From assembly GCA_026129305.1 (NCBI GenBank), contig JAHCII010000008.1, positions 1 through 64,000 on the forward strand: a stretch of DNA of 64,000 nucleotides. Reading direction: 5' to 3'. Source of the DNA: Anaerolineales bacterium. GTDB lineage: Bacteria > Chloroflexota > Anaerolineae > Anaerolineales > UBA11579. Position 1 is the stretch's first letter, and each line of letters starts with the position of its first letter. The notes under the pieces are model-generated. The model saw only the letters and a list, made by a program, of their open reading frames with translations, ran no database searches and was not told the origin of the DNA. Positions 1-64,000 of the stretch are shown here, piece by piece. The position numbers were made by a program, and so were the translations under genes.

Positions 1-505
1 CAATGTCCACCAGCATCTCATCCGGCTGCATGACGGTCTTGCGCGGGCCGGTGTAGAACTCCGCCAGGGGCAGCCTGCGCGTCCCGGTGGCGGAGCGCAG
101 CTTCACGCTGGCGCCCAGAGCCACCAGCGCCGGGATGGTGTCGTTGGCCGGCGAGGCAGTCACCAGATTGCCGGCGATCGTGCCGCGGTTGCGGATCTGC
201 GGCGCGCCAACCTCGTAGGCCGCCTGGACCAGCGGCAGGCCATGCAAGCGCAACAGCGGGCTCGCAGCGCAGTCGTTGTGGGTCACCAGCGGGCCGAGAC
301 GGACGCGCCCGTCCTCCAGGCGGATCTGGTCCAGGCCGGGGATGCGCGTGATGTCGATCAGCGTCTCCAGGCCTTTCCGGACGCCAAGCTCGATCTCGAT
401 CATCAGGTCAGTGGCGCCGGCCACCAGGCGGGCCGAAGGACCGCGTTCAGCCAGAGCGGCGAGAGCTTCGTCAATAGTGCGGGCGTGAATGTAATCAGAC
501 CACAT
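1..505 (-). CDS. FAD-binding subunit of a molybdenum hydroxylase (CoxM/XdhB type), 3'-truncated by the window edge
   Basis: The first 168 residues are visible and the gene runs off the left edge. It reads as the FAD-binding PCMH-type domain of CO/xanthine dehydrogenase medium subunits, which pass electrons from the iron-sulfur subunit to FAD. Residues 1-60 form the N-terminal lobe with the family motif GATDLM. The second FAD-contact segment, QIRNRGTIAGNLVTASPAND, follows at about residues 103-122. A TATAAT box lies 11 nt before the ATG. It follows two small genes on the same strand at the tail of the F420 cluster, so the remaining hydroxylase subunits may lie to the left. The exact substrate cannot be told from this fragment. 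Confidence 0.85.
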   Translation of the reverse strand, partial: MWSDYIHARTIDEALAALAERGPSARLVAGATDLMIEIELGVRKGLETLIDITRIPGLDQIRLEDGRVRLGPLVTHNDCAASPLLRLHGLPLVQAAYEVGAPQIRNRGTIAGNLVTASPANDTIPALVALGASVKLRSATGTRRLPLAEFYTGPRKTVMQPDEMLVDI

Positions 506-570
506 AGGTAGCGGTGATTATAAGCAGTTCTGGTTGCGAGAGTTAGCTAGTACAGGCGTGAAAGTATTAA

Positions 571-909
571 TTATTGCATTGCGCGGGGTATTCTTCCGGG
601 TTTGTTTCCTTTATCAGTCAGCAAACGTTCACTATCCAGTTTCAATTGTGGGATGAGGTCATCCATCCATTCTGCCCGGCGATTGTGATGCACCGCGATC
701 CAGGTACGCCCTGTTTGGGGCCAGTGGGTGAACTCCAGCGTACCAGTGGCCTTGCCATTCTTGAAGTGCCAGTGCGTGCAACCAGGGTACTTGCCCAAGT
801 CGCCTTTGCTGATCATAGTCAAACCTGCCTTATCGCAGGTGGCTTCGATCGCGGTCTCAATCTGTGTGCGGGTAACTCCCGGATGGATGACAAGCTCAAT
901 TTCAAGCAT
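571..909 (-). CDS. Hypothetical protein, 112 aa
   Basis: I do not recognise this 112-residue soluble protein. The chosen start (MLEIEL) overlaps the end of the preceding gene by 8 nt, which fits translational coupling; an upstream in-frame extension would only be an antisense-like reading of that gene. The sequence has a beta-rich middle (GKATGTLEFTHWPQTGRTW) and a basic C-terminus. It carries no signal peptide or membrane segment. Its place between two CoxM-like genes suggests co-expression with a molybdenum hydroxylase, but nothing in the protein itself shows a function. Confidence 0.7.
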   Translation of the reverse strand: MLEIELVIHPGVTRTQIETAIEATCDKAGLTMISKGDLGKYPGCTHWHFKNGKATGTLEFTHWPQTGRTWIAVHHNRRAEWMDDLIPQLKLDSERLLTDKGNKPGRIPRAMQ

Positions 910-1465
910 GCGTATCGCTTCGCATAAGGGCGGATTGCAAGCCCATCTCTGCCGCCGCAGTTGCCAGCAGCGCCAGCGCGACTGGCAGATGTTCTGGCAC
1001 GGCGCTAAGCGTATTTTCCAGCGCCTCCTGCAGCCCGCTGGGCTCGCGGCCGTCCATCGCCAGGGCCGGCGCGGCGGCGAAGCCGCCGGCCGCCAAGCGC
1101 GCCCGGCCGGAGGGCCAGCGGGCCAGGGCCAGGTGCAGGCCGCCCGGCTCAACAACGAAGCTGAGTTGAGGCTGCGTGCTGAACTGCAGCGCGATCAGTT
1201 CAGCAACACCCAAGGCGGCCGGACCCAGAGCCAAGAAATCGCCATAGCCCAGGGTCTTGCCGGCCGAGAGTTCCAGCTGGCTGTCCAAGGCCAGCAAGGC
1301 GCAGGCCAGCCGGTTATCACCGGCGGGCGGCAGTGCGGCGGCCAGCCTGCCGCCGGCCGGTTCTGCCGCCCGCGCCAGAGCCGGCGGCAGGCCAGGGAAA
1401 GCCAGCAGATCCGCCACAGCGGTCTGGGCGGGAATACGCAAGAGGTGGCCTTGCTGCTCGATCAT
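902..1465 (-). CDS. Short CoxM-like protein lacking the N-terminal FAD lobe
   Basis: The 187-residue product resembles the second half of CoxM-type FAD subunits: a PAGDNRLACALLALDSQLEL stretch like the segment after the second FAD loop, a LALGPAALGVAELI section, and a C-terminal part ending in an ALAMDG-type beta strand and helices like the CO dehydrogenase flavoprotein C-terminal domain. The N-terminal FAD lobe (GGTDL-type motif) and a clear NRxTIGG loop are missing, so FAD binding is doubtful. Its start overlaps the thioesterase stop by 4 nt (ATGA). It may be a degenerate paralogue or an accessory of the hydroxylase encoded further left. Family assignment rests on partial resemblance. Confidence 0.6.
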   Translation of the reverse strand: MIEQQGHLLRIPAQTAVADLLAFPGLPPALARAAEPAGGRLAAALPPAGDNRLACALLALDSQLELSAGKTLGYGDFLALGPAALGVAELIALQFSTQPQLSFVVEPGGLHLALARWPSGRARLAAGGFAAAPALAMDGREPSGLQEALENTLSAVPEHLPVALALLATAAAEMGLQSALMRSDTHA

Positions 1466-1944
1466 GCCTGGTCGGGGTATACGCCCCAGCCCAACTCTTC
1501 AAGATCGGCGGCCTGCAAGTCCCCGGGCGGCAAAGCCACCAGCAAGGCTTCCGCCTCGGCCAGCAGTTCACCGTCGGGGCCATAGATATGCGCCTCGGCC
1601 TCAGCCGTGCGGCCGCGGTCGCGCAGGGATTGGCCGGTGATGCGCAGTGGCTGGCCCACCGGGACATGCCGGCGCAGACGGGTGGTCAGACGGCCGGTGT
1701 ACATGAAACGGTTGTGATCGGCCACCATGAAAACCCGGCTGACGGCTTCATCCAGAATAGACGCCACGATGCCACCGTGCGTGATGCCTGGATAGCCCTC
1801 GAATTGGGTGGGAACGGTGTATTCTCCGGCCACGCTGCCATCCGGCTGGGCGTAGAAGGTCAGTTTGAGGCCAATCGCATTGTGCATACCGCAGGCAAAG
1901 CAATTCTTGGAGTTGGGCAGCTTGTGTTGGTGTGCAGTTTCCAT
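1462..1944 (-). CDS. PaaI-family hotdog thioesterase
   Basis: The 160-residue product has the hotdog-fold thioesterase layout. A Cys-containing N-terminus (NCFACG) is typical of one PaaI subgroup. It is followed by the signature GITHGGIVASILDEAV, where the HGG turn leads into the central helix and its acidic residue. It would hydrolyse an acyl-CoA thioester in the cytoplasm; the substrate is unknown. The ATG directly abuts the cofC stop codon and its own stop overlaps the next start, so it is translated as part of the F420 transcript. A link to F420 metabolism is not established for this family. Confidence 0.85.
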   Translation of the reverse strand: METAHQHKLPNSKNCFACGMHNAIGLKLTFYAQPDGSVAGEYTVPTQFEGYPGITHGGIVASILDEAVSRVFMVADHNRFMYTGRLTTRLRRHVPVGQPLRITGQSLRDRGRTAEAEAHIYGPDGELLAEAEALLVALPPGDLQAADLEELGWGVYPDQA

Positions 1945-2544
1945 CTAATAGTCCAATTCGCCCAAGAAGCTGAGGTCCTCAGGCACATCCACATCATGGG
2001 CCAGCGATTCCAACTCCAGCACTTTGACCTGCAGACCGGCTTCTTGCGCCAGACGGCTATGCCGGGCGAAGGAATCCGGGCCAAAGTCATAAGGGAAGTC
2101 ACCCACCGGGTTGAGCAGCAGCGCGTTGGTGCCCTCACGGCGGTGGTCCGGGGCGATCACAGCCACCCCGGGTTGGCTGGCCGCGTCGATCAGGGCCTGA
2201 ATATCAGTGGTGGTGATTTGCGGCAGGTCAGCCGGCACGATGAGAATGCTGGTGGCCATGTAGGTCTTGGCCACCACAGTGGCGCGCTGCAAGGCGACGT
2301 TGAGGTGCGGGGCGCCGTCTTCCTGCAGCGTCCGGGCGCCCTGCTCACGGGCCAGGGCCAGCGCCTCGGGGTCGCGGCTGATGACCAGGATGTTTTTGAC
2401 GTCCGGCACGCGGCTGAGCACGTCCACCGTTTGCAGCAGGAGCCGCTGGTTGAGCGCAGCGCGCTCGTCTTCGGAAAGCACGCCAGCCAGGCGCGACTTG
2501 CCACGGCGCAGGGGTTTGACAGGGACAATCGCCCAAAGAGCCAT
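1945..2544 (-). CDS. cofC: 2-phospho-L-lactate (or PEP) guanylyltransferase CofC/FbiD
   Basis: The 199-residue nucleotidyltransferase has the CofC pattern. IVPVKPLRRGKSRLAG at residues 6-21 is the GTP-binding N-terminus, VPADLPQ near residue 123 is the metal-binding acidic motif, and GTNALLLNP near residue 163 precedes the FGPDSFARH motif. It makes the guanylated three-carbon precursor used by CofD in coenzyme F420 synthesis. Depending on lineage the substrate is 2-phospholactate or phosphoenolpyruvate; sequence alone does not decide. An AAGGAG ribosome binding site precedes the ATG. It lies 42 nt after cofD and abuts the thioesterase gene. Confidence 0.92.
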   Translation of the reverse strand: MALWAIVPVKPLRRGKSRLAGVLSEDERAALNQRLLLQTVDVLSRVPDVKNILVISRDPEALALAREQGARTLQEDGAPHLNVALQRATVVAKTYMATSILIVPADLPQITTTDIQALIDAASQPGVAVIAPDHRREGTNALLLNPVGDFPYDFGPDSFARHSRLAQEAGLQVKVLELESLAHDVDVPEDLSFLGELDY

Positions 2545-2586
2545 GGGGTTGCTCCTTATTTGCGGGTTTGCACGCAGGGAGTGGAT

Positions 2587-3528
2587 TTACGCATGAGTGA
2601 GCAGGCTTTGGCCGAACTCCAGCACTTCTGCGGCTAAGCGCGCCCGGTCGGCCGGGTCTTGCATGATGGACGCAGTAGCCAAACTGATTATACCGAGTTC
2701 GCGCAGCGCCTCCTGCTGGTCGGCATCCAGCGTGTCCAGCACCAGGCCGGTCAGCAGCTCGCCATAGTATTCGGCCACGGCCAGCGCGCTGGGGGCGATG
2801 CCCAGTTCGCTGAACATCTTGGCCGCCGGTCCTTTGAGCGCCTGCCCGCCAATGATGGGCGAGACCGCCAGCACCGGCTTGGCAGCCAGGGCGGCGGGCA
2901 GGCCGGGCAGGCCCAGGATGGGGGCGATGCTGACCCAGGGATTGGAGGGGCACAATACCACCAGGTCGGCCGCCGCAGCGGCCTCCAGTAGACCGGGGGC
3001 GGGCTGGGCTGCCTCGATGCCGGCGAAGCGAAAGCCGCGCACCTGTGGCTCACAGCGCAGCTCGACGAAATAGTTTTGAAACGCCAATTCGCGGCCGTCT
3101 GCGGTGCGCACCATGGTGCGCACCGGCTGGTCGCTCATCGGCAAGACCTGCGGGCCAATGCCCCAGGCGCTACAAAAGTCGGCAGTGATGGCGCTGAGCG
3201 CCTCGCCGTCGCGCAGGCGGCGGGTGCGTTCCAGATGCGTACCCAGGTCGCGGTCGCCCAGGTTGAACCAACCCGGCGCGCCGAGCTGCTTGGCCTGCTC
3301 CAACGCGGTCCAGCTCTCACCGGCCAACCCCCAACCGGTTTGCGGGTTGGCCAGGCCGGCCAGGGTGTAACAGACGGTGTCCAGATCCGGGCTGATGCTA
3401 AGGCCAAAGTGCTCGAAATCGTCGCCAGTATTGACGACGATGGTCAGGTCCTGGGGTGGCAGTACTTGGGCCAGGCCGTGGGCCAGTTTGGCCCCACCCA
3501 CTCCGCCAGCCAGCGCAAGGATCTTCAT
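2587..3528 (-). CDS. cofD: 2-phospho-L-lactate transferase CofD (FbiA)
   Basis: The 313-residue protein starts with the diagnostic CofD motif LAGGVGGAKLAHGLAQ and has the family features NTGDDFEHFGLSISPDLDT near residues 34-52, a GDRDLGTHLERT motif near residue 91, and CPSNPWVSI near residue 193. It transfers the phospholactyl (or enolpyruvyl) group to the riboflavin-like precursor FO, giving F420-0 or dehydro-F420-0. Length is normal for the family. No FO synthase gene (cofG/cofH/fbiC) is in the window. A weak TAGCAT box 7 nt before the ATG could give an internal leaderless start. Confidence 0.95.
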   Translation of the reverse strand: MKILALAGGVGGAKLAHGLAQVLPPQDLTIVVNTGDDFEHFGLSISPDLDTVCYTLAGLANPQTGWGLAGESWTALEQAKQLGAPGWFNLGDRDLGTHLERTRRLRDGEALSAITADFCSAWGIGPQVLPMSDQPVRTMVRTADGRELAFQNYFVELRCEPQVRGFRFAGIEAAQPAPGLLEAAAAADLVVLCPSNPWVSIAPILGLPGLPAALAAKPVLAVSPIIGGQALKGPAAKMFSELGIAPSALAVAEYYGELLTGLVLDTLDADQQEALRELGIISLATASIMQDPADRARLAAEVLEFGQSLLTHA

Positions 3529-3614
3529 AGGAGGAATGCTATCACGTGAGGGAACAGGAATTAGGAATCAGGGATAAGGATGGGTTGAAGGTTATTGCCA
3601 ATTGCCCGCACTTA

Positions 3615-4223
3615 TCAAAGCCGGCGGAAGATCTCTGCCAAGTCACGGCGCTCGCGAGGCTTTGCTTCTCCTTCAGCGTAACCCAGCAAGATCATGCCCT
3701 GCGCCTGCCAGCTGGGCGGCAGTTCCAGCGCCTGACCCACAGGACCGGCGGCGAACAGGGGCGCGCAGACCCACACGCCACCCAGCCCCTCAGCGTGGGC
3801 GGCCAGCAGCAGTTGGCCGCCCGCCAGAGCCACCGACTGCACACCCATCATATATTCTCCCTGATTGCGTTGGGGGTCTTGGTAGTGGGTGAGCACCTCG
3901 GTGTCGAGGCATAGCAGCAGGACTTCTGGAGCGTCAAGCACCCGCTGCTGAGAACGGGCTACTTGGGCGGCGCGGGTGGCGCCATCCAGGCCTTCGGCCA
4001 GCAGGGCGGCCTCAAAGCCGGGCTGCATGGCGGCCAGCAAAGCCTGGCGGCTTTGCGTACCGGCCAACTGCACAAAGCGCCAAGGCTGGCGGTTATGGGC
4101 GTTGGGCGCCCAGGTGGCCGTTTCCAGGATGCGCTGCAAGACTTGGGCCGGCACGGCTTCCCGCCGAAAATAGCGGGCCGAGCGCCGCGAACGCAGCCAG
4201 GCCAGCAGATCCAAGGTTATCAA
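3615..4223 (-). CDS. Stand-alone nitroreductase of the FbiB C-terminal type (candidate dehydro-F420-0 reductase)
   Basis: The 202-residue flavoprotein has the nitroreductase fold: RRSARYFRREAVP at the N-terminus, the FMN-binding WAPNAHNRQPWRFV motif near residues 38-51, and a C-terminal AEGLGGVWVCAPLF segment. These motifs look closer to the C-terminal half of actinobacterial FbiB than to NfsB-type enzymes. In FbiB that domain is fused to the glutamate ligase and reduces dehydro-F420-0. Here the ligase (cofE) is a separate gene 0.9 kb upstream on the same strand, so this would be the split partner. Its start overlaps the preceding PPOX gene by 4 nt. The reductase role is inference. Confidence 0.88.
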   Translation of the reverse strand: MITLDLLAWLRSRRSARYFRREAVPAQVLQRILETATWAPNAHNRQPWRFVQLAGTQSRQALLAAMQPGFEAALLAEGLDGATRAAQVARSQQRVLDAPEVLLLCLDTEVLTHYQDPQRNQGEYMMGVQSVALAGGQLLLAAHAEGLGGVWVCAPLFAAGPVGQALELPPSWQAQGMILLGYAEGEAKPRERRDLAEIFRRL

Positions 4224-4639
4224 GAGCCCGGCGGCCAGAGGGTGATGCGCTGCGGTTTGACCTTGTACATCACGCGCACCAAACCGGGGGCGATGTTGAA
4301 ATCCTGCCCCGTGTATTTGCGTGAAAGCGCGTGCGTGTGCTCGACTGCGCCTTCTTCGGTCAGCTCCACTCGACCACGCAGTTGAATGTATTTGTAGGGG
4401 TCGCCGGGGTCAGGGATGGAAACGGCCACGCGGTCATTGGCCTTGAAATAGCGGTATTTGGCCGCCTGGTCGGAAGTGCCGAAGAGGATATGCTCGCCGT
4501 CGGTGTTGAACCATACAGCGGTGAGCTGCGGCCCGCCGCCCGGCATCACCGCGGCCACCCAGGCGAAAGCCTTGGTCTCATCGGCCAGCAAATAACGGTG
4601 CGATTCGGGGATGCGCTCGACGAGGCTCTGCTTAGCCAT
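4220..4639 (-). CDS. PPOX-class F420-dependent oxidoreductase, second copy
   Basis: The 139-residue protein is a split-barrel flavin/deazaflavin-binding protein of the pyridoxamine 5'-phosphate oxidase-like superfamily. It shows the family pattern ETKAFAWVAAVMPGGGPQLT, then a PQLTAVWFNTDGEHILFGTS strand pair, a NDRVAVSIPDP motif and YIQLRGRVEL. These proteins typically bind F420 and reduce or bind varied substrates; no substrate is evident. It is clearly a tandem paralogue of the next gene upstream. Its start codon overlaps the paralogue's stop by 8 nt. Confidence 0.9.
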   Translation of the reverse strand: MAKQSLVERIPESHRYLLADETKAFAWVAAVMPGGGPQLTAVWFNTDGEHILFGTSDQAAKYRYFKANDRVAVSIPDPGDPYKYIQLRGRVELTEEGAVEHTHALSRKYTGQDFNIAPGLVRVMYKVKPQRITLWPPGS

Positions 4640-5027
4640 TGGTGAACACCCTTTGTGGCTTGATCTTGTAGATCACGCGTACCTGGTCAGGCACTTTGGG
4701 GAAGTCTTCCCCCTTGTAGATATGCGAAAGTTTGTTGATATGCTCGTAACCGCCCTCTTCAGTTACCTTATCCACCACGCCTCGGACGAGAATGTAGCGA
4801 TAGGGATTGGCTGGATCGGGGATACTCAGTGCCACTTGAGGACGGGCGGACATATTGATGTCCTTCAGGCGACCGCGGGCAGTGTTGATGACGATGTACT
4901 CATCTTCGACATTGAACCATACCGGACTGACCTGCGGAGAGCCATCATTGAGCGTAGTCGCAAGGAAAACGAAAGCCTTGGTTTCATCTTTCACCAGGTC
5001 CTGAAAGTTTTCGGGGATGTTTTTCAT
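4632..5027 (-). CDS. PPOX-class F420-dependent oxidoreductase, first copy
   Basis: The 131-residue paralogue of the neighbour has the same motif order: DETKAFVFLATTLNDGSPQV, VWFNVEDEYIVINTARGRLK, ARPQVALSIPDP and YILVRGVVDKV, with a conserved IYKGEDFP near residue 108. The two copies are related throughout, which indicates tandem duplication. An AAGGAG ribosome binding site lies 5-6 nt before the ATG. A 56-nt gap separates it from cofE, the largest gap in the first half of the cluster, so an extra promoter there is possible. Its place beside the F420 synthesis genes supports use of F420. Confidence 0.9.
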   Translation of the reverse strand: MKNIPENFQDLVKDETKAFVFLATTLNDGSPQVSPVWFNVEDEYIVINTARGRLKDINMSARPQVALSIPDPANPYRYILVRGVVDKVTEEGGYEHINKLSHIYKGEDFPKVPDQVRVIYKIKPQRVFTNG

Positions 5028-5083
5028 CTTATTCTCCTTACACAGTTTGATTAATCCATTTGGACGATGCTCGCCAGCCTATC

Positions 5084-5839
5084 TTACCGAAACTCGTCGC
5101 GCTCGCGAGGGCGAATAAGTTCGGCCAGGCTGCCTTCGCGCAGTGGGTAGGGAAAGCCGCGCACATGCACCGCCGGGCAGCCTTCGGCCGCCTGGCCCAT
5201 GAGCAACGAGGCCGCCGCGGCCAGCTCGTCTGCGGCGGCTAGGACGCTGGCGCGCAGCTGGCGGCCGAACAGGTCCGGCCGGCCGCGCAGGTCCACCAAG
5301 CCGGGCAGGCCGGCCAGGCCGATCGCCACGCCGACCGTGCCCTCACGCCAAGCGCGGCCGTGCGAATCGATAATCAGCACGCCCAGCCCACCTTCGGGCA
5401 GCAGTTGGCCGCGCAGACGCTCGGCCGAGGCGTCAGGGTCCTGCGGCAGCAGCAGCACGGTGTCGTCGTCCGGCGCCCCGACGTTGGAGTGGTCGATGCC
5501 GGCATTGGCGCTGACAAAGCCCAGACGGTGTTCCACCACCAACAGGCCGGGGCGGGCGCGCAAGACTTCGCGGCTCTCGTCCAGGATCAGCTGCACCAGG
5601 CGCGGGTCTTTATCCACCTGCCCGGCCAGTTCCAAGGCTTGTGGGCTGGGCGTGACCGTGTCCAAGCGCACCAGGCGGCCTTCAGCCTTGGAGACGATCT
5701 TCTGCGCCAGCACGACAATGTCGCCGTCTTGCAGGCTTAGACCAGCGCGCGACATAGCCGCCGCCAGCAGCGCCGCCAGGTCGTCGCCCGGCTGCACCAT
5801 GGGGATGCCCTGCAAGGGGGTGATGACTAAGGGATTCAA
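5084..5839 (-). CDS. cofE: F420-0:gamma-glutamyl ligase CofE
   Basis: The 251-residue protein carries the CofE signatures: GDIVVLAQKIVSKAEGR near residues 39-55, SREVLRARPG, GFVSANAGIDHSNVG near residues 107-121, and IDSHGRAWREGTVGVAIG near residues 156-173. It adds glutamates to the F420-0 phosphodiester tail with GTP. Length matches stand-alone CofE rather than the FbiB fusion, which would be about 450 residues. The start overlaps npdG by 4 nt (ATGA), so the two are translationally coupled. Confidence 0.94.
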   Translation of the reverse strand: MNPLVITPLQGIPMVQPGDDLAALLAAAMSRAGLSLQDGDIVVLAQKIVSKAEGRLVRLDTVTPSPQALELAGQVDKDPRLVQLILDESREVLRARPGLLVVEHRLGFVSANAGIDHSNVGAPDDDTVLLLPQDPDASAERLRGQLLPEGGLGVLIIDSHGRAWREGTVGVAIGLAGLPGLVDLRGRPDLFGRQLRASVLAAADELAAAASLLMGQAAEGCPAVHVRGFPYPLREGSLAELIRPRERDEFR

Positions 5840-6507
5840 GGTCGGGCTTTGATGCCGGCCACTCTGAATGCGCCGTGACGGCTTTTGTAGTGCTTGTTCA
5901 TCGCCACCAGCAGCGAAGTCAGCCCTTCGACCACAATGGCTTTGTCCAGCCCACCCACATAATAGCCGCGCAGGCCGGCGTCGCCCGCCAGGGTGATCAC
6001 GGTTTCAGCGTCCGCCGGGTTGGCGGCGCACACCAGCACGTCTGAATCCACTGGCTGGCCAATGTCTTTGCGCAGGCCGGCGGCGGGGACGGTTTGGAAG
6101 GCGGCCACCACGCGCACGGCCTGGCCCACGATCTGTTGGGCGATCTGTGCCGCCGCCGGCGCGACCGGCGGGGGCAGGTCGGGGAAGCTGAGCCGCGCCG
6201 TAGCGTCGATCAATATCTTGCCGGCTAGCGGCTCGCGCACCGCCTCCAGCGCTGCGGCGTGGGCGCTCTGCTCTACCGCCAACAGGCCGATGTCGGCCGC
6301 CGCAGCGGCTTCAAGATTGCTGAGGCCTTCGATAGCTGCGCCGCCCAACTCGGCGTTCAGCTCGACTGCGGCGGCCTGGGCCTTGTCTGCCGTGCGCGAG
6401 CCGAGCAGCACGCGGTGTCCGGCGTACACCCAGCGCAAGGCCAGGGCGGAGCCGAGCTGGCCGGTGCCGCCGAAAATGGCAATGGTTTGGGGGTTGGCTG
6501 TAGGCAT
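5836..6507 (-). CDS. npdG: NADPH:F420 oxidoreductase (NPDG type)
   Basis: The 223-residue protein has a Rossmann fold with IAIFGGTGQLGSALALRWVY at residues 9-28 and LLGSRTADKA binding the NADPH phosphate near residue 33. VLVCAANPADAETVITLAGD and a late YYVGGLDKAIVVEGLTSLLV segment follow, as in F420-dependent NADP reductases. It moves hydride between F420H2 and NADP. I chose the ATG at 6507 because the conserved domain begins at once and a TACAAT box ends 7 nt before it, predicting a leaderless transcript that starts the F420 operon. A longer in-frame reading upstream only overlaps the divergent gene. Confidence 0.92.
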   Translation of the reverse strand: MPTANPQTIAIFGGTGQLGSALALRWVYAGHRVLLGSRTADKAQAAAVELNAELGGAAIEGLSNLEAAAAADIGLLAVEQSAHAAALEAVREPLAGKILIDATARLSFPDLPPPVAPAAAQIAQQIVGQAVRVVAAFQTVPAAGLRKDIGQPVDSDVLVCAANPADAETVITLAGDAGLRGYYVGGLDKAIVVEGLTSLLVAMNKHYKSRHGAFRVAGIKARP

Positions 6508-6561
6508 CGCGGCGATTGTAGCATGGTGGCTCAAGGATGTATCGTATACTGGCTCTGGCTT

Positions 6562-6989
6562 ATGCGCGCGATGAAGATACACACCCAACCCGAAGTTGAA
6601 GCCGTGTTTCGACGCTATCCAGATTTTGCCCGCGAGAAATTGTTGGAATTGCGAGACATCATCCTGGAAGCAGCTGGAGAGATCGAAGAAATCCAGGAGG
6701 TTGAAGAGACCCTGAAGTGGGGTGAGCCCAGCTATCTGGTCAAAACGGGAAGCACAGTCCGAATTGACTGGAAAGAAAAGCCCCCCAGCAATATGGGGTC
6801 TACTTCCACTGCACGAGCAAGTTGGTGCCCACATTTCGAGAACGATATGCAGATCTGTTCAATTTTGAGGGTGACAGGGCGATTGTTTTTGAGCTCGATG
6901 AGAAGCTCCCTCAATCCGAGCTGAAGGACTGCATCAAAGCTGCCCTGTCCTATCATCGAGTAAAGCACCTGCCGAACCTGGGTATGTGA
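6562..6989 (+). pseudogene. DUF1801-type protein, broken by a one-base frameshift
   Basis: The reading frame from 6562 gives a DUF1801/YdhG-like N-terminus (EVEAVFRRYPDFAREKLLEL; ETLKWGEPSYL). At the GGGG run 6795-6798 the frame breaks. Moving to the +1-restored frame gives GVYFHCTSKLVPTFRERYAD and ends naturally at TGA 6987-6989. The total of 428 nt is one base short of 143 codons, so a fifth G would repair it. It is either a recent pseudogene or a homopolymer error in the sequence. A TATACT box lies 11 nt before the ATG. Members of this family are small iron-chaperone-like or unknown proteins. Confidence 0.75.
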
Positions 6990-7011
6990 ACGGCCTCTAG
7001 GGTCTCGCGTA

Positions 7012-7432
7012 GTAGGGGTGGTTTGCAAACCGCCCCTACCTGAGCGTGGCATTGCGAGTAGGCCCGGCGGAGCCCGCGTTGCACGGCAACGCAGCCGTCG
7101 TAGGCGTTAGGTCTGCGGCCAACAATAATCGCGAATAGTTGTTATGGAGATCCTTCGCTGCGCTCAGGATGACGAGGTTGGTAGGGGCGGGTCTGTGACC
7201 CGCCCGCTTGGGCGAACAGTTACGTTCCAGCGGGCGGTCTGAGACCGGCCCCTACGCGTCTCGTCTTGGTCAGCCGAAGCAATCCAGTCTTCTGGCCTAA
7301 CGGTCAGATTGCTTCGTCAAACTTGGCGAAGCTAAGTAACACTTGCAATGACGAATCACGCGATCAGCCTTCAGCTTAGAGCTTACGGCTTAAAGCTAAC
7401 AGCTAATCGCTAACCGCTTATTGCTGATTACA
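7012..7432. repeat. Cluster of short dispersed repeats filling a 460-nt gene-free stretch
   Basis: Between 6990 and 7439 I see no gene but four repeat types. GTAGGGGTGGTTTGCAAACC continues into a near-perfect palindrome at 7012-7039. ATCCTTCGCTGCGCTCAGGA is a hairpin at 7149-7170. A GTAGGGGC...GCCCCTAC element with inner GGGCGG repeats covers 7181-7255. A TA-rich AGCTTAAAGCTAACAGCTAA-type array covers about 7367-7432. Relatives of these recur at 54.6-54.9 kb, 49.98-50.1 kb and around ileS. They look like non-autonomous dispersed elements. Confidence 0.75.
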
Positions 7433-7451
7433 CTCGCCTTATAATCAGGGC

Positions 7452-8444
7452 ATGCCCTCCCAAATCATCATGGAGCACTTCCACAGCCCAGCCTTGGAAA
7501 GCAACCCGCTGGGTGACCCGGCGGTGCGGCGTGTGCCCGTCTATCTGCCCGCGGGCTATGACCCCGGCCTGCGCTACCCGGTGCTGTATTTGCTCTCCGC
7601 CTTCGCCAGTCGCGGGCTCAAGTTCCTCAACGATGACCTGTGGGAAGAGAACCTGCCGCAGCGGCTGGACCGCCTCATGGCGGCCGGCACCGTGCGCCCC
7701 ATGATCGTGGTGATGCCAGACGCCAGCACGCGCTACGGCGGCTCGCAATATCTGAATTCGGCGGGCACGGGCAACTACGAAGACCACATCCTCGAGTTGG
7801 TGGCAACCATCGACGGCCGCTACCCCAGCCTGGCTGCCGCAGAGACGCGTGCCGTCGCCGGACACTCTTCCGGCGGCTTCGGGGCGCTGCAGCTGGGCAT
7901 GCGCCACCCGGACACCTTTGGCCTGGTTGCCGACCACAGTGGCGATAAGTACTTCGAACTGACCTATCCGCCAGACTTTGGCGAGGTACTGCGCTACGCC
8001 GAACGCGGCGGTGAAGCCTCCCTGGCCGAGCTGCTGCGCGACCCCGGCACAGCGCTGCGCAATGGCGCCCCGTTTACTGTCCTCAACATCCTGGCCATGG
8101 CGGCAATCTATTCCCCCAACCCGGCCGCACCCCTGGGCTTTGACCTGCCCTTTGACCTGCGCAGCGGAGCACTGCAACCCGAAGTCTGGCAGCGCTGGGC
8201 CGCCTACGACCCGCTGAATTGCGCAGCGCAATTCAGCGACGCATTGCGCTCGCTGCGCCTGCTGTACTTCGACTGCGGCCGCTTCGACGAGTATAATTTG
8301 CTCTACGGGGCGCGCCAGCTGGCTGAACAACTGCGCGCTCAAGACATCCCACACCAGTACCACGAATACGACGGCGGACACCGCGGCGTACAACACCGCT
8401 ACGATGTGTCCTTTGCCGCCATCTCGGCCGCCATGCCGAACTGA
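7452..8444 (+). CDS. Esterase of the esterase D / antigen 85-like alpha/beta-hydrolase family
   Basis: The 330-residue protein begins with a beta-sandwich-like RRVPVYLPAGYDPGLRYPVL segment typical of the putative esterase (EstD/Fes) family. The nucleophile elbow is GHSSGG with Ser139, acids follow in the YFDCGRFDEY region near residue 275, and the catalytic His candidate is in YDGGHRG near residue 310. It should hydrolyse an ester in the cytoplasm, since no signal peptide is seen; the substrate is unknown. A TATAAT box at 7440-7445 ends 6 nt before the ATG, so the mRNA is probably leaderless. The M20 peptidase gene follows after 10 nt and may be co-transcribed. Confidence 0.88.
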   Translation: MPSQIIMEHFHSPALESNPLGDPAVRRVPVYLPAGYDPGLRYPVLYLLSAFASRGLKFLNDDLWEENLPQRLDRLMAAGTVRPMIVVMPDASTRYGGSQYLNSAGTGNYEDHILELVATIDGRYPSLAAAETRAVAGHSSGGFGALQLGMRHPDTFGLVADHSGDKYFELTYPPDFGEVLRYAERGGEASLAELLRDPGTALRNGAPFTVLNILAMAAIYSPNPAAPLGFDLPFDLRSGALQPEVWQRWAAYDPLNCAAQFSDALRSLRLLYFDCGRFDEYNLLYGARQLAEQLRAQDIPHQYHEYDGGHRGVQHRYDVSFAAISAAMPN

Positions 8445-8454
8445 AAGGAAAGCC

Positions 8455-9828
8455 ATGAGTGACCCCCGCAACGCTGCATTGAAATATTCGCAAGACAACC
8501 GCGCCCGTACCCTCGAAGAGCTGAAAGAATTGGTTGCGATCCCCTCCGTCTCCGCCGACCCGGCCTACAAGGCCGATATTCTGCGCGCGGCGGACTGGGT
8601 GGTGAACAAGCTCAAGGCGCTGGGCTTCCAAAACGTGAAAACCCTGGACACCGGCGGCCACCCAATGGTCTACGGCGACCTGATGAATGCCGGCGAAGGC
8701 GCGCCGACCCTGCTGATCTACGGTCACTATGACGTGCAGCCCGCCGACCCGATGGAGCTGTGGGAGACGCCGGCCTTTGAAGGCGTGCAAAAGGGCGATC
8801 TGCTCTTTGGCCGCGGCGCTTCGGACATGAAGGGCCAGGTCATCGCCAGCATCGCCGCCGTGGAAGCCGCCCTGCAGGCCGGCAGTGTGCCGGTCAACAT
8901 CAAATGGATGATCGAGGGCGAAGAGGAAACCGGCTCGCCGACCATGGCGCAGTTCATCCAAGAGCACGCCGACCTGTTCGCCGCCGACTTCGCGCTCAAC
9001 CCTGACGCCGGCATGCTGACCCCCACGCAGCCGACGATCACTTACGGCCTGCGCGGCATGTCCTACTTCGAACTGCACATCACCGGCCCGGCGCTGGACC
9101 TGCATTCGGGCTTTTTCGGTGGCACGGTGCGCAACCCGGCCAATGAGCTGGCCCGCGTGCTGGGCAGCATGCAAGACGCGGATGGCCGTGTGACCATCCC
9201 AGGCTTTTATGACAAGGTGCGCGAGCTGGAAGAAGCCGAGCGCGCCGACTTCCGCCGTCTGCCGCAGGATGATTCCTTCTATTTGCAGCAATCCGGCTCC
9301 AAAGCGTTGTGGGGCGACAAGGACTTCAGCGCCTACGAGCGCGCCACCGCCCAGCCCACTCTGGACATCAACGGCCTGCTCTCCGGCTACACCAGCGAAG
9401 GACCCAAGACCGTGCTGCCCGCCAAGGCGATGGCCAAGTTCTCGTGCCGTTTGGTGCCCGACCAGGATCCTTTTGAAATCGAGGCCCTGGTGCGCAAGTA
9501 TATTGAAGACACCATAGACCCCAGTGTGAGCTGGGAACTCAAGCTGCTTTCAGATGCGATCCCGTCCATCTCCGAGCGTGACTCGGCCGCCGTGCAAGCC
9601 ATGGCCAAGGCGCAGGAGACGGTTTGGGGCGTACGCCCCATCTTCCGCCGTGAGGGCGGCAGCGTGCCGGTGGTGGGCCACCTGCAAGGCCTGGGCATCG
9701 AGTCGATCAACGTGGGCAGCGGCCTGCCGGATGACCAGCTGCACTCCCCCAACGAGCGGCTGCACCTGCCGACCTGGGAAAAAGAGATTGACGCCATGAT
9801 CCATTTCATCTACAACCTGGGCGAATAG
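8455..9828 (+). CDS. M20 family metallopeptidase (dipeptidase / CNDP-like)
   Basis: The 457-residue enzyme has the M20 two-zinc layout: LIYGHYDVQP with His91, RGASDMKGQ with bridging Asp124, the catalytic MIEGEEETGSP around residue 155, and a final DQLHSPNE motif near residue 430 with the last zinc-binding His. The lid domain falls between about residues 195 and 350. It removes N-terminal residues from dipeptides or acylated amino acids. The start at 8455 follows an AAAGGAAAG ribosome binding site just after the esterase stop. Length is typical of cytosolic nonspecific dipeptidase-like enzymes. Confidence 0.9.
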   Translation: MSDPRNAALKYSQDNRARTLEELKELVAIPSVSADPAYKADILRAADWVVNKLKALGFQNVKTLDTGGHPMVYGDLMNAGEGAPTLLIYGHYDVQPADPMELWETPAFEGVQKGDLLFGRGASDMKGQVIASIAAVEAALQAGSVPVNIKWMIEGEEETGSPTMAQFIQEHADLFAADFALNPDAGMLTPTQPTITYGLRGMSYFELHITGPALDLHSGFFGGTVRNPANELARVLGSMQDADGRVTIPGFYDKVRELEEAERADFRRLPQDDSFYLQQSGSKALWGDKDFSAYERATAQPTLDINGLLSGYTSEGPKTVLPAKAMAKFSCRLVPDQDPFEIEALVRKYIEDTIDPSVSWELKLLSDAIPSISERDSAAVQAMAKAQETVWGVRPIFRREGGSVPVVGHLQGLGIESINVGSGLPDDQLHSPNERLHLPTWEKEIDAMIHFIYNLGE

Positions 9829-9829
9829 C

Positions 9830-10711
9830 ATGACCGACAAGCCGCTCTACGGCGGCCAGGCGGTGATCGAGGGCGTGATGATGCGTGGCCGCAGCCATAT
9901 GGCTGTGGCCATGCGCGCCCCGGACGGCGAGATCGTGCTGCACAGCGAAGCCCTCGGGCCGATTTACCGCAGCCGCTGGGCCAAAGTGCCCTTTCTGCGC
10001 GGCCTGGTGCTGCTGTGGGACGCGCTGGGCCTGGGCTCCCGCGCCCTGACCATCTCCGCCAACCTGCAAACCGGGGAGGAAGACAAGCTGGAAGGCTGGC
10101 CGCTGACGCTGACCATGCTGATCTCGTTCGGCTTCACCATCGGCTTGTTCTTCCTGCTGCCGGCTGGCCTGGGCCAGTTCGTTGACGGCGCGCTCGATCT
10201 GCCGCCGCTGGCCAGTGCCATGGTGGAGGGCGGCCTGCGCCTGGCCATCCTGATCGGCTATCTGAGGGTCATCGGCCGCATGCCCGAAATCACGCGCGTG
10301 TACGGCTACCACGGCGCGGAACACAAGACCATCCACGCCTACGAAGCCGGCGTGGCACTGACCCCCAAGCAGGTCGGCCAGTTTCCCCGGGAACACCCAC
10401 GCTGCGGGACGGCCTTTTTGCTGTCGGTGGTGGTGCTCTCCATCCTGGTCTTCGCCCTGCTCGGGCCGATGCCGCTGCTGACCCGCCTGGCAGTGCGGTT
10501 GCTGCTCATCCCCGTATTGGCCGGCCTGGCCTATGAGTACCTGCGGCTGACCGCCCGGCACATCAGCAACCCGCTGGTGCGCCTGCTGGTGGCCCCCAAC
10601 CTGGCGCTGCAGCGCCTGACCACTCGGGAGCCGGATGACAGCATGCTGGAGGTCAGCATTGCGGCTTTTAAGGAAATGAAACGCCTGGAAGACGAAGCCG
10701 GCGTCGCTTAA
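9830..10711 (+). CDS. DUF1385 membrane protein (YqhQ type)
   Basis: The 293-residue integral membrane protein opens with the DUF1385 signature YGGQAVIEGVMMRG at residues 5-18. It has hydrophobic segments near residues 98-120, 128-150, 190-215 and 215-235, and the HGAEHKTIHAYE motif near residue 160 with conserved histidines. Its function is unknown in any organism, although the family often lies near prfA/rpmE-type genes. The start is one base after the M20 stop, so the two are probably co-transcribed. No catalytic role should be assumed. Confidence 0.9.
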   Translation: MTDKPLYGGQAVIEGVMMRGRSHMAVAMRAPDGEIVLHSEALGPIYRSRWAKVPFLRGLVLLWDALGLGSRALTISANLQTGEEDKLEGWPLTLTMLISFGFTIGLFFLLPAGLGQFVDGALDLPPLASAMVEGGLRLAILIGYLRVIGRMPEITRVYGYHGAEHKTIHAYEAGVALTPKQVGQFPREHPRCGTAFLLSVVVLSILVFALLGPMPLLTRLAVRLLLIPVLAGLAYEYLRLTARHISNPLVRLLVAPNLALQRLTTREPDDSMLEVSIAAFKEMKRLEDEAGVA

Positions 10712-10767
10712 CTGCAACTCATCGCGGCGCTTTTGCTTTTAGGGCCGCAGCAGATACAATCTTTCTC

Positions 10768-11664
10768 ATGTTGCACAATCTGATGACCAAACCCACTGCC
10801 CGCTTGGCGGCCTTTGGCCTGTTTGTGCTATTGGTCGGCCTGGCCTGTGACTTGAGCGCCATCAACCCCATGGGTGTGCGCCTCAGCCAACCGGAGCCTG
10901 AAAAACGCCAGCTGTTCAAGGGCATCCAGTACGAGCGCATCGTGCGTCAAAGCCCACGCCGCCTGGTGATCCACATTGTCACGATTGACCTGAAAGCCGA
11001 CGGTCTGAAAAGCCTGGTCTCACCCGGCAACCCGGACCGTGACCAGCCTTCCTCGGCCAAAACAACCTCCGCCTTTCTGAGCGAAGCAGGGCTGCAGTTG
11101 GCCATCAATGGCGACGCCTTCACTCCCTGGTACGACCTGGGACCTTTTGGCTTTGCGCCCAAAACCGGCCAGCGTGTCACCCCGCTGGGCTTTGCCGCCT
11201 CGCGCGGGGTGATCTACAGCCAGGATACGGACGAGCAGCCCACTTTGTATTTGCAACCCAACAACAAGGTCACCATCAACGCGCTGGAGGGCAAGATCAA
11301 TAACGCCATTTCCGGCTACAAGCTGCTGGTTTGGAACGGCGAACTGGCCGACGGGCTGAGAAGCTCGGGGACGGAGCCGCGTACCGCGGTGGGCCTGAAC
11401 AAGGGCGGCAACAAACTGGTCATCATTATTGTGGACGGCCGCCAGGCCGGGTACAGCGAAGGCATGACCGAGCTGGAACTGGCCCAACTGATGCTGGAGC
11501 GAAATGTGCACTCCGCCATAAACATGGACGGCGGCGGCTCCACCACCCTGGTAATCGAGGGCGAAGATGGCCAGCCGCTGATCTTGAATTCGCCGGTACA
11601 CCAGGGCATCCCCGGCAACGAGCGCCCGGTGGCCAACCACCTGGGTTTTAGCGCCAGACGATAG
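10768..11664 (+). CDS. Lipoprotein with a phosphodiester glycosidase (NAGPA-like) domain
   Basis: The 298-residue protein has an N-terminal hydrophobic stretch ending in VGLAC, a lipobox with Cys27. It then carries the NAGPA/phosphodiester-glycosidase domain: LAINGDAFTPW near residue 110, RTAVGLNKGGNKLVIIIVDG near residue 206, and the hallmark INMDGGGSTTLVIEG near residue 252. The family cleaves sugar-phosphodiester bonds on the cell surface; the target here is unknown. TACAAT at 10755-10760 sits 7 nt before the ATG, consistent with a leaderless message. The lipoate-ligase-like gene follows after 8 nt. Confidence 0.88.
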   Translation: MLHNLMTKPTARLAAFGLFVLLVGLACDLSAINPMGVRLSQPEPEKRQLFKGIQYERIVRQSPRRLVIHIVTIDLKADGLKSLVSPGNPDRDQPSSAKTTSAFLSEAGLQLAINGDAFTPWYDLGPFGFAPKTGQRVTPLGFAASRGVIYSQDTDEQPTLYLQPNNKVTINALEGKINNAISGYKLLVWNGELADGLRSSGTEPRTAVGLNKGGNKLVIIIVDGRQAGYSEGMTELELAQLMLERNVHSAINMDGGGSTTLVIEGEDGQPLILNSPVHQGIPGNERPVANHLGFSARR

Positions 11665-11672
11665 GAACTCAT

Positions 11673-12530
11673 TTGACCACCCTGCCCCCAACCCAAAATC
11701 AAACGCCATTGCCTGCGCAATGGCGTTTGCTGCGCCACCCGGCGGCACGCGGCGCGCACAATATGGCCGTAGACGCCGCCATCCTGGAAATGGTGGTGGA
11801 AGGCAAATCGCCCCCCACCCTGCGCTTCTACGACTGGGAACCCGCCTGCCTATCGCTGGGGTTCGCCCAGCACTATGCCGATATTGACCTGGCTGCCCAG
11901 GCAGCCCGCGGCTGGGACGTGGTTCGCCGGCCCACTGGCGGCCGGGCCATCCTGCATACCGATGAGCTGACCTATTCGGTGATCGGCGCATCCGACGAGC
12001 CGCGTTTGGCAGGCGGTGTGCTGGAATCCTACAAGCGCTTGTCCGAAGGGCTGATGGCCGCCCTGAAGCTGCTGGGCTTGCCGGTGGAGCGCCAGCCGAT
12101 GCACGAAGGCCCAGGCCTGGGCGATGCGGACAACCCAGTATGCTTTGAGGTGCCGTCCGACTATGAGATCACCCTGCACGGCAAGAAGATCATCGGCAGC
12201 GCCCAAGCGCGCCGCAAAGGCGGCGTGCTGCAGCACGGCAGCTTGCCGTTGTTTGGCGACATTGGCCGCATCACCGAGATCCTGACCTATCCCAGCACAG
12301 AACGGCAGCAGCAATCCGCTGAGCGGGTACGCGCCCGGGCGGCCACCGTGGAAGAAGGGCTGGGTCGCCGGGTGAGCTTTGATACGGCCGCAGAGGCGTT
12401 CATCCAAGCCTTCGCCGAGACGTTGAATATTGAATTTATTGAAGGGGAACTAAGCGCAGACGAGCATGCCGCCACCGAACGCTGGCTGGCGGAACGCTAC
12501 GCCAACCCGGCCTGGACGGAACGGGCTTAG
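11673..12530 (+). CDS. Lipoate-protein ligase A-like / octanoyltransferase (BPL/LplA family), TTG start
   Basis: The 285-residue protein has the biotinyl/lipoyl-transferase fold: WRLLRHPAARGAHNMAVDAA, VVRRPTGGRAILHTDELTYS near residues 88-107, and GKKIIGSAQARRKGGVLQHG with the catalytic Lys near residue 170. It either ligates lipoate or moves octanoyl groups to lipoyl domains such as GcvH, which is encoded 8.7 kb away. I chose TTG at 11673 because the conserved WRLL block starts about 12 residues later and the first ATG would delete it. A Cys in the VCFEVPSDYEI motif near residue 155 fits the LipM octanoyltransferase group, but this is not certain. Confidence 0.85.
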   Translation: MTTLPPTQNQTPLPAQWRLLRHPAARGAHNMAVDAAILEMVVEGKSPPTLRFYDWEPACLSLGFAQHYADIDLAAQAARGWDVVRRPTGGRAILHTDELTYSVIGASDEPRLAGGVLESYKRLSEGLMAALKLLGLPVERQPMHEGPGLGDADNPVCFEVPSDYEITLHGKKIIGSAQARRKGGVLQHGSLPLFGDIGRITEILTYPSTERQQQSAERVRARAATVEEGLGRRVSFDTAAEAFIQAFAETLNIEFIEGELSADEHAATERWLAERYANPAWTERA

Positions 12531-12532
12531 CG

Positions 12533-13207
12533 CTATTCGAAAATGACTTCCTGGAAGCCCAGACTCAACAGCAAGCGCAGCAAGTAGCTCTCGGCATTCA
12601 CTTGGGCCTGCTCCAGAATGCCATCTTCAAGAGCTGCATTCAGGATCTCTTCTTCAGCCACCCGGCGGGTGCTGGTCTCCAGGTTCACATCGCCGCGGGT
12701 CAAGAAGCCCAGTTGGCGGTCGTAGATATACGAATCCTCGTTGTTCAAACTGGCAATGAAAACTTCCGCTTGGGGCAGATTGACGTAGAGAATACCGTCT
12801 TCAATGCGGATGTCCTCAAGCTGCAGCTTCTGCAAGTCCACGCCGGCGATCACCGTGCCGTGAGCGACGAAAAGCAGCTTATCACCCACCAGGAAACTTA
12901 GCGCGCCTTGGCGGCTTTCGGCCGTGATGACCTTCTCGACCGAGTACTGGATGGTTTCCAAGCGCGCCAAGCTGCGCACCTGATGGATAATGCTGACCGG
13001 ATCAGGCAGAATGGTCGGCGTGGGGTGCAGCACCTGGGCCACCTGGGTACTCATCGCGCCAGCCATCTGGCTGACTTGCTGCACGCCGGACGAGGCAATG
13101 TCGGTCACCGAGTTGTAGAGGTTGTACACCAGCAACAAGGGAATCACCGCAGCCACCAGGGCGAAAACAGCAATGATCGTGGGCAACCAGGGACGGATAC
13201 GTTGCAT
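12533..13207 (-). CDS. DUF4230 membrane-anchored protein
   Basis: The 224-residue protein has one N-terminal membrane segment (about residues 8-30) and a DUF4230 domain with LARLETIQYSVEKVITAESR and a VNLPQAEVFIASLN strand near residue 148. The bulk would lie outside the membrane. The family's function is unknown. A TATAAT box (minus strand, 13220-13215) ends 7 nt before the ATG, predicting a leaderless mRNA. The same short region serves the divergent DUF503 gene. Its 3' end converges on the lipoate-ligase-like gene with only 2 nt between stops. Confidence 0.88.
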   Translation of the reverse strand: MQRIRPWLPTIIAVFALVAAVIPLLLVYNLYNSVTDIASSGVQQVSQMAGAMSTQVAQVLHPTPTILPDPVSIIHQVRSLARLETIQYSVEKVITAESRQGALSFLVGDKLLFVAHGTVIAGVDLQKLQLEDIRIEDGILYVNLPQAEVFIASLNNEDSYIYDRQLGFLTRGDVNLETSTRRVAEEEILNAALEDGILEQAQVNAESYLLRLLLSLGFQEVIFE

Positions 13208-13237
13208 AAAGAAAATTATATACTAGGCGAGTTGAAA

Positions 13238-13534
13238 ATGATGAACGCCAAAGTTGCCATGCTGATTCTGTATTTGCACATCCCCGGGGCTGATTCGCTC
13301 AAGGCCAAACGCAGCCGGCTCAAACCGCTGCTGGCCCGCCTGAGGCGTGAGTTCAACATCGCCGCCGCCGAAATCGGCTACCACGACCGCTGGGGCGAAG
13401 CGCTGCTCGGCTGTGTCGTCCTCAGCACGGAAGCCGGCCATGCTCAGCGCGCGTTGCAGCAAGTGGCGGCCTGGGTCGAACGGCATTGGCAGGATGTTGA
13501 AGTGCATGGCGACAAGATTGAGATGCTCCTCTAA
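13238..13534 (+). CDS. DUF503 family protein
   Basis: The 98-residue protein matches DUF503 (YlxP type): a strand VAMLILYLHIPGADSLKAKR, RRLKPLLARLRREFNIAAAEIG-like helix and strand, and the C-terminal LQQVAAWVERHW helix. The family is a small ferredoxin-like-fold protein often found by infB/rbfA; here it stands alone. Two adjacent ATGs exist (13238 and 13241). TATACT at 13219-13224 lies 13 nt upstream and overlaps the divergent DUF4230 promoter, so the two genes may be regulated together. Confidence 0.9.
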   Translation: MMNAKVAMLILYLHIPGADSLKAKRSRLKPLLARLRREFNIAAAEIGYHDRWGEALLGCVVLSTEAGHAQRALQQVAAWVERHWQDVEVHGDKIEMLL

Positions 13535-13558
13535 CCCAACGGCTCGACAATATCTACA

Positions 13559-13590
13559 ACCCAGGGCAGGGCAAGCCTTGCCCTGGGGTT
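13559..13590 (+). terminator. Stem-loop after the DUF503 gene
   Basis: CAACCCAGGGCA pairs with TGCCCTGGGGTTG around a short loop, 25 nt after the DUF503 stop and before the convergent small lipoprotein gene. No strong T-tract follows, so it may be a weak or bidirectional terminator. Confidence 0.5.
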
Positions 13591-13607
13591 GAGATCGACT
13601 TGGTCGC

Positions 13608-13988
13608 CTAACCCTTGGCCTGTCTGCCCGGTTGGGTGAACAAGCCGGCAGCCAGCACCAACAAGAAACCGAAGAAAGCCAGGTGCGTACCGACCAGCAA
13701 CTGCACCAGTCGTTCAGGGTCACGCAAGCTGGAGCTATATTCCAGGCCAATGGCCGCCACACCGGCCATGCCGGAAACGATCTGCGCATTGCGCTGAACA
13801 AAGGCTACCGCCGCCACCGCAGCTACCAAGGCAACAAAAAGCAGGATCTTGTGGCCTTCGGAGTTCTCAGCTTGGAAGACATCCAAGGCATGGAATTGCG
13901 TATCACCGCAGCTGGCCAGGGGTAGAAAGATCAAAGACAACGTGGCGATAATGCCGCCAAAACGACCCAAAGCTTTACCAGACAACAT
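13608..13988 (-). CDS. Small lipoprotein/membrane protein of unknown function
   Basis: The 126-residue protein begins with a hydrophobic stretch ending in PLASCG, a possible lipobox at Cys27, and has two further hydrophobic segments near residues 48-80 and 100-118. Hence it is either a lipoprotein with two membrane helices or a three-helix membrane protein. I do not recognise the family. An AAAGGAGGCAAAC ribosome binding site precedes the ATG at good spacing. The gene has no obvious operon partner; panE lies 69 nt further on in the same direction. Confidence 0.7.
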   Translation of the reverse strand: MLSGKALGRFGGIIATLSLIFLPLASCGDTQFHALDVFQAENSEGHKILLFVALVAAVAAVAFVQRNAQIVSGMAGVAAIGLEYSSSLRDPERLVQLLVGTHLAFFGFLLVLAAGLFTQPGRQAKG

Positions 13989-14056
13989 GTTTGCCTCCTT
14001 TGTAAGCAGAATGTAGGCTGGCTAACGCAGCACTTGCGCATTCTGTTGCAGGTAGG

Positions 14057-15106
14057 CTAGTCGGGTATAGCGTCCAAGTAGGCTTGTGGGTTGTTTTTGT
14101 AGGGGTTGTGCGCCGGATTGTCCAACAACAGCTGGCTAAGCGTTTGAGAGAGGAAGGCGTTGACCGGTGTAGCAATGCCCAGGCGTTCACCGGTCCTGGC
14201 CACGGCGCCATTCAGCCAAGCCACCTCGCTGCGACCACGGCCATTGTACAAGTCGATATGCAATGAGGGCATTTTGCCGCCGCGGCCGCGGCTGACCGCG
14301 CCGCGTAGCAGCAGACGAGACAGCGGCAAAGGCAGGCGTGCGGCCGCTGCCAGCGCCCGCACGGGAGTGCCAGGCACATCCACCACGCGCACTCCCAGGG
14401 CTCGCATCACCGCCAACGCCTCACGTAACTGGCGAATTTCGACGGCGAACAGCCGCCCATCGGCCAGCACATCAACGGGCGGCCGATCCAACAAGGCGCA
14501 AGAAGCATTCACCAGAATGTTGGTGAGCAGCTTGGACCACTTGAGGGCTGAGGCATTGGCATACAGGCGTGGGCGTAGGCCGGCCTCGGCCAGGGCGGCA
14601 AACAAGCGCGGCGACAGAGGATGTCCGCCATGCAGCCCCACCCCGCGCAAACGCTCCAGGCGCAGTTGGCCGGGGGCGTCTTTGGCTACCGCGGTGGTTA
14701 CAGTGCCGGCGATGACCTTGTCTTCTCCCAGCACAGCTGCCAGGGCAGGTTCATTGTCCACGCCATTTTGCAGGCAAAGGAAGGGCGGCAGGGCAGTCGC
14801 ATGCGGCTGAATGCTTTTTAGGGCCTCAGCCGTATCGTAGGATTTGAGGGCAAATAGAGCGACATCGAAAGGCGCAAAAGCCAAAGCTTCTTCCACCGAA
14901 GTCACCACGCCAAAATCCTTCAGTGTTTGGGCTTGGGCGCCAAGATCCAGGCGCAGGCCGCGCTCACGCAGCAGCAGGGCGTTGTGCCGCCGCTCCAGGA
15001 AGACCACCTGGTGCCCTTGCAGGGCCAGGCTGCCCCCCAAGTAGCCGCCAATGGCGCCGGCGCCAAAGACGAGCAGATTGAGCGGGTTGGCCGGTGAGGG
15101 AATCAT
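14057..15106 (-). CDS. 2-dehydropantoate 2-reductase-like protein (ApbA/PanE family)
   Basis: The 349-residue protein starts with the NADPH-binding LLVFGAGAIGGYLGGSLA motif. It has FALKSYDTAEAL and CLQNGVDNEPALA near residues 85-115, and the C-terminal substrate domain with ALKWSKLLTNILVNASCALL (the catalytic Lys region) near residue 190 and PSLHIDLYNGRGRSEVAWLN near residue 290. It should reduce a 2-oxo acid such as ketopantoate. The start at 15106 has TATTAT 6 nt upstream on the minus strand, fitting a leaderless mRNA. Many ApbA paralogues are not true PanE, so I leave the symbol blank. Confidence 0.88.
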   Translation of the reverse strand: MIPSPANPLNLLVFGAGAIGGYLGGSLALQGHQVVFLERRHNALLLRERGLRLDLGAQAQTLKDFGVVTSVEEALAFAPFDVALFALKSYDTAEALKSIQPHATALPPFLCLQNGVDNEPALAAVLGEDKVIAGTVTTAVAKDAPGQLRLERLRGVGLHGGHPLSPRLFAALAEAGLRPRLYANASALKWSKLLTNILVNASCALLDRPPVDVLADGRLFAVEIRQLREALAVMRALGVRVVDVPGTPVRALAAAARLPLPLSRLLLRGAVSRGRGGKMPSLHIDLYNGRGRSEVAWLNGAVARTGERLGIATPVNAFLSQTLSQLLLDNPAHNPYKNNPQAYLDAIPD

Positions 15107-15138
15107 ATCCCCATAATAACGGCTAGCCAGTGGCCTGG

Positions 15139-15810
15139 CTAGCTGCTGTCTGTGACCAGCCCGGACTCTGAGAGGATGGTGGGGCCGACCACCAGGTCTT
15201 CCAAATGACTGAGATCGTTGAAGGCGAAAAGACGCCACTGATGTTTTTGGGTGTCATAGGTCAGCCGGGCAAAGCCGGTGTTCTGAAAATGGAAGCGCGG
15301 GCCTTGGAAGTTGGCCTGTGGGGCAATGCCCAAAATAGCATACATCAGCATGCCCAAGAAGCCGCGATGCGAGACGATCAGGTACCTACCCCTGGGCAAA
15401 GCCAGCATCTTCTGCAGGCCGCGCCCGGCCCGCAGAAAGAGCTGCCACTGGCCTTCACCCGTATTGCCGTAAGGCTCATAGGGTGTGAGGAAAGGCGGCG
15501 GGGGTACGCTGTGGCTGGCTTCTTCGTGCGTCAGGCCGGTGAGCTGCCCCAGGTCGCGCTCAGCAAAGTCTTGGTCCAGCTCCATCGGCGCGCCGATGAA
15601 TTTATTGGCGATCTCGGCGGTTTGGCGGGCGCGCTGCAGCGGACTACTCAGCACCCGGTCGAAGCCGCGGCGCTCGCGCTGCCAGCGTTCTGCCAGGGCC
15701 AGCGCCTGGTGGCTACCCAAGTCGGTCAAGGGCCAATCGGACTGGCCCTGGTGCCGGGATTCAATATTGCCTTGGGACTCGCCGTGGCGTAGCAAGGTGA
15801 ATTCGTACAT
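15139..15810 (-). CDS. Histidine phosphatase family protein
   Basis: The 223-residue protein has the phosphoglycerate-mutase-like RHG motif LLRHGESQGNIE at residues 6-17 (His8 nucleophile), SSPLQRARQTAE near residue 55, an acid in DFAERDLGQ, and the second catalytic His in VSHRGFLGML near residue 148. It may dephosphorylate small metabolites or sugar phosphates; specificity is not visible. I chose the ATG at 15810 because an AAAGAGGT ribosome binding site sits 6 nt upstream; eight more in-frame residues are possible. Confidence 0.88.
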   Translation of the reverse strand: MYEFTLLRHGESQGNIESRHQGQSDWPLTDLGSHQALALAERWQRERRGFDRVLSSPLQRARQTAEIANKFIGAPMELDQDFAERDLGQLTGLTHEEASHSVPPPPFLTPYEPYGNTGEGQWQLFLRAGRGLQKMLALPRGRYLIVSHRGFLGMLMYAILGIAPQANFQGPRFHFQNTGFARLTYDTQKHQWRLFAFNDLSHLEDLVVGPTILSESGLVTDSS

Positions 15811-16028
15811 GAAAAGGACCTCTTTGCGTTGCAAAGCGATGACCAGTTCTCGGTTGGATGCTTTGGGAGAATCACTGCCAGCCGTAGCGCGACTGGCCTT
15901 GGATGAACCCTATAGGCACTTCGATAATGATCAGCAATTTGCGGTCGGTGCAAAAGTCACCGCTTTAAATTCGGCGCATTGTACCGCTGCTTGCCAAAAG
16001 TCGCAAAGGCCCGTTTTTGCGTTCTACT

Positions 16029-16056
16029 GGCTGGCGGCCATTGCTGGCCGCCAGCC
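16029..16056 (-). terminator. 12-bp hairpin after the aquaporin gene
   Basis: GGCTGGCGGCCA and TGGCCGCCAGCC form a perfect 12-bp stem with a TTGC loop, 8 nt past the aquaporin stop. The T-tract is poor, so termination is plausible but not certain. The 253-nt space from 15811 to 16063 holds nothing else that I recognise. Confidence 0.5.
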
Positions 16057-16063
16057 GCTAGAG

Positions 16064-16696
16064 TTATTTCTTCAACAGGGAAGCCACGCCAGCCGCCAGG
16101 GCCGCGCCGGCTAAGGGACCTACCAGGTAGATCCACAGATGTTCGAAGCCGGTGAACAGCGCCGGACCGATCGTGCGCGCCGGGTTGAGCGAGGCGCCGG
16201 TCAGCGGGCCGCCCATCAGAATGGCGGCTACCAGGGTGAGACCGATGACCAGGCCGGCGAAGGGAGCACTTTGCTTATCCTGCGTGGTGAAGAAAATGGC
16301 ATTGACCAGCAGGAAAGTAAGCGCCGCCTCGACCGCGATAGCCTGCAGGGCGCTGACGCCGCTGGCGGGCAGCGTGGCGCCCAACCCGCTGGAGGCGCCG
16401 CCCAAGACGAAGTAGAGCAGGGCTGCGCCGGCCGCTCCACCCAGCACCTGCGCCAACATGTAACCGGCAGTCTGTCCCCAGCTCTGTTTGCCGCTCAGGG
16501 CCATGGCGAAGCTCACCGCAGGGTTGAGATGCGTGCCGGAAATGGCCCCGTAAGCATAAGCGAAGCTGACGATCACCAGACCGTGGGCAAAGGCGGCGCC
16601 CAAGACGCCGCCAGAGCCAATCGCCACTGCGCCGGCGCCGACAAAGATCAAAGCAAAGGTGCCGATAAATTCTGCAAGGTAGGCTTTATTGTTCAT
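16064..16696 (-). CDS. MIP-family aquaporin/glycerol-facilitator-like channel
   Basis: The 210-residue channel has the two hallmark NPA motifs, GTHLNPAVSFAMAL near residue 54 and GASLNPARTIGPALF near residue 168, and six hydrophobic segments plus the two half-helices. EFIGTFALIFVGAGAVA at the N-terminus is typical. The short loop composition and the R after the second NPA favour a water channel over a glycerol channel, but that is inference. The ATG at 16696 has an AAAGGAGAG ribosome binding site; nine extra upstream residues are not needed. Confidence 0.92.
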   Translation of the reverse strand: MNNKAYLAEFIGTFALIFVGAGAVAIGSGGVLGAAFAHGLVIVSFAYAYGAISGTHLNPAVSFAMALSGKQSWGQTAGYMLAQVLGGAAGAALLYFVLGGASSGLGATLPASGVSALQAIAVEAALTFLLVNAIFFTTQDKQSAPFAGLVIGLTLVAAILMGGPLTGASLNPARTIGPALFTGFEHLWIYLVGPLAGAALAAGVASLLKK

Positions 16697-16734
16697 GTCT
16701 CTCCTTTGGGCATAAGTTTCCAATAGTCTAACGG

Positions 16735-17160
16735 TTATCCGCTTTTGCGGTCTGCCAGGCGATAGACAAACTTGAGACCTGACCAGGTCTCGTCGACCGC
16801 AGCCACCTTGACGTCCACCAGCCCAGCCCCCAAACCAAGCTCGCGCACGATGTTCTCATTCAAATCGGTTTCCACTTTGGCGGCCTTTTTAGGCCAGGAA
16901 ACCCAGAGTATGCCGTCATAAGCCAAGGCATCTTTCAGGGCAGGAAAATCCTCGACGAGCTGCGCGGCCTCGAGGGCAAAATAGTGGATGAAGTCTAACG
17001 CCTTCGCTTCGTCAAGCTGCAATTGCCAGACGACCCCGACAGGTAGTTCGCCGAGGAGTTGGGTATAGTGACCCGGCGCGTGCAAGGCGCAGGCCCGCTG
17101 CCCGGAGCGAAGGCCCAGTTTTTGCGCCAAGGGCTTGCCGGAATAGCCCGCCGTCTTCAG
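16735..17160 (-). CDS. DUF3052-like protein with a probable CTG start
   Basis: About 141 residues with the DUF3052 pattern: TAGYSGKPLAQKLGLRSGQR, HAPGHYTQLLGELP, DFIHYFAL, and DGILWVSWPKKAAK near residue 88. No ATG, GTG or TTG is available near the conserved N-terminus in this frame. A CTG at 17160-17158 overlaps the fmt stop (CTGA) and is preceded by GGGAGG inside fmt, so I take CTG as the start with translational coupling. Family function is unknown. A longer in-frame reading into fmt codes for non-homologous sequence. Confidence 0.75.
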   Translation of the reverse strand: MKTAGYSGKPLAQKLGLRSGQRACALHAPGHYTQLLGELPVGVVWQLQLDEAKALDFIHYFALEAAQLVEDFPALKDALAYDGILWVSWPKKAAKVETDLNENIVRELGLGAGLVDVKVAAVDETWSGLKFVYRLADRKSG

Positions 17161-18074
17161 GCGGCCTCCCAGGTATTGCCGCGCAAGAAATCCGCCCCAC
17201 TCATCGGCTTCTTGCCTGGGGGGTGTACCTCTTCCAGCAGCAGCAAGCCGTCGGCAGTGCCCAGCGCGGGCAACCTCTGGTGCACCAGGCGTGCCCCAGG
17301 TGTACCTGCGCCCACAGCCACCCGAGCACGCTGCACTTTCAAGGCCCCACCTGCCCAAGGCAGATAGGCCCCTGGCCAGGGCTGGAAGGCGCGCACGCGG
17401 CGAGCCAGCGCTTCGGCAGGCTGGGTCGGGTCCAATTCGCCATCGGCTTTGTTCAGCAAAGACACGACCGTTACCCCTTCCTGCGGCTGGGGCTGCGGCA
17501 GCACGCCGCCGGCCAGGTAACCGGGCAGCGTCTCCGCCAACAGCTCAGCCCCCAGCCCGGCCAGTTTGTCGCTGAGTGTGCCGGCCGTGTCCTCTGGTTG
17601 GATGGGGATGGCGCGCTGGCTGAGAATGGGGCCAGTGTCCAGACCGGCGTCCATACGCATGATGGTCACGCCGGTCTGGGTGTCGCCATGCAGGATGGCG
17701 GCCTGGATCGGGGAAGCGCCGCGCCAGCGCGGCAGCAGGGAGGCGTGCACATTAATACAGCCGTGCGGTGGCAGGTCCAGCACCGCCTGGCGCAGGATCT
17801 GGCCGAAGGCGGCCACCACGATCACGTCTGGCGCCCAGGCCTGCAACTGCTGCATGGCAGCGGGTTCGCGCAAGCGCTCCGGCTGGATCACGGGGATGCC
17901 CAGCTGCAAAGCCAGCTCTTTGACGGGCGGCGGGGCCAGCTGGCGGCCGCGGCCAAAGGGCCGGTCTGGCTGGGTCACTACGCCGACCACCGCATGGTCA
18001 GCCTGCAGCCGCTGCAGGCTGGGTCGCGCAAAGTCCGGCGAACCCATGAAAACGATGCGCGCGGACACAATCAC
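17157..18074 (-). CDS. fmt: Methionyl-tRNA formyltransferase
   Basis: The 305-residue protein has the Fmt core: IVFMGSPDFARPSLQRL at the N-terminus, the catalytic INVHASLLPRWRGASPIQAA motif near residues 106-125 (Asn and His), GDTQTGVTIMRMDAGLDTGP with the catalytic Asp near residue 145, and a C-terminal OB-like domain from about residue 205. It formylates initiator Met-tRNA. Length is close to the usual 310. An upstream def gene is not adjacent here. The DUF3052 gene overlaps its stop codon. Confidence 0.95.
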   Translation of the reverse strand: MIVSARIVFMGSPDFARPSLQRLQADHAVVGVVTQPDRPFGRGRQLAPPPVKELALQLGIPVIQPERLREPAAMQQLQAWAPDVIVVAAFGQILRQAVLDLPPHGCINVHASLLPRWRGASPIQAAILHGDTQTGVTIMRMDAGLDTGPILSQRAIPIQPEDTAGTLSDKLAGLGAELLAETLPGYLAGGVLPQPQPQEGVTVVSLLNKADGELDPTQPAEALARRVRAFQPWPGAYLPWAGGALKVQRARVAVGAGTPGARLVHQRLPALGTADGLLLLEEVHPPGKKPMSGADFLRGNTWEAA

Positions 18075-18117
18075 TCAGGCGGGAAGCGCTGACTATGGCA
18101 CGGGCTGAGCGGCATTT

Positions 18118-18801
18118 TTAATCTTCCCTCAGCAATAGAAGGGGCTCGTCGAAGCCGCCGATCAGGAGCAAGGCATCACCAAAGTGAAAAACTTCACTGC
18201 GCGTATCCTCGCTTCCAATCTGGAACAACAGTCTGTCTTCAAGCACTTCAAAGTTGAGCGGAGTTCCTCCTCCGAAGTACTGTCGAGTCGCAGAATCATA
18301 CTGCCGTTCCGTGAGTATCTCGTCTTCAAAATGAAAATGCCGCCGTCCCTCTGTACAGGTTAGAACCAGAGTGGCCAAGTTGCATTCGTTGGCCGATATC
18401 CAAGTGCCCTGCAGATCGCGCGCGCGCAATACGCGCGGCCCTGTGTCCGGAACCAAGAGACGAAAGACTTGCTCATGGATCCCAAGAGCCGGGCCGTTGA
18501 CCACGATGCTCTCTCCACGTTCACTGATCAGGACTTCCATGTCCTGGGGAACCACTCCAATATACACATGAATGATGTCGGCATCGGCCAGTTCGTAGTA
18601 GCCACCCATTGCATAGTCCAAGTCGGAGACAAGAAGACGCTGGTCATCTTTGAAGACCAAGATGAGGTCACCGTTTCGGGAGATCCATATACCGGGCGGC
18701 ATACCGCGTGGCAAGTGACGGCTGCTGGGGAGAGAGCCTGAACACGCGGACAAGAATAAGGCCAGCGCAATAGAGCAAAGAACAGTGGCTTTCTGCTTCA
18801 T
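18118..18801 (-). CDS. Lipoprotein, paralogue of the protein at 19577-20761
   Basis: The 227-residue protein has a signal peptide with lipobox LSAC (Cys20). The mature part shares several blocks with the nearby larger lipoprotein, including RxLPRxMPxGIW, FKDxQxxxVS, and LRARDxxGTW near residue 127. Beta-rich strands suggest a lipocalin-like or barrel fold. I do not recognise the family. AAAGGA lies 6 nt before the ATG. It is transcribed divergently from the small membrane protein gene at 18948, over a 146-nt intergenic space. Confidence 0.8.
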   Translation of the reverse strand: MKQKATVLCSIALALFLSACSGSLPSSRHLPRGMPPGIWISRNGDLILVFKDDQRLLVSDLDYAMGGYYELADADIIHVYIGVVPQDMEVLISERGESIVVNGPALGIHEQVFRLLVPDTGPRVLRARDLQGTWISANECNLATLVLTCTEGRRHFHFEDEILTERQYDSATRQYFGGGTPLNFEVLEDRLLFQIGSEDTRSEVFHFGDALLLIGGFDEPLLLLRED

Positions 18802-18881
18802 ACAATATCCTTTAGCAAGTTAGCGAGAGTATATGCCAAAGTAGGCGCATTAATTTATGGCAAACCTTGCCTTTATAGGGC

Positions 18882-18911
18882 TTGTTTGTTCCAGAAAATG
18901 AGTATTATAAT
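18882..18911 (+). promoter_or_regulatory. Predicted sigma-70-type promoter
   Basis: TTGTTT (18882-18887) and TATAAT (18906-18911) with an 18-bp spacer, upstream of the membrane protein gene at 18948. An AGGAGG ribosome binding site follows at 18938-18943. Confidence 0.6.
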
Positions 18912-18947
18912 GAATATCGTTTTATAAACTTCTTCCTAGGAGGAATG

Positions 18948-19391
18948 ATGGCTACAAATCAACAGAATTTTCGGATGGATGTTCCAAGTGCAGGCATAAG
19001 TGCGGTATGGGCAGCAATAGCGGCAATTGTTTTCTTCCTTATCATGGGCATTCTGGATGTGCGCGGCGCAGCGGACTTGGCGTTCGTGTTCGCCATCATC
19101 GCCGGCTGGCTGTACACCACCAACATCTTCAAGAAGATTACTCCAAGCTACTTGGAAGCCGCGGGTGGAGGGGCCGTGGCTGGCGCGATCTACGCAGCTT
19201 TGGTGACCGTGGGCGGCCTGTTGCTTTCCCAGGTTCTGGGGGATACAACTGGTTCGCTGGGTGATGCTCTGTTTGATCTGGCAGACGCATATGCTCTATC
19301 AGACATAGCCAACCAAGTAATCACCTCTGCCCTGTTGGGCGCTTTGGGTGGTGCCGGTTTGGTTTTGGTGCGCACTCAACAAATCAAATAG
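18948..19391 (+). CDS. Small multi-pass membrane protein of unknown function
   Basis: The 147-residue protein has four hydrophobic stretches: about residues 14-34, 40-58, 68-95 and 120-140, with Gly/Ala-rich helices (AAGGGAVAGAIYAALVTVGG). I do not recognise the family. Of two adjacent ATGs I chose 18948, which is 4 nt after AGGAGG; the one at 18945 would be too close. A strong hairpin terminator follows. It lies between two related lipoprotein genes, which suggests but does not show a shared envelope role. Confidence 0.75.
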   Translation: MATNQQNFRMDVPSAGISAVWAAIAAIVFFLIMGILDVRGAADLAFVFAIIAGWLYTTNIFKKITPSYLEAAGGGAVAGAIYAALVTVGGLLLSQVLGDTTGSLGDALFDLADAYALSDIANQVITSALLGALGGAGLVLVRTQQIK

Positions 19392-19414
19392 TTCACACGC
19401 AAACCTATCTAACA

Positions 19415-19452
19415 AAGCAAAGCCGCTTGACGAGTGTCAGGCGGCTTTGCTT
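19415..19452 (+). terminator. Intrinsic terminator after the membrane protein gene
   Basis: AAGCAAAGCCGC (19415-19426) pairs perfectly with GCGGCTTTGCTT (19441-19452), 14-nt loop. It sits 23 nt after the stop codon. Confidence 0.8.
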
Positions 19453-19576
19453 AACAGGGTCCAAGGATAGGTTGATATATAATTCAACTTCTTGGGCAAA
19501 TAGTCTTCTTTGCGAATCAAACTCGTCTGATTACCGCGAAGGCCAGTTATATGTGGAGTCAGGAAGGTAGCAAGCC

Positions 19577-20761
19577 ATGAAAAGACACCTAACCGTAGCT
19601 GCTCTTGTGGCTTTGTTACTCCTTAGCGCATGCTCCGCAGGTGCCCGCACCAGCCGCGACTTGCCGCGCGATATGCCGCTGGGGATTTGGGGGGACCAAG
19701 AGCTAATTATAGGCTTCAAGGATAACCAGGTCGTAATAGTCAGCGCATACAGCCCCTTTAGTGACTTTCCCGATTTCGAGCAACATGGGAGCTACAGTTT
19801 GGCGGACGAAGACACCGTACTTCTTTCGCTTTATAGCCTTTCAGACGAAATTGATGTCACATTGAGTGACGACAAGCAGCAAATATCAATAGAGAGTCGC
19901 GTATTTGGCTCACACAGGCTCCAGCATATCGCAGCGGATACGAGTCGGAGTTCGCTGAGGGCCAGGGATATCGAGGGGACTTGGTTGTCCACCCACGATT
20001 GGGATACATTCCTTTGCTTAGCCGGCGGTGGAACATCCTGCGGCAGTAGCTATTCAACTTTCACCTTGTCAGAAGGTGGCGAATTGGGCGTGAGCTATCA
20101 AGATGGTAATGAGACATGGAACTTCGAACTAGTTGAAGATGATTACAACTTCGTGCTTGGTGGAGACATTGTTCCTTTGAAAACCTTTTACTTCGGCCAG
20201 GTACTGATTCTATCTGAAAGCCCAGAAGGGGAGCATTTTTTCCTTATTAGGGCACCTGATTCTGACCGGCGGTCCAGTCCAACCAGATCTTCCTCCGTTA
20301 GGACTTCTGATCTGGTGGGCAGTTGGCGCAATGTTCGTGATCAAGGTGAGCTCATTGAATTCCATAGGAATGGCAGCGTTTCCCTAACTGATCAGGGCGA
20401 AACGTATCTTGGGACTTACGAGATGGACAAAATCCTTGTAGACATAGGCTATGGCTGGGGGGTAGGCACTATTTCTGGTGATTATCTATCGCTGGTTGGT
20501 TTCGGAGGCCAGGAGCAGTTTCGTAAAACGGTTTCTGGTTCCAACAGGGATCCAATTGTAGGTAGGTGGGAATCCAGCTCTGGTGAGGTGCTGGAATTGT
20601 CACCCGATGGCAGTTTGTCCGGAACATATTATGGGGAATACCGTATGGGGGGGATTTTGATAATTTTTGAGACGGGCTGGGCAATTGGTCATATTGAAGG
20701 AGACGTTCTCAAAGTTCAAAGCTTTTTTGGAGTAGGGGAAGAAGAGTATATTAAGCAGTAG
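19577..20761 (+). CDS. Lipoprotein with a paralogous N-terminal half and two C-terminal GxW repeats
   Basis: The 394-residue protein has a lipobox LSAC (Cys19). Residues 25-230 correspond to the lipoprotein at 18118-18801. From about residue 245 there is a Ser-rich linker and then two tandem repeats of about 65 residues, LVGSWRNV... and IVGRWESS..., each with a GSWxx or GRWxx start, a YxGxYxM motif and a GWxxGxIxGD motif. These look like small lipocalin-like beta-barrel units. The function is unknown. A TATAAT box at 19478-19483 is the best promoter candidate, leaving a leader of about 85 nt. Confidence 0.78.
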   Translation: MKRHLTVAALVALLLLSACSAGARTSRDLPRDMPLGIWGDQELIIGFKDNQVVIVSAYSPFSDFPDFEQHGSYSLADEDTVLLSLYSLSDEIDVTLSDDKQQISIESRVFGSHRLQHIAADTSRSSLRARDIEGTWLSTHDWDTFLCLAGGGTSCGSSYSTFTLSEGGELGVSYQDGNETWNFELVEDDYNFVLGGDIVPLKTFYFGQVLILSESPEGEHFFLIRAPDSDRRSSPTRSSSVRTSDLVGSWRNVRDQGELIEFHRNGSVSLTDQGETYLGTYEMDKILVDIGYGWGVGTISGDYLSLVGFGGQEQFRKTVSGSNRDPIVGRWESSSGEVLELSPDGSLSGTYYGEYRMGGILIIFETGWAIGHIEGDVLKVQSFFGVGEEEYIKQ

Positions 20762-20899
20762 GCATCGCTCTAAGGCCGCTTGACCTCTCTGAAGCAACCA
20801 AGCAACTCTCACAATAAACAAATCAACACTAGGTATTGCATCTTGAACATCATCAGCGTCGTGCTGAACGTGACCGCGACCTGCGCGGCCGACCGGATC

Positions 20900-20930
20900 A
20901 GGCCGCTTGACATACGCCAAGCGGCCTTTT
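20900..20930 (+). terminator. Intrinsic terminator before the glycine riboswitch
   Basis: AGGCCGCTT (20900-20908) pairs with AAGCGGCCT (20919-20927), followed by TTTT. It insulates the riboswitch operon from the lipoprotein gene. The 138 nt between the lipoprotein stop and this hairpin show no gene. Confidence 0.8.
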
Positions 20931-20960
20931 AGAATCTCGCCACAATTTAATCGAACGGTT

Positions 20961-21178
20961 TAGGAGAGTTCCTTGTCGCCAAAAAGCATGGCTCCAAGGA
21001 CACCGAAGGGGCAAGTGCGAAAATAGCTTCGCATGAAACTCTCAGGTAAAAGGACTGGCTGTTCTTCTCACTCTGGAAATTTGGCGGCGGAAATCGCCAA
21101 ACCCGATGGTGCAAGTATTTGGATATTGCTCTCGCTAGAGCGGTTGAAAAATATGAATCTCTCAGGGCCAATACAGAG
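20961..21178 (+). promoter_or_regulatory. Tandem glycine riboswitch
   Basis: Aptamer 1 runs from AGGAGAGTT (about 20962) through CACCGAAGGGGCAAG (21001-21015) to ACTCTCAGGTAAAAGGACTG ending near 21057. Aptamer 2 starts at ACTCTGGAAA (about 21070), has a P3-type GCGGAAATCGC hairpin and CCCGATGGTGCAAG (21103-21116), and closes with ATCTCTCAGGGCCAATACAG (21158-21177). These are the conserved landmarks of glycine-binding tandem aptamers. It precedes gcvH-gcvPA-gcvPB and a terminator. Glycine binding would stabilise the last pairing (CTCTG/CAGAG), whose 3' side overlaps the terminator stem, giving an ON switch. The switch logic is inference. Confidence 0.93.
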
Positions 21179-21209
21179 GCGCACACCGTTTGTGTGCGCC
21201 TTTTTGTTT
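21177..21209 (+). terminator. Riboswitch-controlled terminator
   Basis: AGGCGCACAC (21177-21186) pairs perfectly with GTGTGCGCCT (21192-21201) around a 5-nt loop, followed by TTTTTGTTT. It lies directly after aptamer 2 and 27 nt before gcvH. Confidence 0.92.
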
Positions 21210-21236
21210 GTCGCCACAGGGTGACGGAGGACTGAT

Positions 21237-21629
21237 ATGAACTTTCCCGCGGAACTGAAATACACCACCAATGATGAATGGATTCGTGTAGAGGGCGATA
21301 GCGGGGTCGTGGGCCTGACCGACTATGCCCAGGACCAACTGTCTGACATCGTGTATGTCGAGTTCAGCGGCGCGCCTGGCCAGCAGATCGCCAAAGGCGC
21401 CGGCTTTGCCAGTGTCGAATCAGTGAAAGCCGCTGCGGACGTTTACATGCCGGTGGATGGCGAGATCCTGGAGACCAATGCCCAATTGCCCACCCAGCCC
21501 GAAAGCATCAACAGTGATCCCTACGGCGCGGCCTGGCTGGCCAAGATCAAGATCAGCGATGCTGCCCAGCTGGATGGTTTGATGGATGCGGCAGCCTATG
21601 AAGCCTTCTGCCAGGAGCGCCAGGCGTGA
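21237..21629 (+). CDS. gcvH: Glycine cleavage system H protein
   Basis: The 130-residue lipoyl-carrier protein has YTTNDEWIRVEGDSGVVGLT at the N-terminus and the lipoylation motif SVESVKAAADVYMPVDG with Lys64. It carries the aminomethyl group between P and T proteins. GACGGAGGACTGAT gives a good ribosome binding site. It is the first gene of the riboswitch operon. gcvPA begins inside its stop codon (GTGA). A lipoate/octanoyl transferase candidate sits at 11673-12530. Confidence 0.96.
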   Translation: MNFPAELKYTTNDEWIRVEGDSGVVGLTDYAQDQLSDIVYVEFSGAPGQQIAKGAGFASVESVKAAADVYMPVDGEILETNAQLPTQPESINSDPYGAAWLAKIKISDAAQLDGLMDAAAYEAFCQERQA

Positions 21630-23005
21630 GCAAAGCCACCCAAACCGGCTACGCCGGTTCCTTCATCCCGCACACCGAGGCTGAGCGGGCAGAGATGCTT
21701 AGGACCATCGGCGCTGCCGAAGTCAGCCAATTATTCGCTGGGATCCCCGCCAAGGCTCGCTACCCCAAGCTAAATCTGCCGGAGCCGCTGACCGAAATGG
21801 AAGTGCGCGGCGAGATGGAAAGCATTGCGGCAGCCAACGACAGCACCTACGACCTGGTCAGCTTCCTGGGTGCGGGCGCCTACAGCCATTACATTCCTTC
21901 CGGCGTGGACAGCATTCTGCGCCGCGGCGAGTACTACACCGCCTACACGCCCTATCAACCCGAGATCTCGCAGGGCACCCTGCAAGCCATTTTTGAATAC
22001 CAAAGCTTGATCGTGGCGCTGACCGGCATGGAAGTCAGCAACGCATCACATTACGACGGCGCCACGGCTCTGGCCGAAGCGGTCAACATGGCCCGCGTGA
22101 TCCAGCGCGGCGCCCGCAAGAAGGTCATCCTTTCACCAGGCTTGCACCCGCAGTACCGCGCCACCGTGCACACCTACGAGCACGGCTCTGACATTCAGCT
22201 GCTGGGCGAAGACCTGGGCCTGAGTGCCGGCCCGGAAGCGCTGATCGAGCTGATCGATGAAGACACCAGCCTAGTGGCGGTGGCCTACCCGGACTTCTTC
22301 GGGCGGATCTACGATTACACCGCCCTGGCCGAAGCGGTGCACGCCAAAGGCGCGCTGCTGGCCGTCTCGGTCAACCCCACCGCGCTGGGCCTGCTGCGCC
22401 CGCCCGGCGAGTTCGGGGCGGACATCGTCACCGGTGAGGGCCAGCCGCTGGGCATCCCGCTGTCCTTCGGCGGGCCGTATCTGGGCATTCTGGCCACCCG
22501 CCAGGAATACGTGCGCAGCCTGGCGGGCCGCCTGGTGGGCGAGACGCTGGACAACCGCGGCCAGCGCGGCTATGTGCTGACGCTGAGCACCCGCGAGCAG
22601 CATATCAAGCGCGAGAAAGCCAGTTCCAACATCTGCACCAACCAGGGCCTGATGATGCTGGCCGCCACGGTCTACACCAGCCTGCTGGGGAAGCAAGGCC
22701 TGCGCCAGGTGGCGGAGAGCTGCTACCACAAAGCGCATTACGCCGCCGGGCAAATCGGGAAGCTCACAGGTTTTTCGCTGCCCTTTGCTGAGACGCCCTT
22801 CTTCCATGAGTTCGTGATAAAAGGCCCGCTGCCTGCCGCCGAGCTGAACCGCCGCCTGCTGGAACGCGGCATCATCGGTGGCTATGCCCTGGGCGAGGAT
22901 TACCCCGGCCTGGAAGACTGCAACCTGCTGGCCGTCACAGAGGTCAACAGCAAGGAAGAGATCGACTTCCTGATCGAGAGCTTGAAGGAGGTGACCCGTG
23001 CCTGA
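21626..23005 (+). CDS. gcvPA: Glycine dehydrogenase (decarboxylating) subunit 1
   Basis: The 459-residue N-terminal half of P protein starts at GTG, overlapping gcvH by 4 nt. It contains SFLGAGAYSHYIPSGVDSIL near residues 79-98, YTPYQPEISQGTLQAIFEYQ near residues 110-129, and SREQHIKREKASSNICTNQG-like sequence (TREQHIKREKASSNICTNQG) near residue 322. Together with GcvPB it decarboxylates glycine. Length and motif order are normal for the split form found in Gram-positive, Thermotogae and Chloroflexota lineages. Confidence 0.96.
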   Translation: MSKATQTGYAGSFIPHTEAERAEMLRTIGAAEVSQLFAGIPAKARYPKLNLPEPLTEMEVRGEMESIAAANDSTYDLVSFLGAGAYSHYIPSGVDSILRRGEYYTAYTPYQPEISQGTLQAIFEYQSLIVALTGMEVSNASHYDGATALAEAVNMARVIQRGARKKVILSPGLHPQYRATVHTYEHGSDIQLLGEDLGLSAGPEALIELIDEDTSLVAVAYPDFFGRIYDYTALAEAVHAKGALLAVSVNPTALGLLRPPGEFGADIVTGEGQPLGIPLSFGGPYLGILATRQEYVRSLAGRLVGETLDNRGQRGYVLTLSTREQHIKREKASSNICTNQGLMMLAATVYTSLLGKQGLRQVAESCYHKAHYAAGQIGKLTGFSLPFAETPFFHEFVIKGPLPAAELNRRLLERGIIGGYALGEDYPGLEDCNLLAVTEVNSKEEIDFLIESLKEVTRA

Positions 23006-24470
23006 ATTGATTTACGACTTAGGCGCGCCGGGCCGACGGGGCGTGCAGTTCCCCGCGCCAGATGTACCGCTGGCCGAACTGCCTCAGGCGCACCTGCGCA
23101 GGGACCTGCCGCTGCCCGAAGTCGGCGAGCTGGAGGCCCTGCGGCATTACACACGCCTGTCACAGTTGAACCACAGCATCCTGACTGGCTTTTATCCGCT
23201 GGGTTCCTGCACGATGAAGTACAACCCGGTGATCAATGAAGATACTGCCCGGCTGAGCGGGTTCGCTTACGCCCATCCGCTGCAACCCACCAGTATGGTG
23301 CAGGGCAGCTTGGCGATCATGTACCACTTGCAAGAATGGCTGGCCGAAATCACCGGGATGGCGGCCAGCAGCCTGCAGCCCGCCGCCGGCGCCCACGGTG
23401 AACTGGCCGGCGTGATGATGATTCGCGCCTACCACCAACAGCGCGGCGATGCAAAACGCAACAAGATCCTGATCCCCGATTCGGCGCATGGCACCAACCC
23501 GGCCACTTCGGCCATGTCCGGCTACCGCGTGGTCGAGGTCCCCAGTGATGGCCGCGGCAATGTGGACCTGGCGGCCTTGAAAGCCGAGTGCGACGATACC
23601 CTGGCCGGATTGATGCTGACCAACCCCAACACCCTGGGACTATTCGAAGAGCAGGTGGTTGAAGCGATCGAGGCAGTGCATGCTGCCGGCGGCCTGGTGT
23701 ACGGCGACGGGGCCAACATGAACGCCCTGCTGGGCGTCTGCCGGCCTGGTGACCTGGGCTTTGACGTCATCCATCTCAACCTGCACAAGACCTTCACCAC
23801 CCCGCACGGCGGCGGCGGCCCCGGCTCCGGCCCGGTGTGCGTGGCGCAGCATCTGGCCGACTTTTTGCCCGGCCCAATTGCCGGCATTGCCCAGCAGGTC
23901 AGCGAAAGCGAAGCCCCTGAGTACGACTGGGTGATGCCCCAACACAGCATTGGACGGCTCAAAGCTTTCCACGGCCAGTTTGGCATGCACGTACGCGCCT
24001 TCACTTACATTCTGATGCAAGGCGCTGAGGGCTTGAAAGCCGTGGCCGAGCACGCGGTGCTGAACGCCAATTACCTCAAAGCCCGCCTGGAAGGCGCCTA
24101 CAAGGTGGCCTACGACCGGCCTTGCATGCACGAAGTGGTGCTGGAAGGCCGCTGGGCCGACGCGCCGGACGTGCACGCGCTGGACATCTCCAAGCGCTTG
24201 ATGGACTACGGCTTTCACCCGCCGACGAACTACTTCCCGCTGATCGTGCGCGAGGCGCTGATGATCGAGCCCACCGAGACCGAGGACAAGGCCACGCTGG
24301 ACGCCTTCGCCGAGGCGATGCTGAAGATCGCCGAGGAAGCGCACAACGAGCCGGAGACGCTGCGCAACGCGCCGCACACCACCAAGTTCGGCCGCATGGA
24401 CGAAGTCAAAGCGGCCCGACAGCTGGTGCTGTGCTGCGAGATCAGACCACAGTCGACAGTCAACAGTTGA
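22998..24470 (+). CDS. gcvPB: Glycine dehydrogenase (decarboxylating) subunit 2
   Basis: The 490-residue C-terminal half of P protein holds the PLP-binding lysine, Lys264, in HLNLHKTFTTPHGGGGPGSG. Other landmarks are YPLGSCTMKYNP near residue 67 and DSAHGTNPATSAMSGY near residue 160. The GTG start is preceded by AAGGAGGTGACC and overlaps gcvPA by 8 nt. The last six residues (QSTVNS) and the stop are encoded inside a dispersed inverted repeat. No gcvT follows, so the aminomethyltransferase must be elsewhere. Confidence 0.96.
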   Translation: MPELIYDLGAPGRRGVQFPAPDVPLAELPQAHLRRDLPLPEVGELEALRHYTRLSQLNHSILTGFYPLGSCTMKYNPVINEDTARLSGFAYAHPLQPTSMVQGSLAIMYHLQEWLAEITGMAASSLQPAAGAHGELAGVMMIRAYHQQRGDAKRNKILIPDSAHGTNPATSAMSGYRVVEVPSDGRGNVDLAALKAECDDTLAGLMLTNPNTLGLFEEQVVEAIEAVHAAGGLVYGDGANMNALLGVCRPGDLGFDVIHLNLHKTFTTPHGGGGPGSGPVCVAQHLADFLPGPIAGIAQQVSESEAPEYDWVMPQHSIGRLKAFHGQFGMHVRAFTYILMQGAEGLKAVAEHAVLNANYLKARLEGAYKVAYDRPCMHEVVLEGRWADAPDVHALDISKRLMDYGFHPPTNYFPLIVREALMIEPTETEDKATLDAFAEAMLKIAEEAHNEPETLRNAPHTTKFGRMDEVKAARQLVLCCEIRPQSTVNS

Positions 24471-24504
24471 CAGCGCCCACTGTGAACTGTTGACTGTCAA
24501 CTGT
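24449..24504. repeat. 25-bp inverted repeat spanning the gcvPB stop
   Basis: Arms 24449-24473 and 24480-24504 are complementary at about 23 of 25 positions around a 6-nt loop; each is built from AGTTGACAGTCAAC-type units. The left arm codes for the last residues and stop of gcvPB. The right arm supplies the TATACT -10 box of the next gene. Confidence 0.8.
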
Positions 24505-24515
24505 ATACTGTTCCT

Positions 24516-25026
24516 ATGCCCCACCCTCTCGTCTTGCAACTGCGTTTCACCCGCAAAGAATTCGAGCGCGGCCTCAAAGACGTGACCGCCGAGGAGGCCG
24601 TGCGCCAGTTTGAGCCGCTCAACCCGATCAGCTGGATCATCGCCCATCTGGCCTGGCAGGAACAGCTCTATTGGCTGACCCACGCGCAGGGGCTGATGCC
24701 TGCGCCCGGTGTGCGCGCTCAGGGCAGCGGCGCGCCGTTGACGGTGCCGGCGCTCGAGGAAGCTTGGGAAGGCTGGCATACCGTCACAGCTGCCAGCGAC
24801 CCATGGCTGGACGCGCTGACCAGCCAAGACCTGCTTACGCACACACTCAACGACAAAGGCGAACCCTATAAAGAAAGCATCGGTTCCCGCTTGTGGCGCA
24901 CAACGCATCACTATTGGTACCACCTGGGCGAAGCGCAAGCCATCCGCCAATTGCTGGGCCATACCGGCTTACCGACCTTCGTGGGGGGACCAACACGGCA
25001 AGGCGCCCTACACTCCCGAACAGTAA
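24516..25026 (+). pseudogene. DinB-superfamily protein with a C-terminal frameshift at a G run
   Basis: Residues 1-150 read as a DinB/DUF664-like four-helix protein: PISWIIAHLAWQEQLYWLTH near residue 37, metal-ligand His positions in that helix, and RLWRTTHHYWYHLGEAQAIR near residue 124. At the run of six G (24983-24988) the frame slips. With five G it reads FVGDQHGKAPYTPEQ and stops at 25024-25026, the usual family ending (LPxFVGDxxGxAPY). As given, the frame runs on to 25076 in unrelated sequence. It may be a real lesion or a homopolymer error. TATACT at 24504-24509 lies 6 nt before the ATG. Confidence 0.8.
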
Positions 25027-25088
25027 TTTTGGCCTCATTTTGGTTCGCTATAATGGGATCAATCTTGATTGACTAAACCAAAGGAACT

Positions 25089-25664
25089 ATGAAGACAAAA
25101 ACCTTTTTGACACTTGCTTTGGCCGCTTTGCTGCTGGCCGCCTGCGGTTCCGGTCAGGCAGACCAGGATGCCGTGAACACCCAGGTGGCGCTGCTGATGG
25201 AACAGCAAAACGCCGAAAACCAGGTTCCGATTGAAGAGGCGCCTGAGGCAACCCAACCAGCCCAAGACGGTCCCGGCGTGCAGGGCGGCGTGCTGCTGCC
25301 CCCACTGCCCAGTGACGCAGGGTGTGTCCCCAACAGCACTCTGCGCGTGTTGGCGACTGTCACCGAAATCGTCACGGGTGACGCCATCATGGTACGTATA
25401 GAGGGCAGAGAGTGGGAAGTGCGCTACATCGGTATCGACTCAGGCGACCTGCCCACGGACGTGAACGCGCAACTGGTGGCTGGCAAAGAAGTCATGCTGA
25501 TCAGCGACGAACAAGACACCGATGAATGGGGCCGCTTGCCCCGCTACGTAGTGGCCGACGGCGTCTTTGTCAATCTGGAATTGGTGCGCCGGGGTGCTGC
25601 CTTCGTCTCAGCGGAAGAGCCGAATACAGCCTGTGACAACGCCTTTGCACAGGCCGCGCCATAG
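25089..25664 (+). CDS. Lipoprotein with a divergent SNase-like (thermonuclease) domain
   Basis: The 191-residue protein has a lipobox LLAACG (Cys19) and an acidic linker to about residue 75. It then has an SNase-like domain: ATVTEIVTGDAIMVRIEGREWEVRYIGIDSGDLP, DEWGRLPRYVVADGVFVNLE and LVRRGAAFV. The first-strand Arg of the active site may be present in VRYIGID and the second in WGRL, but the catalytic Glu motif (TPE) is replaced by SGD, so nuclease activity is doubtful. Two conserved Cys flank the domain (CVPN, TACDN) and may form a disulfide. AAAGGAACT precedes the ATG. Confidence 0.8.
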   Translation: MKTKTFLTLALAALLLAACGSGQADQDAVNTQVALLMEQQNAENQVPIEEAPEATQPAQDGPGVQGGVLLPPLPSDAGCVPNSTLRVLATVTEIVTGDAIMVRIEGREWEVRYIGIDSGDLPTDVNAQLVAGKEVMLISDEQDTDEWGRLPRYVVADGVFVNLELVRRGAAFVSAEEPNTACDNAFAQAAP

Positions 25665-25680
25665 ATTTCTGACAACAACA

Positions 25681-25714
25681 AAAAAGAGCCTCGTATGCAC
25701 GAGGCTCTTTTTGT
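25681..25714. terminator. Bidirectional terminator
   Basis: AAAAGAGCCTCGT (25681-25693) pairs perfectly with ACGAGGCTCTTTT (25698-25710), 4-nt loop, with T/A tracts on both sides, between the convergent SNase-like and META genes. Confidence 0.92.
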
Positions 25715-25725
25715 ATCCGATTGCC

Positions 25726-26142
25726 TTATTGGCGGATGAAGACCAGAGTGTATTCGTTGGACGTGATCGTCAGCGTATCGCCGGAGATCTCGTAGCCGCT
25801 GGCGGCTTGCAAAGCCGCAAAAAAGCTTTGCTCCACCGCCATAATGTCCTCTTGGCAGGCCATCAGCGTGGATACCAGCGGCGAGAAGAGCAGGCTGCCG
25901 TCACGCGTGTCTGACTCATAGCTGCCGCCATAGCCGTTGCAGCCAGAAGAGCCGTTCACCTGGGTCTCATCAGCAAAGCTGAGCGTCACCGGCTGGCCTC
26001 CGAGCGCTTCACCGACCTGAGTGTTGCCATCCAGGCTTTGCAGCACCCAAGAGGTGCCTGCCAGTTCCTGCCCGGCCACTGGGGCGCAGGCAGCCAGAAG
26101 CAGCAAAAATCCAGACAGCAACACAAGCATGCGTACTTTCAT
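25726..26142 (-). CDS. META-domain lipoprotein
   Basis: The 138-residue protein has a signal peptide ending in LLAAC (Cys19) and a META/HslJ domain: LAGTSWVLQSLDGN, VTLSFADETQVNGSSGCNGYGGSYE near residues 52-76, FSPLVSTLMACQEDIMAVEQ near residue 86 and a final TLTITSNEYTLVFIR strand. HslJ-type domains are small, disulfide-stabilised envelope proteins of unclear function, with the two Cys (GCNGYGG and MACQ) conserved. GAAAGGATGG is a reasonable ribosome binding site. It diverges from the membrane protein gene at 26238. Confidence 0.9.
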   Translation of the reverse strand: MKVRMLVLLSGFLLLLAACAPVAGQELAGTSWVLQSLDGNTQVGEALGGQPVTLSFADETQVNGSSGCNGYGGSYESDTRDGSLLFSPLVSTLMACQEDIMAVEQSFFAALQAASGYEISGDTLTITSNEYTLVFIRQ

Positions 26143-26237
26143 GATTAAAATTCCATCCTTTCATAAGTATCTTACTAACTAAACGCCAGCTTGCGCAATT
26201 TTGTTCCTGACAAAACTGGCAAGTTACAATGCTGCCA

Positions 26238-27761
26238 ATGAATTCCCGACAATATCGCGTTTTGCTGGTTTGCCTCAGCCTGCTCGGCATGGCCGTGGTC
26301 TGGCTGGCCACAGCGACATTTGGCCCCGGGCTTTCCACCGACGGAGCTCGCTATCTATCGACGGCGGAAAGCCTTTTGGCTGGGCGGGGCTTGTTGGATT
26401 ATTTCGGCCGGCCGCTGACCAATTGGCCGCCGCTGTATCCCCTGCTGCTGGCTGCTGCCAGCGGGCTGATGAAGACAGACGTGCTAGTCAGCGGTCAAGT
26501 CCTCAATATCCTGTGTTTTGGCGCCATCATCCTGCTCAGCGGCCGACTCTTTGAGCGCAGCCTGCCCAGCAAGGGCTGGGCGGCTGCCGCCAGCCTGCTG
26601 GTGGCCAGCTCGTTACCTTTCATTGAAGTCAGCGCCAACATCGCTTCCGATCCCCTGTTTGCGGCGTGCTTGTTAGGCTTCTTATTGGTGGCACAGAGCT
26701 ACATGGAAAAACGCCAACCAGCGCAGTTCGCTGCCATGGCAGCTCTGGCCATCGCCAGCACTTTCCTGCGTTACGCCGGAGTCTTGCTGATTGCCGGGGG
26801 GGCCTTGCTGGTGCTGCTGGCGTGGCGGTCGAACTGGCCTGCTGCCTGGACACGGGCGGCAGGCTTTGGCCTGGCCGCCAGCGCACCAATCGCCGCTTGG
26901 GCGCTGCTCTTCAACCTGCCCAACAGCAGCACACTGCTGGGCACACACCGCCCCGCCGAAGCCTGGACGAATTTCCTGGTGCTCTTCGAAAAAATGGGCG
27001 GCTGGTTTGTGCCGCTTAGCTGGGTAAACGGCCCGGCCGTGGCCCTGGCGCTGGTCGTCGCGCTTGCCGGCCTGCTGGCAGCGGGCCGCAAGCGCATCCC
27101 CGCTCTGCTGGCAGACTTGCAGAGCTCTGCCGTGCTGCCCTCGCTGGTGATGTTCCTGGTCTACGCCGGGGTGCTGATTTTCACCATCAGCACCAGCGAA
27201 CACCGCGTGCCCGGCAGCCAGCGGCTGCATGTGCTGCTGCTGCCCATGTTCCTGGTGCTGGCTGTGACAGTCTTGCAGCGCATGCTTCCGCAGACGGACC
27301 GCAGACTGCTGTTGGCTGCACTGGTGTTCGTGATGCTGCTACCGGTGTATCGAGTGCAAGCTTATGTGCGCGCCTCACTGCATGAGGGTGACGTCAGCTT
27401 TTACAACTTATACAACACCCGCACCATCCGCCAGTCGGACATTATGGCCTATTTGCAATCCGAGCCCTTTGAGGATGATGTGGTGGTGTACAGCAATAAC
27501 GAAGCCGCGGCCTGGTTCTACCTGCGTCAATGGATCCGGCGCCTGCCGCGCTATGAAGTGGACCTGGACGAAGACGCGGCCTCAGCCATCCAAAGCTTTG
27601 CGGGGTGGCCCGACCAGGACGAGCAGGCCGTGCTGATCTGGTTTGAACGCGACCTGGATTACAAAGACCAGGTGCCTACGCCAGATGAAATGGCACAGCA
27701 CTTGGTCTTGCGCGTATTGTTCACCGGGCGTTATGGGGATGTGTATTCGCTAAGCGATTAG
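26238..27761 (+). CDS. Polytopic membrane protein, glycosyltransferase family 39-like
   Basis: The 507-residue protein has about ten membrane segments with a large C-terminal soluble part (about residues 375-505). FGPGLSTDGARYLSTAESLLAGRGLLDYF near residue 25 contains the D-x-x-x-Y arrangement after the first helix seen in GT39/PMT-like lipid-sugar-using transferases, which favours that fold. No substrate can be named. I chose ATG 26238 (MNSRQY) over 26229: TACAAT at 26225-26230 would end 7 nt before it, and 26229 lies inside that box. Confidence 0.75.
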   Translation: MNSRQYRVLLVCLSLLGMAVVWLATATFGPGLSTDGARYLSTAESLLAGRGLLDYFGRPLTNWPPLYPLLLAAASGLMKTDVLVSGQVLNILCFGAIILLSGRLFERSLPSKGWAAAASLLVASSLPFIEVSANIASDPLFAACLLGFLLVAQSYMEKRQPAQFAAMAALAIASTFLRYAGVLLIAGGALLVLLAWRSNWPAAWTRAAGFGLAASAPIAAWALLFNLPNSSTLLGTHRPAEAWTNFLVLFEKMGGWFVPLSWVNGPAVALALVVALAGLLAAGRKRIPALLADLQSSAVLPSLVMFLVYAGVLIFTISTSEHRVPGSQRLHVLLLPMFLVLAVTVLQRMLPQTDRRLLLAALVFVMLLPVYRVQAYVRASLHEGDVSFYNLYNTRTIRQSDIMAYLQSEPFEDDVVVYSNNEAAAWFYLRQWIRRLPRYEVDLDEDAASAIQSFAGWPDQDEQAVLIWFERDLDYKDQVPTPDEMAQHLVLRVLFTGRYGDVYSLSD

Positions 27762-29623
27762 TGCTCGGGCTCTTCCGCGGCCGGCCCATCCTGCGGCACG
27801 AATTCCGTCCAAGGTCCATGAATGCCATCTTCAGTGACGCCGAAGTAATAACGCAGATCACCATCCACGCGCTGCACCAAGTCAAAACGCCGCTGCTTGT
27901 ACTGGGTATGCGCTTTTAATAAGCCGAAGTTGCCGCGCCAATCGGCAGCGGGGTTCGGCTGCAGTTCAGCATAAGCCTTGATGGCGTAGTGCCACAGTTT
28001 GCGGGCCGATTTTTCCGTGACGTTGTTGACCACCATGCCGTTGCGCAGGTCACGCACCACATAATATGAGGCGCCATCGCGCTGCTCCATGCTGACGACT
28101 TCGACCCCGGTACGGGGTGCGTCTTGCGCCGGGGGTGGCGCCTCCGGACGCGGCCGGGCCGGCTTGGCCACCGCCGGTTTGCTGCGGGCGGCGGGTGGCT
28201 TGGTGGCCGCGCCGTTACGGCTCGTCTTGCGCCCCACACGCTCTTCACGCGCCGGGGGTGCTGGTTCAGGCTCTGCCTGCTTGGCGATCAGACGTACGAT
28301 TTCATCGCGCACGGCCAGGCCGGTTTCCGCCTCCGAGCGAATATAGATCTTGTTGTCGTCAATGGCGTACGGCCGTTCATCCCCGCGCGGCACCAGGATA
28401 CGGATGATGTCCTTGCCGCCGGATTTATGCACATCCACTGTGCAGTGCAGTTCCGGGCTGATGCGCTGGCTGATCTCTTTCTGCAGGCGTCGTACCGCCA
28501 TACCGGCCACGCGCACTCCGGCCACCGGCCGGCGCGGGTCGTTGCTGACGCCAATAAACAGCGAACCACCGTTGGTGTTGGCGAAAGCGCATACATCCGC
28601 AATCACATCATTCAGGCGTGCCCCGCGCAGGCTCTCATGGAATTCCTGCACGATGTTGCTGCCCTCTTCGCGAGCGGCCTGCACGAAGTCGAAGGCAGGC
28701 TCTTTGTCCCTGGTCTGGCGCTTGCCGACCCGGGGCCGGGTGCGGGCAAAGTCATTGCCCTCAAACAGCTCCTTGAGGGCCGCAAAGCTGCGTTCCGGCA
28801 GCAGGGCTTCAGTGACGCGGCCGCCGATGCCCAGGTTGGCACGACGCACGGGATCATTGTCCAGGCGGTGGGCATCTGAGCCCTGAATGCAGTGCATGCG
28901 CCGCGGGTATTCGGGTTTGCTGCCGCTGAAGAAGGCCGCCGTGGAAAAGCGCCCGCGTTTCTCCAGGTCTGTGATCTCGAGGGCGTGCAAATGCGGGTCC
29001 TGGGTATAGGCGATCTTGGTCTGCCCGCCAAATTTAATACCGCGCATGGCGACACCATTACTGGAATTGGCATGAGCGGCAATCGCCAACCCGCCGGCCT
29101 CATGGATGGCATGGTAGGCTGTAAGCACATCCGCAGAGGCGCCCACCGTGACCGAACCATCCTCCAGTTGGTTGGCAGGAACATTCAGATCCAAGAGGAT
29201 ATATTCCAGCTCACGCAGCGATTTATCAGGCGGGAAAATGCCCAAAATGTGAAAACCGAAGGTGGCGGTAAATTCAAAGCCCGGCAGGACCAGCACTTTG
29301 CTGACCAGGCGTTCAAATTCTTGCAGGCGCTGTTCCTCTTCGGGCAGGATGCGTTTGAGCGAGCGCAGCAAACGCAGCTGCTCCATCTCCGCTTCCATGG
29401 CCCGGCAGCCCGCCACGGTGTTGTGGTCGGTCAGGGCGATGATGTCCAGGTCACGTGCCTCGGCCCGACGCAAAATATCCAGATAGCTGGCTTCGGGATT
29501 CTGATAATCGCTGGATGCCGGGGTGTGAATATGCAAGTCCATGGAATACCAGTTCATGGACGGGTGTGAGCTGTCGTTGTTTTTTGCTTGTGTTTTCTTT
29601 TGTAATAGGTTTTTAGGCCACAT
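27758..29623 (-). CDS. PHP-domain phosphoesterase fused to an AlbA_2-type domain
   Basis: This 621-residue protein has a PHP domain at about residues 23-300 with metal ligands in [37 protein letters not shown] and [10 protein letters not shown]. It is followed by an AlbA_2/divergent Schlafen-type segment at about 315-440 ([29 protein letters not shown]-like [20 protein letters not shown]). A Pro/Ala/Lys-rich linker covers about 455-520. The C-terminal module at 520-610 ([20 protein letters not shown]) is one I do not recognise. PHP enzymes hydrolyse phosphoesters, some on nucleic acids. The fusion suggests a nucleic-acid role, which is inference. It follows the response regulator gene by 9 nt. 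Confidence 0.85.
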
Positions 29624-29632
29624 AAATATACT

Positions 29633-29998
29633 CTAGCCTCCCTGCACCCCTTGAGACTCTAACAGGTCTAGCAAGGCGCCGGGGGAATATGGTTTCATCA
29701 AAAATGCGTTCGCGCCAGCCTGGTGGGCATTTTGCCGGTAATCCATGCCGGAAGAAAGGATCACGAACAGGTTTTTGAGGTTGTGGTCTGCGCGTATCTT
29801 ACCCAGTAAATCCAATCCATTGCCGTCTTGCAAGTTTACATCCAGCAGCACGGCATCGGGCTTTTCGGCGCGCAGAACTTCGATGAGGGTTTGAGGGTCA
29901 CTCAGGCAGGTCGTCTGGTGGCCTTCCAAGAGCAGAACCTGCTGCAGCAGTTCAAGCAACAGCGGTTCGTCTTCCAGTAGAACGATGTGCTTAGGCAT
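29633..29998 (-). CDS. Single-domain response regulator
   Basis: The 121-residue receiver domain has acidic residues Asp10/Glu11, phospho-acceptor Asp53 in [11 protein letters not shown], Ser82/83 in VILSSG and Lys102 in MKPYSPG. There is no output domain. The ATG overlaps the lon stop region by 8 nt (ATGCCTAA), so it is coupled to lon. No histidine kinase gene is in the window. It probably signals by protein contact. Confidence 0.9.
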
Positions 29999-32591
29999 GG
30001 GGCGCAGGCGCAGTGCTGGGCTTGCGTTTGGCTCCATTGGCCTGCTCGCGGCCGGGTTTGGCTGATCGGGTTGCCAGGGCGAACTCCAGCACTTCGTCCA
30101 TGGTGCGGACGAAATGGAAGGTGATTTTGTCACGCACCTCTTTGGGCAGCTCTTCCAGGTCGACCTGGTTGCGTTCGGGCAGGATCACGGTCCTGATGCC
30201 GGCACGGTGGGCGGCCAGGACCTTCTCTTTGATGCCGCCGACTGGCATGACTTGGCCGCGCAGCGTAATTTCACCGGTCATGCTGACATGCGGCTTGAGC
30301 GGCCGGCCGGTGAGCAGCGAAACCAGCGCGGTGACCATCGTGACGCCGGCCGAGGGACCGTCCTTGGGCTGGGCACCCGCAGGCACATGCAAGTGCAGGT
30401 CGGTCTTCTGAAAGAAGTCAGCATCAATACCCAACTTCTCAGCCCGGGAGCGCACGAAAGACAAGGCGGCCTTGGCTGACTCCTGCATCACATCACCCAG
30501 CTGGCCGGAAAGCTGAAAACCCTTGCTGCCCGGCATACGCGTGGCTTCAATGAACAGCACATCGCCGCCACTGGGCGTCCAAGACAGGCCAGTCACCACG
30601 CCAGGCATGGCAGTACGCTTGGCAATATCTTCGGTGTGGTAGAACTTGGGAGGGCCCAAGTATTCACGCACCAACTCAGGAGTGATATTGACGGATTTCA
30701 CCACGCCTTCGGCGATCTTGGTGACCACTTTGCGACACACCGCGCCGATCTGGCGCTCCAGATTGCGCACGCCCGCCTCACGGGTATAGGAGCGGATCAG
30801 GCTGCGCAGCGCTTGAGGGCTGAACTTGGCCTCGCCCTTGCGCAGGCCGTTCTCGGCCAGCTGGCGGGGCACCAGGTAGCCTTTGGCGATCGCCAGCTTG
30901 TCGTTCTCGGTGTAGCTCGAGAGACGAATGATCTCCATGCGGTCGCGCAGTGGTCCGGGGATCGATTCCAGCGAATTGGCGGTAGTGATGAACATGACCT
31001 GCGAGAGGTCAAAGGCCACTTCCAGATAATGGTCACGGAATTCGTTGTTTTGTTCGGGGTCCAAGACCTCCAGCAAAGCCGAGGACGGGTCGCCGCGGAA
31101 ATCGTTGCCCAGCTTGTCAACTTCGTCGAGCATGAAGACCGGGTTGCGCGTCTCCACCCGGCGCAGGGCTTGCATGATGCGGCCGGGCAGCGCGCCGATG
31201 TAAGTGCGGCGGTGGCCACGAATTTCGGCTTCGTCACGCACGCCGCCCAGCGAAATGCGCACAAACTCACGCCCCAGCGCGTGGGCGATGGAGTGGCCCA
31301 GTGAGGTCTTGCCAACGCCGGGCGGGCCGACAAAGCACAGAATGACCCCTTCCCGCTCGCGACGCAGCGTGTCCTTGCGCGCGGCTTTGCCCAGCTCGCC
31401 AGCGCGCTCGTGGCGCAGCTTGCGCACAGCCAAGTATTCTAAAATGCGCTCTTTTACGTCGCTGAGGCCGAAGTGGTCTCGGTCGAGCACTTTGCGGGCG
31501 TGGAGGATATCCAGGTTGTCGTCTGATGACTTGGACCAGGGCAGCGCCACCAGCCAATCGAGATAAGTGCGGATCACGCCGTACTCAGCAGCCGCGGTGT
31601 TCAACTTGGAGAGCCGGTCGAGCTCACGGCGGGCTTGTTTGTCAGCCTCTTCAGGCATCTTTGCCGCATCAATCTTCTTACGCAGCTCTTCCACTTCGGC
31701 GGCGGTCTCATCGGTTTCACCCAACTCGCGCTGGATGGCTTTAAGCTGCTCGCGCAGGAAGTAATCGCGCTGCATGCCCTCGATCTCAGAACGCGCTTCG
31801 TTCTGAATGCGCTGGCCAACTTCGAGCACTTCGATTTCACGGGTCAGAAATTCGACCAGCTTCTGCAGTTTGTCACGCAGCGAGTCGTATTCCAAGACCT
31901 GCTGGGCATCCGCCAAGTCCATGCGCTGCAAATTGGCGATCAGATAGACCGTTTGCAGTGGATTTTCAATCTCCAGGATCGAGGAGATCAATTCCTGGGG
32001 GATGCTGCCAATCAGTTCAGCAATGCGCTCGAACTGGCTGCGCACACTGCGGGCCAGTGCTTCGATTTCCAGATTCTGCTCGCTGATCTCCGGATAAGCC
32101 TCGACTTTGGCCTTGAGGTACGGTTCGCTGGCCACGAATTCGCCGATGCGGATGCGCGAGAGTCCCTGAACCAGCAGGCGGATGGTGCCATCTGGGGAAC
32201 GGAAGAGGCGATGAACCGAGGCCAGAGTGCCGACACGATACAGGTCTTCCGGCCCGGGGTTTTCTTTTTCAGGGTCTTTGGAAGCGACCAGGCCCACCAG
32301 GCGGCTGCCAGAGACCGCATCATCCACCAGGCGGATGGAGCGCGGCTGCCCGATCGTCAGCGGCACACCGGTTTGCGGATAGACCACCACCCCACGCAGC
32401 GGCAGGATGGGCAGTTCCGCCGGGACTTCCGTACCCTCTGCTTGGCCATTCCCGCTGGGGTCAGCGTCGTCTTTACCGGGCACGACCTTGGTCACAGTTG
32501 GCCCCAGCAAGACCTCATACAGCTCCGCCTCGCCATTGGTCTCGTTCCATTCCCAATCGGCGTTCAAATCATCCCACCAATCAATAGGCAT
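29991..32591 (-). CDS. lon: ATP-dependent Lon protease
   Basis: The 866-residue Lon has an N-terminal LON substrate-binding domain ([20 protein letters not shown] near residue 58), a long coiled-coil-like region near 250-330, the Walker A motif [15 protein letters not shown], Walker [12 protein letters not shown], and the Ser-Lys dyad Ser747 (KDGPSAG) and Lys790 (GGIKEK). It degrades damaged and regulatory proteins. A 30-residue acidic insertion precedes the LON domain, and a basic tail follows the protease domain. It overlaps hsp20 by one base (TAATG), so the quality-control genes form one unit with hsp20 first. Confidence 0.97.
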
Positions 32592-32995
32592 TAGCGGCTG
32601 CCCACCTTGGGCAAGGTGACCAGCAAAAAGCCGTCAGCGTATTCCGCAGTGATGTGATCACTGTCCACTTCGGCAGGCAGGTCGAGCACGGAAAGGAAAT
32701 CCCCATAGCGTACTTCGAGCTGGTGATAGGCGCCTTGCTGGCTGGGCGGCTGGCGCAACCCGTACAAAGCCAGTTGGCGTCCCTCCACCGCAATATGCAA
32801 TTCGGCGTCCTGCATCCCGGCAATTTCCATGCGCACCACCAAGGTCTTGTCAGTTTCCTGCAGGTCGGTAGGCGGACGCCAGAGGTGCGGCCGCGACTTC
32901 CACTGCCGCGTCACTGTGGTGACGCGGAAATGCACTTCCTGGGGTTCGCTCCAGGAAGTGGAAGACTGCCGAATGGTTAGCTCGCCCCGGCGCAT
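32591..32995 (-). CDS. Small heat-shock protein (Hsp20/alpha-crystallin)
   Basis: The 134-residue protein has an alpha-crystallin domain at about residues 38-130: [41 protein letters not shown] and the end [16 protein letters not shown]. The common C-terminal IxI/V tail is absent (it ends LPKVGSR), which may alter oligomer size. It holds unfolding proteins for refolding or degradation. lon starts within its stop codon. No HrcA or CIRCE-like palindrome is obvious upstream; tpx lies 9 nt past on the upstream side. Confidence 0.9.
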
Positions 32996-33004
32996 GCTGA
33001 TCGC

Positions 33005-33520
33005 CTAGAGCACTCCGCGAGCGGCGGCCAGCACGGCCTCAAAGTCCGGTGAATCGCCCAAGGCAGGCATATAGTCGGAATAGACCACTTTGCCCTCTTT
33101 GTCCACGACGAAGACAGCGCGGCGCAGGATGCGGCGCTCTTTAACCAGCACACCGTACTTCTCGCCAAAGTTGGTGTCGTAGGCATCAGAGACGACCTCG
33201 ACCTTATCGACGCCGCTGGCGGCGCACCAACTCTTCAGCGAGAACGGCAGATCGGCACTGATCCCATAGATGACCACATCCTCACCCAAGGCTGCCGCTT
33301 CTTCATTAAAGCGGCGCGTCTCGGCATCGCAAACGCCAGTGGCCAGCGAAGGCAGAGAGGCGATAATGCGCACCTTGCCCTGAGTGCTTTCCAGCGCCTT
33401 GACTTGGTTCCAGTCGTGGTCGTGGACGGTGAATTCCGGGGCATTCTGGCCGACTTCAATGTCGGGACCAATGACAGTTACATCCTTGCCCCCCAGCTGC
33501 AATAAACCAGTTCTTTCCAT
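33005..33520 (-). CDS. tpx: Thiol peroxidase (Tpx, atypical 2-Cys peroxiredoxin)
   Basis: The 171-residue protein has the peroxidatic Cys64 in PSLATGVCDAETRRFNEEA (family P-x3-T-x2-C) and the resolving Cys99 in LKSWCAASG, spaced as in known Tpx. It reduces hydroperoxides with thioredoxin. The N-terminal GLLQLGGKDVTVIGPDIEVG matches the family. AGGAGCACTATAT gives the ribosome binding site. It heads a minus-strand run tpx-hsp20-lon-response regulator-PHP, consistent with a stress-response operon. Confidence 0.93.
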   Translation of the reverse strand: MERTGLLQLGGKDVTVIGPDIEVGQNAPEFTVHDHDWNQVKALESTQGKVRIIASLPSLATGVCDAETRRFNEEAAALGEDVVIYGISADLPFSLKSWCAASGVDKVEVVSDAYDTNFGEKYGVLVKERRILRRAVFVVDKEGKVVYSDYMPALGDSPDFEAVLAAARGVL

Positions 33521-33637
33521 ATATAGTGCTCCTCAATTGAAGAAAGATTATTAGTGCTCAGGTATTGTACCCAGCTTCCCTATTGCGCACGTAAGAAAAG
33601 CATCAGATGTACCAGCGAAGGTGCTAGAATCGCCGCC

Positions 33638-34303
33638 ATGCTGCCCGACTACTGGCTCTTATTGGCCCTGGTATTTGCCGGCGGGTTTGCCGCCCTGATC
33701 CTGCAACAAGCCCGATCACAAAGCGACTCCAGCCAGTCCCGGTTGGGCAGCGGCCTCCTGGCTTTGGCGTTCTTGCTGGGGGTGCAGATCGGGCTGCGCT
33801 TCGAACTCAATGAAACCCTGGTGAAGCTGTTTTATTGGGGCCGAGGCATGCTGCTGGTCGCCTGGCTGGGCCACGGCTACGCGAGACTGGCCCTGCCCGG
33901 GAACAGCCTGCTGAGGAAATTGACTCCAGCCCTGTTGGCTGTTTCCGCCGTGGCCTTGGCGCTGGCCATGAGCACTCAACTGACCCAGGCGCAAACCTGG
34001 TACGCCCCAGCCCAGCCGATCTACAGCCAGCTGGGCGACCTGTTGGCTACCAACCGCCCCACGCGCTGGCTGGCTCTGGCGCTGAACCTGTACGGATTGT
34101 CCGCAGTGGGCGCGGTCGTATGGCTGGCCCGTGGCCAAGGAACGCGCAACTTCTGGGCGGACCTTCTGGCGTTGCTCGCACTCGGCTTGCTGGCCTTTGC
34201 CTGGGCGACGCCCAGCCCCGAACTGCCCCGTCTGTACACACTAGAGCTGGTACCGCCGTTCCTGCTGTTTGCCGCCTGGCGGCTGAGGCAACAAACCCGA
34301 TGA
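33638..34303 (+). CDS. Multi-pass membrane protein of unknown function
   Basis: The 221-residue hydrophobic protein has about seven membrane segments and few charged residues. I do not recognise it. TAGAAT at 33625-33630 ends 7 nt before this ATG, which sets the start and predicts a leaderless mRNA. The next gene starts inside its stop (ATGA). It opens a four-gene run of membrane proteins (33638-38041) with every junction overlapped, so the four are one operon and probably one envelope function. Confidence 0.75.
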   Translation: MLPDYWLLLALVFAGGFAALILQQARSQSDSSQSRLGSGLLALAFLLGVQIGLRFELNETLVKLFYWGRGMLLVAWLGHGYARLALPGNSLLRKLTPALLAVSAVALALAMSTQLTQAQTWYAPAQPIYSQLGDLLATNRPTRWLALALNLYGLSAVGAVVWLARGQGTRNFWADLLALLALGLLAFAWATPSPELPRLYTLELVPPFLLFAAWRLRQQTR

Positions 34304-35706
34304 AGTTGAATGCAAAGTTGCTGGGCTTCCTGGCGCTGGTTGCATTGGCCGTATGGCTGCGGATGGGCCAGTACCCAGACCTGAACCTGTCCGTATCCAA
34401 CTACGATAGCGACCGCTATGCTGAGGCGGGCGAGCTGGGGTTCCCTTCGCTGCGGTTCTTCACCTCCATCCAACAGCCGACGATCGCTTGGGTCTACCAG
34501 GCCGTGGAGCCGGACAGCGGCTACCAGATCACCAACATCAGCAGCCCCGGTGACCAGCTGCACCCGCCGCTGGCCTGGCAGCCGGGCTTTGAGCGCATCA
34601 CCACCCTGCAAGCGATGGTGGCCACGCTGGCCTGGGTGGCTTTGGCCTGGGCGGTTTTTCGCAGCATCGAGACGCCGCCATTGCAATACCTGGCGGGCGG
34701 CTTGGTGGTGCTCTTCGGCTTCAGCCCGCAGGTGGTCGAATGGGACTACGTGATGCTCTCCGAACCGCTGGCGATCTCACTCCTGGTAGCTTTGCTGGCT
34801 GTCTCGATCGAACTGATCCGCAGCCTGGGGTCAGAGCCAGCCGCCGGCCGCGGCAAGCGGCTGGCCCTGGGCGTTTTATGGCTGCTGGTCAGCGTGTTGT
34901 GGGTCTTTGCGCGTGACACCAACAATTACATGCTGCCCGTCTTTGTGGTCGCCCTGGTGGCCCTGCGCTTCTGGCAGCCCAACCGCAGCCAGCTGCCCAC
35001 GCCGGCCCTGCTGGGATTTGGGCTGGCCTTGGTGGTGCTGTTCGTCACCGCGTCCAGCCTGGCCCAGCAGAGCGGACGCTGGATCAACCCATTCTTCAAT
35101 AATCTGCTGGACCGCGTCCTGCCGGTGGCCGAGCACCGCGCCTTCTTTGAAGAGCGCGGCCTGCCCGTGTCTGAAGAATTGCTGGCCGAAGTGGGCGGCA
35201 ACCTGACGGAGCTTTCACTCTTCAACCTAAGTGATCTGGTGCGCTGGACCGAACAGAACGGGACCCAAAGCTATATGGCTTTCCTGGCCAGCCATCCCCA
35301 GTGGGCGCTGCAAGAGTTCGTCGAGGACAGCCAGTACGCCTTCACGGAGAACGCCCAGCCCTTCTTCCGTCGAGCCCCCGAGGTCACGCCAGGCTTTCTG
35401 GTTTATCTGGGCGACTTGCTGCACCCCACAGACAGCTTGATCGTATGGTTGGTGGTGATCCAACTAGGGGCCCTGCTCTGGCTGGCCGTCCGGCAGGGTG
35501 ACAGGACCCGGATTGGTCTGGCCCTGCTGTTCTGGCTGTTCTTTCTGGGATCCGTGGGCACTCTGTTCGTGAGCATACACGGCGATGCAGCCGGCATCGT
35601 ACGGCATGCACTCAGTTCGGTTTTGCTGTTCCGCCTGTTGCTTTGGCTGCTCCCCGGGTATATTTTGGACGCCCTGGCCGAAAAGTCGGCGAACAAGAAC
35701 GCCTGA
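34300..35706 (+). CDS. Polytopic membrane protein, glycosyltransferase-like architecture
   Basis: The 468-residue protein has about nine membrane segments. An early periplasmic-side loop YPDLNLSVSNYDSDRYAEAGE after the first helix resembles the acidic loop of GT39/GT83-type enzymes, and a large loop (about residues 275-365) lies between helices. I cannot assign a substrate. It overlaps both neighbours by 4 and 1 nt. It could be the enzyme of the operon, with the other three proteins as partners, but this is speculation. Confidence 0.7.
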   Translation: MKLNAKLLGFLALVALAVWLRMGQYPDLNLSVSNYDSDRYAEAGELGFPSLRFFTSIQQPTIAWVYQAVEPDSGYQITNISSPGDQLHPPLAWQPGFERITTLQAMVATLAWVALAWAVFRSIETPPLQYLAGGLVVLFGFSPQVVEWDYVMLSEPLAISLLVALLAVSIELIRSLGSEPAAGRGKRLALGVLWLLVSVLWVFARDTNNYMLPVFVVALVALRFWQPNRSQLPTPALLGFGLALVVLFVTASSLAQQSGRWINPFFNNLLDRVLPVAEHRAFFEERGLPVSEELLAEVGGNLTELSLFNLSDLVRWTEQNGTQSYMAFLASHPQWALQEFVEDSQYAFTENAQPFFRRAPEVTPGFLVYLGDLLHPTDSLIVWLVVIQLGALLWLAVRQGDRTRIGLALLFWLFFLGSVGTLFVSIHGDAAGIVRHALSSVLLFRLLLWLLPGYILDALAEKSANKNA

Positions 35707-36878
35707 TGACAAAAACGCCTTTTCGTAAACTGCTGGTTCACTGCGCGCTGATCACCGCCGCAAGTTTCAGCCTTTACACACTCTTCGCAGACCGCTTGCC
35801 CCACCCCGAAGACATTAGTCCCTTTCTCTACGCGCTGGCGCTCGTGGTATGCCTGCTGCCCTGGTTCAAGTTGCCCAAAGCGCGCAAATGGCTGTATGGG
35901 CCGATCGTCGTGCTGTGTCTACTGGCCTTATTGGATGAAAGCGGCTACGGCAGTGAAGTCTTTGACATCCAACCGTTTTATTCTACGCGTTACAACACCG
36001 AGGTGCGTGATCTGCACAATGCCTTCGGGCTAGGACAGGAACTGCTGAGCCTCTGGCTGGCAGAAAAGAACTGGCAAGCCGCTGAATTTATAAAATTCCT
36101 GCTTCTGGATGGAGCCCTGATCTTGGGCGGCTTTTTGTTCGCCTGGGGTTTGCGACTATCCAAGGACAAGGAACGCCAAGACCGCATCGTCCGCTGGACG
36201 CCAGCCGGCTGGCTGCTGCTGGGCCTGGTGGCGGCTGGCTGGCTGCTAGTGCTGCCTGCAGATGAGCGACTGGCCGTGTGGGGCGGCTATTCCCTGGCAA
36301 GGCTCTCCACCATAGCTGGCATTTTGCTGGCTTCCGCCCTGCCTTTGTGGCTGGCCCGCCGGGCCGGCTGGCAGCCGCTTAAAGCCAGACTGGCGGTTTG
36401 GCTGGCCGGCCGCGGTGGCCAGTTGGCCGCCCGGTGGGCTGCCGGGTTGGTGCTGGTTGGCTTGGCCTATCAGGTGCAGGCGACCTTTGTCTTCCTGCCA
36501 GATGAGCAGGTGCGCCTGGCCCGCGTCACGCCAGCCGCCATGTGGCTGCTGGCGGCAGCCGGGCTGGCTTGGTTAAGCCTTATGGCTTGGCGCGGGCACT
36601 TCCGCCGCTCCCTGGGCGCCTGGCTGCAAGACGCGCTGAACTGGCTGGAGAGTGAACCCGCCTATTTCTATGCCGGCTTTGCGGTGCTGCTGATCCTGGT
36701 GGCTCAGCTAATCGATCGCGAGCTGATTCCCCTCAACCAATGGATCCGGCCTACAGAACACATCCCTCTGTGGGGGTTGTGGACGGAAGAGGTCTTCGAA
36801 ATGCTGGGGGCGGTCTTCTTTCTTCTGGCGGGGTGGCGCTTTAAAACGACAAATGATAGTTCAAAGGAACCCGCATGA
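35706..36878 (+). CDS. Polytopic membrane protein, paralogue of the next gene
   Basis: The 390-residue protein has about nine to ten membrane helices. It shares motif order with the next gene: LDESGYG followed by VRDLHN, LPADExxxxxGYSxxRL, and a C-terminal IDRELI...WTEEVFEMLGAVFFLLA helix with acidic residues. Conserved charged residues near membrane borders (DESGYG; LHN; TEE) suggest an active or binding site. I do not recognise the family. The ATG overlaps the upstream stop (TGATG). Confidence 0.75.
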   Translation: MTKTPFRKLLVHCALITAASFSLYTLFADRLPHPEDISPFLYALALVVCLLPWFKLPKARKWLYGPIVVLCLLALLDESGYGSEVFDIQPFYSTRYNTEVRDLHNAFGLGQELLSLWLAEKNWQAAEFIKFLLLDGALILGGFLFAWGLRLSKDKERQDRIVRWTPAGWLLLGLVAAGWLLVLPADERLAVWGGYSLARLSTIAGILLASALPLWLARRAGWQPLKARLAVWLAGRGGQLAARWAAGLVLVGLAYQVQATFVFLPDEQVRLARVTPAAMWLLAAAGLAWLSLMAWRGHFRRSLGAWLQDALNWLESEPAYFYAGFAVLLILVAQLIDRELIPLNQWIRPTEHIPLWGLWTEEVFEMLGAVFFLLAGWRFKTTNDSSKEPA

Positions 36879-38041
36879 AAGTGACAAACCCTCTGGTGCA
36901 CATTGGCATCGTTCTGGCCATTTTGGCCGCTTGCCTGCTGCTGTTTAGCTTTCTGCCGGGCTCCCTGCCCGCCCCGGAGCCGATGAGCCCGCCGACCTAC
37001 CTGGTGGCCACGATCCTGTGCGCGTTTGTGCTGCTTTTGCTGCGCCGCAAACAGCTATGGACCTATTTGCCTATTCCGCTGATCAGCCTGTTTGCCTTCT
37101 TAGAAGAATCATCCTATGGAGTGGAAAGCGGCGCAGTGCAACCGCTGACCTGGGAGCGGCACAATGTGCCGGTCTACGACCTGCACAACTTGGTGGGCGT
37201 GCTGAATGAGGTCATTCAAACCGAGCTGGTCGATGCCGGTTGGCATTTTGAATTGGGCGGACAACTGCTATTGGGCGTTCTAGCGATCCTACTGGTCTGG
37301 CTGCTTTTTGCTGGACTGTACTGGTTGTTGGCTAAGCGAGCCAAGACCCTGCCTAACCTGCACCTGGGCTTCTTGCTGGCTTTGTCCTTACTTGGCATCG
37401 TCTATCTGCTCTCACTGCCTGCAGATGCCAAGGGCAGCCTGTTATTGGGCTACTCCGCCACGCGCCTGCTGTTGGTGGGCGGACTGCTGGCGGGCGGGGT
37501 GCTGCCTCTGTGGCTGTGGCGGCAAACCTGGTTTACTGGCTGGCTGAACTCGAAAGCGATCACCCGCCGTCTGTTGCCCGCCATCCTTTGGCTGGCCGCG
37601 CTGGCTGGGCTGGCCTTTGTAGCTTGGGCGCCGCTGGACTCGGCGCCAGACAAGGTGGTGCTGGTGCAGCGCCTGGCCGCTCCCCTGCTGTGGCTGCTGG
37701 CGGCCAGTGGCGTGACCGGGTTGGTCTTGTTAGCGGCATCCGGCCGATTGACCCGCTTGGGCAATTGGTTGGATCACTTTCGCAAAACCTTCTTCCAAAC
37801 CCATCCGGCTTACATTTATGTGGTCGCTGCCATTGTGATCATTGTCTTTGCCCAGGCGATGGACCGTTATCTGATCTCCTTCAAAGACAACATCAGCATG
37901 CTGCACCCCACTGGTGAGGACTGGGATTATTGGATAGAAGAAACCCTGGAATTGTGCGGGGCCTATCTGTTCCTGGCGGCCAGCGTGGTACTGGCCTTGC
38001 CCTGCTGGCGAGCGCTGCAGCTAAAAAAGAAAAGCCCCTGA
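36875..38041 (+). CDS. Polytopic membrane protein, paralogue of the preceding gene
   Basis: The 388-residue protein matches the preceding one in length, helix pattern and motifs: LEESSYG, VPVYDLHNLVG, LPADAKGSLLLGYSATRLLL, and AQAMDRYLI...WIEETLELCGAYLFLAA. They are tandem duplicates that have diverged far. It starts in the upstream stop (ATGA). A strong terminator follows at once, ending the four-gene operon. Confidence 0.75.
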   Translation: MKVTNPLVHIGIVLAILAACLLLFSFLPGSLPAPEPMSPPTYLVATILCAFVLLLLRRKQLWTYLPIPLISLFAFLEESSYGVESGAVQPLTWERHNVPVYDLHNLVGVLNEVIQTELVDAGWHFELGGQLLLGVLAILLVWLLFAGLYWLLAKRAKTLPNLHLGFLLALSLLGIVYLLSLPADAKGSLLLGYSATRLLLVGGLLAGGVLPLWLWRQTWFTGWLNSKAITRRLLPAILWLAALAGLAFVAWAPLDSAPDKVVLVQRLAAPLLWLLAASGVTGLVLLAASGRLTRLGNWLDHFRKTFFQTHPAYIYVVAAIVIIVFAQAMDRYLISFKDNISMLHPTGEDWDYWIEETLELCGAYLFLAASVVLALPCWRALQLKKKSP

Positions 38042-38057
38042 CGGGGCTTTTCTTTTT
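38024..38057. terminator. Bidirectional terminator between convergent operons
   Basis: AAAAAGAAAAGCCCC pairs with GGGGCTTTTCTTTTT around a TGAC loop. It contains the stop codon region of the membrane operon (+) and abuts the stop of the VWA gene (-), so it ends both. Confidence 0.9.
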
Positions 38058-39177
38058 ATTTGAACTTGATGCGCACGTTGGCCGGCTTTTTCAAGCGGAC
38101 TTTGCCGCCGCCCCGACCAGAAGCGGGGGCCAGATTGCTGCGCAGGCTGCCCCACAGCATGGGCACAGCCACCAGTGCAACCAGGATGAGGATCACGGTG
38201 GCAAACTGCGCCCAGGAGGCAGGCTGGGCCACCTCTGGCACCAGGCCGCCGGGGTTGTATTGGGTGGCCGTGTCGCTGCCCGCCGCACTGGTCGAGGACG
38301 CCAGCGAAACGCTCAGGGCGCGGTTAACCCCGTCACGCAGAGTGGCCGGCGAAGTGTAGGTGATGGCGTATTCGCTCTGCAGCGCGGTGGCGTAGCTGCT
38401 GTATAGAGTGGTCAGGCTGTCTTCATCTTCGGCGTAGCCATACAGTCCGCCGGCCCTATTGGCCAGGTCCTGCAAGCGCGGCTGATTAATACCAGCCATG
38501 GCGCCGCTCTGTCCCGGTAGGCCGAGGCCGACTGCCGAGATGGAGAGCCCCATGGGACCAATGCGATTGACGACCGTGTCGGTATTGGCCGAGCTGGAGT
38601 TGTCCATGCCATCAGTCAGCACAATGATCGCTTTGCGGCCGCTCTCGGCTTCCAACTGCTCCACGGCTGCCATGAGCGCGTCATACATGGCGGTGTCATC
38701 GCCGGCAGTCAGGCTGTCAACCGCGGCGCGCAGGGCGTCCTGGTCGCTGGTGATCGGCTGCACGGTTTCGATCTGCGTGTTGAAGGCGATCAGGCCCACC
38801 TGGTCACCGGGGCGCATGCGGTCAATGAACTGGTGGGCGGCTGCCTTGGCGGCGTCCAGCTTGCCGGCCGTGTCCATGCTGCCGGAGACGTCCATGACCA
38901 GCATGGTGGTCAGTGCGCCCACATCACCTATGCCTTCAATACGGTCCAGCGGAATGGGTTGGCCATTTTCGGCAAGCTGGATGCGGTTAGGGTCCACTGG
39001 CAGCGGATTGCCGGCCGCGTCCGTGGCGGAGACGTAGACGGTGACGCGCGGGAACTGGCTGGTATCCACCTGGGTGACGCGGATGTTCTCCTCAGCCTGA
39101 GCCAGGGGCGTGAAGGCCGCAGTCCCGAAGAGGGCCAAGACAGCCAAAAGCGTGATGGAGAGGCGTAGTGTCTTCAT
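38056..39177 (-). CDS. Membrane-anchored von Willebrand factor A domain protein
   Basis: The 373-residue protein has a signal peptide (about residues 1-28), a beta-rich section to residue 85, a VWA domain with a complete MIDAS start Asp96-x-Ser98-x-Ser100 (MDVSGSMD), TAGDDTAMYDA and VLTDGMDNS, and a C-terminal membrane helix near residues 330-352 with a basic tail. VWA domains bind partners through a metal ion; here the domain would face outside. It is the last gene of the UBL operon, 3 nt after the FHA gene. Its role in a UBL pathway is unknown, and it could act in envelope assembly. Confidence 0.88.
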   Translation of the reverse strand: MKTLRLSITLLAVLALFGTAAFTPLAQAEENIRVTQVDTSQFPRVTVYVSATDAAGNPLPVDPNRIQLAENGQPIPLDRIEGIGDVGALTTMLVMDVSGSMDTAGKLDAAKAAAHQFIDRMRPGDQVGLIAFNTQIETVQPITSDQDALRAAVDSLTAGDDTAMYDALMAAVEQLEAESGRKAIIVLTDGMDNSSSANTDTVVNRIGPMGLSISAVGLGLPGQSGAMAGINQPRLQDLANRAGGLYGYAEDEDSLTTLYSSYATALQSEYAITYTSPATLRDGVNRALSVSLASSTSAAGSDTATQYNPGGLVPEVAQPASWAQFATVILILVALVAVPMLWGSLRSNLAPASGRGGGKVRLKKPANVRIKFK

Positions 39178-39180
39178 GGG

Positions 39181-40038
39181 TTACCTCTTTTCGTGATAGA
39201 CCATTTGGGTATTGCCAATCCGAATGGCCTGTTCGTCTTTTAGATTGGCAACTTCGATCCGGCGGTTGTTGATAAAAGTGCCCTGACTGCTCATATCCTT
39301 GAGCGTCATGTGTGTGTCTGCCCCTTTGAGCAGAGCATGTTGCGGGGCAATATCTGGATCAGGCAGGACGATGTCTGCCTTGAGCGCATCTGAGCCGATA
39401 TAGGCCGAAGGCCCATTGGCGTGGATGAACTTGTCCAGCACGAATTCCGTGCCCTTCATCTTGCCCGTGACCACTTCCAGCCAGGCTTTGGAGAGCAGCA
39501 GCACGATCAGGGCAATGAAGGCGCCCACTGCCGCGCCGAGCAGGCCCAAGCCAGCGGCCTTGCCCATCAACGGATCGGCAAAGCGCTGGCGGGCGAACTC
39601 CAGCAAAAAGCCGCCGACCGCTCCGCCCAGCAGGCCGCCCAGGACCGGCTTCCACAGCTGGGAACCGCTGCTGAAGCCCAAGCCGGCGCCGATGAAGGCG
39701 CCGAAGATGGCCCAACCCAGCGCACGGGTCCAGGCTTCGCCGCCCAGGCTTTGGAAGGCATATTCGGCCAGCGGCAGCCCGACGGCGCCGCCCAACGCGC
39801 CAAGCAGCCCGCTGATCAGGCCGGCTCGCAGGCCGTAGAGCGGGCTGCGGGCGGCCAGGCCCTCACTGAGGCCGATCAGGGCGCCGATGCACAGGCCAAT
39901 CAGCGCCCCAACGATCACTTCGCTGAGATACAGGTTCTGCACGAACGAGAGTCCGAGCAGATTGCTGGCCTGCCAGCCGATCAGGCCGCCTATGGCGCCC
40001 AAAAGGCTGTAGTAATACAGTCGGGTGTAGCGGTTCAT
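39181..40038 (-). CDS. Membrane protein with a C-terminal FHA domain
   Basis: The 285-residue protein has a Gly/Ala-rich membrane part of about six segments (residues 8-185) and a cytoplasmic FHA domain at about 205-283 with YIGSDALKADIVLPDPDIAP, QHALLKG and DMSSQGTFINNRRI. FHA domains bind phosphothreonine; the usual Arg of the GR motif is Ser here and the SRxH motif reads APQH, so phosphopeptide binding may be altered. It overlaps the JAMM gene by 4 nt. Expected role is recruiting a phosphorylated partner to the membrane. Confidence 0.85.
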   Translation of the reverse strand: MNRYTRLYYYSLLGAIGGLIGWQASNLLGLSFVQNLYLSEVIVGALIGLCIGALIGLSEGLAARSPLYGLRAGLISGLLGALGGAVGLPLAEYAFQSLGGEAWTRALGWAIFGAFIGAGLGFSSGSQLWKPVLGGLLGGAVGGFLLEFARQRFADPLMGKAAGLGLLGAAVGAFIALIVLLLSKAWLEVVTGKMKGTEFVLDKFIHANGPSAYIGSDALKADIVLPDPDIAPQHALLKGADTHMTLKDMSSQGTFINNRRIEVANLKDEQAIRIGNTQMVYHEKR

Positions 40039-40703
40039 TCTTCTGCCTCCTGAGCGGCCTTGGTTTGGCCTGTGTCTGAAGCCGGTGGCTGGTGTAGATT
40101 CTTCCAGTCCACCACCGGGTGGGACTTGCGGTTAAAGAGCTCGTAAAAACCATAGCCTTGCTGGGCATTCAAGTTGCCCTGTTTGTCTCGAATAAAGAAG
40201 CCCGCCGTGTGGCTGTGTGGTTCGACCACCAGCGCCACCTGCCAGCCATGCGGGAAAAAGTGCCGATGCAGCCAAAGGTCGTAGCCGGAGAGGAAGACGC
40301 TCATGCGCGGATGGGTGTGGTACCAGCCCACAATATGCTTGTTAGCGTAGCGCTCCTCCAAGGCGGCCAGCATGGCCACCTGGCTGTCGTGTGTAAAAGT
40401 CAGGAAAGTGCTGCCCGAACGCACCTGCTGGGCAGGCAGAAGCGCCTCCACCACCAGGTAGAGCTGGCCTGTGTCCGGATCCTGACAGTGTCGCCCTGCC
40501 AGCCAACCGCCCACTTCGTTATCCAGGTCGGTATTGGCATGGCGGTGGATGGCCTGAAAGGCGGTTTGGGTCATGAAGACCTGAGTGTGCGGAGCAGCAT
40601 CAGGTTCACCCTCGGCCAGCCAGCGCTGAGCGCGTTCCAGCGGCAGGCGCGCCGGACGGGGCGCCTGAGCGGCTACCAGTGGGGAGATGTTGGTGTGGGT
40701 CAT
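40035..40703 (-). CDS. JAMM/MPN+ metallopeptidase, candidate deconjugating isopeptidase
   Basis: The 222-residue protein has the full JAMM zinc motif: Glu63 in DNEVGGWLAG, His129-Thr-His131-Pro in GWYHTHP, then Ser139 and Asp142 in LSGYD. JAMM enzymes (Rpn11, CSN5, bacterial JAB proteins) cleave isopeptide bonds to ubiquitin-like proteins or process their C-termini. A C-terminal tail of about 40 residues follows the domain. I chose the ATG at 40703; an upstream in-frame ATG at 40754 would place the start inside a 13-bp hairpin. Gene order directly links it to the UBL and UBL-E2 genes. Confidence 0.92.
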   Translation of the reverse strand: MTHTNISPLVAAQAPRPARLPLERAQRWLAEGEPDAAPHTQVFMTQTAFQAIHRHANTDLDNEVGGWLAGRHCQDPDTGQLYLVVEALLPAQQVRSGSTFLTFTHDSQVAMLAALEERYANKHIVGWYHTHPRMSVFLSGYDLWLHRHFFPHGWQVALVVEPHSHTAGFFIRDKQGNLNAQQGYGFYELFNRKSHPVVDWKNLHQPPASDTGQTKAAQEAEE

Positions 40704-40718
40704 AAGCAAAGCAGGCGT

Positions 40719-40749
40719 CTGGGCAGGGCTGTTTACCAGCCCTGCCCAG
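40719..40749 (-). promoter_or_regulatory. Intercistronic hairpin between the UBL and JAMM genes
   Basis: CTGGGCAGGGCTG (40719-40731) pairs perfectly with CAGCCCTGCCCAG (40737-40749), 5-nt loop, starting 9 nt after the UBL stop on the minus strand. There is no T-tract, so it fits mRNA stabilisation or partial attenuation better than full termination. Confidence 0.6.
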
Positions 40750-40758
40750 GCCAAGTCA

Positions 40759-41025
40759 TTACCCGGCGGTGACGTCGGCGGTCATGATCAGCCGGTCTTC
40801 GGCGGGGATGCCGGCGCCAGACAGGGTTTCCTGGTCTTTCAGCTCGCGGCCCAGGGCCTTGCTGTCCAGGCGGTAGCCCATCGGGCGGCCGTCCGGGCCG
40901 GTGGTGGGCAGTTCCAGCGAGGTGGCCAATTCCGGGATGAGGTCCTTGACCTCCACGTCATCGGGCACATCGGCGGAACGGCTGCCCCCCGAGGGCAGTA
41001 CTACGGTTACAGGGATCTCTGCCAT
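40759..41025 (-). CDS. Stand-alone ubiquitin-like protein
   Basis: The 88-residue protein reads as a beta-grasp ubiquitin-like domain of the YukD/EsaB-related type: strand PVTVVLPSGGSRSADVP, helix EVKDLIPELATSLEL, then YRLDSKALGRELKDQETLSG and AEDRLIMTADVTAG. It ends exactly at Ala87-Gly88, giving an exposed C-terminal glycine suitable for adenylation. The fused UBL of the upstream gene is nearly identical over residues 40-88, but continues past the same TAG. AAAGGAGTTAGAC precedes the ATG. It is the likely modifier of the system; the single rather than double terminal Gly is noted. Confidence 0.9.
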   Translation of the reverse strand: MAEIPVTVVLPSGGSRSADVPDDVEVKDLIPELATSLELPTTGPDGRPMGYRLDSKALGRELKDQETLSGAGIPAEDRLIMTADVTAG

Positions 41026-41082
41026 GTCTAACTCCTTTCAAGTTCTTCTTGGCAATCAACGGCAGCAAGCTGCCGGGAACCA

Positions 41083-41922
41083 CTATTTGAGGCGAATGCG
41101 CGGCTTGGTTTTGGGTTTGTCCTTGATGCGGATGCGCTCCGGGCGCAGCAACTCGCGCGCATCCACCGGGAAGGCGCGTGGGTTGCGGCGCCGGTATTCC
41201 CGGCTCCAGCGGGCGGCTTCCGGATCCCAGGGGAATGGCGGCTTGGTGGGATCGTCGTGGAAGTTCTTGTACTGCACCATCTCCCCAATCATCAGCACCA
41301 GGCGGTCCAGCGAGCGGCTGGCCGTCCACCAGGCAGCGTCCACACAGACCGTGCCGTTGAGGTGGTTAATGTTGGGATGCCAGACCGGGGTCAGCCACTT
41401 CATGCCGGGCCAACGCTGGGGGTATTGATTGTGCAGATAAATCTCCACCTGGTGGCGTTCGCCAAACTTGGGTGTTCCGGAGCGATCGACGCCCACGATG
41501 CCTTTGCAGGTGTAGGTGACGATGTACTTTTCCGGGGGCAGGCCGGGGCGCTCGGAATGCGCCTTGAAGTCGATAAAGTCGCTCTGGGCCGCCAGTTCCT
41601 GCATACGGGTGTGGTCGGCTTTCAGGCGGCGCAAGCGCGGGCTTTCGGTGCCGACCGCGCCGGCGGTGATGTCGGCGGTCAGGATCAGGCGATCGTCGGC
41701 AGGCACGCCGGCAGAAGCCAGGGTCTCGTCCTCCTTCAGTTCACGGCCCAGGGCCTTGCTGTCCAGACGGTAACCCATCGGGCGGCCGTCTGGCCCCACG
41801 GTGGGCAGCTCCAGCAGCGAAGCCAGCTCGGTGACCAGGTCACGGATGGGGATGTCGTCCGGCATTTCGGCCTTGCGTGCCCCACCACTGGGCATGATGA
41901 TCGTGATTTCGGTTTCAGCCAT
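41083..41922 (-). CDS. UBL-E2 fusion: ubiquitin-like domain joined to a UBC conjugating domain
   Basis: The 279-residue protein has a UBL at residues 1-87, a paralogue of the next gene (GPDGRPMGYRLDSKALGREL is identical), and a UBC/E2 domain at about 92-235. E2 hallmarks are YPQRWPGMKWLTPVWHPNIN, the HPN motif at 182-184, active-site Cys193 in NGTVCVDAAWW, and the following SLDRLVLMIGEMVQ helix. A basic tail rich in Arg and Lys covers 236-279. It would accept the UBL from the E1 on Cys193. The start at 41922 is preceded by TAGGAGATCTT. The fused UBL cannot be conjugated through its TAG unless cleaved there, so it may serve as a docking or regulatory domain. Confidence 0.93.
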   Translation of the reverse strand: MAETEITIIMPSGGARKAEMPDDIPIRDLVTELASLLELPTVGPDGRPMGYRLDSKALGRELKEDETLASAGVPADDRLILTADITAGAVGTESPRLRRLKADHTRMQELAAQSDFIDFKAHSERPGLPPEKYIVTYTCKGIVGVDRSGTPKFGERHQVEIYLHNQYPQRWPGMKWLTPVWHPNINHLNGTVCVDAAWWTASRSLDRLVLMIGEMVQYKNFHDDPTKPPFPWDPEAARWSREYRRRNPRAFPVDARELLRPERIRIKDKPKTKPRIRLK

Positions 41923-41935
41923 AAGATCTCCTAAA

Positions 41936-42820
41936 TTACTCTGCGTATTGATGCGGCACCTGGCAAACACCAGTGATCTCCCAGCAATCGCGGTGGTGCC
42001 AGGTTTTGCACACTTTGCAAATCTGCACGCCGCGCGGGTCTTTTTTGGTGACTTCTTCCAAACAGTACGGGCAGACATGGGTCTCCGCACTGGAGAAATG
42101 CACAGCGGTCCGGCGGCCGCGCCGGATGCGCTTAGGGGCCGCCGGGGCGGCGATGCGCTGGCGGGGTTGGCGCAAGCTGGTACCGCGGCGCACACGGCGG
42201 CCCGGCCACAGGCTGACCAAACTGGTCTTGACGCGCCCGCTCCAATTGGCGATGGAAGTGCGGATGGTGGGCCGGCGGGCTGGGCGCGCGGCGCGCACAC
42301 GCGGCCGGGGCGCAGGCGAGACACTGATGGGCGTCACCGGCGCCGCCAGCTCCAGCGAAGCCGCCGGGCGCGGCTCCACCAGGATCTCAGTGCGCCGCCG
42401 GGCAAAGGCGCCCAGCGCCAGCCAGGCCGCCAGGCTGCTGGTGAGCAGAGCCAGCCCGTTCTGCTCGAAAGTGATGTGAGCGAATTGGTGCAAGGGATCA
42501 ATGCCAATAAAGCCGCGGCTGGCCTCATTCATCAAGCCCAGCCCCAGGCAAATGGCCAGCCCAGCGGTGGAGAGGCGCAGGGCATAGCTGCGCCCCGCCA
42601 ACAGACGCCGAGCACTGAATCCCGCCACCAAGCCCACCGAGCCCAGCGCGGCATATTTCATGGCTGTCAGGGAAACCTGTAACTCCAACGAAAAGAGCAG
42701 CAGCAAAGCCAGGGCGGTGACGGTCGTGATGAGCGTTACCAGGACGACCTGTTCCAGCAGGTGACCGAAGGTGCTGGGGGAGGAATTCATGCGCGGCATT
42801 GGAATGACATTCGTGGCCAT
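41936..42820 (-). CDS. Membrane protein with a C-terminal RING-like zinc finger, candidate E3
   Basis: The 294-residue protein has membrane segments at about residues 22-48, 53-72, 82-97 and 120-140, then a long Arg/Pro-rich linker, and a C-terminal treble-clef finger: Cys250-x2-Cys253, Cys268-x2-Cys271-x4-His276-x2-Cys279, Cys286 and His290. The HHRDCW core with a following GxC resembles prokaryotic RING families described beside bacterial ubiquitin-type genes. As a membrane-anchored RING it would bring the E2 to envelope substrates. It starts one base after the E1 stop. The E3 role is inferred from fold and context; the finger could also only bind the E2 or substrate. Confidence 0.85.
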   Translation of the reverse strand: MATNVIPMPRMNSSPSTFGHLLEQVVLVTLITTVTALALLLLFSLELQVSLTAMKYAALGSVGLVAGFSARRLLAGRSYALRLSTAGLAICLGLGLMNEASRGFIGIDPLHQFAHITFEQNGLALLTSSLAAWLALGAFARRRTEILVEPRPAASLELAAPVTPISVSPAPRPRVRAARPARRPTIRTSIANWSGRVKTSLVSLWPGRRVRRGTSLRQPRQRIAAPAAPKRIRRGRRTAVHFSSAETHVCPYCLEEVTKKDPRGVQICKVCKTWHHRDCWEITGVCQVPHQYAE

Positions 42821-42821
42821 A

Positions 42822-44453
42822 TCAATCCATCAGATGGATGCGCGCCGCAGCCGTGTCCCCAGCTTCGTTGACCGGCTCGCCCAGGCGTACACGCGTTTCC
42901 GGCGAGGGTGTCGGCACCGCCTCGGCAAAATCATTGAAGTGCAGCGCCTTATGCAGGTCGCCGCTGAGTTCGTAGAAGCGAAAGTCAAGGCCGTTGGTGG
43001 CGCGCAGCACATGCAGCGGTGGGACGCCGACACTGGCCAGGCTGCGATCAAGGAAATCTTCATCACCGCGGATGGTGTGGGTCATGTTGACCTCACGCAT
43101 TTCGCCACAGGTGGGGCAATGCCCAGCCTCAAAGGACACGTCGGACATGGGCTTGAGCACTCGTTCAGAGGTATTGCAAGCCATGCAATTCAGCGAGAGC
43201 ACCAGCTCCTCATCCAACTCCAGCACAGCGTCCTGGCCCAGATCAGCAAAGACCACATCCAGCATCTCGCCCAGCGTGGTGCTCTCGGCGCGCAGCGGCG
43301 TCTCGGTGATCTCGCCGTAGATCCAATGGCTCTCGCAGTCTTCCTCGGCCAGATAGGCCGTGGTGTGCATGTGATTGGTGTAGCCGTTGAAGTGGGTGAC
43401 TTTGCCCGGCTCCACCGGCATGCTGTGGATCAGCTTGAGCGCCTCCTGCGACTGCATGGCGCCGATGATGGAAGCAATGGTGGGCGTGGTGGGCACTTTG
43501 CCCAGCAAAATGTTCTGGCGGGCCAGCAGCGGACAGGAGTAGCGCAGGGCCAGGTCGCGGCGGGCTTGCTCGGTGAGCGTGCATTCGAAGCAGGCGCCGT
43601 CGCCGGGGACAAACACGCGCACCAAGCCGAGCAATTCCTGAATGGCGCCATCCACCCAGGGCTTGTTCATCCAATAGGCAAAGCGATTGACCGCCAGGCG
43701 CGCCTCACGATTGTCAAGGCAGCCGATGATGACGTCCATGCGGCGGAAGACGCCCAGACCAATGTCATGCGTGATATCGCCGTGCAGGTATTGCACTTTT
43801 ACGTCGGGGTTGATCTCTTTGGCGCGGGCGGCAGCCAACTGGGCTTTCTCCCGCCCGGAATCTTTCTCGCGGAACAGGATCGAGCGGCTGAGGTTGGCCA
43901 GTTCGACATTGTCAAAATCGACCACGTAGATGTGGCCGATGCCCATCAGGGTCAGGTTCTTGATCACCTCGTTGCCCAAGGCGCCTGCCCCCACCACCAT
44001 CACCCTGGCGTCGCGCACTTTGTCGCGTTCCCACCAGGAGATGAAGTCGAAAGTTCCGAGACGGTCTTTCTTGAGGTTGGGGATGTGCAGCGGCTTCTCT
44101 TTGGCGACGGGCAGGCGCTGTGGCCCGGCCGGCGCGGCGGCAGGTTTGCGCCGCGCCGGTTTGTCCGCGGCGGGCGGCGCCAGGCGGGCGGCCAACTTGC
44201 GAGCTTTGGCCGCCTGCTGCGCGGATAAGGCGTCCACCAGCCAGCCAACCCCTTGGTGCGCTTCGATCAGCCCGGCCTCAGCCAGGATCTGCAACCCTTC
44301 GCGCAGCGAGGAGCGGCTGACGCCGAGGTCCTTGATGAGGTCACGCTCCGGCGGCAGGTAGGCGCCGGGCAGGTAGTCTTTTTCCAGCAGGGCGGCGGCC
44401 AGTTTGCCGGCCACCAGCTCGGGGATGCTGCTTCTGGGGATGGCGTTGCTCAT
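42822..44453 (-). CDS. E1-like (ThiF) activating enzyme with an N-terminal GntR/FadR DNA-binding domain
   Basis: The 543-residue protein has three parts. Residues 8-75 are a FadR-subfamily winged helix (LPPERDLIKDLGVSRSSLRE, then AHQGVGWLVD). Residues 135-365 are an E1/ThiF domain with nucleotide-binding VVGAGALG at 154-160, the acidic DFDNVELANLSRSILF with Arg190, a CxxC at Cys288/Cys291, candidate catalytic Cys307 in YSCPLLARQN, and PTTPTIASIIGAMQSQEALK at 321-340. Residues 415-455 hold a zinc ribbon (Cys423, 426, 446, 449). It should adenylate the UBL C-terminus and hand it to Cys193 of the E2. ATG 44453 has GGAGAGAG upstream. A FadR-type palindrome lies 29 nt before the ATG, suggesting autoregulation. 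Confidence 0.92.
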   Translation of the reverse strand: MSNAIPRSSIPELVAGKLAAALLEKDYLPGAYLPPERDLIKDLGVSRSSLREGLQILAEAGLIEAHQGVGWLVDALSAQQAAKARKLAARLAPPAADKPARRKPAAAPAGPQRLPVAKEKPLHIPNLKKDRLGTFDFISWWERDKVRDARVMVVGAGALGNEVIKNLTLMGIGHIYVVDFDNVELANLSRSILFREKDSGREKAQLAAARAKEINPDVKVQYLHGDITHDIGLGVFRRMDVIIGCLDNREARLAVNRFAYWMNKPWVDGAIQELLGLVRVFVPGDGACFECTLTEQARRDLALRYSCPLLARQNILLGKVPTTPTIASIIGAMQSQEALKLIHSMPVEPGKVTHFNGYTNHMHTTAYLAEEDCESHWIYGEITETPLRAESTTLGEMLDVVFADLGQDAVLELDEELVLSLNCMACNTSERVLKPMSDVSFEAGHCPTCGEMREVNMTHTIRGDEDFLDRSLASVGVPPLHVLRATNGLDFRFYELSGDLHKALHFNDFAEAVPTPSPETRVRLGEPVNEAGDTAAARIHLMD

Positions 44454-44481
44454 CAGCGGTCTCTCTCCAAAGGCAGTGGTC

Positions 44482-44498
44482 TGCTGGTCAGACCAGCA
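44482..44498 (-). promoter_or_regulatory. Predicted FadR/GntR-type operator of the UBL operon
   Basis: TGCTGGTCAGACCAGCA is a perfect 17-nt palindrome centred on 44490. The TGGTCnGACCA core is the classic operator pattern of FadR-subfamily GntR proteins. It lies in the leader of the gene that itself encodes a FadR-type winged helix. No second copy was noticed in the window. Confidence 0.75.
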
Positions 44499-44604
44499 TT
44501 CCATTGCGCTGGCGAGGTGAACGGGAGACGAGCGAAAAGTGCTACGCCACTAAATTTTTCTCATATTCTAAGCACGGAACGCGTGGGAAGCCCGACAACC
44601 CCTG

Positions 44605-44610
44605 TATAAT
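44605..44610 (+). promoter_or_regulatory. -10 box of the tRNA-Arg gene
   Basis: TATAAT (44605-44610) preceded by TG, 12 nt before the mature tRNA 5' end. No good -35 hexamer is visible. Confidence 0.6.
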
Positions 44611-44622
44611 CGCAATCGACTA

Positions 44623-44698
<76 letters not shown>

Positions 44699-44705
44699 GA
44701 AACCC

Positions 44706-44735
44706 AAAAGAGCCTGCCAAAGCAGGCTCTTTTTA
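44706..44735. terminator. Terminator after the tRNA, also facing the unknown gene pair
   Basis: AAAAGAGCCTGC (44706-44717) pairs perfectly with GCAGGCTCTTTT (44722-44733), 4-nt loop, T-tract on the plus strand and A-tract at the other end, so it can stop transcripts from both sides. Confidence 0.9.
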
Positions 44736-44749
44736 TTGCATAAAAGCCA

Positions 44750-45202
44750 TTAGACGTTGGCGGGGCGGATGCCGCGGTAGACCTGACGGCCGGAGAGTGT
44801 ACGCAGGATGGTTTGCGCCGGGCGGCCCAGGTCTGCAGCCAGCTGCTCCGCAGTCAGGGGCTGGTTGCCGTTTTTGAGAAAGGAGCGGAAGATCGACTCG
44901 ATCAGCGAGGAACCGCCCTGCTCATCGTTGGCGCCGTAGTGGGAGCTGAGCAGGTATTGCAGCGCGTCGATCTGGGTAACCTGGGCCGTTTGCGGGTCCA
45001 CCCGGTCAATCGTGTCGTCCAGGTTGATCCGGCCCACACTGGCCTGCTGCTCTTCACTGAGCAGGCCGTACAGAAAAACCTGCCACTCCTGGTCGTTCTG
45101 CCGCCACCAGGAGAAGTCGATATGAAAGGGCGTGTCCAGCGTAGGGCGAATAAGGCTGGAACGCAGGATTTCGTTCTCTTGAGGTTCGGAGTTCTCGCTC
45201 AT
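44750..45202 (-). CDS. Hypothetical protein, 150 aa, with a helix-turn-helix-like C-terminus
   Basis: I do not recognise this 150-residue acidic protein. The N-terminal half has FHIDFSWWRQNDQEWQVFLYG, and the C-terminus QPLTAEQLAADLGRPAQTIL reads like a small winged-helix segment ending in RGIRPANV. It overlaps the larger upstream gene by 4 nt, so the two form a unit. It points toward the UBL operon but is separated from it by a terminator and the tRNA, so joint transcription is unlikely. Confidence 0.7.
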   Translation of the reverse strand: MSENSEPQENEILRSSLIRPTLDTPFHIDFSWWRQNDQEWQVFLYGLLSEEQQASVGRINLDDTIDRVDPQTAQVTQIDALQYLLSSHYGANDEQGGSSLIESIFRSFLKNGNQPLTAEQLAADLGRPAQTILRTLSGRQVYRGIRPANV

Positions 45203-46806
45203 GCGTCTGCGATCTGCTCGGCCAGGCGGAAGTGTAAATGGCCGACGTGTTCAAATTGAGGGCGAGTGGCCAGCAGGGCCAGCAGTGGGGCCGGCGGGCA
45301 GCGCAAGACCAGGTTGAGGGCCGAATAAAGCTCCTCGGCATGCACATGGTTCTGTGGATTGAGCTTGGCCAGTTCCCGCAGGGTCGTACCCACGATCTGG
45401 GTGAAGTTGCCGACCGGCTTGCCAATGCGGCGTTCCCAGACCGCATCCAGCGGGCTGAGATCAGCCGGCAGGTGCATCATCATACGCTCATTAAAGGATG
45501 CAGCCACGGTCTGCTTTAGCATGGCATACACCACGCCGCCATCGGCGCCTACCAAAGCCGTGCGCACCCACTCTTTGCTGGAACGGTGGGCATCCACGGA
45601 GATAAGCACTTCACCCGGCTGCTGGCTGTGGCTGAGCTGCACGAAGGCGCCGGGCATCAGGCCGCGGTCCAAGTACCACTGGCGCAACCCAACGATGTAC
45701 CCGTGCTCGCGGTCCACCCAACCTTCGAAACGCGCCTCGCTGGAAGGGTCAACAAAGTCGAAGCGTACGCGGGGAGATTCGTAAGCGCTGGGGAAGAAGG
45801 CCGCCAGGCGCCGGGTCAGCGGCAGGCTGCCCACCCGCCAGTGCGGGTAGAGCAGGGCCACCTGGATGTGATCACCCTCCGCTTGGGGTTGAAATTCGGC
45901 GGGGGTCAGCTCATCATCAAACTGGGTTTCGAAGGCCAGCATATCTTCAGTCAATGCGGCGCGGTCGTGCTCCAGGGTTTCATAGCTGAGGTGGAGAGGA
46001 GTACGCTGCAGCGGCTCCGGCTCCAAACGTCGCAGGAACCAGGCGACCTCGCCCGAAGGTCCGACTTCGTCGAAGCGCGGGTCTTCTTGCAGAGCAAGGT
46101 CAAGAGAGAATTCGGCCAGCCGCGGATTGACACCGCTGGGCAGTTCGACCTCACCCAACAGCTGGGCGGTGAGCAGCGGACCGCCGGAAGCCATGTCCAT
46201 CAGCGCTTCGGCAACGTTAAGCTGGCCGGAATCGACATCCAGGATCAGGGCTTTGGGGAACCAGCGGCCGGCGATATAAACGAAGTCCGGGCTCAGGCGC
46301 AGCGCCTCTACCAATTGGGGCGCGATGCGGGCGGCATGATCACTGACCGCCGCGGCCAGCACATCTTCGGGGGTTTCTTCCACTTCAGGCGGATGGTTGA
46401 GGACGTGCTCCTCCAGCCCGGCGGCGTACTCGCGGCTGGCCCCATCGGCAAACTCCACCGTGATGACATCAAAGACGGCTTCGCCCAAGGTCCTGGCCGG
46501 GCGCACGGCGCTGACGCGGCCCGCCTGCCAGCCCAGGGCGGAGAAGCTGAGCTGGTCACCGACCTGATAACGCTGCTTGGGCAGGTAGGGCTTGGCCGCG
46601 GCCTGTTGGGCGGCCACATGCTCCTGCTGCTGTTGCATGCGATGGCGAATGAGTTGGGCGGCCAGCGCTTCTGGGCCGAGGGGGGTCTCTTCTTCCAGCA
46701 GGTATGCGGAGAGAAATTCGAGATCGGCTGACCGAATGCTGAATTGCTCCCAATCCATCTCAAGGGCGGGCTGCTGGGCAGACAAAGTAGAAGACTGGCT
46801 GCTCAT
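45199..46806 (-). CDS. Hypothetical protein, 535 aa
   Basis: The 535-residue protein is acidic and soluble, with no signal peptide. The N-terminus has a helical part (DLEFLSAYLLEEETPLGPEA), then a Tudor/KOW-like small barrel at about residues 75-140 (YLPKQRYQVGDQLSFSALGW; DVITVEFADGASREYAAGLE). The middle and C-terminus show no motif I know. Similar layouts may occur in other Chloroflexota, but I cannot check. It is followed by the 150-residue protein with a 4-nt overlap. Its proximity to the UBL operon makes it a possible partner or target. Confidence 0.7.
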   Translation of the reverse strand: MSSQSSTLSAQQPALEMDWEQFSIRSADLEFLSAYLLEEETPLGPEALAAQLIRHRMQQQQEHVAAQQAAAKPYLPKQRYQVGDQLSFSALGWQAGRVSAVRPARTLGEAVFDVITVEFADGASREYAAGLEEHVLNHPPEVEETPEDVLAAAVSDHAARIAPQLVEALRLSPDFVYIAGRWFPKALILDVDSGQLNVAEALMDMASGGPLLTAQLLGEVELPSGVNPRLAEFSLDLALQEDPRFDEVGPSGEVAWFLRRLEPEPLQRTPLHLSYETLEHDRAALTEDMLAFETQFDDELTPAEFQPQAEGDHIQVALLYPHWRVGSLPLTRRLAAFFPSAYESPRVRFDFVDPSSEARFEGWVDREHGYIVGLRQWYLDRGLMPGAFVQLSHSQQPGEVLISVDAHRSSKEWVRTALVGADGGVVYAMLKQTVAASFNERMMMHLPADLSPLDAVWERRIGKPVGNFTQIVGTTLRELAKLNPQNHVHAEELYSALNLVLRCPPAPLLALLATRPQFEHVGHLHFRLAEQIADA

Positions 46807-46907
46807 GCGCTCTGCACTTGAATTGTGGGAAAATGAAGCGGAACTACACTACTGTGAAGCAAAGCGGCGATATTATACCTGAGCCCGCAACTTTCTCAAG
46901 AGGACAA

Positions 46908-47150
46908 ATGCCGAATCGTGACCCCAAATTAACCCGCATCGCCGTGATGGAAGACTCGATCCTGGCCGAGGTGCTGCGCGGTTTACTGGAAGCTGAGGAA
47001 ATCCCCTGCATGCTGACCAAAGAGGGCATTGGCCATGTCTATGGCTTGCATCACGGGTATATGGCCGAAGTCGAGATCTTTGTCCCACAGCGCCACGAAG
47101 TGCGCGCCCGCCAGATCTACCGGGACAATTTCGGCAAAGGTGAAGACTAA
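46908..47150 (+). CDS. DUF2007-like small protein
   Basis: The 80-residue protein resembles DUF2007 (putative signal-transducing) proteins: RIAVMEDSILAEVLRGLLEA, EEIPCMLTKEG, a VEIFVPQRHEVRARQIYRD strand-helix unit near residue 55. These fold like PII or glutamine-amidotransferase-associated small domains; their function is poorly known. AAGAGGACAA gives a ribosome binding site at the ATG. It overlaps the convergent M23 peptidase gene by 4 nt. Confidence 0.8.
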   Translation: MPNRDPKLTRIAVMEDSILAEVLRGLLEAEEIPCMLTKEGIGHVYGLHHGYMAEVEIFVPQRHEVRARQIYRDNFGKGED

Positions 47151-48556
47151 GGATACGTGCGAGCCAGCCAGTCCAAAGGCTGGACCGGCACCCCACCCAC
47201 CCACAGCTCCCAATGCAGGTGCGGGCCATTCACGCGGCCAGTACCGCCGACGATACCCAGCACTTGGCCCGGCTCAACCACATCGCCCACGCTCACATAG
47301 ATCTCTGCCTGGTGCCAATAGCCAGTAAACACCCCCCAGCCATGATCGAGAATGGTGGCATTGCCGCGGATATCCAGTGGCCCGGCGAAGACCACCCGTC
47401 CGGGTGCAGGCGCGTAGATGGCCAGCAAGGCGCCGCCGCCAAAGTCCACCCCGGTGTGATAACTGGAGGCGAGGCCGCCGTTATAAGTGCGGAATAAGCC
47501 AAAGCCTGAGGTGATCTCGTTGACCAGGTCGTGCGGCCAACCCCAGCCGCGCTCCCACAGCCGTTCCGGCGTGACTTGCGACATGATCTCAGCCACATAG
47601 GCCAGTTCACTGGCGTTGAGCTGATCGTCAAGCAGTTCCGGCCGGACAGTGAGGTTGGCCCGCTCATAGCCGGCGCCGGCCACGCGCACGGGCTGGGCAA
47701 AGGCGAACGGCGAACCATCCGGCAAGGTGCCGGAAAGCAGCAGTGAGTAGCGCTCGCCCACCGCATCCAGCGGAATGCCTTGCAGGCTGACCCAGACGTC
47801 TTCGTGGCGGAAGAAGTGCAGCGGATAGCCGGCAAATTCACCGCTCAAAGTGAGGCCGGCCGGTGCATCAAAGTTGAGCTGCAGGGTGGCACCTTGCAAA
47901 AACCCCGGCGCCACCATTTGCAGATTGGCAACTTCACCCGGCAAGCCTCCGGGGCCATTGCCGGGGCGTCCCGGCGTGAAGAGCACATCGCCGGGCAACG
48001 CGGCCCAGGTGCCGGCCAACTGGTTGGCGGCCACCAGGCCCCAGGGGCTGTCGCCGGAAGCGACAGCCAGCTCCAGCAGCGAAACCCCCGGACGCACCAG
48101 GGCGCGGGCGCTCTCGGTTAGCTCGCCATGCTCGGTGGCCAGCATGACCTGGAAGCCGGTGTAGATCTGCTCAGGGCTTGTGCTGGTGAAGCGGTTGAGG
48201 CGGGCCATATCCGCGTCGCTGAGCAGGTAGCGGCGCTTTAAGCTGACGTAGTCCTCGCCGATGGGCAGAGGCTGCAAGACCAGAGTGCCTTCGATCCAAT
48301 CAATCCCAGGGATGACCAGCACATCACCGACATTCAGGTTGTTGGGGTTGATCAGGCTGTTGGCCTCGATGAGCTCATTGAGCGCCACGTCAAAGCGCAC
48401 GGAAATGCTGGAGAGTGTGTCGCCGGGCTGCACCACATAGCGCACCCCTTCCGCCTCTGCTTCTTCCTGGGCGAACGCCGGGGTGGTGACGAGTAATAAG
48501 GCTGCGGCCAGCAAGCTAAGCAGCAGGGATGTCTTGAAGTTCGATTTGATCGCCAA
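47147..48556 (-). CDS. Secreted LysM-M23 peptidoglycan peptidase
   Basis: The 469-residue protein has a signal peptide (residues 1-29, cleaved after AFA), a LysM at about 38-84 (YVVQPGDTLSSISVRFDVAL), a second weaker LysM-like part at about 97-140, a beta-rich middle, and an M23/lysostaphin-like peptidase at about 365-465 with YHTGVDFGG and HLHWELWV metal ligands. It likely cuts peptidoglycan cross-bridges or acts in cell separation. Its start lies 41 nt inside the DUF192 gene. Confidence 0.93.
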   Translation of the reverse strand: MAIKSNFKTSLLLSLLAAALLLVTTPAFAQEEAEAEGVRYVVQPGDTLSSISVRFDVALNELIEANSLINPNNLNVGDVLVIPGIDWIEGTLVLQPLPIGEDYVSLKRRYLLSDADMARLNRFTSTSPEQIYTGFQVMLATEHGELTESARALVRPGVSLLELAVASGDSPWGLVAANQLAGTWAALPGDVLFTPGRPGNGPGGLPGEVANLQMVAPGFLQGATLQLNFDAPAGLTLSGEFAGYPLHFFRHEDVWVSLQGIPLDAVGERYSLLLSGTLPDGSPFAFAQPVRVAGAGYERANLTVRPELLDDQLNASELAYVAEIMSQVTPERLWERGWGWPHDLVNEITSGFGLFRTYNGGLASSYHTGVDFGGGALLAIYAPAPGRVVFAGPLDIRGNATILDHGWGVFTGYWHQAEIYVSVGDVVEPGQVLGIVGGTGRVNGPHLHWELWVGGVPVQPLDWLARTYP

Positions 48557-48893
48557 TCTGAAATTCCTCTAAACGCTCAAGCCGACACTCTATCACATAG
48601 CGGGCCGCTTTGCGCGGGGCCAGAAAAGAGCGCCAACGCCAGGCGGGACGTACATCCACTACGCGCAAGTCACTGTCCAACCAGATGATGCTCAGGTCAA
48701 AAGCCATGCCCAGCATGTGAATGGCGCTATTCAGGCGACTTTCGGCCGCCTCGGCCATCAGCAGGCCATGCCCAGGCGCCAGGTGCCGCCGCCAGGACAG
48801 GCCGCGCAGTTTGCACAAGAGTGAAGCGCAATAGTCTACTTCGAGGGGCTGCTGGAGGGCGCGGTTACGGTTGAGGACTTGAACCCGACGCAT
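48516..48893 (-). CDS. DUF192 family protein
   Basis: The 125-residue protein has the DUF192 pattern: LCKLRGLSWRRHLAPGHGLL, IHMLGMAFDLSIIWLDSDLR near residue 65, VVDVRPAWRW and ARYVIECRLERLEEFQIGDQ. Members are small beta-barrels, some secreted; this one lacks a clear signal. Function is unknown. The start (MRRVQV) follows the response regulator stop by 10 nt, and its end overlaps the M23 peptidase start. The three form one minus-strand unit. Confidence 0.82.
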   Translation of the reverse strand: MRRVQVLNRNRALQQPLEVDYCASLLCKLRGLSWRRHLAPGHGLLMAEAAESRLNSAIHMLGMAFDLSIIWLDSDLRVVDVRPAWRWRSFLAPRKAARYVIECRLERLEEFQIGDQIELQDIPAA

Positions 48894-48903
48894 AAGGGTG
48901 ACA

Positions 48904-49305
48904 CTAAGCGGCGCGGGCCTGGTCGCGGCGCTTGAGCACCGCTTCCACCCGGTCAACCAATTCTTGCAAGCTGAAGGGTTTGGGAATGTAGTCGTCCACT
49001 TTGGCGATGTGCAAGCCCAGCACTTTGTCGATGTTTTGAGCTTTGGCCGTGACGACAATCACGGGGATCTCTGCCGTGGCCGGGTCGGCTTTAAGCTGCT
49101 GGTAGACCTGCCAGCCGTCCACATCCGGCATCATCAGGTCGAGCAAGACCAAGTCAGGCAATTCCGCCCGAATAATCTCCAATCCCTCCCGGCCGCCATT
49201 GGCGCCAATCACCTCGAACCCACGGCGGCTGAGAATCAGGCGGATGAGATCGATCATTTCGACTTCATCCTCGACGCAAACCACCTTGCGTGGGGTGTTG
49301 GCCAT
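48904..49305 (-). CDS. Response regulator receiver protein
   Basis: The 133-residue receiver domain has phospho-acceptor Asp56 (LVLLDLMMPDVDGW), Glu12/Asp13 acidic pocket, Thr86 and Lys109 (PKPFSLQELVDRV). No output domain follows. It is more canonical than the regulator next to lon. I chose MANTPRK; one more Met precedes it. It begins the unit with DUF192 and the M23 peptidase, which hints at a role in cell-wall metabolism, but no kinase is nearby. Confidence 0.9.
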   Translation of the reverse strand: MANTPRKVVCVEDEVEMIDLIRLILSRRGFEVIGANGGREGLEIIRAELPDLVLLDLMMPDVDGWQVYQQLKADPATAEIPVIVVTAKAQNIDKVLGLHIAKVDDYIPKPFSLQELVDRVEAVLKRRDQARAA

Positions 49306-49410
49306 CATGCGCGGAAGTGTACCATTAAGGAAGGTGGCGCCCACCTAAGCGAATTGTTTAGGGTTATAATCCTGCCCGCCCGTTTGTCTGGGCCCTACTG
49401 AGGAGCTCTA

Positions 49411-49968
49411 ATGATCGATGTAAACGATTTGCGCAAGGGCACCACCTTTGAGCAAGACGGCAACCTGTACAAGGTGCTGGATTATTCCCACAGCAAGCCC
49501 GGGCGCGGCAGCGCCACCATCCGCATCAAAGCCCGTGACCTGCGCAGCGGGTCGATCACCGACAAGACCTTCAATTCCGGCATGCGCGTGCAGGATGTGC
49601 GCCTGGATTACCACACAGTCCAATACCTGTACAAGGACGGCAACGACTACATCTTCATGGACCAGGAGACTTTTGAGCAGCCAGCCCTGACAGAGGAAAC
49701 CCTGGGGGATGTAGTGGGTTATTTGAAGGAAGGTCTGGACGTGAAGCTGACCTTTTACCAGGGTGAAGCGCTGGATGTGGAACTGCCCACCACCGTGGAC
49801 CTGCAAGTGACTCAGGCGGAAACAGCCGTGCGCGGCGACACGGCCACCGGCGTGAACAAACTGGTGACTACTGAGACTGGCCTGCAAGTGCAGGTGCCTG
49901 CCTTCGTCAACCAGGGCGACATGATTCGCGTGGATACCCGCACAGGGGAATACATCACGCGGGCCTAG
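49411..49968 (+). CDS. efp: Translation elongation factor P
   Basis: The 185-residue protein has the three EF-P beta-barrel domains; the N-terminal loop is SHSKPGRGSATIRIK. The tip residue that is Lys34 in E. coli is Arg32 here (PGRG), as in EarP-type EF-P that is rhamnosylated. It relieves ribosome stalling at polyproline. GAGGAGCTCTA gives the ribosome binding site and TATAAT lies near 49355. No modification gene (earP, epmA, ymfI) is in the window. Confidence 0.96.
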   Translation: MIDVNDLRKGTTFEQDGNLYKVLDYSHSKPGRGSATIRIKARDLRSGSITDKTFNSGMRVQDVRLDYHTVQYLYKDGNDYIFMDQETFEQPALTEETLGDVVGYLKEGLDVKLTFYQGEALDVELPTTVDLQVTQAETAVRGDTATGVNKLVTTETGLQVQVPAFVNQGDMIRVDTRTGEYITRA

Positions 49969-49979
49969 ACTCCAATATT

Positions 49980-50104
49980 GTCATTGCGAGGAGCATTCCA
50001 GCGCGCTAGCGCTGGAAGCGGACGAAGCAATCTCCAAGATAGTTTGCAATAACACTCTCAGATTGCTTCGTCGCCCCTGGGGTTGCCGGGGTCCTCGCAA
50101 TGAC
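49980..50104. repeat. Dispersed MITE-like element with nested inverted repeats
   Basis: The 125-bp element is bounded by perfect 13-bp inverted repeats GTCATTGCGAGGA / TCCTCGCAATGAC. Inside, GACGAAGCAATCT (50021-50033) is inverse to AGATTGCTTCGTC (50060-50072), and CCAGCGC-GCTAGC-GCTGG is a short palindrome. Degenerate relatives occur at about 54.65-54.74 kb and 7.29-7.36 kb. No coding capacity. Confidence 0.85.
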
Positions 50105-50132
50105 GATTTTTCCATAGAGCTATAATTCTTGC

Positions 50133-50465
50133 ATGCAAACCCCTGCCGGCAGAGAGTGCCGCCACTTCTTTGGGGACTATTTTCGTGGTCGCCACGTGGA
50201 GCGCTGCCGCCTGCTGGAGGCCTCTGGGTTGGATTGGGAGCCGCGGCTGTGCGAAACCTGCCCAGTGCCCGACATTTTGCAAGCCAATGCCTGCGAACAC
50301 CAGCAGCTCTCCCCTAAAGTGAACAAACCGCTGTTCTTCCTGCGCCCCGAGGTGCAGGTCAGCGCGTATTGCAGCAAATGCGAGTGCGATGTGGCGGAGC
50401 CAGCGATCGGCTGCGGTCAGTGCGTCTCGCTGCCGATCGAGTGGGTGCTGGGGCCAGGGGACTAA
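50133..50465 (+). CDS. Cys-rich protein of unknown function, 110 aa
   Basis: The 110-residue protein has ten cysteines: Cys9, 25, 40, 43, 54, 80, 83, 85, 93 and 96, with CETC, YCSKCEC and CGQC arrangements that look like two metal sites. I do not recognise a family. TATAAT at 50121-50126 ends 6 nt before the ATG, so the transcript is probably leaderless, and its promoter abuts the dispersed repeat. A metal-binding or redox role is only a guess. Confidence 0.75.
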   Translation: MQTPAGRECRHFFGDYFRGRHVERCRLLEASGLDWEPRLCETCPVPDILQANACEHQQLSPKVNKPLFFLRPEVQVSAYCSKCECDVAEPAIGCGQCVSLPIEWVLGPGD

Positions 50466-50627
50466 TCTCAACATGGGCCTCAAATCAGGAACCGCAACAG
50501 CACGCTGGAGGCTCGATTTTTCAGAACGCGCGAATGCCTATGGCTAACGGCTTAGCGCTTTGAGCTATTCCGCATCGTATCCACCCTGCCCGTGTTATAA
50601 CCCTGAGAAGCGAGATCTATACACACA

Positions 50628-51878
50628 ATGAAAAAACGAGTCGTCATCACCGGCCTGGGCTGTGTCAGCCCTCTGGGCCATACTGTTGAAAGCACTTGGG
50701 CCGCGATCTTGGCTGGTACGCCCGGCGGAGGCCCAATCACACTGATCGATCCGACCCTGCACAAAAGCCGCGTGGCGGCTGAGGTCAAAGATTTTGATGC
50801 GGCGGCACTGTTCGGGCACCGCGAGGCGCGCCGCATGGACCGCTTTGCCCAGCTGGCGATGGCCGCGGCTCAGGAAGCCATGCAAGACAGCGGCCTGCAA
50901 GTCACCGACAGCAACCGCCTGCGAGTGGGCTGCCTGGTGGGTAGCGGCATTGGCGGCTCCACCAGCCTGATCGAACAAGTCAAGGTCTTTATGAAAAGCG
51001 GCCCCGACCGGGTCAGTCCCTTCCTGGTGCCGATGATGATCCCCGACTCAGCGGGCGGCTTGATCGCCATCGAACTGCAGATCCAAGGCCCCAACTGGGC
51101 CATTTCCACCGCCTGTGCCACGGGCGGCAACGCCCTGGGCGAGGCGGCCGAAGTCATTCGCCGCGGCCAAGCCGATGCAATGCTGGCCGGCGGCTCCGAA
51201 GCTTCGGTGAATGACCTGGCCATGGCCGGGCTGGGCAACATGACCGCTCTGACCGGCAACAACGACAACCCCCAAGGTGCCTCCCGGCCCTTTGACGCCA
51301 ACCGCGACGGTTTCCTGATGGGCGAAGGCGCGGCGGTGCTGATGCTGGAATCGCTGGAGCACGCCCAGGCGCGCGGCGCCAAGATCTACGGCGAAATTCT
51401 GGGTTATGGCAGCACCAACGACGCCTTCCATATCTCGGCTCCCGCCGAGAACGGCCGCGGCGCAGTGGATTGCATGCGCATGGCGCTGGACGACGCCGGC
51501 CTTAAGCCGGAACAGATCGACTACATCAACGCCCACGGCACCAGCACGCCGCTCAACGACAAAAGCGAGACAGCCGCCATCAAGACTACTTTCGGCGAGC
51601 ACGCCTACAAGATCCCGGTTTCCTCGACCAAGTCGATGACTGGGCACATGATCGGCGCCGCTGGAGCGATCGAAGCGATGTTCTGCCTGCTGGCCATCCG
51701 CGATGGCATGCTGCCGCCGACGATCAACTACGAGACCCCCGACCCGCTGTGCGACCTGGACGTGGTACCCAACCAGGCCCGCGCAGCCGAAATTGACATA
51801 TGCATGTCCAACTCCTTCGGCTTTGGGGGGCACAACGCCACTGTGATTGTGGGCCGCTATCAGGCACAGGCGGACTAA
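50628..51878 (+). CDS. fabF: Beta-ketoacyl-ACP synthase II
   Basis: The 416-residue KAS II has the catalytic triad Cys163 (STACATGGNA), His303 (NAHGTSTPLND) and His340 (SMTGHMIGAAG), at the same numbers as in E. coli FabF. It elongates acyl-ACP with malonyl-ACP. VVITGLGCVSPLGH at the N-terminus and GFGGHNATVIVGRY at the end are standard. The stop is directly adjacent to the fabH ATG, so they form an operon. No acpP, fabD or fabG is present. Confidence 0.96.
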   Translation: MKKRVVITGLGCVSPLGHTVESTWAAILAGTPGGGPITLIDPTLHKSRVAAEVKDFDAAALFGHREARRMDRFAQLAMAAAQEAMQDSGLQVTDSNRLRVGCLVGSGIGGSTSLIEQVKVFMKSGPDRVSPFLVPMMIPDSAGGLIAIELQIQGPNWAISTACATGGNALGEAAEVIRRGQADAMLAGGSEASVNDLAMAGLGNMTALTGNNDNPQGASRPFDANRDGFLMGEGAAVLMLESLEHAQARGAKIYGEILGYGSTNDAFHISAPAENGRGAVDCMRMALDDAGLKPEQIDYINAHGTSTPLNDKSETAAIKTTFGEHAYKIPVSSTKSMTGHMIGAAGAIEAMFCLLAIRDGMLPPTINYETPDPLCDLDVVPNQARAAEIDICMSNSFGFGGHNATVIVGRYQAQAD

Positions 51879-52994
51879 ATGACTTACGCACACATCACAG
51901 GCTGGGGCATGCATGTCCCCAAGAAAATTCTGACCAACCATGACCTGGCCGAAATGGTGGATACTAACGATGAGTGGATCCGCGAACGCACCGGCATTGA
52001 ACAGCGCCACATCGCCAGCAAGAGCGATACCACAGCCTCGTTGGCGGTGGAAGCGGCCACGCATGCGCTGCGCATGGCCAAGCTGCCCCCCACCGAACTG
52101 GACCTGATCGTCGTGGCGACCTCGTCACCGGAATTTGTTTTCCCCTCCACGGCCAGCGTAGTGCAAGACCGGCTGGGAGCGGAAAAGGCCGGCGCTTTTG
52201 ACCTCTCGGCGGCCTGCACCGGGTTTATCTATGCGCTCAACATGGCCACCCAGGCCATCCGCAGCGGGCAGATCAAGAGCGCGCTGGTGATCGGCTCGGA
52301 GACCTTGTCGCGCATTGTCGATTGGACCGACCGCAGCACCTGCATTCTGTTCGGCGACGGGGCCGGCGCCTTTGTGCTGCAGGCCGCCGAGGAACCGGGC
52401 GGCGTGCTTTCGGCGGTGATGCGTTCGGACGGTTCCGGTGGCAGCCTGCTGTCGATCCCCGGCGGCGGCAGCGTGAACCCGGCCAGCACACAGACCGTGC
52501 TGGATGGCCTGCACTTCATCCACATGAACGGCAATGAAGTCTTCCGCTTTGCGACCCGCGTAATGGCTGCCGCTTCACGCGAGGCGATGGACAAAGCCGG
52601 CCTGGAGATGGACGATGTGGCCCTGATCGTGCCGCACCAGGCCAACTTCCGCATCATTCAAGCCGCGGCACGCGGCCTGAAGCTGCCCATGGAACGCTTT
52701 GCGGTGAACGTGCAGAAGTACGGCAACACCTCCACGGCCTCGATCCCGATTGCAGTGTGTGAAGCCGTGGAGCAAGGCATGCTGAACAGCGGCGACAATA
52801 CCGTGATGGTGGGTTTTGGCGCCGGGCTGACCTGGGGCTCGCTGGCCATCCGCTGGACCGGGCCATTCGAAGAAGCCAAGCCGATCCAAGTGCGCGGCTA
52901 CCGCCGCCGGGCTCGCTTGCGCTCGTTCTTGCGGCGCATCTGGCGCTTCATCGAAGGCTTGTTCTGGGGCCGGGGCAAAGACTCCTCGGCGTAA
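51879..52994 (+). CDS. fabH: Beta-ketoacyl-ACP synthase III with a basic C-terminal tail
   Basis: The 371-residue KAS III has Cys113 (LSAACTGFIYAL), His253 (VPHQANFRII) and Asn283 (KYGNTSTASIP), the expected triad. It starts fatty-acid synthesis by condensing acetyl- or branched acyl-CoA with malonyl-ACP. The core ends near residue 330; a further 40 residues, rich in Arg (VRGYRRRARLRSFLRR) and aromatic residues, form an amphipathic tail absent from typical FabH of about 330 residues. The tail could bind membrane or ACP. A terminator follows. Confidence 0.95.
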   Translation: MTYAHITGWGMHVPKKILTNHDLAEMVDTNDEWIRERTGIEQRHIASKSDTTASLAVEAATHALRMAKLPPTELDLIVVATSSPEFVFPSTASVVQDRLGAEKAGAFDLSAACTGFIYALNMATQAIRSGQIKSALVIGSETLSRIVDWTDRSTCILFGDGAGAFVLQAAEEPGGVLSAVMRSDGSGGSLLSIPGGGSVNPASTQTVLDGLHFIHMNGNEVFRFATRVMAAASREAMDKAGLEMDDVALIVPHQANFRIIQAAARGLKLPMERFAVNVQKYGNTSTASIPIAVCEAVEQGMLNSGDNTVMVGFGAGLTWGSLAIRWTGPFEEAKPIQVRGYRRRARLRSFLRRIWRFIEGLFWGRGKDSSA

Positions 52995-53006
52995 GATGCA
53001 CAACCC

Positions 53007-53038
53007 AAGCGGCGCACCAGTTGGTGCGCCGCTTTTTT
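53007..53038 (+). terminator. Terminator of the fabF-fabH operon
   Basis: AAGCGGCGCACCA pairs with TGGTGCGCCGCTT around a tight loop and is followed by TTTTTTT. Confidence 0.93.
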
Positions 53039-53127
53039 TGTGCAAGTTATACAAACCTAGCAAAGGTCGTAAAGTTGGCTGGTCAGGGTATGCAGCGGCC
53101 GTTAGGATGTGCCGCCGAGGCTATGCA

Positions 53128-54141
53128 ATGACGCAAAAAGGTATTCTGTTGATCAACCTAGGATCGCCGGACAGTCCGACACCCGAGGATGTGCGCCCCT
53201 ATTTGGAAGAATTTCTGATGGACGAACGCGTGCTGGATTACCCATACCCGATCCGGCGCATGGCCGTCAGCCTGTTCATTCTGCCCAAGCGCCCCTACAG
53301 TTCGGCAGAAGCGTATCAATCCATTTGGTGGCCTGAAGGTTCGCCGTTGGTGGTGATCAGCCAGCGACTGCGCGAGCAGGTGCAGGCGCGCACTCAGCTG
53401 CCCGTGGCGCTGGGGATGCGCTACGGCAACCCATCCATTCGCAGCGCGTTGCGCGAGCTGCTGGATGCAGGAGCCGAGTAGATCTACGCCATCCCACTGT
53501 ATCCGCAGTTCGCCATGCCAACGGTGGAGACTTGCACCGTGGAAACTGCCCAGCGCCTGGCGGAACTGGACCCACAGGTGACGTTGGAGACCCACCCACC
53601 CTTCTATAACGACCCGCTCTACATCGGCGCACTGGTGGAAAGCGCCAGACCCCATGTGGATGGCCATGACCATCTGCTGTTTAGTTACCACGGGGTGCCG
53701 GAACGCCACCTGCGCAAAAGTGACCCAACGGGCAGCCACTGCCTGAGCAGCCCGGACTGCTGTAGCCAGCCTTCGCCGGCCCATGCCACCTGCTATCGGC
53801 ACCAGTCGCTGGCGACCACCAAAGAGGTCGCCGGCGCCCTGGGGCTGGAGGTGGAGGACTATTCGGTGGGGTTTCAGTCCCGGCTGGGGCCGGACACCTG
53901 GATGCGGCCGTTCACTGTAGAGCAGCTCACCCGGCTGGCGCACAGCGGCGTGAAGCGCCTGGCAGTGATCTGCCCGGCGTTCGTGGCCGACTGTGTCGAA
54001 ACGCTGGAGGAGATCGGCTTACGCGGGCGGGAGACCTTCATGGCCGCCGGCGGCGAGGAGCTGACCCTGGTGCCTTGTCTGAATACGAACGAGGACTGGG
54101 TGGAGACGGTCGCGGGTTGGGTGGAAAAGCAAACTCTATAA
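53128..54141 (+). pseudogene. hemH: Ferrochelatase (HemH) interrupted by one in-frame TAG
   Basis: Reading 53128-54141 gives 337 residues of HemH: GILLINLGSPDSPTPEDVRP, PLVVISQRLREQV and ALGMRYGNPSI, then TAG at codon 118 (53479-53481). The same frame goes on with IYAIPLYPQFAMPTVETC, FSYHGVPERHLRKSDP (catalytic His) and CPAFVADCVETLEEIG. The usual sequence at the stop is E-E-I, so GAG to TAG is the simplest change. A Cys-rich insert (Cys near SHCLSSPDCC and ATCYRHQ) fits a [2Fe-2S]-type bacterial HemH. It may be a pseudogene, a readthrough gene or a base error; the intact flanks favour a recent change. Confidence 0.88.
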
Positions 54142-54283
54142 GTCGTTCAGCCCTCACTATTCTGTTCATCGAACTGTTCATACTCTCCACCCTATAGTGG
54201 TTTATTCGTCAAAGAGTAATTAAGGGGGGTGGCTACTGAGCAATACTGTTTCGTGGGTGGATATCTAATACTGGAGGCAAAAA

Positions 54284-54532
54284 ATGCAGATGTTACTAGG
54301 CTGGGTCTTGATTGTGCTTGGCATTTTGCTCATTCTTTTGGGCATCATCGCCGCGGCAAAAAGCGTTTTCTCAAAAGCGACAATGAAGACAACCAAGTGG
54401 TGGGAAGATCTGATTATAGTGCTTAAAGAGATCGTGACTACTGCTGGTGGTGTGTTCTTGTTGTTTGGGCTTATCCTGCTTGCAGTCGGCTTGGATCTTG
54501 TCGAACTGATCAGCTGGATTCCCCGTACTTAG
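54284..54532 (+). CDS. Small two-helix membrane protein
   Basis: The 82-residue protein has membrane helices at about residues 5-26 and 53-72 joined by a charged loop (KSVFSKATMKTTKWWEDLII). I do not recognise it. GGAGG lies 7 nt before the ATG and a clear terminator follows the stop, which supports a real gene. The 142 nt after hemH include no other feature. Confidence 0.7.
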   Translation: MQMLLGWVLIVLGILLILLGIIAAAKSVFSKATMKTTKWWEDLIIVLKEIVTTAGGVFLLFGLILLAVGLDLVELISWIPRT

Positions 54533-54540
54533 TCTTCCTT

Positions 54541-54578
54541 AAAGAAGGAGGGAGGCAATGCCTCCCTCTTTCTTTTTA
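54541..54578 (+). terminator. Terminator after the small membrane protein
   Basis: AAAGAAGGAGGGAGGC pairs with GCCTCCCTCTTTCTTT (one mismatch) around AAT, then TTTT. Confidence 0.88.
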
Positions 54579-54589
54579 AATTTCAGTTT

Positions 54590-54912
54590 GTAGGGCGAGG
54601 CATGCCTCGCCCCATTGGTTGTGATTGAGGGGAATATTTGCGCAGCAAGTGACACGAAGCAACCTGAAAGTCAGCGTACCGAGATTGCTTCGTCCGCTGC
54701 TGTTGCTTCGCAACGGTGTGCTCCTCGCAATGACCGAAATCTCATGTCATTCTGAGCGGGTTAAACCGCTTACACCCGATCGCCGAACCTGATCAGCGAA
54801 GAATTCATAAATCCATTTCTTCCACATGACCGCAACCTTAAGTCCAGGGGGAACGCTGCAAAGCAGCAACAATGACGGAGGAGCTAGGGGCGGCTTGCAA
54901 GCCGCCCCTACG
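54590..54912. repeat. Dispersed repeat cluster between the small membrane gene and ileS
   Basis: GTAGGGCGAGGCATGCCTCG, a palindrome, covers about 54591-54613. A degenerate TCATTGCGAGG-type element with GAGATTGCTTCGTCCG and CTCCTCGCAATGACCG runs about 54650-54736. A GTCATTCTGAGCG unit lies near 54749. A CTAGGGGCGGCTTGCAAGCC-type palindrome covers about 54888-54912. No gene is seen here. Confidence 0.75.
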
Positions 54913-54921
54913 CGATGCCGG

Positions 54922-57900
54922 CTATCTGCGCTCCACCCACAGCGTCAGCGTTTCACCTTCCAGCTTGTGCTCCTCGCTGTAGGCGTCGACCGCTGGGGCG
55001 CCCTCGCCCAGTTGCTCGCTGAGCGTTTCGGCCTTGATGTAGTCGGCCCAGCCGGCCAGGACGGCGGCCAGGGGGCCGGCGGTCTGGTAGCTGGTGTGGA
55101 TGCGGTCTTCGATGTTGAAGCCGGCCTTCTTGCGCATGTCCTGGATGCGGCGCACGATCTCGCGGGCGGTGCCTTCGGCCTTGAGCTCCGGCGTCAGCGC
55201 GGTGTCCAAGCCGACGGTGACGCCTTTGTCAGCCGCCACCGCCAGGCCTTCGGCCGGCTGGCTGCTGACCAGGATCTCGTCGGCGGCCAAGGCGTGCGCC
55301 TGGCCGCCCAGCTGCACTTCCACGCTATCGCCGCGGTCGAGCTGGGCTTTGACCGCCGCCGGGTCCAGCGCTTCCAGCGCCTTGCGCAGCGCGGGAAAAT
55401 CAGCACCAAAACGCGGGCCAAGCTTGACGTTGTCCGGCTGCAGGCGATAGGTCACCAGATCGGCGGCGTCCTGGACGAAGAGCAGGGCTTTAACGTTGAG
55501 TTCGTCCTGGACGATCTCGGTCAGGTAGTCCGGCAGGCCGCTGGCCGCCCCGCCGGCGTGCACACGCACGGCGGCCAGCGGCTGGCGGACTTTCAGGTTG
55601 GCATTGCCGCGGGCGCTAAGGCCCAGGCTGGCCACCTGGCGGGCCAGGCCCATCTGGGCCACCAGAGCGTCATCGGCTGCCGCCGGGTCGGCCTGGGGCC
55701 ACAGCGTCATGTGCACACTGGAATGCGCATCCGCATTCTGGCTGACGACCAGGTTCTGGTAGATCTCCTCGGTGACGAAAGGCGTCAGCGGGGCGATCAG
55801 GCGCACCAGCTTGACCAACACGTGATACAGCGTGGCGTAGGCCTGGCCCTTGTCAGCGTCCTGCTCACTGCGCCAGAAGCGGCGGCGACTGCGGCGCACA
55901 TACCAGTTGGTCAGGTCATCGATCAAGGCTTCGACGGCCAGCGTGCTGGCGAAAGCGTCCCAGTTGTCCAGGGAATGGCTAACCTGAGTGACGGTCTGGT
56001 TGAGGCGGGCCAGGATCCAGCGGTCGAGCGGATTGTCGGACTGGGGCGTGGTGCCCTCTGGATGGTTCGGATCGAAGGCCGCTACGTCCGGCGTCCAGCC
56101 GTCCAGGCGGGCGTAAGTGGCGAAGAAGCTATAGACGTTCCACAGCGGAATGAGGAAGCGGCGGCGCACATCGTCGGCCTTGTTGTAGCCGAAGAGCAAA
56201 TTGTTCTCCGGCTTTTGGGCGGCGTACATCCAGCGCATGACATCCACGCCCATCTTGTCGGCGGCTTCGTTGAATTCAATGGAGTTGCCGGCGCTTTTAT
56301 GCATGGGCTTGCCCTGCTCATCCAGCAGAGTGGAATAGCTGAACAGGTTGAGGAAAGGCGCCGTCTCGGCCAGCACGGTGCCCATGGCCAACAGGCTGTA
56401 GAACCAGTTGCGGAACTGGCCCGGGAAGCTTTCGCTGATCCAATCGGCTGGGAACCACTTGTTCCAATACTCCGGGTCTTGGCGGTAGCGCAGGGTGCTG
56501 AAAGGCACCACGCCGGCGTCCAGCCAGGGGTTGCCCACATCCGGGATGCGGCTCATCTGGCCGCCGCAGTGCTCGCAGGCCAGCTTAACCGCGTCGATGT
56601 ATGGACGGTGCGGAGTATGACCGGCGAATTCATCCCAGCCCGCCACGGCGCGCTGGTGCAGCTCGGTGTTGCTGCCCAGCACGGTGTGCTGGCTGCAATC
56701 GTCGCAGACCCAGATGGGCAGCGCCAGACCCCAATAACGCTTCTTGCTGATCATCCAGTCGTGCATGTTGCGCAGCCAATCCATCTCACGGGCATGGCCG
56801 AACTCCGGCACCCAACGGATCTGATCGACGACGTCCATGATCTGGTAACGCAGGCTGGCGTCCTTCTCGGCTTGGGTCAATTCCTCGCGGGGCTTATCGT
56901 AGGTTTGGCCCATGCTGATGAACCACTCGTCCACCACGCGCCAGACCAACTCGGTCTTGCAGCGCCAGCAGGTCGGGTAACGGTGGGTATAGTCGCTGCT
57001 GTGATAGAGGATGCCCTTCTGCTCCAGCGCGTTCAGGATGGGCTGGCGGGCTTGGTTGACGTCTTTGCCCTGCAGCCAATCGGCCGTGCCGGGCAAGAAG
57101 CGGCCCTCATCGTCGATGCAGACCACGACGGGCAGCCCCTGCTCGCGGCCCAGGCGGTAGTCATCGGCGCCGCAGCCCGGGGCGATGTGCACGATGCCGG
57201 TGCCCTCTTCTTCCCCCACCCCATCCCAGAGGATCACGCGGTGGGCCTGGGCCGCGTTTTGGGTGATGCCGGCTTTGATCTCAGCCACTTCGGTGAAACC
57301 GCCCTCGGCCTGGGTCGGGGCGAGCTCGTCGAAGGGACCGTCGTAGGCCCAGCCTTCCATCTCGCGGCCCTGCAGCTCGGCCAGCAGTTCGTACTCACCC
57401 TGCAGCATACCGAGGGTGCCCTTGGAGAGGTAATATACCTGCTCGCCCTGGCGCACTTTGGCATAGGTCAAATCGGGGCCGACAGCGGCGGCCACGTTGC
57501 TGGGCAGCGTCCAGGGTGTCGTGGTCCAGATCAGCAGGCTCTCGTTCTGACGGCCGCGCAGCGGGAAGCGCAGGGTGACCGTGCGGTGGGTGACTTCTTT
57601 GTAGCCATCTGACTCGATCTCGTGCTGGCTGATGCCGGTGGCGCAGCGCGGGCACCAGGGCATCGAGTCGGCCCCACGGTAGAGCCAGCCCTTCTCCCAG
57701 CACTTCTTGAGGAAGGCCCAGATAATGTAATTGTTCTCGTCGCTGAAGGTGAAGTAGCTGCCGCCCAGCTCCGGCATGCCCAGGCGGCCGACGATCTGCT
57801 CGGCAGTGCCTTCGGCGATGCCGGCCGGCCCCTGATACTCGATGACCTGCCCGGGGTTGGCGGCCAACTGCTCGCCCAGCCAGCGCAGCTGGTCCGGCGA

Positions 57901-58338
57901 GTCCCACTCCATCCAGTAGCCCAGGCGAATGGACTGCTCCGTCTGCACGGCGGCGTAGCGCAGCACGCGCTCTTTGCAGCGCAGCACGAAGCTGGCCAGG
58001 CCGTAGGCCTCGATGTCGCGCTTGCTGGCGAAGTTGAGCTCTTTCTCGACCTCGACCTCGACCCACAGGCCCTGGCAGTCGAAGCCCTGCTGGTAGCGCA
58101 GTTCACGGCCCTGCATGGCGTAATAGCGGTTGTAGAGGTCTTTATAGGTGCGGCCCCAACCGTGGTGCACGCCCATCGGGTTGTTGGCGGTGATGGGGCC
58201 GTCCACAAAGCTCCACTTGGGCGCGCCCTGGCGCAGGCTGCGCAGCTTGGCCAGCGCCTGAGTCTCGTCCCAGAATTTAAGGATGGAATGCTCCATCGCG
58301 ATGAAGTCGAGTTTGTTGGGTACTTCGCGAAATGCCAT
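54922..58338 (-). CDS. ileS: Isoleucyl-tRNA synthetase, divergent type
   Basis: The 1138-residue class I synthetase has editing, catalytic and anticodon domains in the usual order. HIGH is replaced by GVHHGWGR (residues 56-63) and KMSKS by MHKSAGNS with Lys681. Other landmarks are LIWTTTPWTLPSN, GTGIVHIAPGCGADDYRLGR (editing) and RYWGLALPIWVC. Length exceeds the 930-1050 residues of common IleS. The specifier codon of the upstream T-box (ATC) agrees with isoleucine. AAGGAGCAACATACG gives the ribosome binding site. The 928-residue reading on the opposite strand is a shadow. Confidence 0.95.
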   Translation of the reverse strand: MAFREVPNKLDFIAMEHSILKFWDETQALAKLRSLRQGAPKWSFVDGPITANNPMGVHHGWGRTYKDLYNRYYAMQGRELRYQQGFDCQGLWVEVEVEKELNFASKRDIEAYGLASFVLRCKERVLRYAAVQTEQSIRLGYWMEWDSPDQLRWLGEQLAANPGQVIEYQGPAGIAEGTAEQIVGRLGMPELGGSYFTFSDENNYIIWAFLKKCWEKGWLYRGADSMPWCPRCATGISQHEIESDGYKEVTHRTVTLRFPLRGRQNESLLIWTTTPWTLPSNVAAAVGPDLTYAKVRQGEQVYYLSKGTLGMLQGEYELLAELQGREMEGWAYDGPFDELAPTQAEGGFTEVAEIKAGITQNAAQAHRVILWDGVGEEEGTGIVHIAPGCGADDYRLGREQGLPVVVCIDDEGRFLPGTADWLQGKDVNQARQPILNALEQKGILYHSSDYTHRYPTCWRCKTELVWRVVDEWFISMGQTYDKPREELTQAEKDASLRYQIMDVVDQIRWVPEFGHAREMDWLRNMHDWMISKKRYWGLALPIWVCDDCSQHTVLGSNTELHQRAVAGWDEFAGHTPHRPYIDAVKLACEHCGGQMSRIPDVGNPWLDAGVVPFSTLRYRQDPEYWNKWFPADWISESFPGQFRNWFYSLLAMGTVLAETAPFLNLFSYSTLLDEQGKPMHKSAGNSIEFNEAADKMGVDVMRWMYAAQKPENNLLFGYNKADDVRRRFLIPLWNVYSFFATYARLDGWTPDVAAFDPNHPEGTTPQSDNPLDRWILARLNQTVTQVSHSLDNWDAFASTLAVEALIDDLTNWYVRRSRRRFWRSEQDADKGQAYATLYHVLVKLVRLIAPLTPFVTEEIYQNLVVSQNADAHSSVHMTLWPQADPAAADDALVAQMGLARQVASLGLSARGNANLKVRQPLAAVRVHAGGAASGLPDYLTEIVQDELNVKALLFVQDAADLVTYRLQPDNVKLGPRFGADFPALRKALEALDPAAVKAQLDRGDSVEVQLGGQAHALAADEILVSSQPAEGLAVAADKGVTVGLDTALTPELKAEGTAREIVRRIQDMRKKAGFNIEDRIHTSYQTAGPLAAVLAGWADYIKAETLSEQLGEGAPAVDAYSEEHKLEGETLTLWVERR

Positions 58339-58364
58339 CGTATGTTGCTCCTTGTTTGGCTCTA

Positions 58365-58435
58365 AGCCATAAGCCGTACGCTATAAATGCAGCTGTTAGC
58401 CACTAGCTATTTGCTAAAAGCTAAGCGCTAAAGCA
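58365..58435. repeat. AGCTTA-type dispersed repeat in the ileS leader
   Basis: TA-rich array with TAAGCC, AGCTGTTAGCC, CTAGCTATTTGC and AAAGCTAAGCGC units, between the T-box terminator and the ileS start. Relatives lie at 58741-58795 and 7367-7432. Confidence 0.7.
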
Positions 58436-58482
58436 AAACTCTCGTCCTGCACACTGAGTTCAGTGTGCAGGACGAGAGTTTT
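58436..58482 (-). terminator. T-box-controlled terminator
   Basis: CTCTCGTCCTGCACACTGA (minus-strand sense: AACTCTCGTCCTGCACACTG) forms a perfect 21-bp stem with its complement around a 2-4-nt loop, followed on the minus strand by TTTGCTTT. It lies directly after the T-box sequence. Confidence 0.9.
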
Positions 58483-58486
58483 TGCT

Positions 58487-58735
58487 CCCGCGGTACCACC
58501 TGCATTCTACGCCTGGCGTAGCACTCTGTCGAAGACTACGATCAGCTTGCTGAGCGTACATCTCCGCGCCCATGTAACGGTGGGTGGGGCCGTATCGCTT
58601 ACTAGGCCAGTGGCCGTTCAGGTCTAGGCTCGGAAAGGATCTTCGGCCCGCTGGACTGCCCCGGCTCTCACTCTCCCAGGGTCGCTTGCCAATCGTGACG
58701 GGCGTACTCGTTTTCGTCTCAGCCTGTGGGCGCAT
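58487..58735 (-). promoter_or_regulatory. T-box riboswitch for isoleucine
   Basis: On the minus strand the leader has an AGTA motif (near 58707), a long stem I, a specifier loop with CGAAGATCCTTTCC whose ATC (58640-58638) is an isoleucine codon, and the T-box bulge AGGTGGTACCGCGGG (58501-58487). Uncharged tRNA-Ile would pair with both and prevent the terminator at 58436-58482. The stem I boundary is approximate. Confidence 0.9.
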
Positions 58736-58740
58736 TATGC

Positions 58741-58795
58741 CACAAAAAAGCTGTAAGCTATTAGCGATTGGCTCTTAGCTGTAAGCCGCCAGCCA
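58741..58795. repeat. AGCTTA-type dispersed repeat upstream of the T-box
   Basis: AAAAAGCTGTAAGCTATTAG and GGCTCTTAGCTGTAAGCC belong to the same family as 58365-58435, so the T-box leader is bracketed by two copies. Confidence 0.7.
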
Positions 58796-58829
58796 TCGGG
58801 CGGATTTATATTATCCTTCGATAACAGAT

Positions 58830-59123
58830 ATGAAGATCTTTGAGCGACTGACCGATATGCTGGCCACGCCGGGCCTACCGCGCTGGCGGGTGTTTTCGTT
58901 GGCCTTGTTGATCCCGATAGGGCTGTCGATGGTATTGGGTGACCTGTTCGGCCAGGAAGAGGCGGGCTACAACCCGCTGGCCCTGGGGCTGGGCGGCTTG
59001 TTCTTTATCAGCCAGGCGGCTCTGTGGGTGCTGGAGGGCCAGTTGAGCCGCAAGCCGGGCGTGTTGCTGATCCTACTGCTGTTTGGCCTGGGCCTGCTGT
59101 ATCTGGCGTTTAGCCCGCGATAG
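58830..59123 (+). CDS. Small membrane protein of unknown function
   Basis: The 97-residue protein has three hydrophobic segments at about residues 20-40, 50-68 and 75-93, and a short charged N-terminus. I do not recognise it. TATATT at 58808-58813 is the only promoter-like box upstream. A bidirectional terminator follows, shared with the convergent cold-shock gene. Confidence 0.65.
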   Translation: MKIFERLTDMLATPGLPRWRVFSLALLIPIGLSMVLGDLFGQEEAGYNPLALGLGGLFFISQAALWVLEGQLSRKPGVLLILLLFGLGLLYLAFSPR

Positions 59124-59148
59124 TTGGACGGCATCCACGATTAAGAAG

Positions 59149-59178
59149 AAAACGGCCCGCATTGCTGCGGGCCGTTTT
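59149..59178. terminator. Bidirectional terminator
   Basis: AAAACGGCCCGCA (59149-59161) pairs perfectly with TGCGGGCCGTTTT (59166-59178), 4-nt loop, between the convergent membrane protein and cold-shock genes. Confidence 0.92.
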
Positions 59179-59200
59179 GGTTTGGCTTTTATGCCAACGC

Positions 59201-59413
59201 CTAGATTACGGGCGTTACGTCTTGGGCTTGGGGGCCTTTTTGGCCCTGGGTGACGGTAAATTCTACCTTCTGGCCCTCTTGCAGGTTGCGGAAGCCATCG
59301 CCGCTGATCGCGCTGAAGTGTACAAAGACATCTTCACCACCATCGCGAGCAATGAAACCGAAACCCTTTTCGCCGTTAAACCATTTGACGGTGCCTTGGA
59401 TTCTGTCTGCCAT
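59201..59413 (-). CDS. Cold-shock protein (CspA family), copy 1
   Basis: The 70-residue protein is a complete [23 protein letters not shown] with RNP1 (KGFGFI), DVFVHFSAI with RNP2, and [18 protein letters not shown]. It binds single-stranded RNA/DNA as an RNA chaperone. It differs from copy 2 (60723-60932) at about a dozen positions. A 9-bp repeat in the leader can pair with its ribosome binding site. Confidence 0.96.
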
Positions 59414-59418
59414 GATTA

Positions 59419-59459
59419 GGAACTCCTTTCTTGCGTTTTTTCAGTTACACAGGAGTTCC
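59419..59459 (-). promoter_or_regulatory. Possible RBS-masking hairpin of csp copy 1
   Basis: On the mRNA, GGAACTCCT (59459-59451) is perfectly complementary to AGGAGTTCC (59427-59419), which contains the ribosome binding site, 5 nt before ATG. The loop is about 23 nt and A-rich. Confidence 0.6.
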
Positions 59460-59563
59460 AATTTGAAGCAAATGCCCCCAGTTTGAAAACTGCCACTGCT
59501 AACTAACAGCAACAGTGTAACAGGTTTCGGTGGGTTTTGTATATGCGGAATGTTAGAGTTCCC

Positions 59564-59635
59564 TAACTAGCCTGACGAATGCCAACAGTGCAGCAGTACC
59601 AACAGCGGCAGGCTCCGGTCTTGCGCCAGAACAAG
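59564..59635 (-). pseudogene. Remnant of a duplicated CPBP-like gene 3' end
   Basis: Read on the minus strand, this stretch matches the last 25 codons of the CPBP-like gene at 59691: GLFWRKTG, then after a frame shift LLAFVRL and a stop, against YFWRKTG and LLAFVRWGL. The DNA shares several 8-13-nt blocks such as GCAGCAGTACCAA. It is too short and frameshifted to be a gene. The rest of the 277-nt space from 59414 to 59690 is the csp leader and a hairpin. Confidence 0.65.
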
Positions 59636-59664
59636 CCAAGGCATCGCCTACGGCGATGCCTTGG
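59636..59664 (-). terminator. 13-bp hairpin downstream of the CPBP-like gene
   Basis: CCAAGGCATCGCC (59636-59648) pairs perfectly with GGCGATGCCTTGG (59652-59664). No T-tract follows on the minus strand. Confidence 0.55.
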
Positions 59665-59690
59665 AGTTGCCTGCTTAGGCTGCTAACAAT

Positions 59691-60557
59691 CTACAACCCC
59701 CAACGCACGAACGCCAGCAGGTGCAGCAGTACCAATAAAGGTAATGAACCCGTCTTTCGCCAGAAATAGCCAGCCAACACGCCGTTGGAGAGCATAGCGA
59801 ACTGGGTCAGCACAGAGGCCAGGGGAAAGACGCTGGGGTCGCCGCGGCTGACGATCAGCAGCGGCAGCATGGCGCCGGTGAAGTAGAGGGCGGCCTGGGC
59901 GAAGAGCGCCCAGCGGCCCGGCAGCACCTGCGCCAGGCGCGTCTGCAGAAAAACGCGGAAGTACAGTTCATAGCCGACGACAGTCAGGAACACGATCACC
60001 AAAGCGGGCAGCAGGTTGGCCCCCGCCTGGCTGAAGTCCAGCATCAGGCCGGGGATCAGCGGCCGCTGGGTAGCCAAGAGCGGCACCTCGCTGGCGGGCA
60101 GCAGGCCGCCAAACAGCCGGCTGAGGCCGACGGCCACGGCGGCCACCACGGCCAGCACGATCAGCTCACGCCCGGTGGGCCAGCGCAGGCCCCAGGCGGC
60201 CCGGCCGTAACGCAGCGCCGCCAGAGTCAGGGCGGCCAGGATGCCGGGCGCCAGGAAAACCACCGGCCCGCCGCCGCCCGCCACAAAAGGCCAGACAATG
60301 TAGAAAACCACAAAGCCCAGCAGGCCGACCCACAGCTCGGGGCCGGGGCGGCGGATACGCTCACGCTCGGCGTCTTCCCAGGGCAAGTACTGGCGGGCGA
60401 TGTAGAAGGTCACGGTCAGGATCAGCAGCTCCACCCCGAAGCCGCGCAGGGCCTCCCATTGGCCCAGCAGCGGCCAGGTCACAGCCAGGCCCAACAGCAT
60501 CAGTACGACGATCAAGATGCCGACATCGGCGGTGTTTTCGAGTTTGGGAAGTTTCAT
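59691..60557 (-). CDS. CPBP-like intramembrane protein (degenerate CAAX-protease family)
   Basis: The 288-residue protein has eight hydrophobic segments. Near residue 215 VVGYELYFRVFLQTRLAQ resembles CPBP motif 1 (EExxxR) with a single Glu and Arg, followed by a FxxxA segment in place of FxxxH, and LLVLLHLLAF supplies a late His. Loss of one Glu and one His suggests weak or no protease activity. The family cleaves prenylated proteins in eukaryotes and has varied roles in bacteria. A remnant of a second copy lies just downstream. Confidence 0.75.
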   Translation of the reverse strand: MKLPKLENTADVGILIVVLMLLGLAVTWPLLGQWEALRGFGVELLILTVTFYIARQYLPWEDAERERIRRPGPELWVGLLGFVVFYIVWPFVAGGGGPVVFLAPGILAALTLAALRYGRAAWGLRWPTGRELIVLAVVAAVAVGLSRLFGGLLPASEVPLLATQRPLIPGLMLDFSQAGANLLPALVIVFLTVVGYELYFRVFLQTRLAQVLPGRWALFAQAALYFTGAMLPLLIVSRGDPSVFPLASVLTQFAMLSNGVLAGYFWRKTGSLPLLVLLHLLAFVRWGL

Positions 60558-60669
60558 CGCAGCTCCACAGCGGTCATTTATTGGATGGTGAGCCTAGTAT
60601 AAACCAGACAGGCAAGCCTGTCTTGCCCAAGAGCAGCAGGGCCATGTCCAGCGTGATGGATGGGACAAA

Positions 60670-60699
60670 AAAACGCCGCCGGGGGTCCGGCGGCGTTTT
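60670..60699 (-). terminator. Terminator after csp copy 2
   Basis: AAAACGCCGCCGG (60670-60682) pairs perfectly with CCGGCGGCGTTTT (60687-60699); on the minus strand it ends in TTTTTTT. Confidence 0.92.
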
Positions 60700-60722
60700 G
60701 GGTTGACTGGTCTGTGACTTAG

Positions 60723-60932
60723 TTAGATCACAGTCACGTCTTGGGCTTGGAGGCCCTTTTGGCCCTGGGTTACCGTGAATTCAACACGCTGGCCCTCTTC
60801 CAAATTGCGGTAGCCATCGCCGCTGATGGCGCTAAAGTGAACGAAGACATCTTCGCCGCCATCGCGGGAGATGAATCCGAAGCCCTTAGAGCCATTGAAC
60901 CATTTCACGGTTCCCTGTTCGCGTTCAGCCAT
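60723..60932 (-). CDS. Cold-shock protein (CspA family), copy 2
   Basis: The 69-residue CSD has [40 protein letters not shown] and [20 protein letters not shown], with both RNP motifs. AAAGGAGTTCC is the ribosome binding site. It is a paralogue of copy 1, 1.3 kb away, and the intervening CPBP gene also shows a duplicate trace, so the csp-CPBP pair may have been duplicated as a block. Confidence 0.96.
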
Positions 60933-60937
60933 TGGGA

Positions 60938-60978
60938 TTGGAACTCCTTTCCTTATTTTTCCGGATCCAGTGTTCCAA
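60938..60978 (-). promoter_or_regulatory. Possible RBS-side hairpin of csp copy 2
   Basis: TTGGAAC (mRNA, 60978-60972) is perfectly complementary to GTTCCAA (60944-60938), which directly follows the GGAG of the ribosome binding site. The arrangement parallels the leader of copy 1. Confidence 0.5.
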
Positions 60979-61106
60979 CTCGAGAAGCCTACCCCCCGTA
61001 TTAGAACTGCCTGTATACCAGTAAATATCGTATCATTTTTTGAACAAACCTACAATAGAACGCCAAGAGGCAAATCCGCCGTTCCCCGGGGTGTATAATG
61101 CCGTCC

Positions 61107-61889
61107 ATGCGCTCCTCTCAGGCCCTGGTGCTGACAATGGTTGCCTTATGGCTGGCGGCCTGCGCGCCCCCGGCGCCGGCGGCCACCCCCACTCCAGAGG
61201 CCAGCGCCACCCAGCCGCCCACGGCGACCGCCACCGCCAGCCTGACCCCCAGCCCAACCAGCACGCCCACGATCACGCTGACCCCCAGTGAAACGCCGAC
61301 ACCCAGCGCCACGCTGAGCCCGACGCCGGAGTTCAGCTGGGGCGTGGTCAATGTGGCCCAGGCTTCCTGCCGTTACGGTCCGGGCGGCGCTTACCTGCTG
61401 CGCGATACATTATATGAAGGCGACGTGGTCAATGTATTGGGCCACATGCAGCTGAACGAGAACTGGTGGTACATCGCACAGGTCGAACGCAGCCACAAGC
61501 GTGAATGCTGGGTGAGCCAGGAACTGATCAGCCTGGGCGTGGACCGCAGCCTGGTCTACCCGATCGACAATCCGCACCTGGTGCTGCCCTACACCTCGCA
61601 GCCTTACGACCCGCTGAAGGGCGTCTCCGCCCGGCGCACTGGCAATATCGTCACCGTGCAGTGGGAGCCTTTCGACTGGCTGCCCGGCGACCAGCACAGC
61701 CAGGACAAATACCTGGTGGAAGCCTGGGTGTGCCAGGGCGGCGTGTATTTGTTCCGCGCCTACGGCACCAGCCGCACTTCGTTGGAAATTCAGGACGACG
61801 CCGGCTGTGACCAACCCTCGCGAGCGCGGGCCTTCGGCTCGGACAAGCACGGCTACACCGGCTGGGTGGGCGTGCCCTGGCCGCCCTAA
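61107..61889 (+). CDS. Lipoprotein with Thr/Pro linker and SH3-like domain, copy 1
   Basis: The 260-residue protein has a lipobox WLAAC (Cys19), a Thr/Pro/Ser-rich linker to about residue 75, an SH3b-like unit at about 78-145 (ASCRYGPGGAYLLRDTLYEG; WYIAQ...CWVSQELI), and a C-terminal beta-domain (VEAWVCQGGVYLFRAYG; DDAGC) with paired Cys. TATAAT at 61094-61099 ends 7 nt before ATG 61107 and overlaps an earlier ATG at 61098, so 61107 is the start and the mRNA is leaderless. Its function is likely envelope binding. Confidence 0.85.
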   Translation: MRSSQALVLTMVALWLAACAPPAPAATPTPEASATQPPTATATASLTPSPTSTPTITLTPSETPTPSATLSPTPEFSWGVVNVAQASCRYGPGGAYLLRDTLYEGDVVNVLGHMQLNENWWYIAQVERSHKRECWVSQELISLGVDRSLVYPIDNPHLVLPYTSQPYDPLKGVSARRTGNIVTVQWEPFDWLPGDQHSQDKYLVEAWVCQGGVYLFRAYGTSRTSLEIQDDAGCDQPSRARAFGSDKHGYTGWVGVPWPP

Positions 61890-61894
61890 GCGTG

Positions 61895-62692
61895 ATGCGC
61901 ACTCCCCTGCCCCTCCTGCTATTGGCTGTGCTGCTGGCGGCCTGCGCCGGGGCGCCGGCGGCCGCGCCGAGCGCTGTGCCGGCGCAAGCCGAGGCCAGCG
62001 CCACCAACAGCCCGGTGCCGCCCAGCGCCACGCCCCTGCCGAGCGAGACCAAGACACCCACCCCCATTCCAACCGATACCGCCACGCCCACGCTGACGCC
62101 GACCTACGTCAGCTCGCTGCGCGCCAAGGTCGTGGTGGATGGGCGGCTGAGCTGCCGTATCGGGCCGGGGGCGCCCTATTTGTTCCATTTCACCTTTGCC
62201 GGCGGAAGCACGATCGAGCTGCTGGGCCGCATGGAGCACAGCCCCAGCCCCTGGGTGCTGGCGCGCGCCATCGGCGGCACCAACCGCTGCTGGGTGAACG
62301 GCGGCCCAGACTATCTGGAGATCCAGGGGGAGCCGCTCTCGCTGCCGCCCACAGACCCGCACGTGGTCATGGCCTGGTCCAGCTACTACGGCCCAATGAG
62401 CAACGTCCGCGCCGAGCGATTGGGCAGCCTGGTGACGGTGAGCTACAGCGGCCTGGTGCTGGAGCCTTCGCGCGGCGACGACTCAGGCCAGGTTCCGTAT
62501 GTGTTGGAGGCCTGGGTGTGCCAGGGCGGCGAATTCGTCTTCGTGGCGCTGGGCTCGTACGGCTACACCATCGAGGTGGAAGATGAGCCGGGCTGTGAGC
62601 AAGCCTCCTACGGCCGGGTCAGCGCGGCGGAGAAGCACGGCTATGTGCGCTTTGTGGACGTGGACTGGCCCAGCTATTCTGCTGAAGATTAG
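61895..62692 (+). CDS. Lipoprotein with Thr/Pro linker and SH3-like domain, copy 2
   Basis: The 265-residue paralogue has the same order: lipobox LLAAC (Cys18), Pro/Thr linker, LSCRIGPGAPYLFHFTFAGG, RCWVNGGPDYLEI, and VLEAWVCQGGEFVFVALGSY with EPGC. Identity with copy 1 is highest around CRxGPGxPYL and EAWVCQGG. A GTG just upstream (61892) could also start it. It begins 5 nt after copy 1, so both are one operon. It ends overlapping the convergent gene by 4 nt. Confidence 0.83.
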   Translation: MRTPLPLLLLAVLLAACAGAPAAAPSAVPAQAEASATNSPVPPSATPLPSETKTPTPIPTDTATPTLTPTYVSSLRAKVVVDGRLSCRIGPGAPYLFHFTFAGGSTIELLGRMEHSPSPWVLARAIGGTNRCWVNGGPDYLEIQGEPLSLPPTDPHVVMAWSSYYGPMSNVRAERLGSLVTVSYSGLVLEPSRGDDSGQVPYVLEAWVCQGGEFVFVALGSYGYTIEVEDEPGCEQASYGRVSAAEKHGYVRFVDVDWPSYSAED

Positions 62693-63306
62693 GGGTGCGG
62701 GTAGATCCCGTTGTACTGCGGATCTTCGGCCAAGTAGAGGATGGCCGTAGCGTCGCCGGGATTAAGATGTTGGGGGGTATTCATGGTGGTCACCGTACCG
62801 GTGTACTCCGTCCCATCCAGCCTGAATGTGTAACTGATGATCCAGGGGCTGCGCCCGTTGATCTGCACTGAGTAATTCTGGCGCACTTCAGTAATCTCGC
62901 CTCTGGTGGTGAGTCCTTCGCGCAGCACTTTGAGCAGGCGCTGGGCCAGGGTAAAGCGCCAATAGAAGACGCCGGCGGCGGCGGCCAGCATGACCACGCC
63001 CACCAGAAACAAAGGGATCCCGATCAGGGCAGTCACAACCCCCACGATCAGCCCCAAACCAGCAGGGATGAAGCTGATGGCCAGCATCAAGAACACAAAG
63101 GCGACAATCGACCAGCCATCGGTCACCAACCAGCGCCAGATAAAACCACCCGACATTTTGCGCGGCGGCGACGGCGGGATCTGCAAGCCGCTGCGCTTGC
63201 GCTCGGCCGCCTGCTGCTGCGGTGTGGGCAGCGGGGCGCCGCAGTTCTTGCAGTTGGATTGGAACTCGGCGTGGTTGGTGCCACACCATGGGCAGGTGAT
63301 GTACAT
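62689..63306 (-). CDS. Zinc-ribbon membrane protein of unknown function
   Basis: The 205-residue protein starts with a zinc ribbon (ITCPWCGTNHAEFQSNCKNCGA; four Cys), a Pro-rich linker, two membrane helices at about residues 62-80 and 85-112, and a C-terminal beta-domain resembling DUF3592-like folds (RGEITEVRQNYSVQINGRSP). I do not recognise a named family. TATAAT (63319-63314) ends 7 nt before ATG 63306, so nine extra upstream residues can be excluded and the mRNA is leaderless. Confidence 0.8.
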   Translation of the reverse strand: MYITCPWCGTNHAEFQSNCKNCGAPLPTPQQQAAERKRSGLQIPPSPPRKMSGGFIWRWLVTDGWSIVAFVFLMLAISFIPAGLGLIVGVVTALIGIPLFLVGVVMLAAAAGVFYWRFTLAQRLLKVLREGLTTRGEITEVRQNYSVQINGRSPWIISYTFRLDGTEYTGTVTTMNTPQHLNPGDATAILYLAEDPQYNGIYPHP

Positions 63307-63378
63307 GCGCCGGATTATAAAGTCTATGCCCAAAAAATTGGGTTTGACCCTGGGACGCTAGCTCACTATACTTTAGCT

Positions 63379-64000
63379 ATGACTAAATCTGGCAAGGCCG
63401 TGCGTGAGCTGCACTCGCAGTCGATTGAGGATTATCTCAAAGCCATTTACGAATTGACCCGCGGCGAGAAGCGCGCCTCCACCAATGCGCTGGCCGAATA
63501 TTTGAGCGTGGCCCCCGCCTCGGTGACCGGCATGCTGCAAAAGTTGGCGGCGGGCCAGCCGGCGCTGGTGGAATATCAGAAACACCAGGGCGTGCGCCTG
63601 ACCGAAGACGGCGAACGAGCCGCGCTGGAAACCCTGCGCCACCACCGCCTGCTGGAGCTGTTTCTGCACCAGGTGCTGGGTTACGAGTGGGATGAGGTGC
63701 ACGAGGAAGCCGACCGGCTGGAGCACTTCATCTCCGAGCAGTTTGAGGAGCGCATTGCGGCCGCGCTGGGCAACCCCAGCCTGGACCCGCACGGCGACCC
63801 CATCCCACGCCTGGACCTGAGCCTGCCCGACTCTTCGCACACACCGCTGAGCAGCCTGCGAGCCGGCCAGCAGGCCACCGTGGTGCGGGTGCGTGACACC
63901 GACGCCGAGCTGCTGCGCCACCTGAGCCAGCTGGGCCTGGTGCCGCAGGCCGAGGTGGAGGTTAAGAGCTATTCGGAATTTGACGGCAACCTGAGCGTGC
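63379..64000 (+). CDS. DtxR/MntR-family metal-dependent regulator, truncated by the window edge
   Basis: The first 207 residues are visible. They show the DtxR-type N-terminus: SIEDYLKAIYELTRGEKRAS, a winged helix (TNALAEYLSVAPASVTGMLQ), and the dimer/metal region LRHHRLLELFLHQVLGYEWDEVHEEADRLEH with typical metal ligands (Glu and His). An FeoA-like SH3 domain begins near residue 155. It would repress metal uptake when iron or manganese is plentiful. TATACT at 63367-63372 ends 6 nt before the ATG (leaderless). The target genes are probably to the right. Confidence 0.93.
   Translation, partial: MTKSGKAVRELHSQSIEDYLKAIYELTRGEKRASTNALAEYLSVAPASVTGMLQKLAAGQPALVEYQKHQGVRLTEDGERAALETLRHHRLLELFLHQVLGYEWDEVHEEADRLEHFISEQFEERIAAALGNPSLDPHGDPIPRLDLSLPDSSHTPLSSLRAGQQATVVRVRDTDAELLRHLSQLGLVPQAEVEVKSYSEFDGNLSV

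Follow-up and report, generated by a model that had tools for sequence, protein, structure and literature searches.

Does a single bacterial locus encode a whole cycle of ubiquitin-like tagging, and how would such a cycle be controlled? The question comes from an original prediction on a Chloroflexota bacterium, made within a window of 64,000 nucleotides (the whole stretch of DNA analysed), that seven tightly spaced minus-strand genes encode an E1, a RING-like protein, a ubiquitin-like modifier (UBL) fused to an E2, a free UBL, a JAMM peptidase, an FHA protein and a VWA protein. Our ORF survey of the window found seven minus-strand ORFs with tight spacing at 38056-44453, and profile matches together with motifs bore out the set. 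We consider it probable (about 0.7) that they form a self-contained, membrane-associated operon for UBL conjugation and deconjugation, the E1 of which is also the operon's transcription factor. The gene content, conservation, synteny, catalytic residues, UFD-like predicted fold, association of the operator with the GntR domain and common C-terminal tails are observed; from these we infer conjugation, E3 activity, membrane targets, DNA binding by the E1, repression of the operon and a coupling of repression to charging.

Gene content and conservation

The E1-like activating enzyme (543 aa, 42822..44453, minus strand, refined start ATG 44453) matched Pfam ThiF with 187 bits and GntR with 55 bits, and its best match among PDB profiles was UBA7/UBA1. 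It consists of a GntR winged helix-turn-helix (wHTH), a ThiF/E1 adenylation domain with Cys307, a UFD-like C-terminus and a tail motif. The UFD-like region (42933..43322, minus strand), with its CxxC...CxxC pattern, was modelled with AlphaFold2 (pLDDT 83.7), and the top 21 matches in the structural search were all eukaryotic E1 ubiquitin-fold domain (UFD) structures (Z 5.2-7.0); the E1 C-terminus is predicted from the model to be an E2-binding UFD like that of eukaryotic E1s.

The UBL-E2 fusion (279 aa, 41083..41922, minus strand, refined start ATG 41922) has a YukD-like UBL (Pfam YukD 1e-9) ending in ...TADITAG, a linker and an E2 domain (UQ_con 42.6 bits) with HPN182-184 and Cys193, the HPN and catalytic Cys motif being found in 78/79 homologues. 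The free YukD-like modifier (88 aa, 40759..41025, minus strand; Pfam YukD 5e-10) ends in ...DVTAG; an AG ending had been claimed, and a TAG end was present in 72/75 homologues, with the processed-looking variants TAGGR, TAGA and TAGRQL in relatives. The JAMM/JAB metallopeptidase (222 aa, 40035..40703, minus strand; Prok-JAB 4e-11, JAB 1e-8) has the zinc-site residues E63, H129, H131 and D142, and 73/75 homologues carry the E...HxH...D motif. Its most likely start is ATG 40703, a TTG at 40754 being possible, and its gene overlaps the FHA gene by 4 bp. By alignment, virtually every intact homologue retains the catalytic and zinc residues named in the original prediction, E1 Cys307 included. A failure of the E1 or E2 profiles, or a loss of Cys307 or E2 Cys193, had been named as counting against the prediction: both profiles match (ThiF 3e-55, UQ_con 6e-11) and both cysteines are retained in homologues.

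The RING-like protein (294 aa, 41936..42820, minus strand) has a hydrophobic N-terminal half, with two transmembrane segments by hydropathy, and a C-terminal C4-H-C-C-H binuclear zinc finger, its ligand pattern being present in 78/78 homologues. In the finger proper (Cys250 to His290; 41951..42073, minus strand), CPxC, CxxC, HHxxCW and the final His were all invariant in the alignment. The whole protein scored 26.7 bits against Prok-RING_1, below the cut-off of 29.1, and the fragment 31.3 bits; the family was matched by 40/40 relatives scanned. No linchpin Arg is evident in the finger, the model of which (pLDDT 86) resembled RING and PHD folds to a similar degree (Z up to 4.5). Two further proteins complete the set. 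A membrane protein (285 aa, 39181..40038, minus strand) carries a C-terminal FHA domain (5e-12) in which a change from GR to GS, seen throughout the family, has removed the Arg that canonically binds pThr. The VWA protein (373 aa, 38056..39177, minus strand; VWA_2 6e-21) has a signal-like N-terminus, a MIDAS DxSxS motif, a C-terminal transmembrane segment and the invariant residues D96, S98, S100, T162 and D189. The claim that the RING-like, FHA and VWA partners are all membrane proteins stands as an assignment by hydropathy.

The operon is carried by this bacterium and at least 80 relatives. It is compact and widely conserved, being present in about 50/251 sampled genomes of the order. All seven genes were found in 67/81 loci, the remainder being mostly interrupted by contig ends, and gene order was conserved in at least 64. 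Across 251 genomes of the order the RING and UBL-E2 genes occur almost perfectly together, as the expected co-occurrence in related genomes demanded: 51/51 genomes with the RING gene also had the UBL-E2, and a strong UBL-E2 without RING was seen in two genomes, in one of which it begins at contig base 1. dN/dS against the nearest relative was ~0.06-0.3 for each operon gene; by this sequence measure, all are under purifying selection. Cultured Anaerolineaceae, Pelolinea submarina and Leptolinea tardivitalis, carry the operon in their genomes, which makes the system directly testable. Among plasmids there was only one distant E2 match, and the only RNA element upstream was a divergent tRNA-Arg. 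Neighbouring genes were rejected as extra operon members: the two upstream genes (44750-46806) recur in L046, L050, L051, L052 and L059 but with other DNA intervening, and no neighbour was common to more than 19/74 loci.

A winged helix, a predicted operator and common tails

The GntR domain, the UFD, the operator and the common tails were absent from the original prediction. The GntR/FadR-type winged helix occupies E1 residues 14-73 (44235..44414, minus strand; Pfam PF00392 5.6e-15) and matches the DNA-binding domain of PdhR (PDB 5kvr, E=5e-15). The FCD/FadR alpha-helical C-terminal effector domain was not found on the E1, which has the E1 domains in its place. The winged helix is also present on the E1 of loci L104, L091, L120 and L112, and is lacking on that of L125 and L043.

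A predicted operator, TGGTCTGACCA-GC-AGACCA (44477..44495, minus strand), lies 31 bp upstream of the E1 ATG. It is made up of an 11-bp FadR/PdhR-type palindrome, TGGTCnGACCA (44485-44495), and a neighbouring half-site. The published FadR-subfamily consensus, TKGT/ACMA, has 3 nt separating GT from AC and is frequently accompanied by a second half-site next to it (PMC4494728); the site at the E1 start fits it, including the GT-AC spacing. TGGTCNGACCA occurs as a single copy in the 2.1 Mb genome. The strict operator was found in 50/66 loci with a GntR-E1, at position -23 to -41 in 49 of these, with a conservation of 1.78 bits per position versus 0.075 in the flanking DNA; by an 8/10 criterion, a recognisable operator was missing in 3/66. 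A blind search with the 19-bp form hit 7/396 genomes of the class, and 7/7 hits lay at a GntR-E1 promoter. In 51/63 loci a sigma-70-like promoter lies immediately upstream of the operator, versus 3-11 in shuffles; the window's own -35/-10 is a poor match.

With a DNA-binding head on the E1 and a matching site at the start of the operon, one protein probably links tagging to gene control. The E1 would then probably be the repressor of its own operon, in the manner of BirA. BirA, the biotin protein ligase/repressor, joins a winged helix to a ligase of the adenylate-forming type and represses its own pathway. The likeness is one of working and not of homology: BirA acts on biotin, whereas the E1 would act on a UBL and has a GntR/FadR-type wHTH and a FadR/PdhR-type operator. 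By this analogy, repression may be coupled to E1 charging.

Three of the proteins also end alike. The tails are ...ARIHLMD in the E1 (42825..42848), ...KPRIRLK in the E2 (41086..41109) and ...NVRIKFK in the VWA protein (38059..38082), all on the minus strand, and the motif R-I-K-L-K is common to E1 (59/67), E2 (74/77) and VWA (60/65) homologues. Its strictly terminal form was found in 0/589 flanking ORFs, and the sharing suggests a common docking partner.

Proposed working and rival readings

In the cycle that we propose, the E1 would adenylate the terminal Ala-Gly of the YukD-like UBL and then charge Cys307, from which the UBL would be handed via the UFD to the E2 at Cys193. Once charged, the E2 would be kept at the cytoplasmic face by the membrane RING protein, and its likely targets are therefore proteins in or near the membrane. 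From these the UBL would be stripped by the JAMM enzyme, which may also trim UBL precursors or cleave the UBL-E2 fusion behind the conserved TAG. Sensor and scaffold roles would fall to the VWA protein, with its extracytoplasmic domain and cytoplasmic tail, and to the FHA membrane protein, the R-I-K-L-K tails placing them in one docking system with E1 and E2. Bound as a dimer to TGGTCnGACCA at the transcription start, the E1 would repress the operon; the loading state (free, UBL-AMP, thioester) may set the repression, as in BirA, matching the supply of machinery to UBL demand. A bolder version, to which we give slightly less than even odds, is that UBL loading sets the grip of the E1 on the operator so that the cell reads tagging demand at the promoter, and that the E1/E2/VWA tail gathers the cascade at the membrane as a new motif that binds the UBL or a scaffold. 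One report counts against conjugation, as the Bacillus subtilis homologue YukD was reported not to be conjugated (PMC1779556). The proteasome/HslV was rejected as an end-point of tagging; no PF00227 match was found in the bacterium's own genome (93% complete).

The operon could instead serve anti-phage defence of the Bil or CBASS-Cap2/3 type, with phage proteins or an immune enzyme receiving the tag. The bacterial E1/E2/JAB cassettes known so far are mostly defensive, the E1 and JAMM proteins have weak PADLOC matches to E1-E2, BilD and JAB families, and the distribution in the order is patchy. These matches were too weak for assignment to a phage-defence family, which was rejected: the BilD match (5e-6) is one among many E1 families, and BilA/B/C, a CD-NTase or an effector were not found among the operon proteins, the E1 and E2 of which are separate genes. 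Moreover, the genes that recur beside the operon have housekeeping functions (NusG, ribosomal proteins L1, L10 and L11, LexA, CorA), 9/11 genomes of the same genus have the operon, the two lacking it being 76% and 68% complete, and an extracytoplasmic VWA domain with metabolite-type autoregulation suits homeostasis better. We regard defence as unlikely. Conflict systems of the FtsH-ternary/EAD1 kind likewise contain JAB, E1, RING and a Ubl-E2 fusion (PMC7159879), and YukD, the Pfam family of both operon UBLs, might point to an accessory of type VII secretion. Either is very improbable, as the seven proteins include no EAD1, FtsH, MoxR or caspase match and no WXG100 or FtsK/EssC protein, and the one WXG100 match in the genome is sub-threshold and on another contig.

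A ThiS/MoaD-like sulfur-carrier or cofactor system, in place of protein conjugation, would suit an E1 whose core is of the ThiF/MoeB superfamily and lacks a separate domain for the catalytic cysteine. This is hardly credible given an E2 with HPN and Cys193, an E1 UFD, a JAMM enzyme, a RING-like protein and a second UBL in fusion with the E2; the operon lacks sulfur-metabolism genes, and a separate strong ThiF-family protein is encoded elsewhere in the genome. As for the operator, it might be bound by another FadR-family regulator, the GntR domain of the E1 being a relic or a scaffold. Operators of the GntR family resemble one another, and binding by the E1 is a prediction, but the site is missing at L125 and L043, the two loci checked in which the E1 has no winged helix. 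It is also unique in its own genome, all the blind matches to its extended form lie at GntR-E1 genes, and the wHTH is intact and conserved among relatives, so we find another regulator quite improbable.

If the E1 is indeed a repressor of its own operon, it would be a new mode of control for a ubiquitin-type pathway, and E1 charging could be read out by a DNA-binding assay. The assembly of the eukaryotic E1-E2-E3 chain is a question on which the UFD and RING-like parts have a bearing, and the common tails offer a handle for finding substrates or readers.

Comparison with known systems

The kind of operon is not new. Tri-ligase UBL systems were predicted in 2011 and 2020, and Burroughs, Iyer & Aravind 2011 may already contain this very operon. 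As outlined in PMC7159879 (citing Burroughs 2011), these bacterial systems have a RING, a JAB and a Ubl-E2 fusion from which the JAB is proposed to release the Ubl. The likeness to that outline lies in separate neighbouring genes for E1, Ubl-E2, a putative RING-type E3 and JAB, all found here in one neighbourhood, and in a C-terminal UFD on the E1, seen here as a predicted fold only. Unlike the FtsH-ternary forms, the seven operon proteins have no EAD1, FtsH/MoxR or caspase, and they add a free UBL, the FHA membrane protein, the VWA protein, the GntR-E1 with its operator and the common C-terminal tails. The GntR-E1 with its own operator seems to be new, as does the tail motif shared by E1, E2 and VWA.

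Cap2 is an E1-E2 fusion. BilABCD and CBASS Cap2/Cap3 share with the operon a bacterial UBL-type or C-terminal conjugation and E1, E2 and JAB chemistry, but use other proteins and architectures, and the operon is without CD-NTase or Bil partners and was seen in no defence context. Caldiarchaeum subterraneum, as portrayed in the parts of PMC5654768 on its E1/E2/srfp RING/ubiquitin/Rpn11 cascade, resembles the operon in having a compact complete cascade with a JAMM enzyme, which there trims pro-ubiquitin. Those parts note no wHTH, membrane RING, FHA or VWA components, and the archaeal modifier is a canonical ubiquitin with Gly-Gly, whereas the operon UBL is of the YukD type and ends in Ala-Gly.

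The operon and its conservation in Chloroflexota

The window spans the opening 64 kb of a contig 88.9 kb long, which belongs to a Chloroflexota genome of 2.1 Mb and 93% completeness. The original prediction of seven tightly set minus-strand genes was confirmed by Pfam matches at 38056-44453, where the genes are transcribed from 44453 to 38056 in the order E1, RING-like membrane protein, UBL-E2, UBL, JAMM, FHA membrane protein and VWA protein. All seven products were assigned at or near the curated cut-offs, the RING-like protein passing that of Prok-RING_1 with its C-terminal fragment as query, and this profile matched 40 of the 40 RING proteins of relatives scanned. We infer the activities of the operon proteins.

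Eight genomes sampled from the phylum carried the same gene set. Scanning named genomes yielded 80 loci, of which some came from the same genomes; judged by title, all were in Chloroflexota and mostly in Anaerolineales or Anaerolineae, among them Pelolinea submarina, Leptolinea tardivitalis and Leptolinea sp. HRD-7; the nearest named relative among those scanned was an Anaerolineales MAG (locus L046). With the window counted, 67 of 81 loci carried all seven genes, although related loci are not independent events, even with several families and one other class covered. An automatic test found the same gene order in 64 of the 67, and the majority of the remaining loci were interrupted by contig ends. 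A strong UBL-E2 was found in 53 of 251 genomes of the order and the RING protein in 51, all within the 53, so the anticipated co-occurrence was borne out. Every operon gene is under purifying selection relative to the nearest relative, with dN/dS from ~0.06 (UBL) to 0.31 (RING). Since the flanking genes vary by lineage, and those that recur chiefly have housekeeping roles (NusG, L1, L10, L11, LexA, CorA), the seven-gene set is kept as a unit, with no evident defence island around it. Upstream, at 44750-46806 on the minus strand, two overlapping genes, of 150 and 535 aa and with no Pfam hit above cut-off, are conserved as a pair in the close relatives L046, L050, L051, L052 and L059.

Two divergent loci were also seen. 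The Anaerolineales locus L125 (3744-20851) encodes an E1 lacking GntR and an unfused UBL overlapping an unfused E2. It also has two JAB-type proteins of larger size, several proteins that match Prok-RING_1 and a VWA protein with such a match at its C-terminus, and is probably a more elaborate cousin system. L043 (8048-12639, G144:C34), from the same class, lacks GntR on its E1, encodes UBL and E2 separately and has two JAMM proteins, of which one seems to contain a TM segment; it looks like a simpler relative.

Conjugation enzymes and the membrane side

The predicted catalytic residues held up in alignments: HPN and Cys193 of the E2 are invariant, as are the E1 nucleotide-binding residues, C288/C291, Cys307 and the later CxxC pairs. 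Profile comparison with solved structures placed eukaryotic UBA7/UBA1 as the top relatives of the E1. Residues 362-536 gave a confident predicted fold (pLDDT 83.7), whose 21 best structural matches were all eukaryotic E1 ubiquitin-fold domains (Uba2, UBA3, Arabidopsis E1; Z 5.2-7.0); the matches ranked next, at Z 4.6 or less, were a further UBA3 domain and after it chiefly other proteins with a ubiquitin fold. This agrees with the 2011 abstract of Burroughs et al., in which prokaryotic E1s of this kind reportedly have this domain.

The UBL ends in TAG in 72 of 75 loci; of the other three, one is truncated by a contig end and two are extended by one or two residues (TAGA, TAGGR). In L125 the UBL ends in TAGRQL immediately ahead of the unfused E2, and the TAG inside the UBL-E2 fusion is conserved. 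These extended ends and the internal TAG would fit trimming by the JAMM enzyme, which has been demonstrated for Caldiarchaeum pro-ubiquitin (PMC5654768) and has been proposed, as JAB-type trimming, for related bacterial fusions (PMC7159879). The fusion looks derived, because the E2 is unfused in L120, from a genome of another class. One subgroup of loci (L106, L102, L107, L110, L113) has a second JAMM gene, with an N-terminal FHA-like domain in L106 (11277-12413). A YukD-like stretch with a weak UBL match lies inside open frames of ~500-600 aa (one of 1500 aa) in L045 and L016-L025, from several genomes of one other Chloroflexota family (f29) and one more, a different context for the UBL fold.

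The RING, FHA and VWA partners had been called membrane proteins, and by hydropathy they are predicted to be so: several TM segments are seen in the FHA protein, at least two in the RING protein and a single C-terminal one in the VWA protein, whose N-terminus is signal-like. Under the usual topology rules, VWA would lie outside, and RING, FHA and the protein tails inside. The function of the RING is the weakest structural claim of this analysis. In the FHA domain (39181-40038), the canonical phosphate-binding Arg is lost (G215-S216), the canonical GR being GS family-wide, and the SxxH serine is mostly Ala or Asp, which suggests a role other than phosphopeptide binding. No proteasome or HslV was found in the 93% complete genome, which makes it unlikely that tagged proteins are degraded that way in this genome.

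E1 as a putative repressor

Within its first 73 residues the E1 carries a GntR winged helix (55 bits vs a cut-off of 27), whose closest PDB relative is PdhR. When the DNA 5' of E1 genes was searched for dyads, TGGTC-N-GACCA came out far ahead of other words, in 36 of 49 loci vs 0 in shuffles. Once starts were anchored better, 50 of 66 loci had the strict form, 49 of these at 23-41 bases 5' of the model start; allowing up to two mismatches raised the count to 63 of 66. Information content was 1.78 bits per position inside the predicted operator vs 0.075 farther upstream. A third half-site, ACCA, is exact in 54 of 63 sites and a fourth, TGGT, occurs in 25, symmetric about the same centre. Published operators of the FadR subfamily have TKGT/ACMA boxes in which GT and AC are 3 nt apart, and often include an additional half-site (PMC4494728). 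The 11-mer is single-copy in its own genome, at 44485-44495, and a blind search of 396 class genomes with the 19-base form hit seven genomes, each at a GntR-E1 gene. L125 and L043, two related loci with no GntR on the E1, did not have the operator.

A sigma-70-like promoter lies immediately upstream in 51 of 63 loci, the window's own boxes being poor matches. Since the -10 box mostly starts 14-17 bases ahead of the operator, the latter likely overlaps the transcription start. The E1 would bind DNA at the predicted operator and is probably a repressor.

Shared tails and relation to known systems

The motif [RK][IVL][RKHTS][LIVF] was found within the last 30 residues of E1 (59/67 loci), UBL-E2 (74/77) and VWA (60/65), against a background of ~10-20% of shuffled tails and 9% of flanking ORFs, and was rare or absent in the same region of the RING, UBL, JAMM and FHA proteins. 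In strictly terminal position it occurs in 37/67, 57/77 and 44/65, vs 1 of 296 RING, UBL, JAMM and FHA proteins and 0 of 589 flanking ORFs, which were called mechanically and are not all real genes. Like endings on three unrelated proteins of one operon point to one common partner. One idea is that the tail is a basic beta-strand motif that would bind the UBL, since the UBL is acidic by residue count; another is that the FHA domain would be the partner. A tail-like strand, V/I-x-L/F, stands just before CPxC in 72 of 78 RING homologues, a count made with a loose pattern and without a background control.

No mention of the GntR-E1, its operator or the tail motif was found in the literature searched, a partial coverage that does not extend to the 2011 paper of Burroughs, Iyer and Aravind; a GntR survey (PMC4494728) does not mention ThiF, and a 2006 survey (PMC1779556) mentions neither GntR nor helix-turn-helix. 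We rate the E1 as probable repressor and the tail motif as the novel parts of the operon. Its kind is already known, by prediction: complete tri-ligase UBL systems have been described (PMC7159879, which credits them to the 2011 paper), complete bacterial operons are also remarked on in PMC5654768, and the tri-ligase systems have JAB, E1, RING E3 and the Ubl-E2 fusion in common with the operon described here.

Follow-up and report, generated by a model that had tools for sequence, protein, structure and literature searches.

The window, a stretch of 64,000 nucleotides from an Anaerolineales bacterium with a genome assembly of 2.1 Mb, carries an operon of seven genes that all lie in one orientation on the minus strand. 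The E1 gene (42822..44456; the first Met codon of the reading frame ends at 44453) encodes a GntR winged helix (residues 15-74), a ThiF adenylation domain, a zinc ribbon and a disordered tail. It is followed by genes for a membrane protein with a C-terminal Prok-RING_1-like zinc finger, which is an E3 candidate (41936..42820), a fusion of a ubiquitin-like domain (UBL) to an E2 (41083..41922), a free UBL (40759..41025), a JAMM/Prok-JAB protease (40035..40703), a membrane protein with a cytosolic-type FHA domain (39181..40038) and a membrane vWA protein with a signal-like N-terminus and one C-terminal transmembrane segment (38056..39177). This gene order is repeated in relatives within the order, and the named Anaerolineales that carry the operon include the cultured Pelolinea submarina and Leptolinea tardivitalis. 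About a fifth of the genomes of the order (90 of 400) gave a match, nearly all of them with both UBLs, and the sole match in the NCBI plasmids that were searched was one distant E2. Two genes upstream of the E1 (44750-46806), which have no Pfam match above the cut-off, adjoin the operon in the same genus (loci L058, L059, L062 and L063) and not in other families.

Both UBL genes lie on the minus strand, at the positions given for them in an earlier note on this DNA. The long shared blocks that it described are borne out by BLASTP, which aligns the free and fused UBLs without gaps (E 2e-45), with 61 of 88 residues identical and 79 of 88 similar; the longest identical stretch is 21 residues (GPDGRPMGYRLDSKALGRELK). 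Both match Pfam YukD above the cut-off of 27 bits (40.5 bits free, 39.3 bits fused), and the structure model shows a β-grasp whose fold matches CsUb. The free protein is 88 residues long and, as had been noted, terminates ...DRLIMTADVTAG-stop, directly after TADVTAG. The fusion protein, delimited by Pfam matches and a structure model, has 279 residues. Its UBL domain (residues 1-88, 41659..41922, from the model and BLASTP) ends ...DRLILTADITAG and is followed by AVGTE-SPRLRR and the E2, which confirms the junction TADITAG-AVG. The TAG of residues 86-88 (41659..41667), at the end of which a cut after Gly88 is proposed below, gives way to the linker AVGTE (residues 89-93, 41644..41658), which starts with a small residue and in the alignment varies in sequence and length. 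The E2 (UBC) domain (residues 94-279, 41086..41643), assigned from Pfam, alignment and structure, carries an HPN motif and a catalytic-type Cys193 and ends in a tail motif, RIRLK (41086..41100).

The differences between the two UBLs are not scattered evenly. Ten of the 13 sites that discriminate fused from free copies fall in residues 10-42, the β2 and α1 elements of the model (Fisher p 0.0035), and the segment common to both comprises residues 43-62 (β3-β4) and the tail. The enzymes that act on SUMO bind its β3-β4/tail side, and SIM peptides bind its β2-α1 side (PMC12687455). The pattern in the UBLs fits an arrangement in which both would share one E1, E2 and JAMM and would contact different non-covalent partners through β2-α1. 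The earlier note had attributed the similarity to selection on one E1/E2-binding face or to gene conversion. The first of these is supported, in that residues 43-62 and the tail are kept alike and the differences lie mainly in β2-α1; gene conversion fares badly in the comparison across genera described below.

The remaining proteins have the features of a conjugation pathway. The E2 matches UQ_con with 42.6 bits (cut-off 27, E 5.9e-11), and H182, P183, N184 and C193 are invariant in 53 sequences. The E1 has a ThiF match with E 2.9e-55, and its fold aligns with MoeB (Z 27.3) and UBA3 (Z 26.7). Its Cys308, invariant in 20 sequences, is a candidate active cysteine; on a reading of the motif, it sits where ThiF and MoeB have a conserved Cys. 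The JAMM-site residues, Glu, the two His of an HxH, Ser and Asp, are invariant at positions 55, 121, 123, 131 and 134 (n=20) when numbered from the Leu at 40679, to which a start at the ATG at 40703 adds 8, and among PDB entries the JAMM profile matches CsRpn11 of Caldiarchaeum best (E 5.8e-17). The RING candidate scores 26.7 bits against Prok-RING_1, just below the cut-off of 29.1, and its Cys/His zinc ligands are invariant in 18 sequences. Because the active-site and zinc-ligand residues are invariant, all of the operon enzymes look competent. The N-terminal GntR winged helix of the E1 (PF00392, E 5.6e-15) is found in all relatives of the GntR clade and is absent in families f20 and f135; an E1 with this domain might be a DNA-binding protein that controls the operon in which it is encoded.

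Outside the order the arrangement is different. In sister lineages the E2 is a separate protein, and its gene is directly preceded by a single UBL gene; the operon of family f20 (same class) contains an E1 without GntR, a UBL, a stand-alone E2 and two JAMM genes. The earlier note had named E2s that lack a fused UBL, and free UBLs that run past TAG, as findings that would speak against it. Both occur outside the order, the second in a few free UBLs with 2-5 further residues; they show that the fusion is derived and leave TAG as an end point standing. In families f129, f133 and f144 the GntR-E1, the UBL-E2 and the free UBL are all present. In one further genome, G1005, the only UBL found (locus L277, 8066-8925) ends TADITAG-RQL, and its stop codon and the start codon of the E2 gene share bases as ATGA; the codons of the RQL extension contain GGAGA, which can serve as a ribosome-binding site for the E2. 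The RING and the membrane protein are also encoded as separate genes at this locus. The L277 arrangement could represent either a pre-fusion or a re-split form. On the simplest reading of gene order, the fused UBL would derive from the ancestral upstream gene, extended into the E2, and the downstream UBL would be an extra copy. For the class as a whole, one common fusion event is neither rejected (p-AU 0.18) nor proven. The free UBL of genome G070 groups within the fused lineage (the fused UBL of that genome is out of frame), and the lone UBL of G1005 groups weakly there. Separate genes, an overlapping pair and a fusion would together form a series that displays a stepwise origin of the fused E2.

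The earlier note had also regarded the two UBLs as recent duplicates. In a set of 77 fused and 80 free UBLs at the order level, drawn from 61, 400 and 400 genomes, the fused copies form one old lineage (100/88) that includes one free copy, from a distant and possibly contaminated assembly. Moreover, the mean identity between a genome's own fused and free UBLs (0.715) is lower than that of fused with fused (0.741) or free with free (0.784) across families. The synonymous difference of the own pair is 0.64, and saturated in 17 of 73. These values contradict a recent duplication. A comparison of dN/dS, which the note had proposed, gave 0.108 for the fused and 0.050 for the free UBL, and judged by these ratios both copies are under purifying selection. 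As far as sequence comparison goes, the two UBLs separated long ago and each has stayed under constraint.

What had pointed to gene conversion was the sharing of synonymous codons. In the window this amounts to 0.68 in the core and 0.67 in the C-terminal block against about 0.39 expected, under a null built from all long open frames, many of them spurious; in 24 genomes the core block gave 0.68 against 0.43 expected. If the pair were recent duplicates kept alike by conversion, conservation of the fused tail would be a by-product only. However, a cross-genus comparison matched for GC3 reduces the excess of the own pair to 0.04-0.06 in each block. Of the 31 genera compared, none has a core block that lies nearer to its own paralogue than to the best orthologue from a different genus. 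The grouping of the order's fused UBLs as one lineage and the paralogue-specific residues, which are fixed in both the fused and the free UBLs, also speak against it. By these measures the recent-duplicate and conversion reading is largely refuted, and we consider it very improbable.

The most constant feature of both paralogues is the tail. Exact termination at TAG was observed in 79 of 80 free copies in the order set and in 15 of 18 at the class level (94 of 98 in total), and the four exceptional free UBLs extend by only 2-5 residues (GR, RQL, RS or QGRRA). All 85 intact fused UBLs (77 at the order level and 8 at the class level) retain TAG, and T, A and G are each encoded by their full set of four synonymous codons. 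These counts are of related sequences and not of independent events. The alignment set was drawn using a TAG pattern, but a pattern-free search run alongside found no intact UBL of the family without TAG. Three cases were set aside: the free UBL of G483, which a deletion (either real or an assembly effect) has joined to the JAMM gene, a copy masked by N in G568 and a copy with a frame break in G738. The invariance of TAG in free and fused copies, together with the stop at that point in the free ones, upholds the proposal that Gly88 is the functional C-terminus. The residue at P1' of the fused UBLs is A in 50, G in 19, S in 14 and K in two (A/G/S in 83 of 85), and at P2'-P6' the frequency of A/G/S drops to 28-44%, with an entropy of 2.8-3.1 bits; the length of the linker after TAG also varies, at about 5-10 residues. 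No fold explains the conservation of the tail, because the pLDDT of the UBL-E2 model is below 50 at residues 87-90.

The best explanation is that the operon serves ubiquitin-like conjugation in a bacterium and encodes two modifiers that are old paralogues. Because the exact tail is kept in all of the intact fused copies, the sequences suggest that the fused copy is a second, releasable tag and not a dead duplicate. The fusion would then be a precursor that is cut after Gly88 by the JAMM or another protease, which would yield the E2 and a second conjugatable UBL in a 1:1 ratio; the same E1 would activate both UBLs, and their differing β2-α1 faces would give them different partners. The cutter is probably the operon's own JAMM, in a role like that of Rpn11 in Caldiarchaeum, which matures the ubiquitin of that organism. 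CsRpn11 cleaves linear ubiquitin fusions behind the Gly and depends on a small residue at P1'; Ala at P1 is tolerated, Ala at P2 slows the reaction, Gly at P1' speeds it and Glu at P1' blocks it (PMC6043591). An AG-(A/G/S) junction fits an enzyme of this type. The whole explanation, with cleavage after Gly88 and two modifiers, is given slightly better than an even chance, and a cleavable precursor is favoured over the permanent docking domain that the earlier note had offered as the other possibility. It draws on the invariant TAG beside a variable linker with a small P1', on the natural split of UBL and E2 after TAG-RQL in L277, on the purifying selection on both UBLs, on the loss of TAG in the E1-fused UBL described below and on the position of the UBL upstream of the E2 in the sister lineages. 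Certain observations do not discriminate or weigh against it. TAG-stop UBLs adjoin a JAMM gene in fusion-less operons too, so the presence of the JAMM is neutral, and since invariant columns are common in the UBL, the constancy of three tail residues does not settle the matter by itself. The JAMM may act on conjugates only, Lys occupies P1' in two fused copies, and the fused UBL changes at roughly double the rate of the free one, as would also be expected of a copy with a lesser role. If release does take place, the trypsin remnants of the two UBLs differ in mass (LIMTADVTAG free and LILTADITAG fused in the window; LMITADITAG free and LMITTDITAG fused in Pelolinea) and could reveal which of them is conjugated.

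A fused UBL that is never cut could hold the E2 at the E1, RING or JAMM, or recruit basic I-x-L tails, with TAG retained as a non-covalent fit in a groove of the E1 or JAMM, or as a tail needed for domain spacing. The higher dN/dS of the fused copy is in keeping with such a domain, and the face that contacts E1, E2 and protease in SUMO and ubiquitin is shared by the fused and free UBLs (surface assignment from PMC12687455); a short tail motif common to the E1, E2, vWA and part of the JAMM proteins could bind a UBL, and a UBL fused to an E1 is found in another operon. That operon, L310, also serves as a control: its UBL at the C-terminus of the E1 is 40% identical to the free UBL of the same operon and ends LYDKNFLP, with no TAG. 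The comparison, although it concerns one locus whose free UBL ends NITSAR and not in Gly, is suggestive of a fused UBL that has lost its tail where release is not needed, whereas the E2-fused UBLs have never done so (85/85). The variable linker length argues against fixed spacing, and the pTM of 0.61 gives no sign of stable packing of the UBL on the E2, which is a weak point. Permanent docking is regarded as a distinctly less probable account than the precursor. Loading or auto-modification of the E2 in cis, with the N-terminal UBL as an acceptor or donor mimic beside Cys193 and no modifier released, would be in keeping with the short flexible linker and the intact E2 active site. However, a UBL can act as donor only if its C-terminal Gly is free, which it is not in the fusion, and the UBL-E2 model, for which inter-domain contacts are not given, does not place the UBL at Cys193; this alternative appears improbable.

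The tail motifs deserve consideration of their own. In GntR-bearing operons the pattern [RKH][IVL][RKHQT][LIVF] occurs in the last 12 residues of 68% of E1, 78% of E2 and 72% of vWA proteins, compared with 4-6% of shuffled sequences and 0.9% of the remaining long frames, and in JAMM N-regions it occurs in 30% against 4% in shuffles; the pattern was defined after the tails had been seen, and the rows are related. In the window the E1 tail (42831..42893) has two copies, RVRL and RIHL, and the vWA tail (38062-38103), which comes after the predicted transmembrane segment, has KVRL and RIKF. In families f129 and f133 (L278-L283) an additional JAMM protein carries the same RVRIKL-type motif at its C-terminus. 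The UBLs are acidic, with a net charge of -8 (free) and -7 (fused). The f20 UBL has a net charge of about 0 and a basic β2-α1 segment, and in that family the C-terminal tails of the E2 are acidic-flanked and of the DD(L/F)GINIL type. In L310, acidic I-x-I-T/S repeats (EIEITVL-type) stand near the ends of most proteins, with p 0.02-0.25 in single-protein shuffles. Read from sequence, the motifs and UBL grooves resemble a SIM-like contact code, in which the disordered tails of E1, E2, vWA and JAMM ([RKH][IVL]x[LIVF]) would bind the acidic β2-α1 groove. A tentative proposal, which we think unlikely to hold in full, is that SUMO-like tail-groove contacts hold the pathway together, that the E2-fused UBL is a releasable modifier and hub at once, and that motif and groove switch charge together in sister operons. 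The tail motifs would then be an early, charge-inverted counterpart of SUMO-interacting motifs.

Operons of this general kind were reportedly proposed for bacteria by Burroughs, Iyer and Aravind in 2011, with a YukD-like Ubl conjugated by means of E1, E2, Prok-RING and JAB proteins. In type VII secretion, the other setting of YukD, the partners would be a WXG100 protein, an FtsK-type ATPase or a YueB-like protein, none of which was seen among the nine operon proteins scanned. Elsewhere in the order, family f5 has a protein with a YukD-like domain (L311, 4627-5427) that is encoded close to a WXG100-like one, apparently in a type VII secretion locus of its own. The locus L310 (5649-13577; G676:C1:1478000-1494000), in a relative that is apparently Pelolinea submarina, is a different ubiquitin-like operon, with an E1 bearing a C-terminal UBL, two neighbouring E2 genes, the UBL ending NITSAR, a JAMM, a vWA protein, a PARP-like protein, two RING proteins and a CAP protein.

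The closest parallel is the Caldiarchaeum subterraneum system (PMC5654768, PMC6043591), likewise a compact operon with a ubiquitin-fold modifier, an E1, an E2 with HPN and Cys, a RING (here a candidate) and a JAMM; the JAMM profile is best matched by CsRpn11 and the UBL fold matches CsUb. Unlike that system, the modifiers here are YukD-like, end in TAG rather than GG and are two in number, one of them fused to the E2; moreover, the E1 is fused to GntR, the RING candidate is on a membrane protein, and there are membrane partners with FHA and vWA domains. Some polyUbl proteins are fused to an inactive E2-like domain (PMC1779556). As in polyUbl-E2 and Bil/Bub/CBASS-type systems, genes for E1, E2, JAB and Ubl stand together, whereas here the E2 is of the active type, the UBL is single and YukD-like, the E1 and JAMM are separate and a RING candidate is present. 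An assignment to Bil/CBASS-type Ubl defence found no PADLOC or NCBIfam match for the UBL and UBL-E2, and weak domain-level matches (ThiF, JAB) for the E1 and JAMM.

In eukaryotes, ubiquitin is released from ribosomal-protein fusions. Like these fusions (UBA52 and RPS27A), the UBL-E2 protein has a modifier placed N-terminal to a pathway or housekeeping partner, and the mature C-terminal Gly of the modifier is kept at the junction; the partner is not homologous, and the cleavage that is shown for UBA52 and RPS27A is inferred here. If the precursor explanation is true, bacteria would share the ubiquitin-fusion precursor trick of eukaryotes, with two distinct modifiers per operon.

Follow-up and report, generated by a model that had tools for sequence, protein, structure and literature searches.

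The window (the whole 64,000-nt stretch of Anaerolineales DNA that was analysed) contains an operon for ubiquitin-like (Ubl) protein conjugation, the first gene of which encodes an E1 enzyme fused to a FadR-type GntR winged helix. Comparison of this gene and its leader with their orthologs gives us high confidence that the E1 is at once an enzyme and a transcription factor, repressing its own operon via an operator at the E1 promoter (negative autoregulation). In other words, the E1 very probably controls the genes of its own pathway, and most likely shuts them down.

Domain composition of the E1 and its genomic context

The operon consists of seven genes on the minus strand, in the order E1-RING-E2-Ubl-JAB-FHA-VWA, which is conserved in the orthologs. 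The GntR-E1 gene (P0001, 42822..44453) encodes a protein of 543 amino acids, comprised of the winged helix, a linker and a ThiF domain. It is followed by the genes for a protein with a C-terminal prokaryotic RING, a predicted E3 (41936..42820; Prok-RING_1, E 5.4e-6, slightly under the family cut-off, but syntenic in the orthologs), a fusion of a YukD-like Ubl with a UBC domain, or Ubl-E2 (41083..41922; Pfam YukD and UQ_con), a stand-alone YukD-like Ubl (40759..41025; identified by Pfam), a JAB isopeptidase (40035..40754, the start codon being uncertain; Prok-JAB, E 4.9e-11), an FHA-domain protein (39181..40038; FHA, E 4.7e-12), which has a hydrophobic N-terminal half and is probably membrane-bound, and a VWA-domain protein (38056..39177; VWA_2, E 6.3e-21). 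Among the PADLOC models, the E1 matches BilD weakly (5.4e-6), as well as the generic E1-E2 models, and the JAB protein matches the generic JAB models, while the RING, E2, Ubl, FHA and VWA proteins of the operon have no match in this set; we do not assign the operon to the Bil/Bub systems.

Upstream of the operon, on the opposite strand, there is a tRNA-Arg gene (44623-44698). Still further upstream (44750-46806) there are two genes encoding proteins of 150 aa (weak HTH match) and 535 aa (no Pfam match); among the relatives, only the closest ones, L035 and L036, have them near the operon.

The start of the E1 gene was put at position 44453, since the close orthologs L035 and L036 begin at the equivalent of this position. 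For the same reason a longer reading frame starting from 44504, in which the palindrome described below would be intragenic, was rejected.

The first-pass annotation had assigned the N-terminus of the E1 to FadR-type winged helices, and this assignment is confirmed by Pfam (GntR, PF00392, residues 14-73, corresponding to 44235..44414 on the minus strand; E 5.6e-15, 55.2 bits with the cut-off of 27) and by the nearest solved structures in PDB, which are those of the FadR-type proteins Rv0494, PdhR and FadR. After the winged helix come a variable linker (about residues 75-124), the ThiF domain (PF00899, residues 140-373, E 2.9e-55), for which the nearest solved structures in PDB are those of E1s, and a C-terminal CxxC...CxxC region (residues 423-449). 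The all-helical effector-binding domain that forms the C-terminal part of FadR-subfamily proteins is absent, its place being occupied by the ThiF/E1 domain, and therefore we class with FadR the DNA-binding domain alone and do not consider the whole protein a FadR regulator.

The ATP-site residues (GxGALGN, DFD, R190, K203 and D247) are conserved among the E1s, and they are kept, along with Cys307 and the C-terminal cysteines, both in the E1s with the GntR domain and in those without it. Cys307, judging by its position, is the candidate catalytic cysteine. The last residue of the stand-alone Ubl is an exposed glycine (TADVTAG), the terminal TAG being present in all intact stand-alone copies except the one in L060, and the E2 cysteine of the Ubl-E2 fusion is conserved as well. 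Given the conservation of the ATP-site residues, Cys307, the Ubl glycine and the E2 cysteine, the protein looks like a working E1 that additionally bears a DNA-binding domain.

In the winged helix, residues E36, R37, R47, R51 and L54 are invariant in 83 of the 83 GntR-E1s. Arginines R37, R47 and R51 correspond to the contact arginines of FadR (R35, R45 and R49 in its numbering). A lack of recognition-helix residues would have been a reason to doubt that the domain binds DNA, and the check shows them to be present and invariant in the entire set of 83 proteins.

A winged helix in this place might also bind a peptide or the Ubl instead of DNA, as in MccB, a ThiF-type enzyme with an N-terminal RRE, where a winged-helix-like peptide-binding domain is located ahead of the ThiF domain, providing a non-DNA precedent for the same layout. 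For the GntR-E1 this is highly improbable, since by sequence the domain is similar to GntR regulators, retains the invariant DNA-contact arginines, and is accompanied by an operator.

The operator and its association with the GntR domain

A perfect palindrome with the TGGTCnGACCA core had been reported in front of the E1 gene, and it is indeed there: TGCTGGTCAGACCAGCA (44482-44498) comprises the operator core and arms with zero mismatches and is located 28 nt 5' of the E1 start codon. By itself such a palindrome is weak evidence, because the whole window contains five perfect odd-centred palindromes with arms of length at least 8. Still, it is above chance, as the TGGTCnGACCA core occurs in the 2.1-Mb window genome a single time, in the E1 leader, and as the operator is conserved across the orthologous leaders, while the adjoining DNA is not.

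Orthologs were searched for in 396 genomes of the window's class and in a genome collection, which yielded E1s both with and without the GntR domain. Alignment of the first 35 GntR-E1 leaders, from which the operator was derived, produced a sharp footprint TGGTATnnTGGTCTGACCAnnATACCA with a nearly invariant core and the background level of conservation outside. Later 66 further loci were added, some of them repeating genomes of the first set, giving in total 83 distinct GntR-E1 leaders, at least 46 of which had not been used in deriving the motif. The footprint of the 35 leaders, and then of 80 distinct ortholog leaders, corresponds in the window to an extended 27-bp operator TGGAATGC-TGGTCTGACCA-GCAGACCA (44477..44503, minus strand), the consensus being TGGTATnn-TGGTCTGACCA-nnATACCA. 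The half-sites recur at 8-bp steps on each arm, with the right outer half-site conserved better than the left one, and the letters that do not vary, also those of the outer half-site, are GGT and ACC.

The first-pass annotation implied that leaders of homologous operons should have the palindrome, and this is what their alignment shows. The core matching at 8/10 positions or better within 130 nt is present in 80 of the 83 distinct GntR-E1 leaders versus 3.5% of shuffled leaders, though many of the 83 come from related genomes and hence are not independent; in L179 the site is located farther upstream than 130 nt. In L014 and L051, which together form one clade, the site has the form TGGTAT-N7-ATACCA, and the wing tip of the E1 is AARGTF versus the usual GVGWF. 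The operator is also found in L114, an ortholog that does not belong to the window's class and whose leader is among those that were new after the motif had been fixed. No operator site is present in any of the 13 loci (12 distinct) with GntR-less E1s. Moreover, the operator variant TGGTA is observed only with His67 in the wing (6/6, the proportion with the usual base being 5/74; Fisher p 1.5e-6, uncorrected for phylogeny).

The search of 17 genomes with the 23-bp pattern returned the E1 leaders and otherwise scattered matches with three mismatches. There is essentially one operator site per genome, located at the E1 gene, and a wider regulon, of which this search gave no sign, was rejected.

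FadR-type proteins elsewhere bind TGGTnnnACCA sites, and a site of this type is present at the GntR-E1's own promoter. This could fit a separate FadR-type regulator that binds the palindrome, with the winged helix of the E1 being a leftover or serving some other purpose. We regard such a regulator as very unlikely, given that no further FadR-type protein is encoded in the window genome, which is 93% complete, the other clear GntR proteins there being YtrA- or HutC-like, that the occurrence of the operator follows that of the E1's GntR domain, that operator variants follow changes in the E1 wing, and that the contact residues of the E1s are invariant. Another possible role of the palindrome is that of an RNA hairpin, as in the orthologs it lies in the transcribed 5' leader and could pair. 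However, among the first 35 leaders the pair is lost in nine of the ten with a changed core base and is compensated only in L042, and, moreover, it is GGT and ACC that stay invariant, also in the outer half-site. The hairpin was rejected on these uncompensated changes, and its probability is close to negligible.

The E1 is found in 79 of 400 genomes of the order, with nearly all matches extending into the winged helix, as well as in other families of the class and in one genome outside the class, and hence is not an oddity of a single strain. In the E1 tree the GntR character changes once, with modest support (74/54), which is compatible both with loss of the domain and with its original absence.

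The loci with GntR-less E1s differ in their organization. In L060 (1-9977; the same place as L022), the E1 gene is an internal member, not the head, of a longer gene row; this row, with several large unannotated proteins encoded upstream of the E1, resembles a defence or conflict locus. In L112, where there is no operator, the E1 gene is located after a gene on the opposite strand. L111 and L112 (family f39) contain a related Ubl system without the GntR domain and the operator, consisting of E1, E2, two JAB and RING-like proteins, and many E1 frames of this family are reported with internal stops. Finally, a second E1 copy in one genome (G852:C1:1483732-1484826), 46% identical and matching from residue 122 on, apparently has no GntR domain.

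Promoter geometry and the proposed autoregulation

In most orthologs the operator is preceded by a sigma-70 promoter (TTGACT/TTGACA and TATAAT/TATACT separated by 16-18 nt), and the operator core mostly begins 8-11 nt past the -10 box. The geometry was taken from the orthologs, because no recognisable sigma-70 promoter was found in the window's own E1 leader; the leader of its close relative L035 likewise has no clear one. At this distance from the -10 box the element covers the transcription start and the short leader, where repressors act. Of the earlier claim that the E1 represses the whole operon, autoregulation is supported by the operator at the E1's own promoter, while repression itself is deduced from the operator position.

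The E1 might also bind the operator and activate the operon, or be tethered to DNA so as to modify proteins there, since no computed result fixes the sign of the regulation and the E1 remains a probable enzyme. Both options seem unlikely: the operator is located downstream of the -10 box and over the transcription start, a position typical of repressors, and a site present essentially once per genome is ill-suited to general tethering.

A second inverted repeat, TAGTAC-N4-GTACTA, is situated upstream of the operator core, at a distance of about 52-65 nt, and overlaps the -35 box. It is seen in the leaders of L039, L041, L042, L017, L016, L014 and others (14 of 37 leaders score at least 12/17, versus 1.8% of shuffles), and no good copy is present in the window's own leader. 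This repeat is similar to the LexA box of cyanobacteria, and six genomes of one family (G306:C46, G233:C3, G298:C18, G089:C51, G027:C1 and G327:C3) have the lexA gene about 6-7 kb away from the start of the E1 gene, past the operon and on the other strand. LexA was nevertheless rejected as the factor binding the repeat, as lexA leaders of the same genomes have a different motif, GAACN4GTTC.

Under negative autoregulation by the E1, the ThiF part would activate the YukD-like Ubl for the E2, RING and JAB proteins of the same operon, while the winged helix would repress this operon by binding the dedicated operator that overlaps its transcription start. MoeB and ThiF form homodimers, and an E1 homodimer would present two winged helices. 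Half-sites spaced by 8 bp may load more than one dimer, by analogy with the FadR-type regulator NanR, three dimers of which bind closely spaced GGTATA repeats (PMC8012715). The simplest scheme would be autorepression that depends on concentration and is perhaps lifted once the Ubl or the E2 occupies the E1.

More tentatively, and with somewhat less than even chances, the E1 could be a sensor of its own state, as the first-pass annotation had suggested, its affinity to the operator being set by whether it is free, loaded with the Ubl adenylate, in the thioester form, or engaged with the E2. In that case transcription of the pathway would be set by the flux through it, and the E1 would be a counterpart of BirA in a ubiquitin-type system.

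Comparison with known systems

We know of no E1 enzyme that binds specific DNA, and none is described in the papers searched. An HTH-E1 fusion is not mentioned in the 2006 survey (PMC1779556), and no description of a GntR-E1 fusion was found in the full-text literature searched; the architecture may have been mentioned before, in the surveys of 2009 and 2011 that deal with E1s and RINGs.

The GntR-E1 operon is of the same general kind as the prokaryotic YukD-like Ubl/E2/JAB/RING operons surveyed by Iyer, Burroughs and Aravind. Bub/Bil operons can be under the control of separate regulators, CapW, CapH with CapP, or CapK with CapS (PMC13373217). The common feature is a bacterial Ubl conjugation operon (E1, E2, Ubl and peptidase) with a dedicated transcriptional repressor, predicted in the case of the GntR-E1; the regulators of Bub/Bil operons, however, are encoded by separate genes and answer to DNA damage, whereas in the GntR-E1 operon this role would belong to the E1 itself (PMC13373217).

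With FadR, PdhR, NanR and DgoR the GntR-E1 shares the N-terminal GntR winged helix, the contact residues and the TGGTCnGACCA-type core of the binding site (PMC8012715, PMC12288454). Unlike these regulators, which have a C-terminal effector-binding and oligomerisation domain, the GntR-E1 has a full E1 in its place.

If the autoregulation is confirmed, an E1 that also regulates transcription of the pathway it serves would be a simple means to hold the level of a Ubl system, and possibly also to sense the use of the pathway. The operator would then provide a ready reporter for conditions that switch on this uncharacterised Chloroflexota pathway, a first step to the role of the modifier.

The nearest parallel in logic is BirA, and the GntR-E1 may work like it. 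BirA combines an adenylate-forming ligase with a DNA-binding winged helix and represses the operon of its own pathway. In both cases an enzyme and a DNA-binding domain are joined in one protein with the operator at its own operon, as read for the GntR-E1 from its sequence; the catalytic domains, ThiF/E1 and biotin ligase, are unrelated, the modifier of the GntR-E1 is a protein, and its winged helix is of the GntR type and not of the BirA type. BirA, being the biotin protein ligase and the repressor of the bio operon, and PutA are known as enzyme-repressors, or trigger enzymes (PMC6978683, PMC6391492), and the GntR-E1, if confirmed, would add to them an enzyme of the ubiquitin type.
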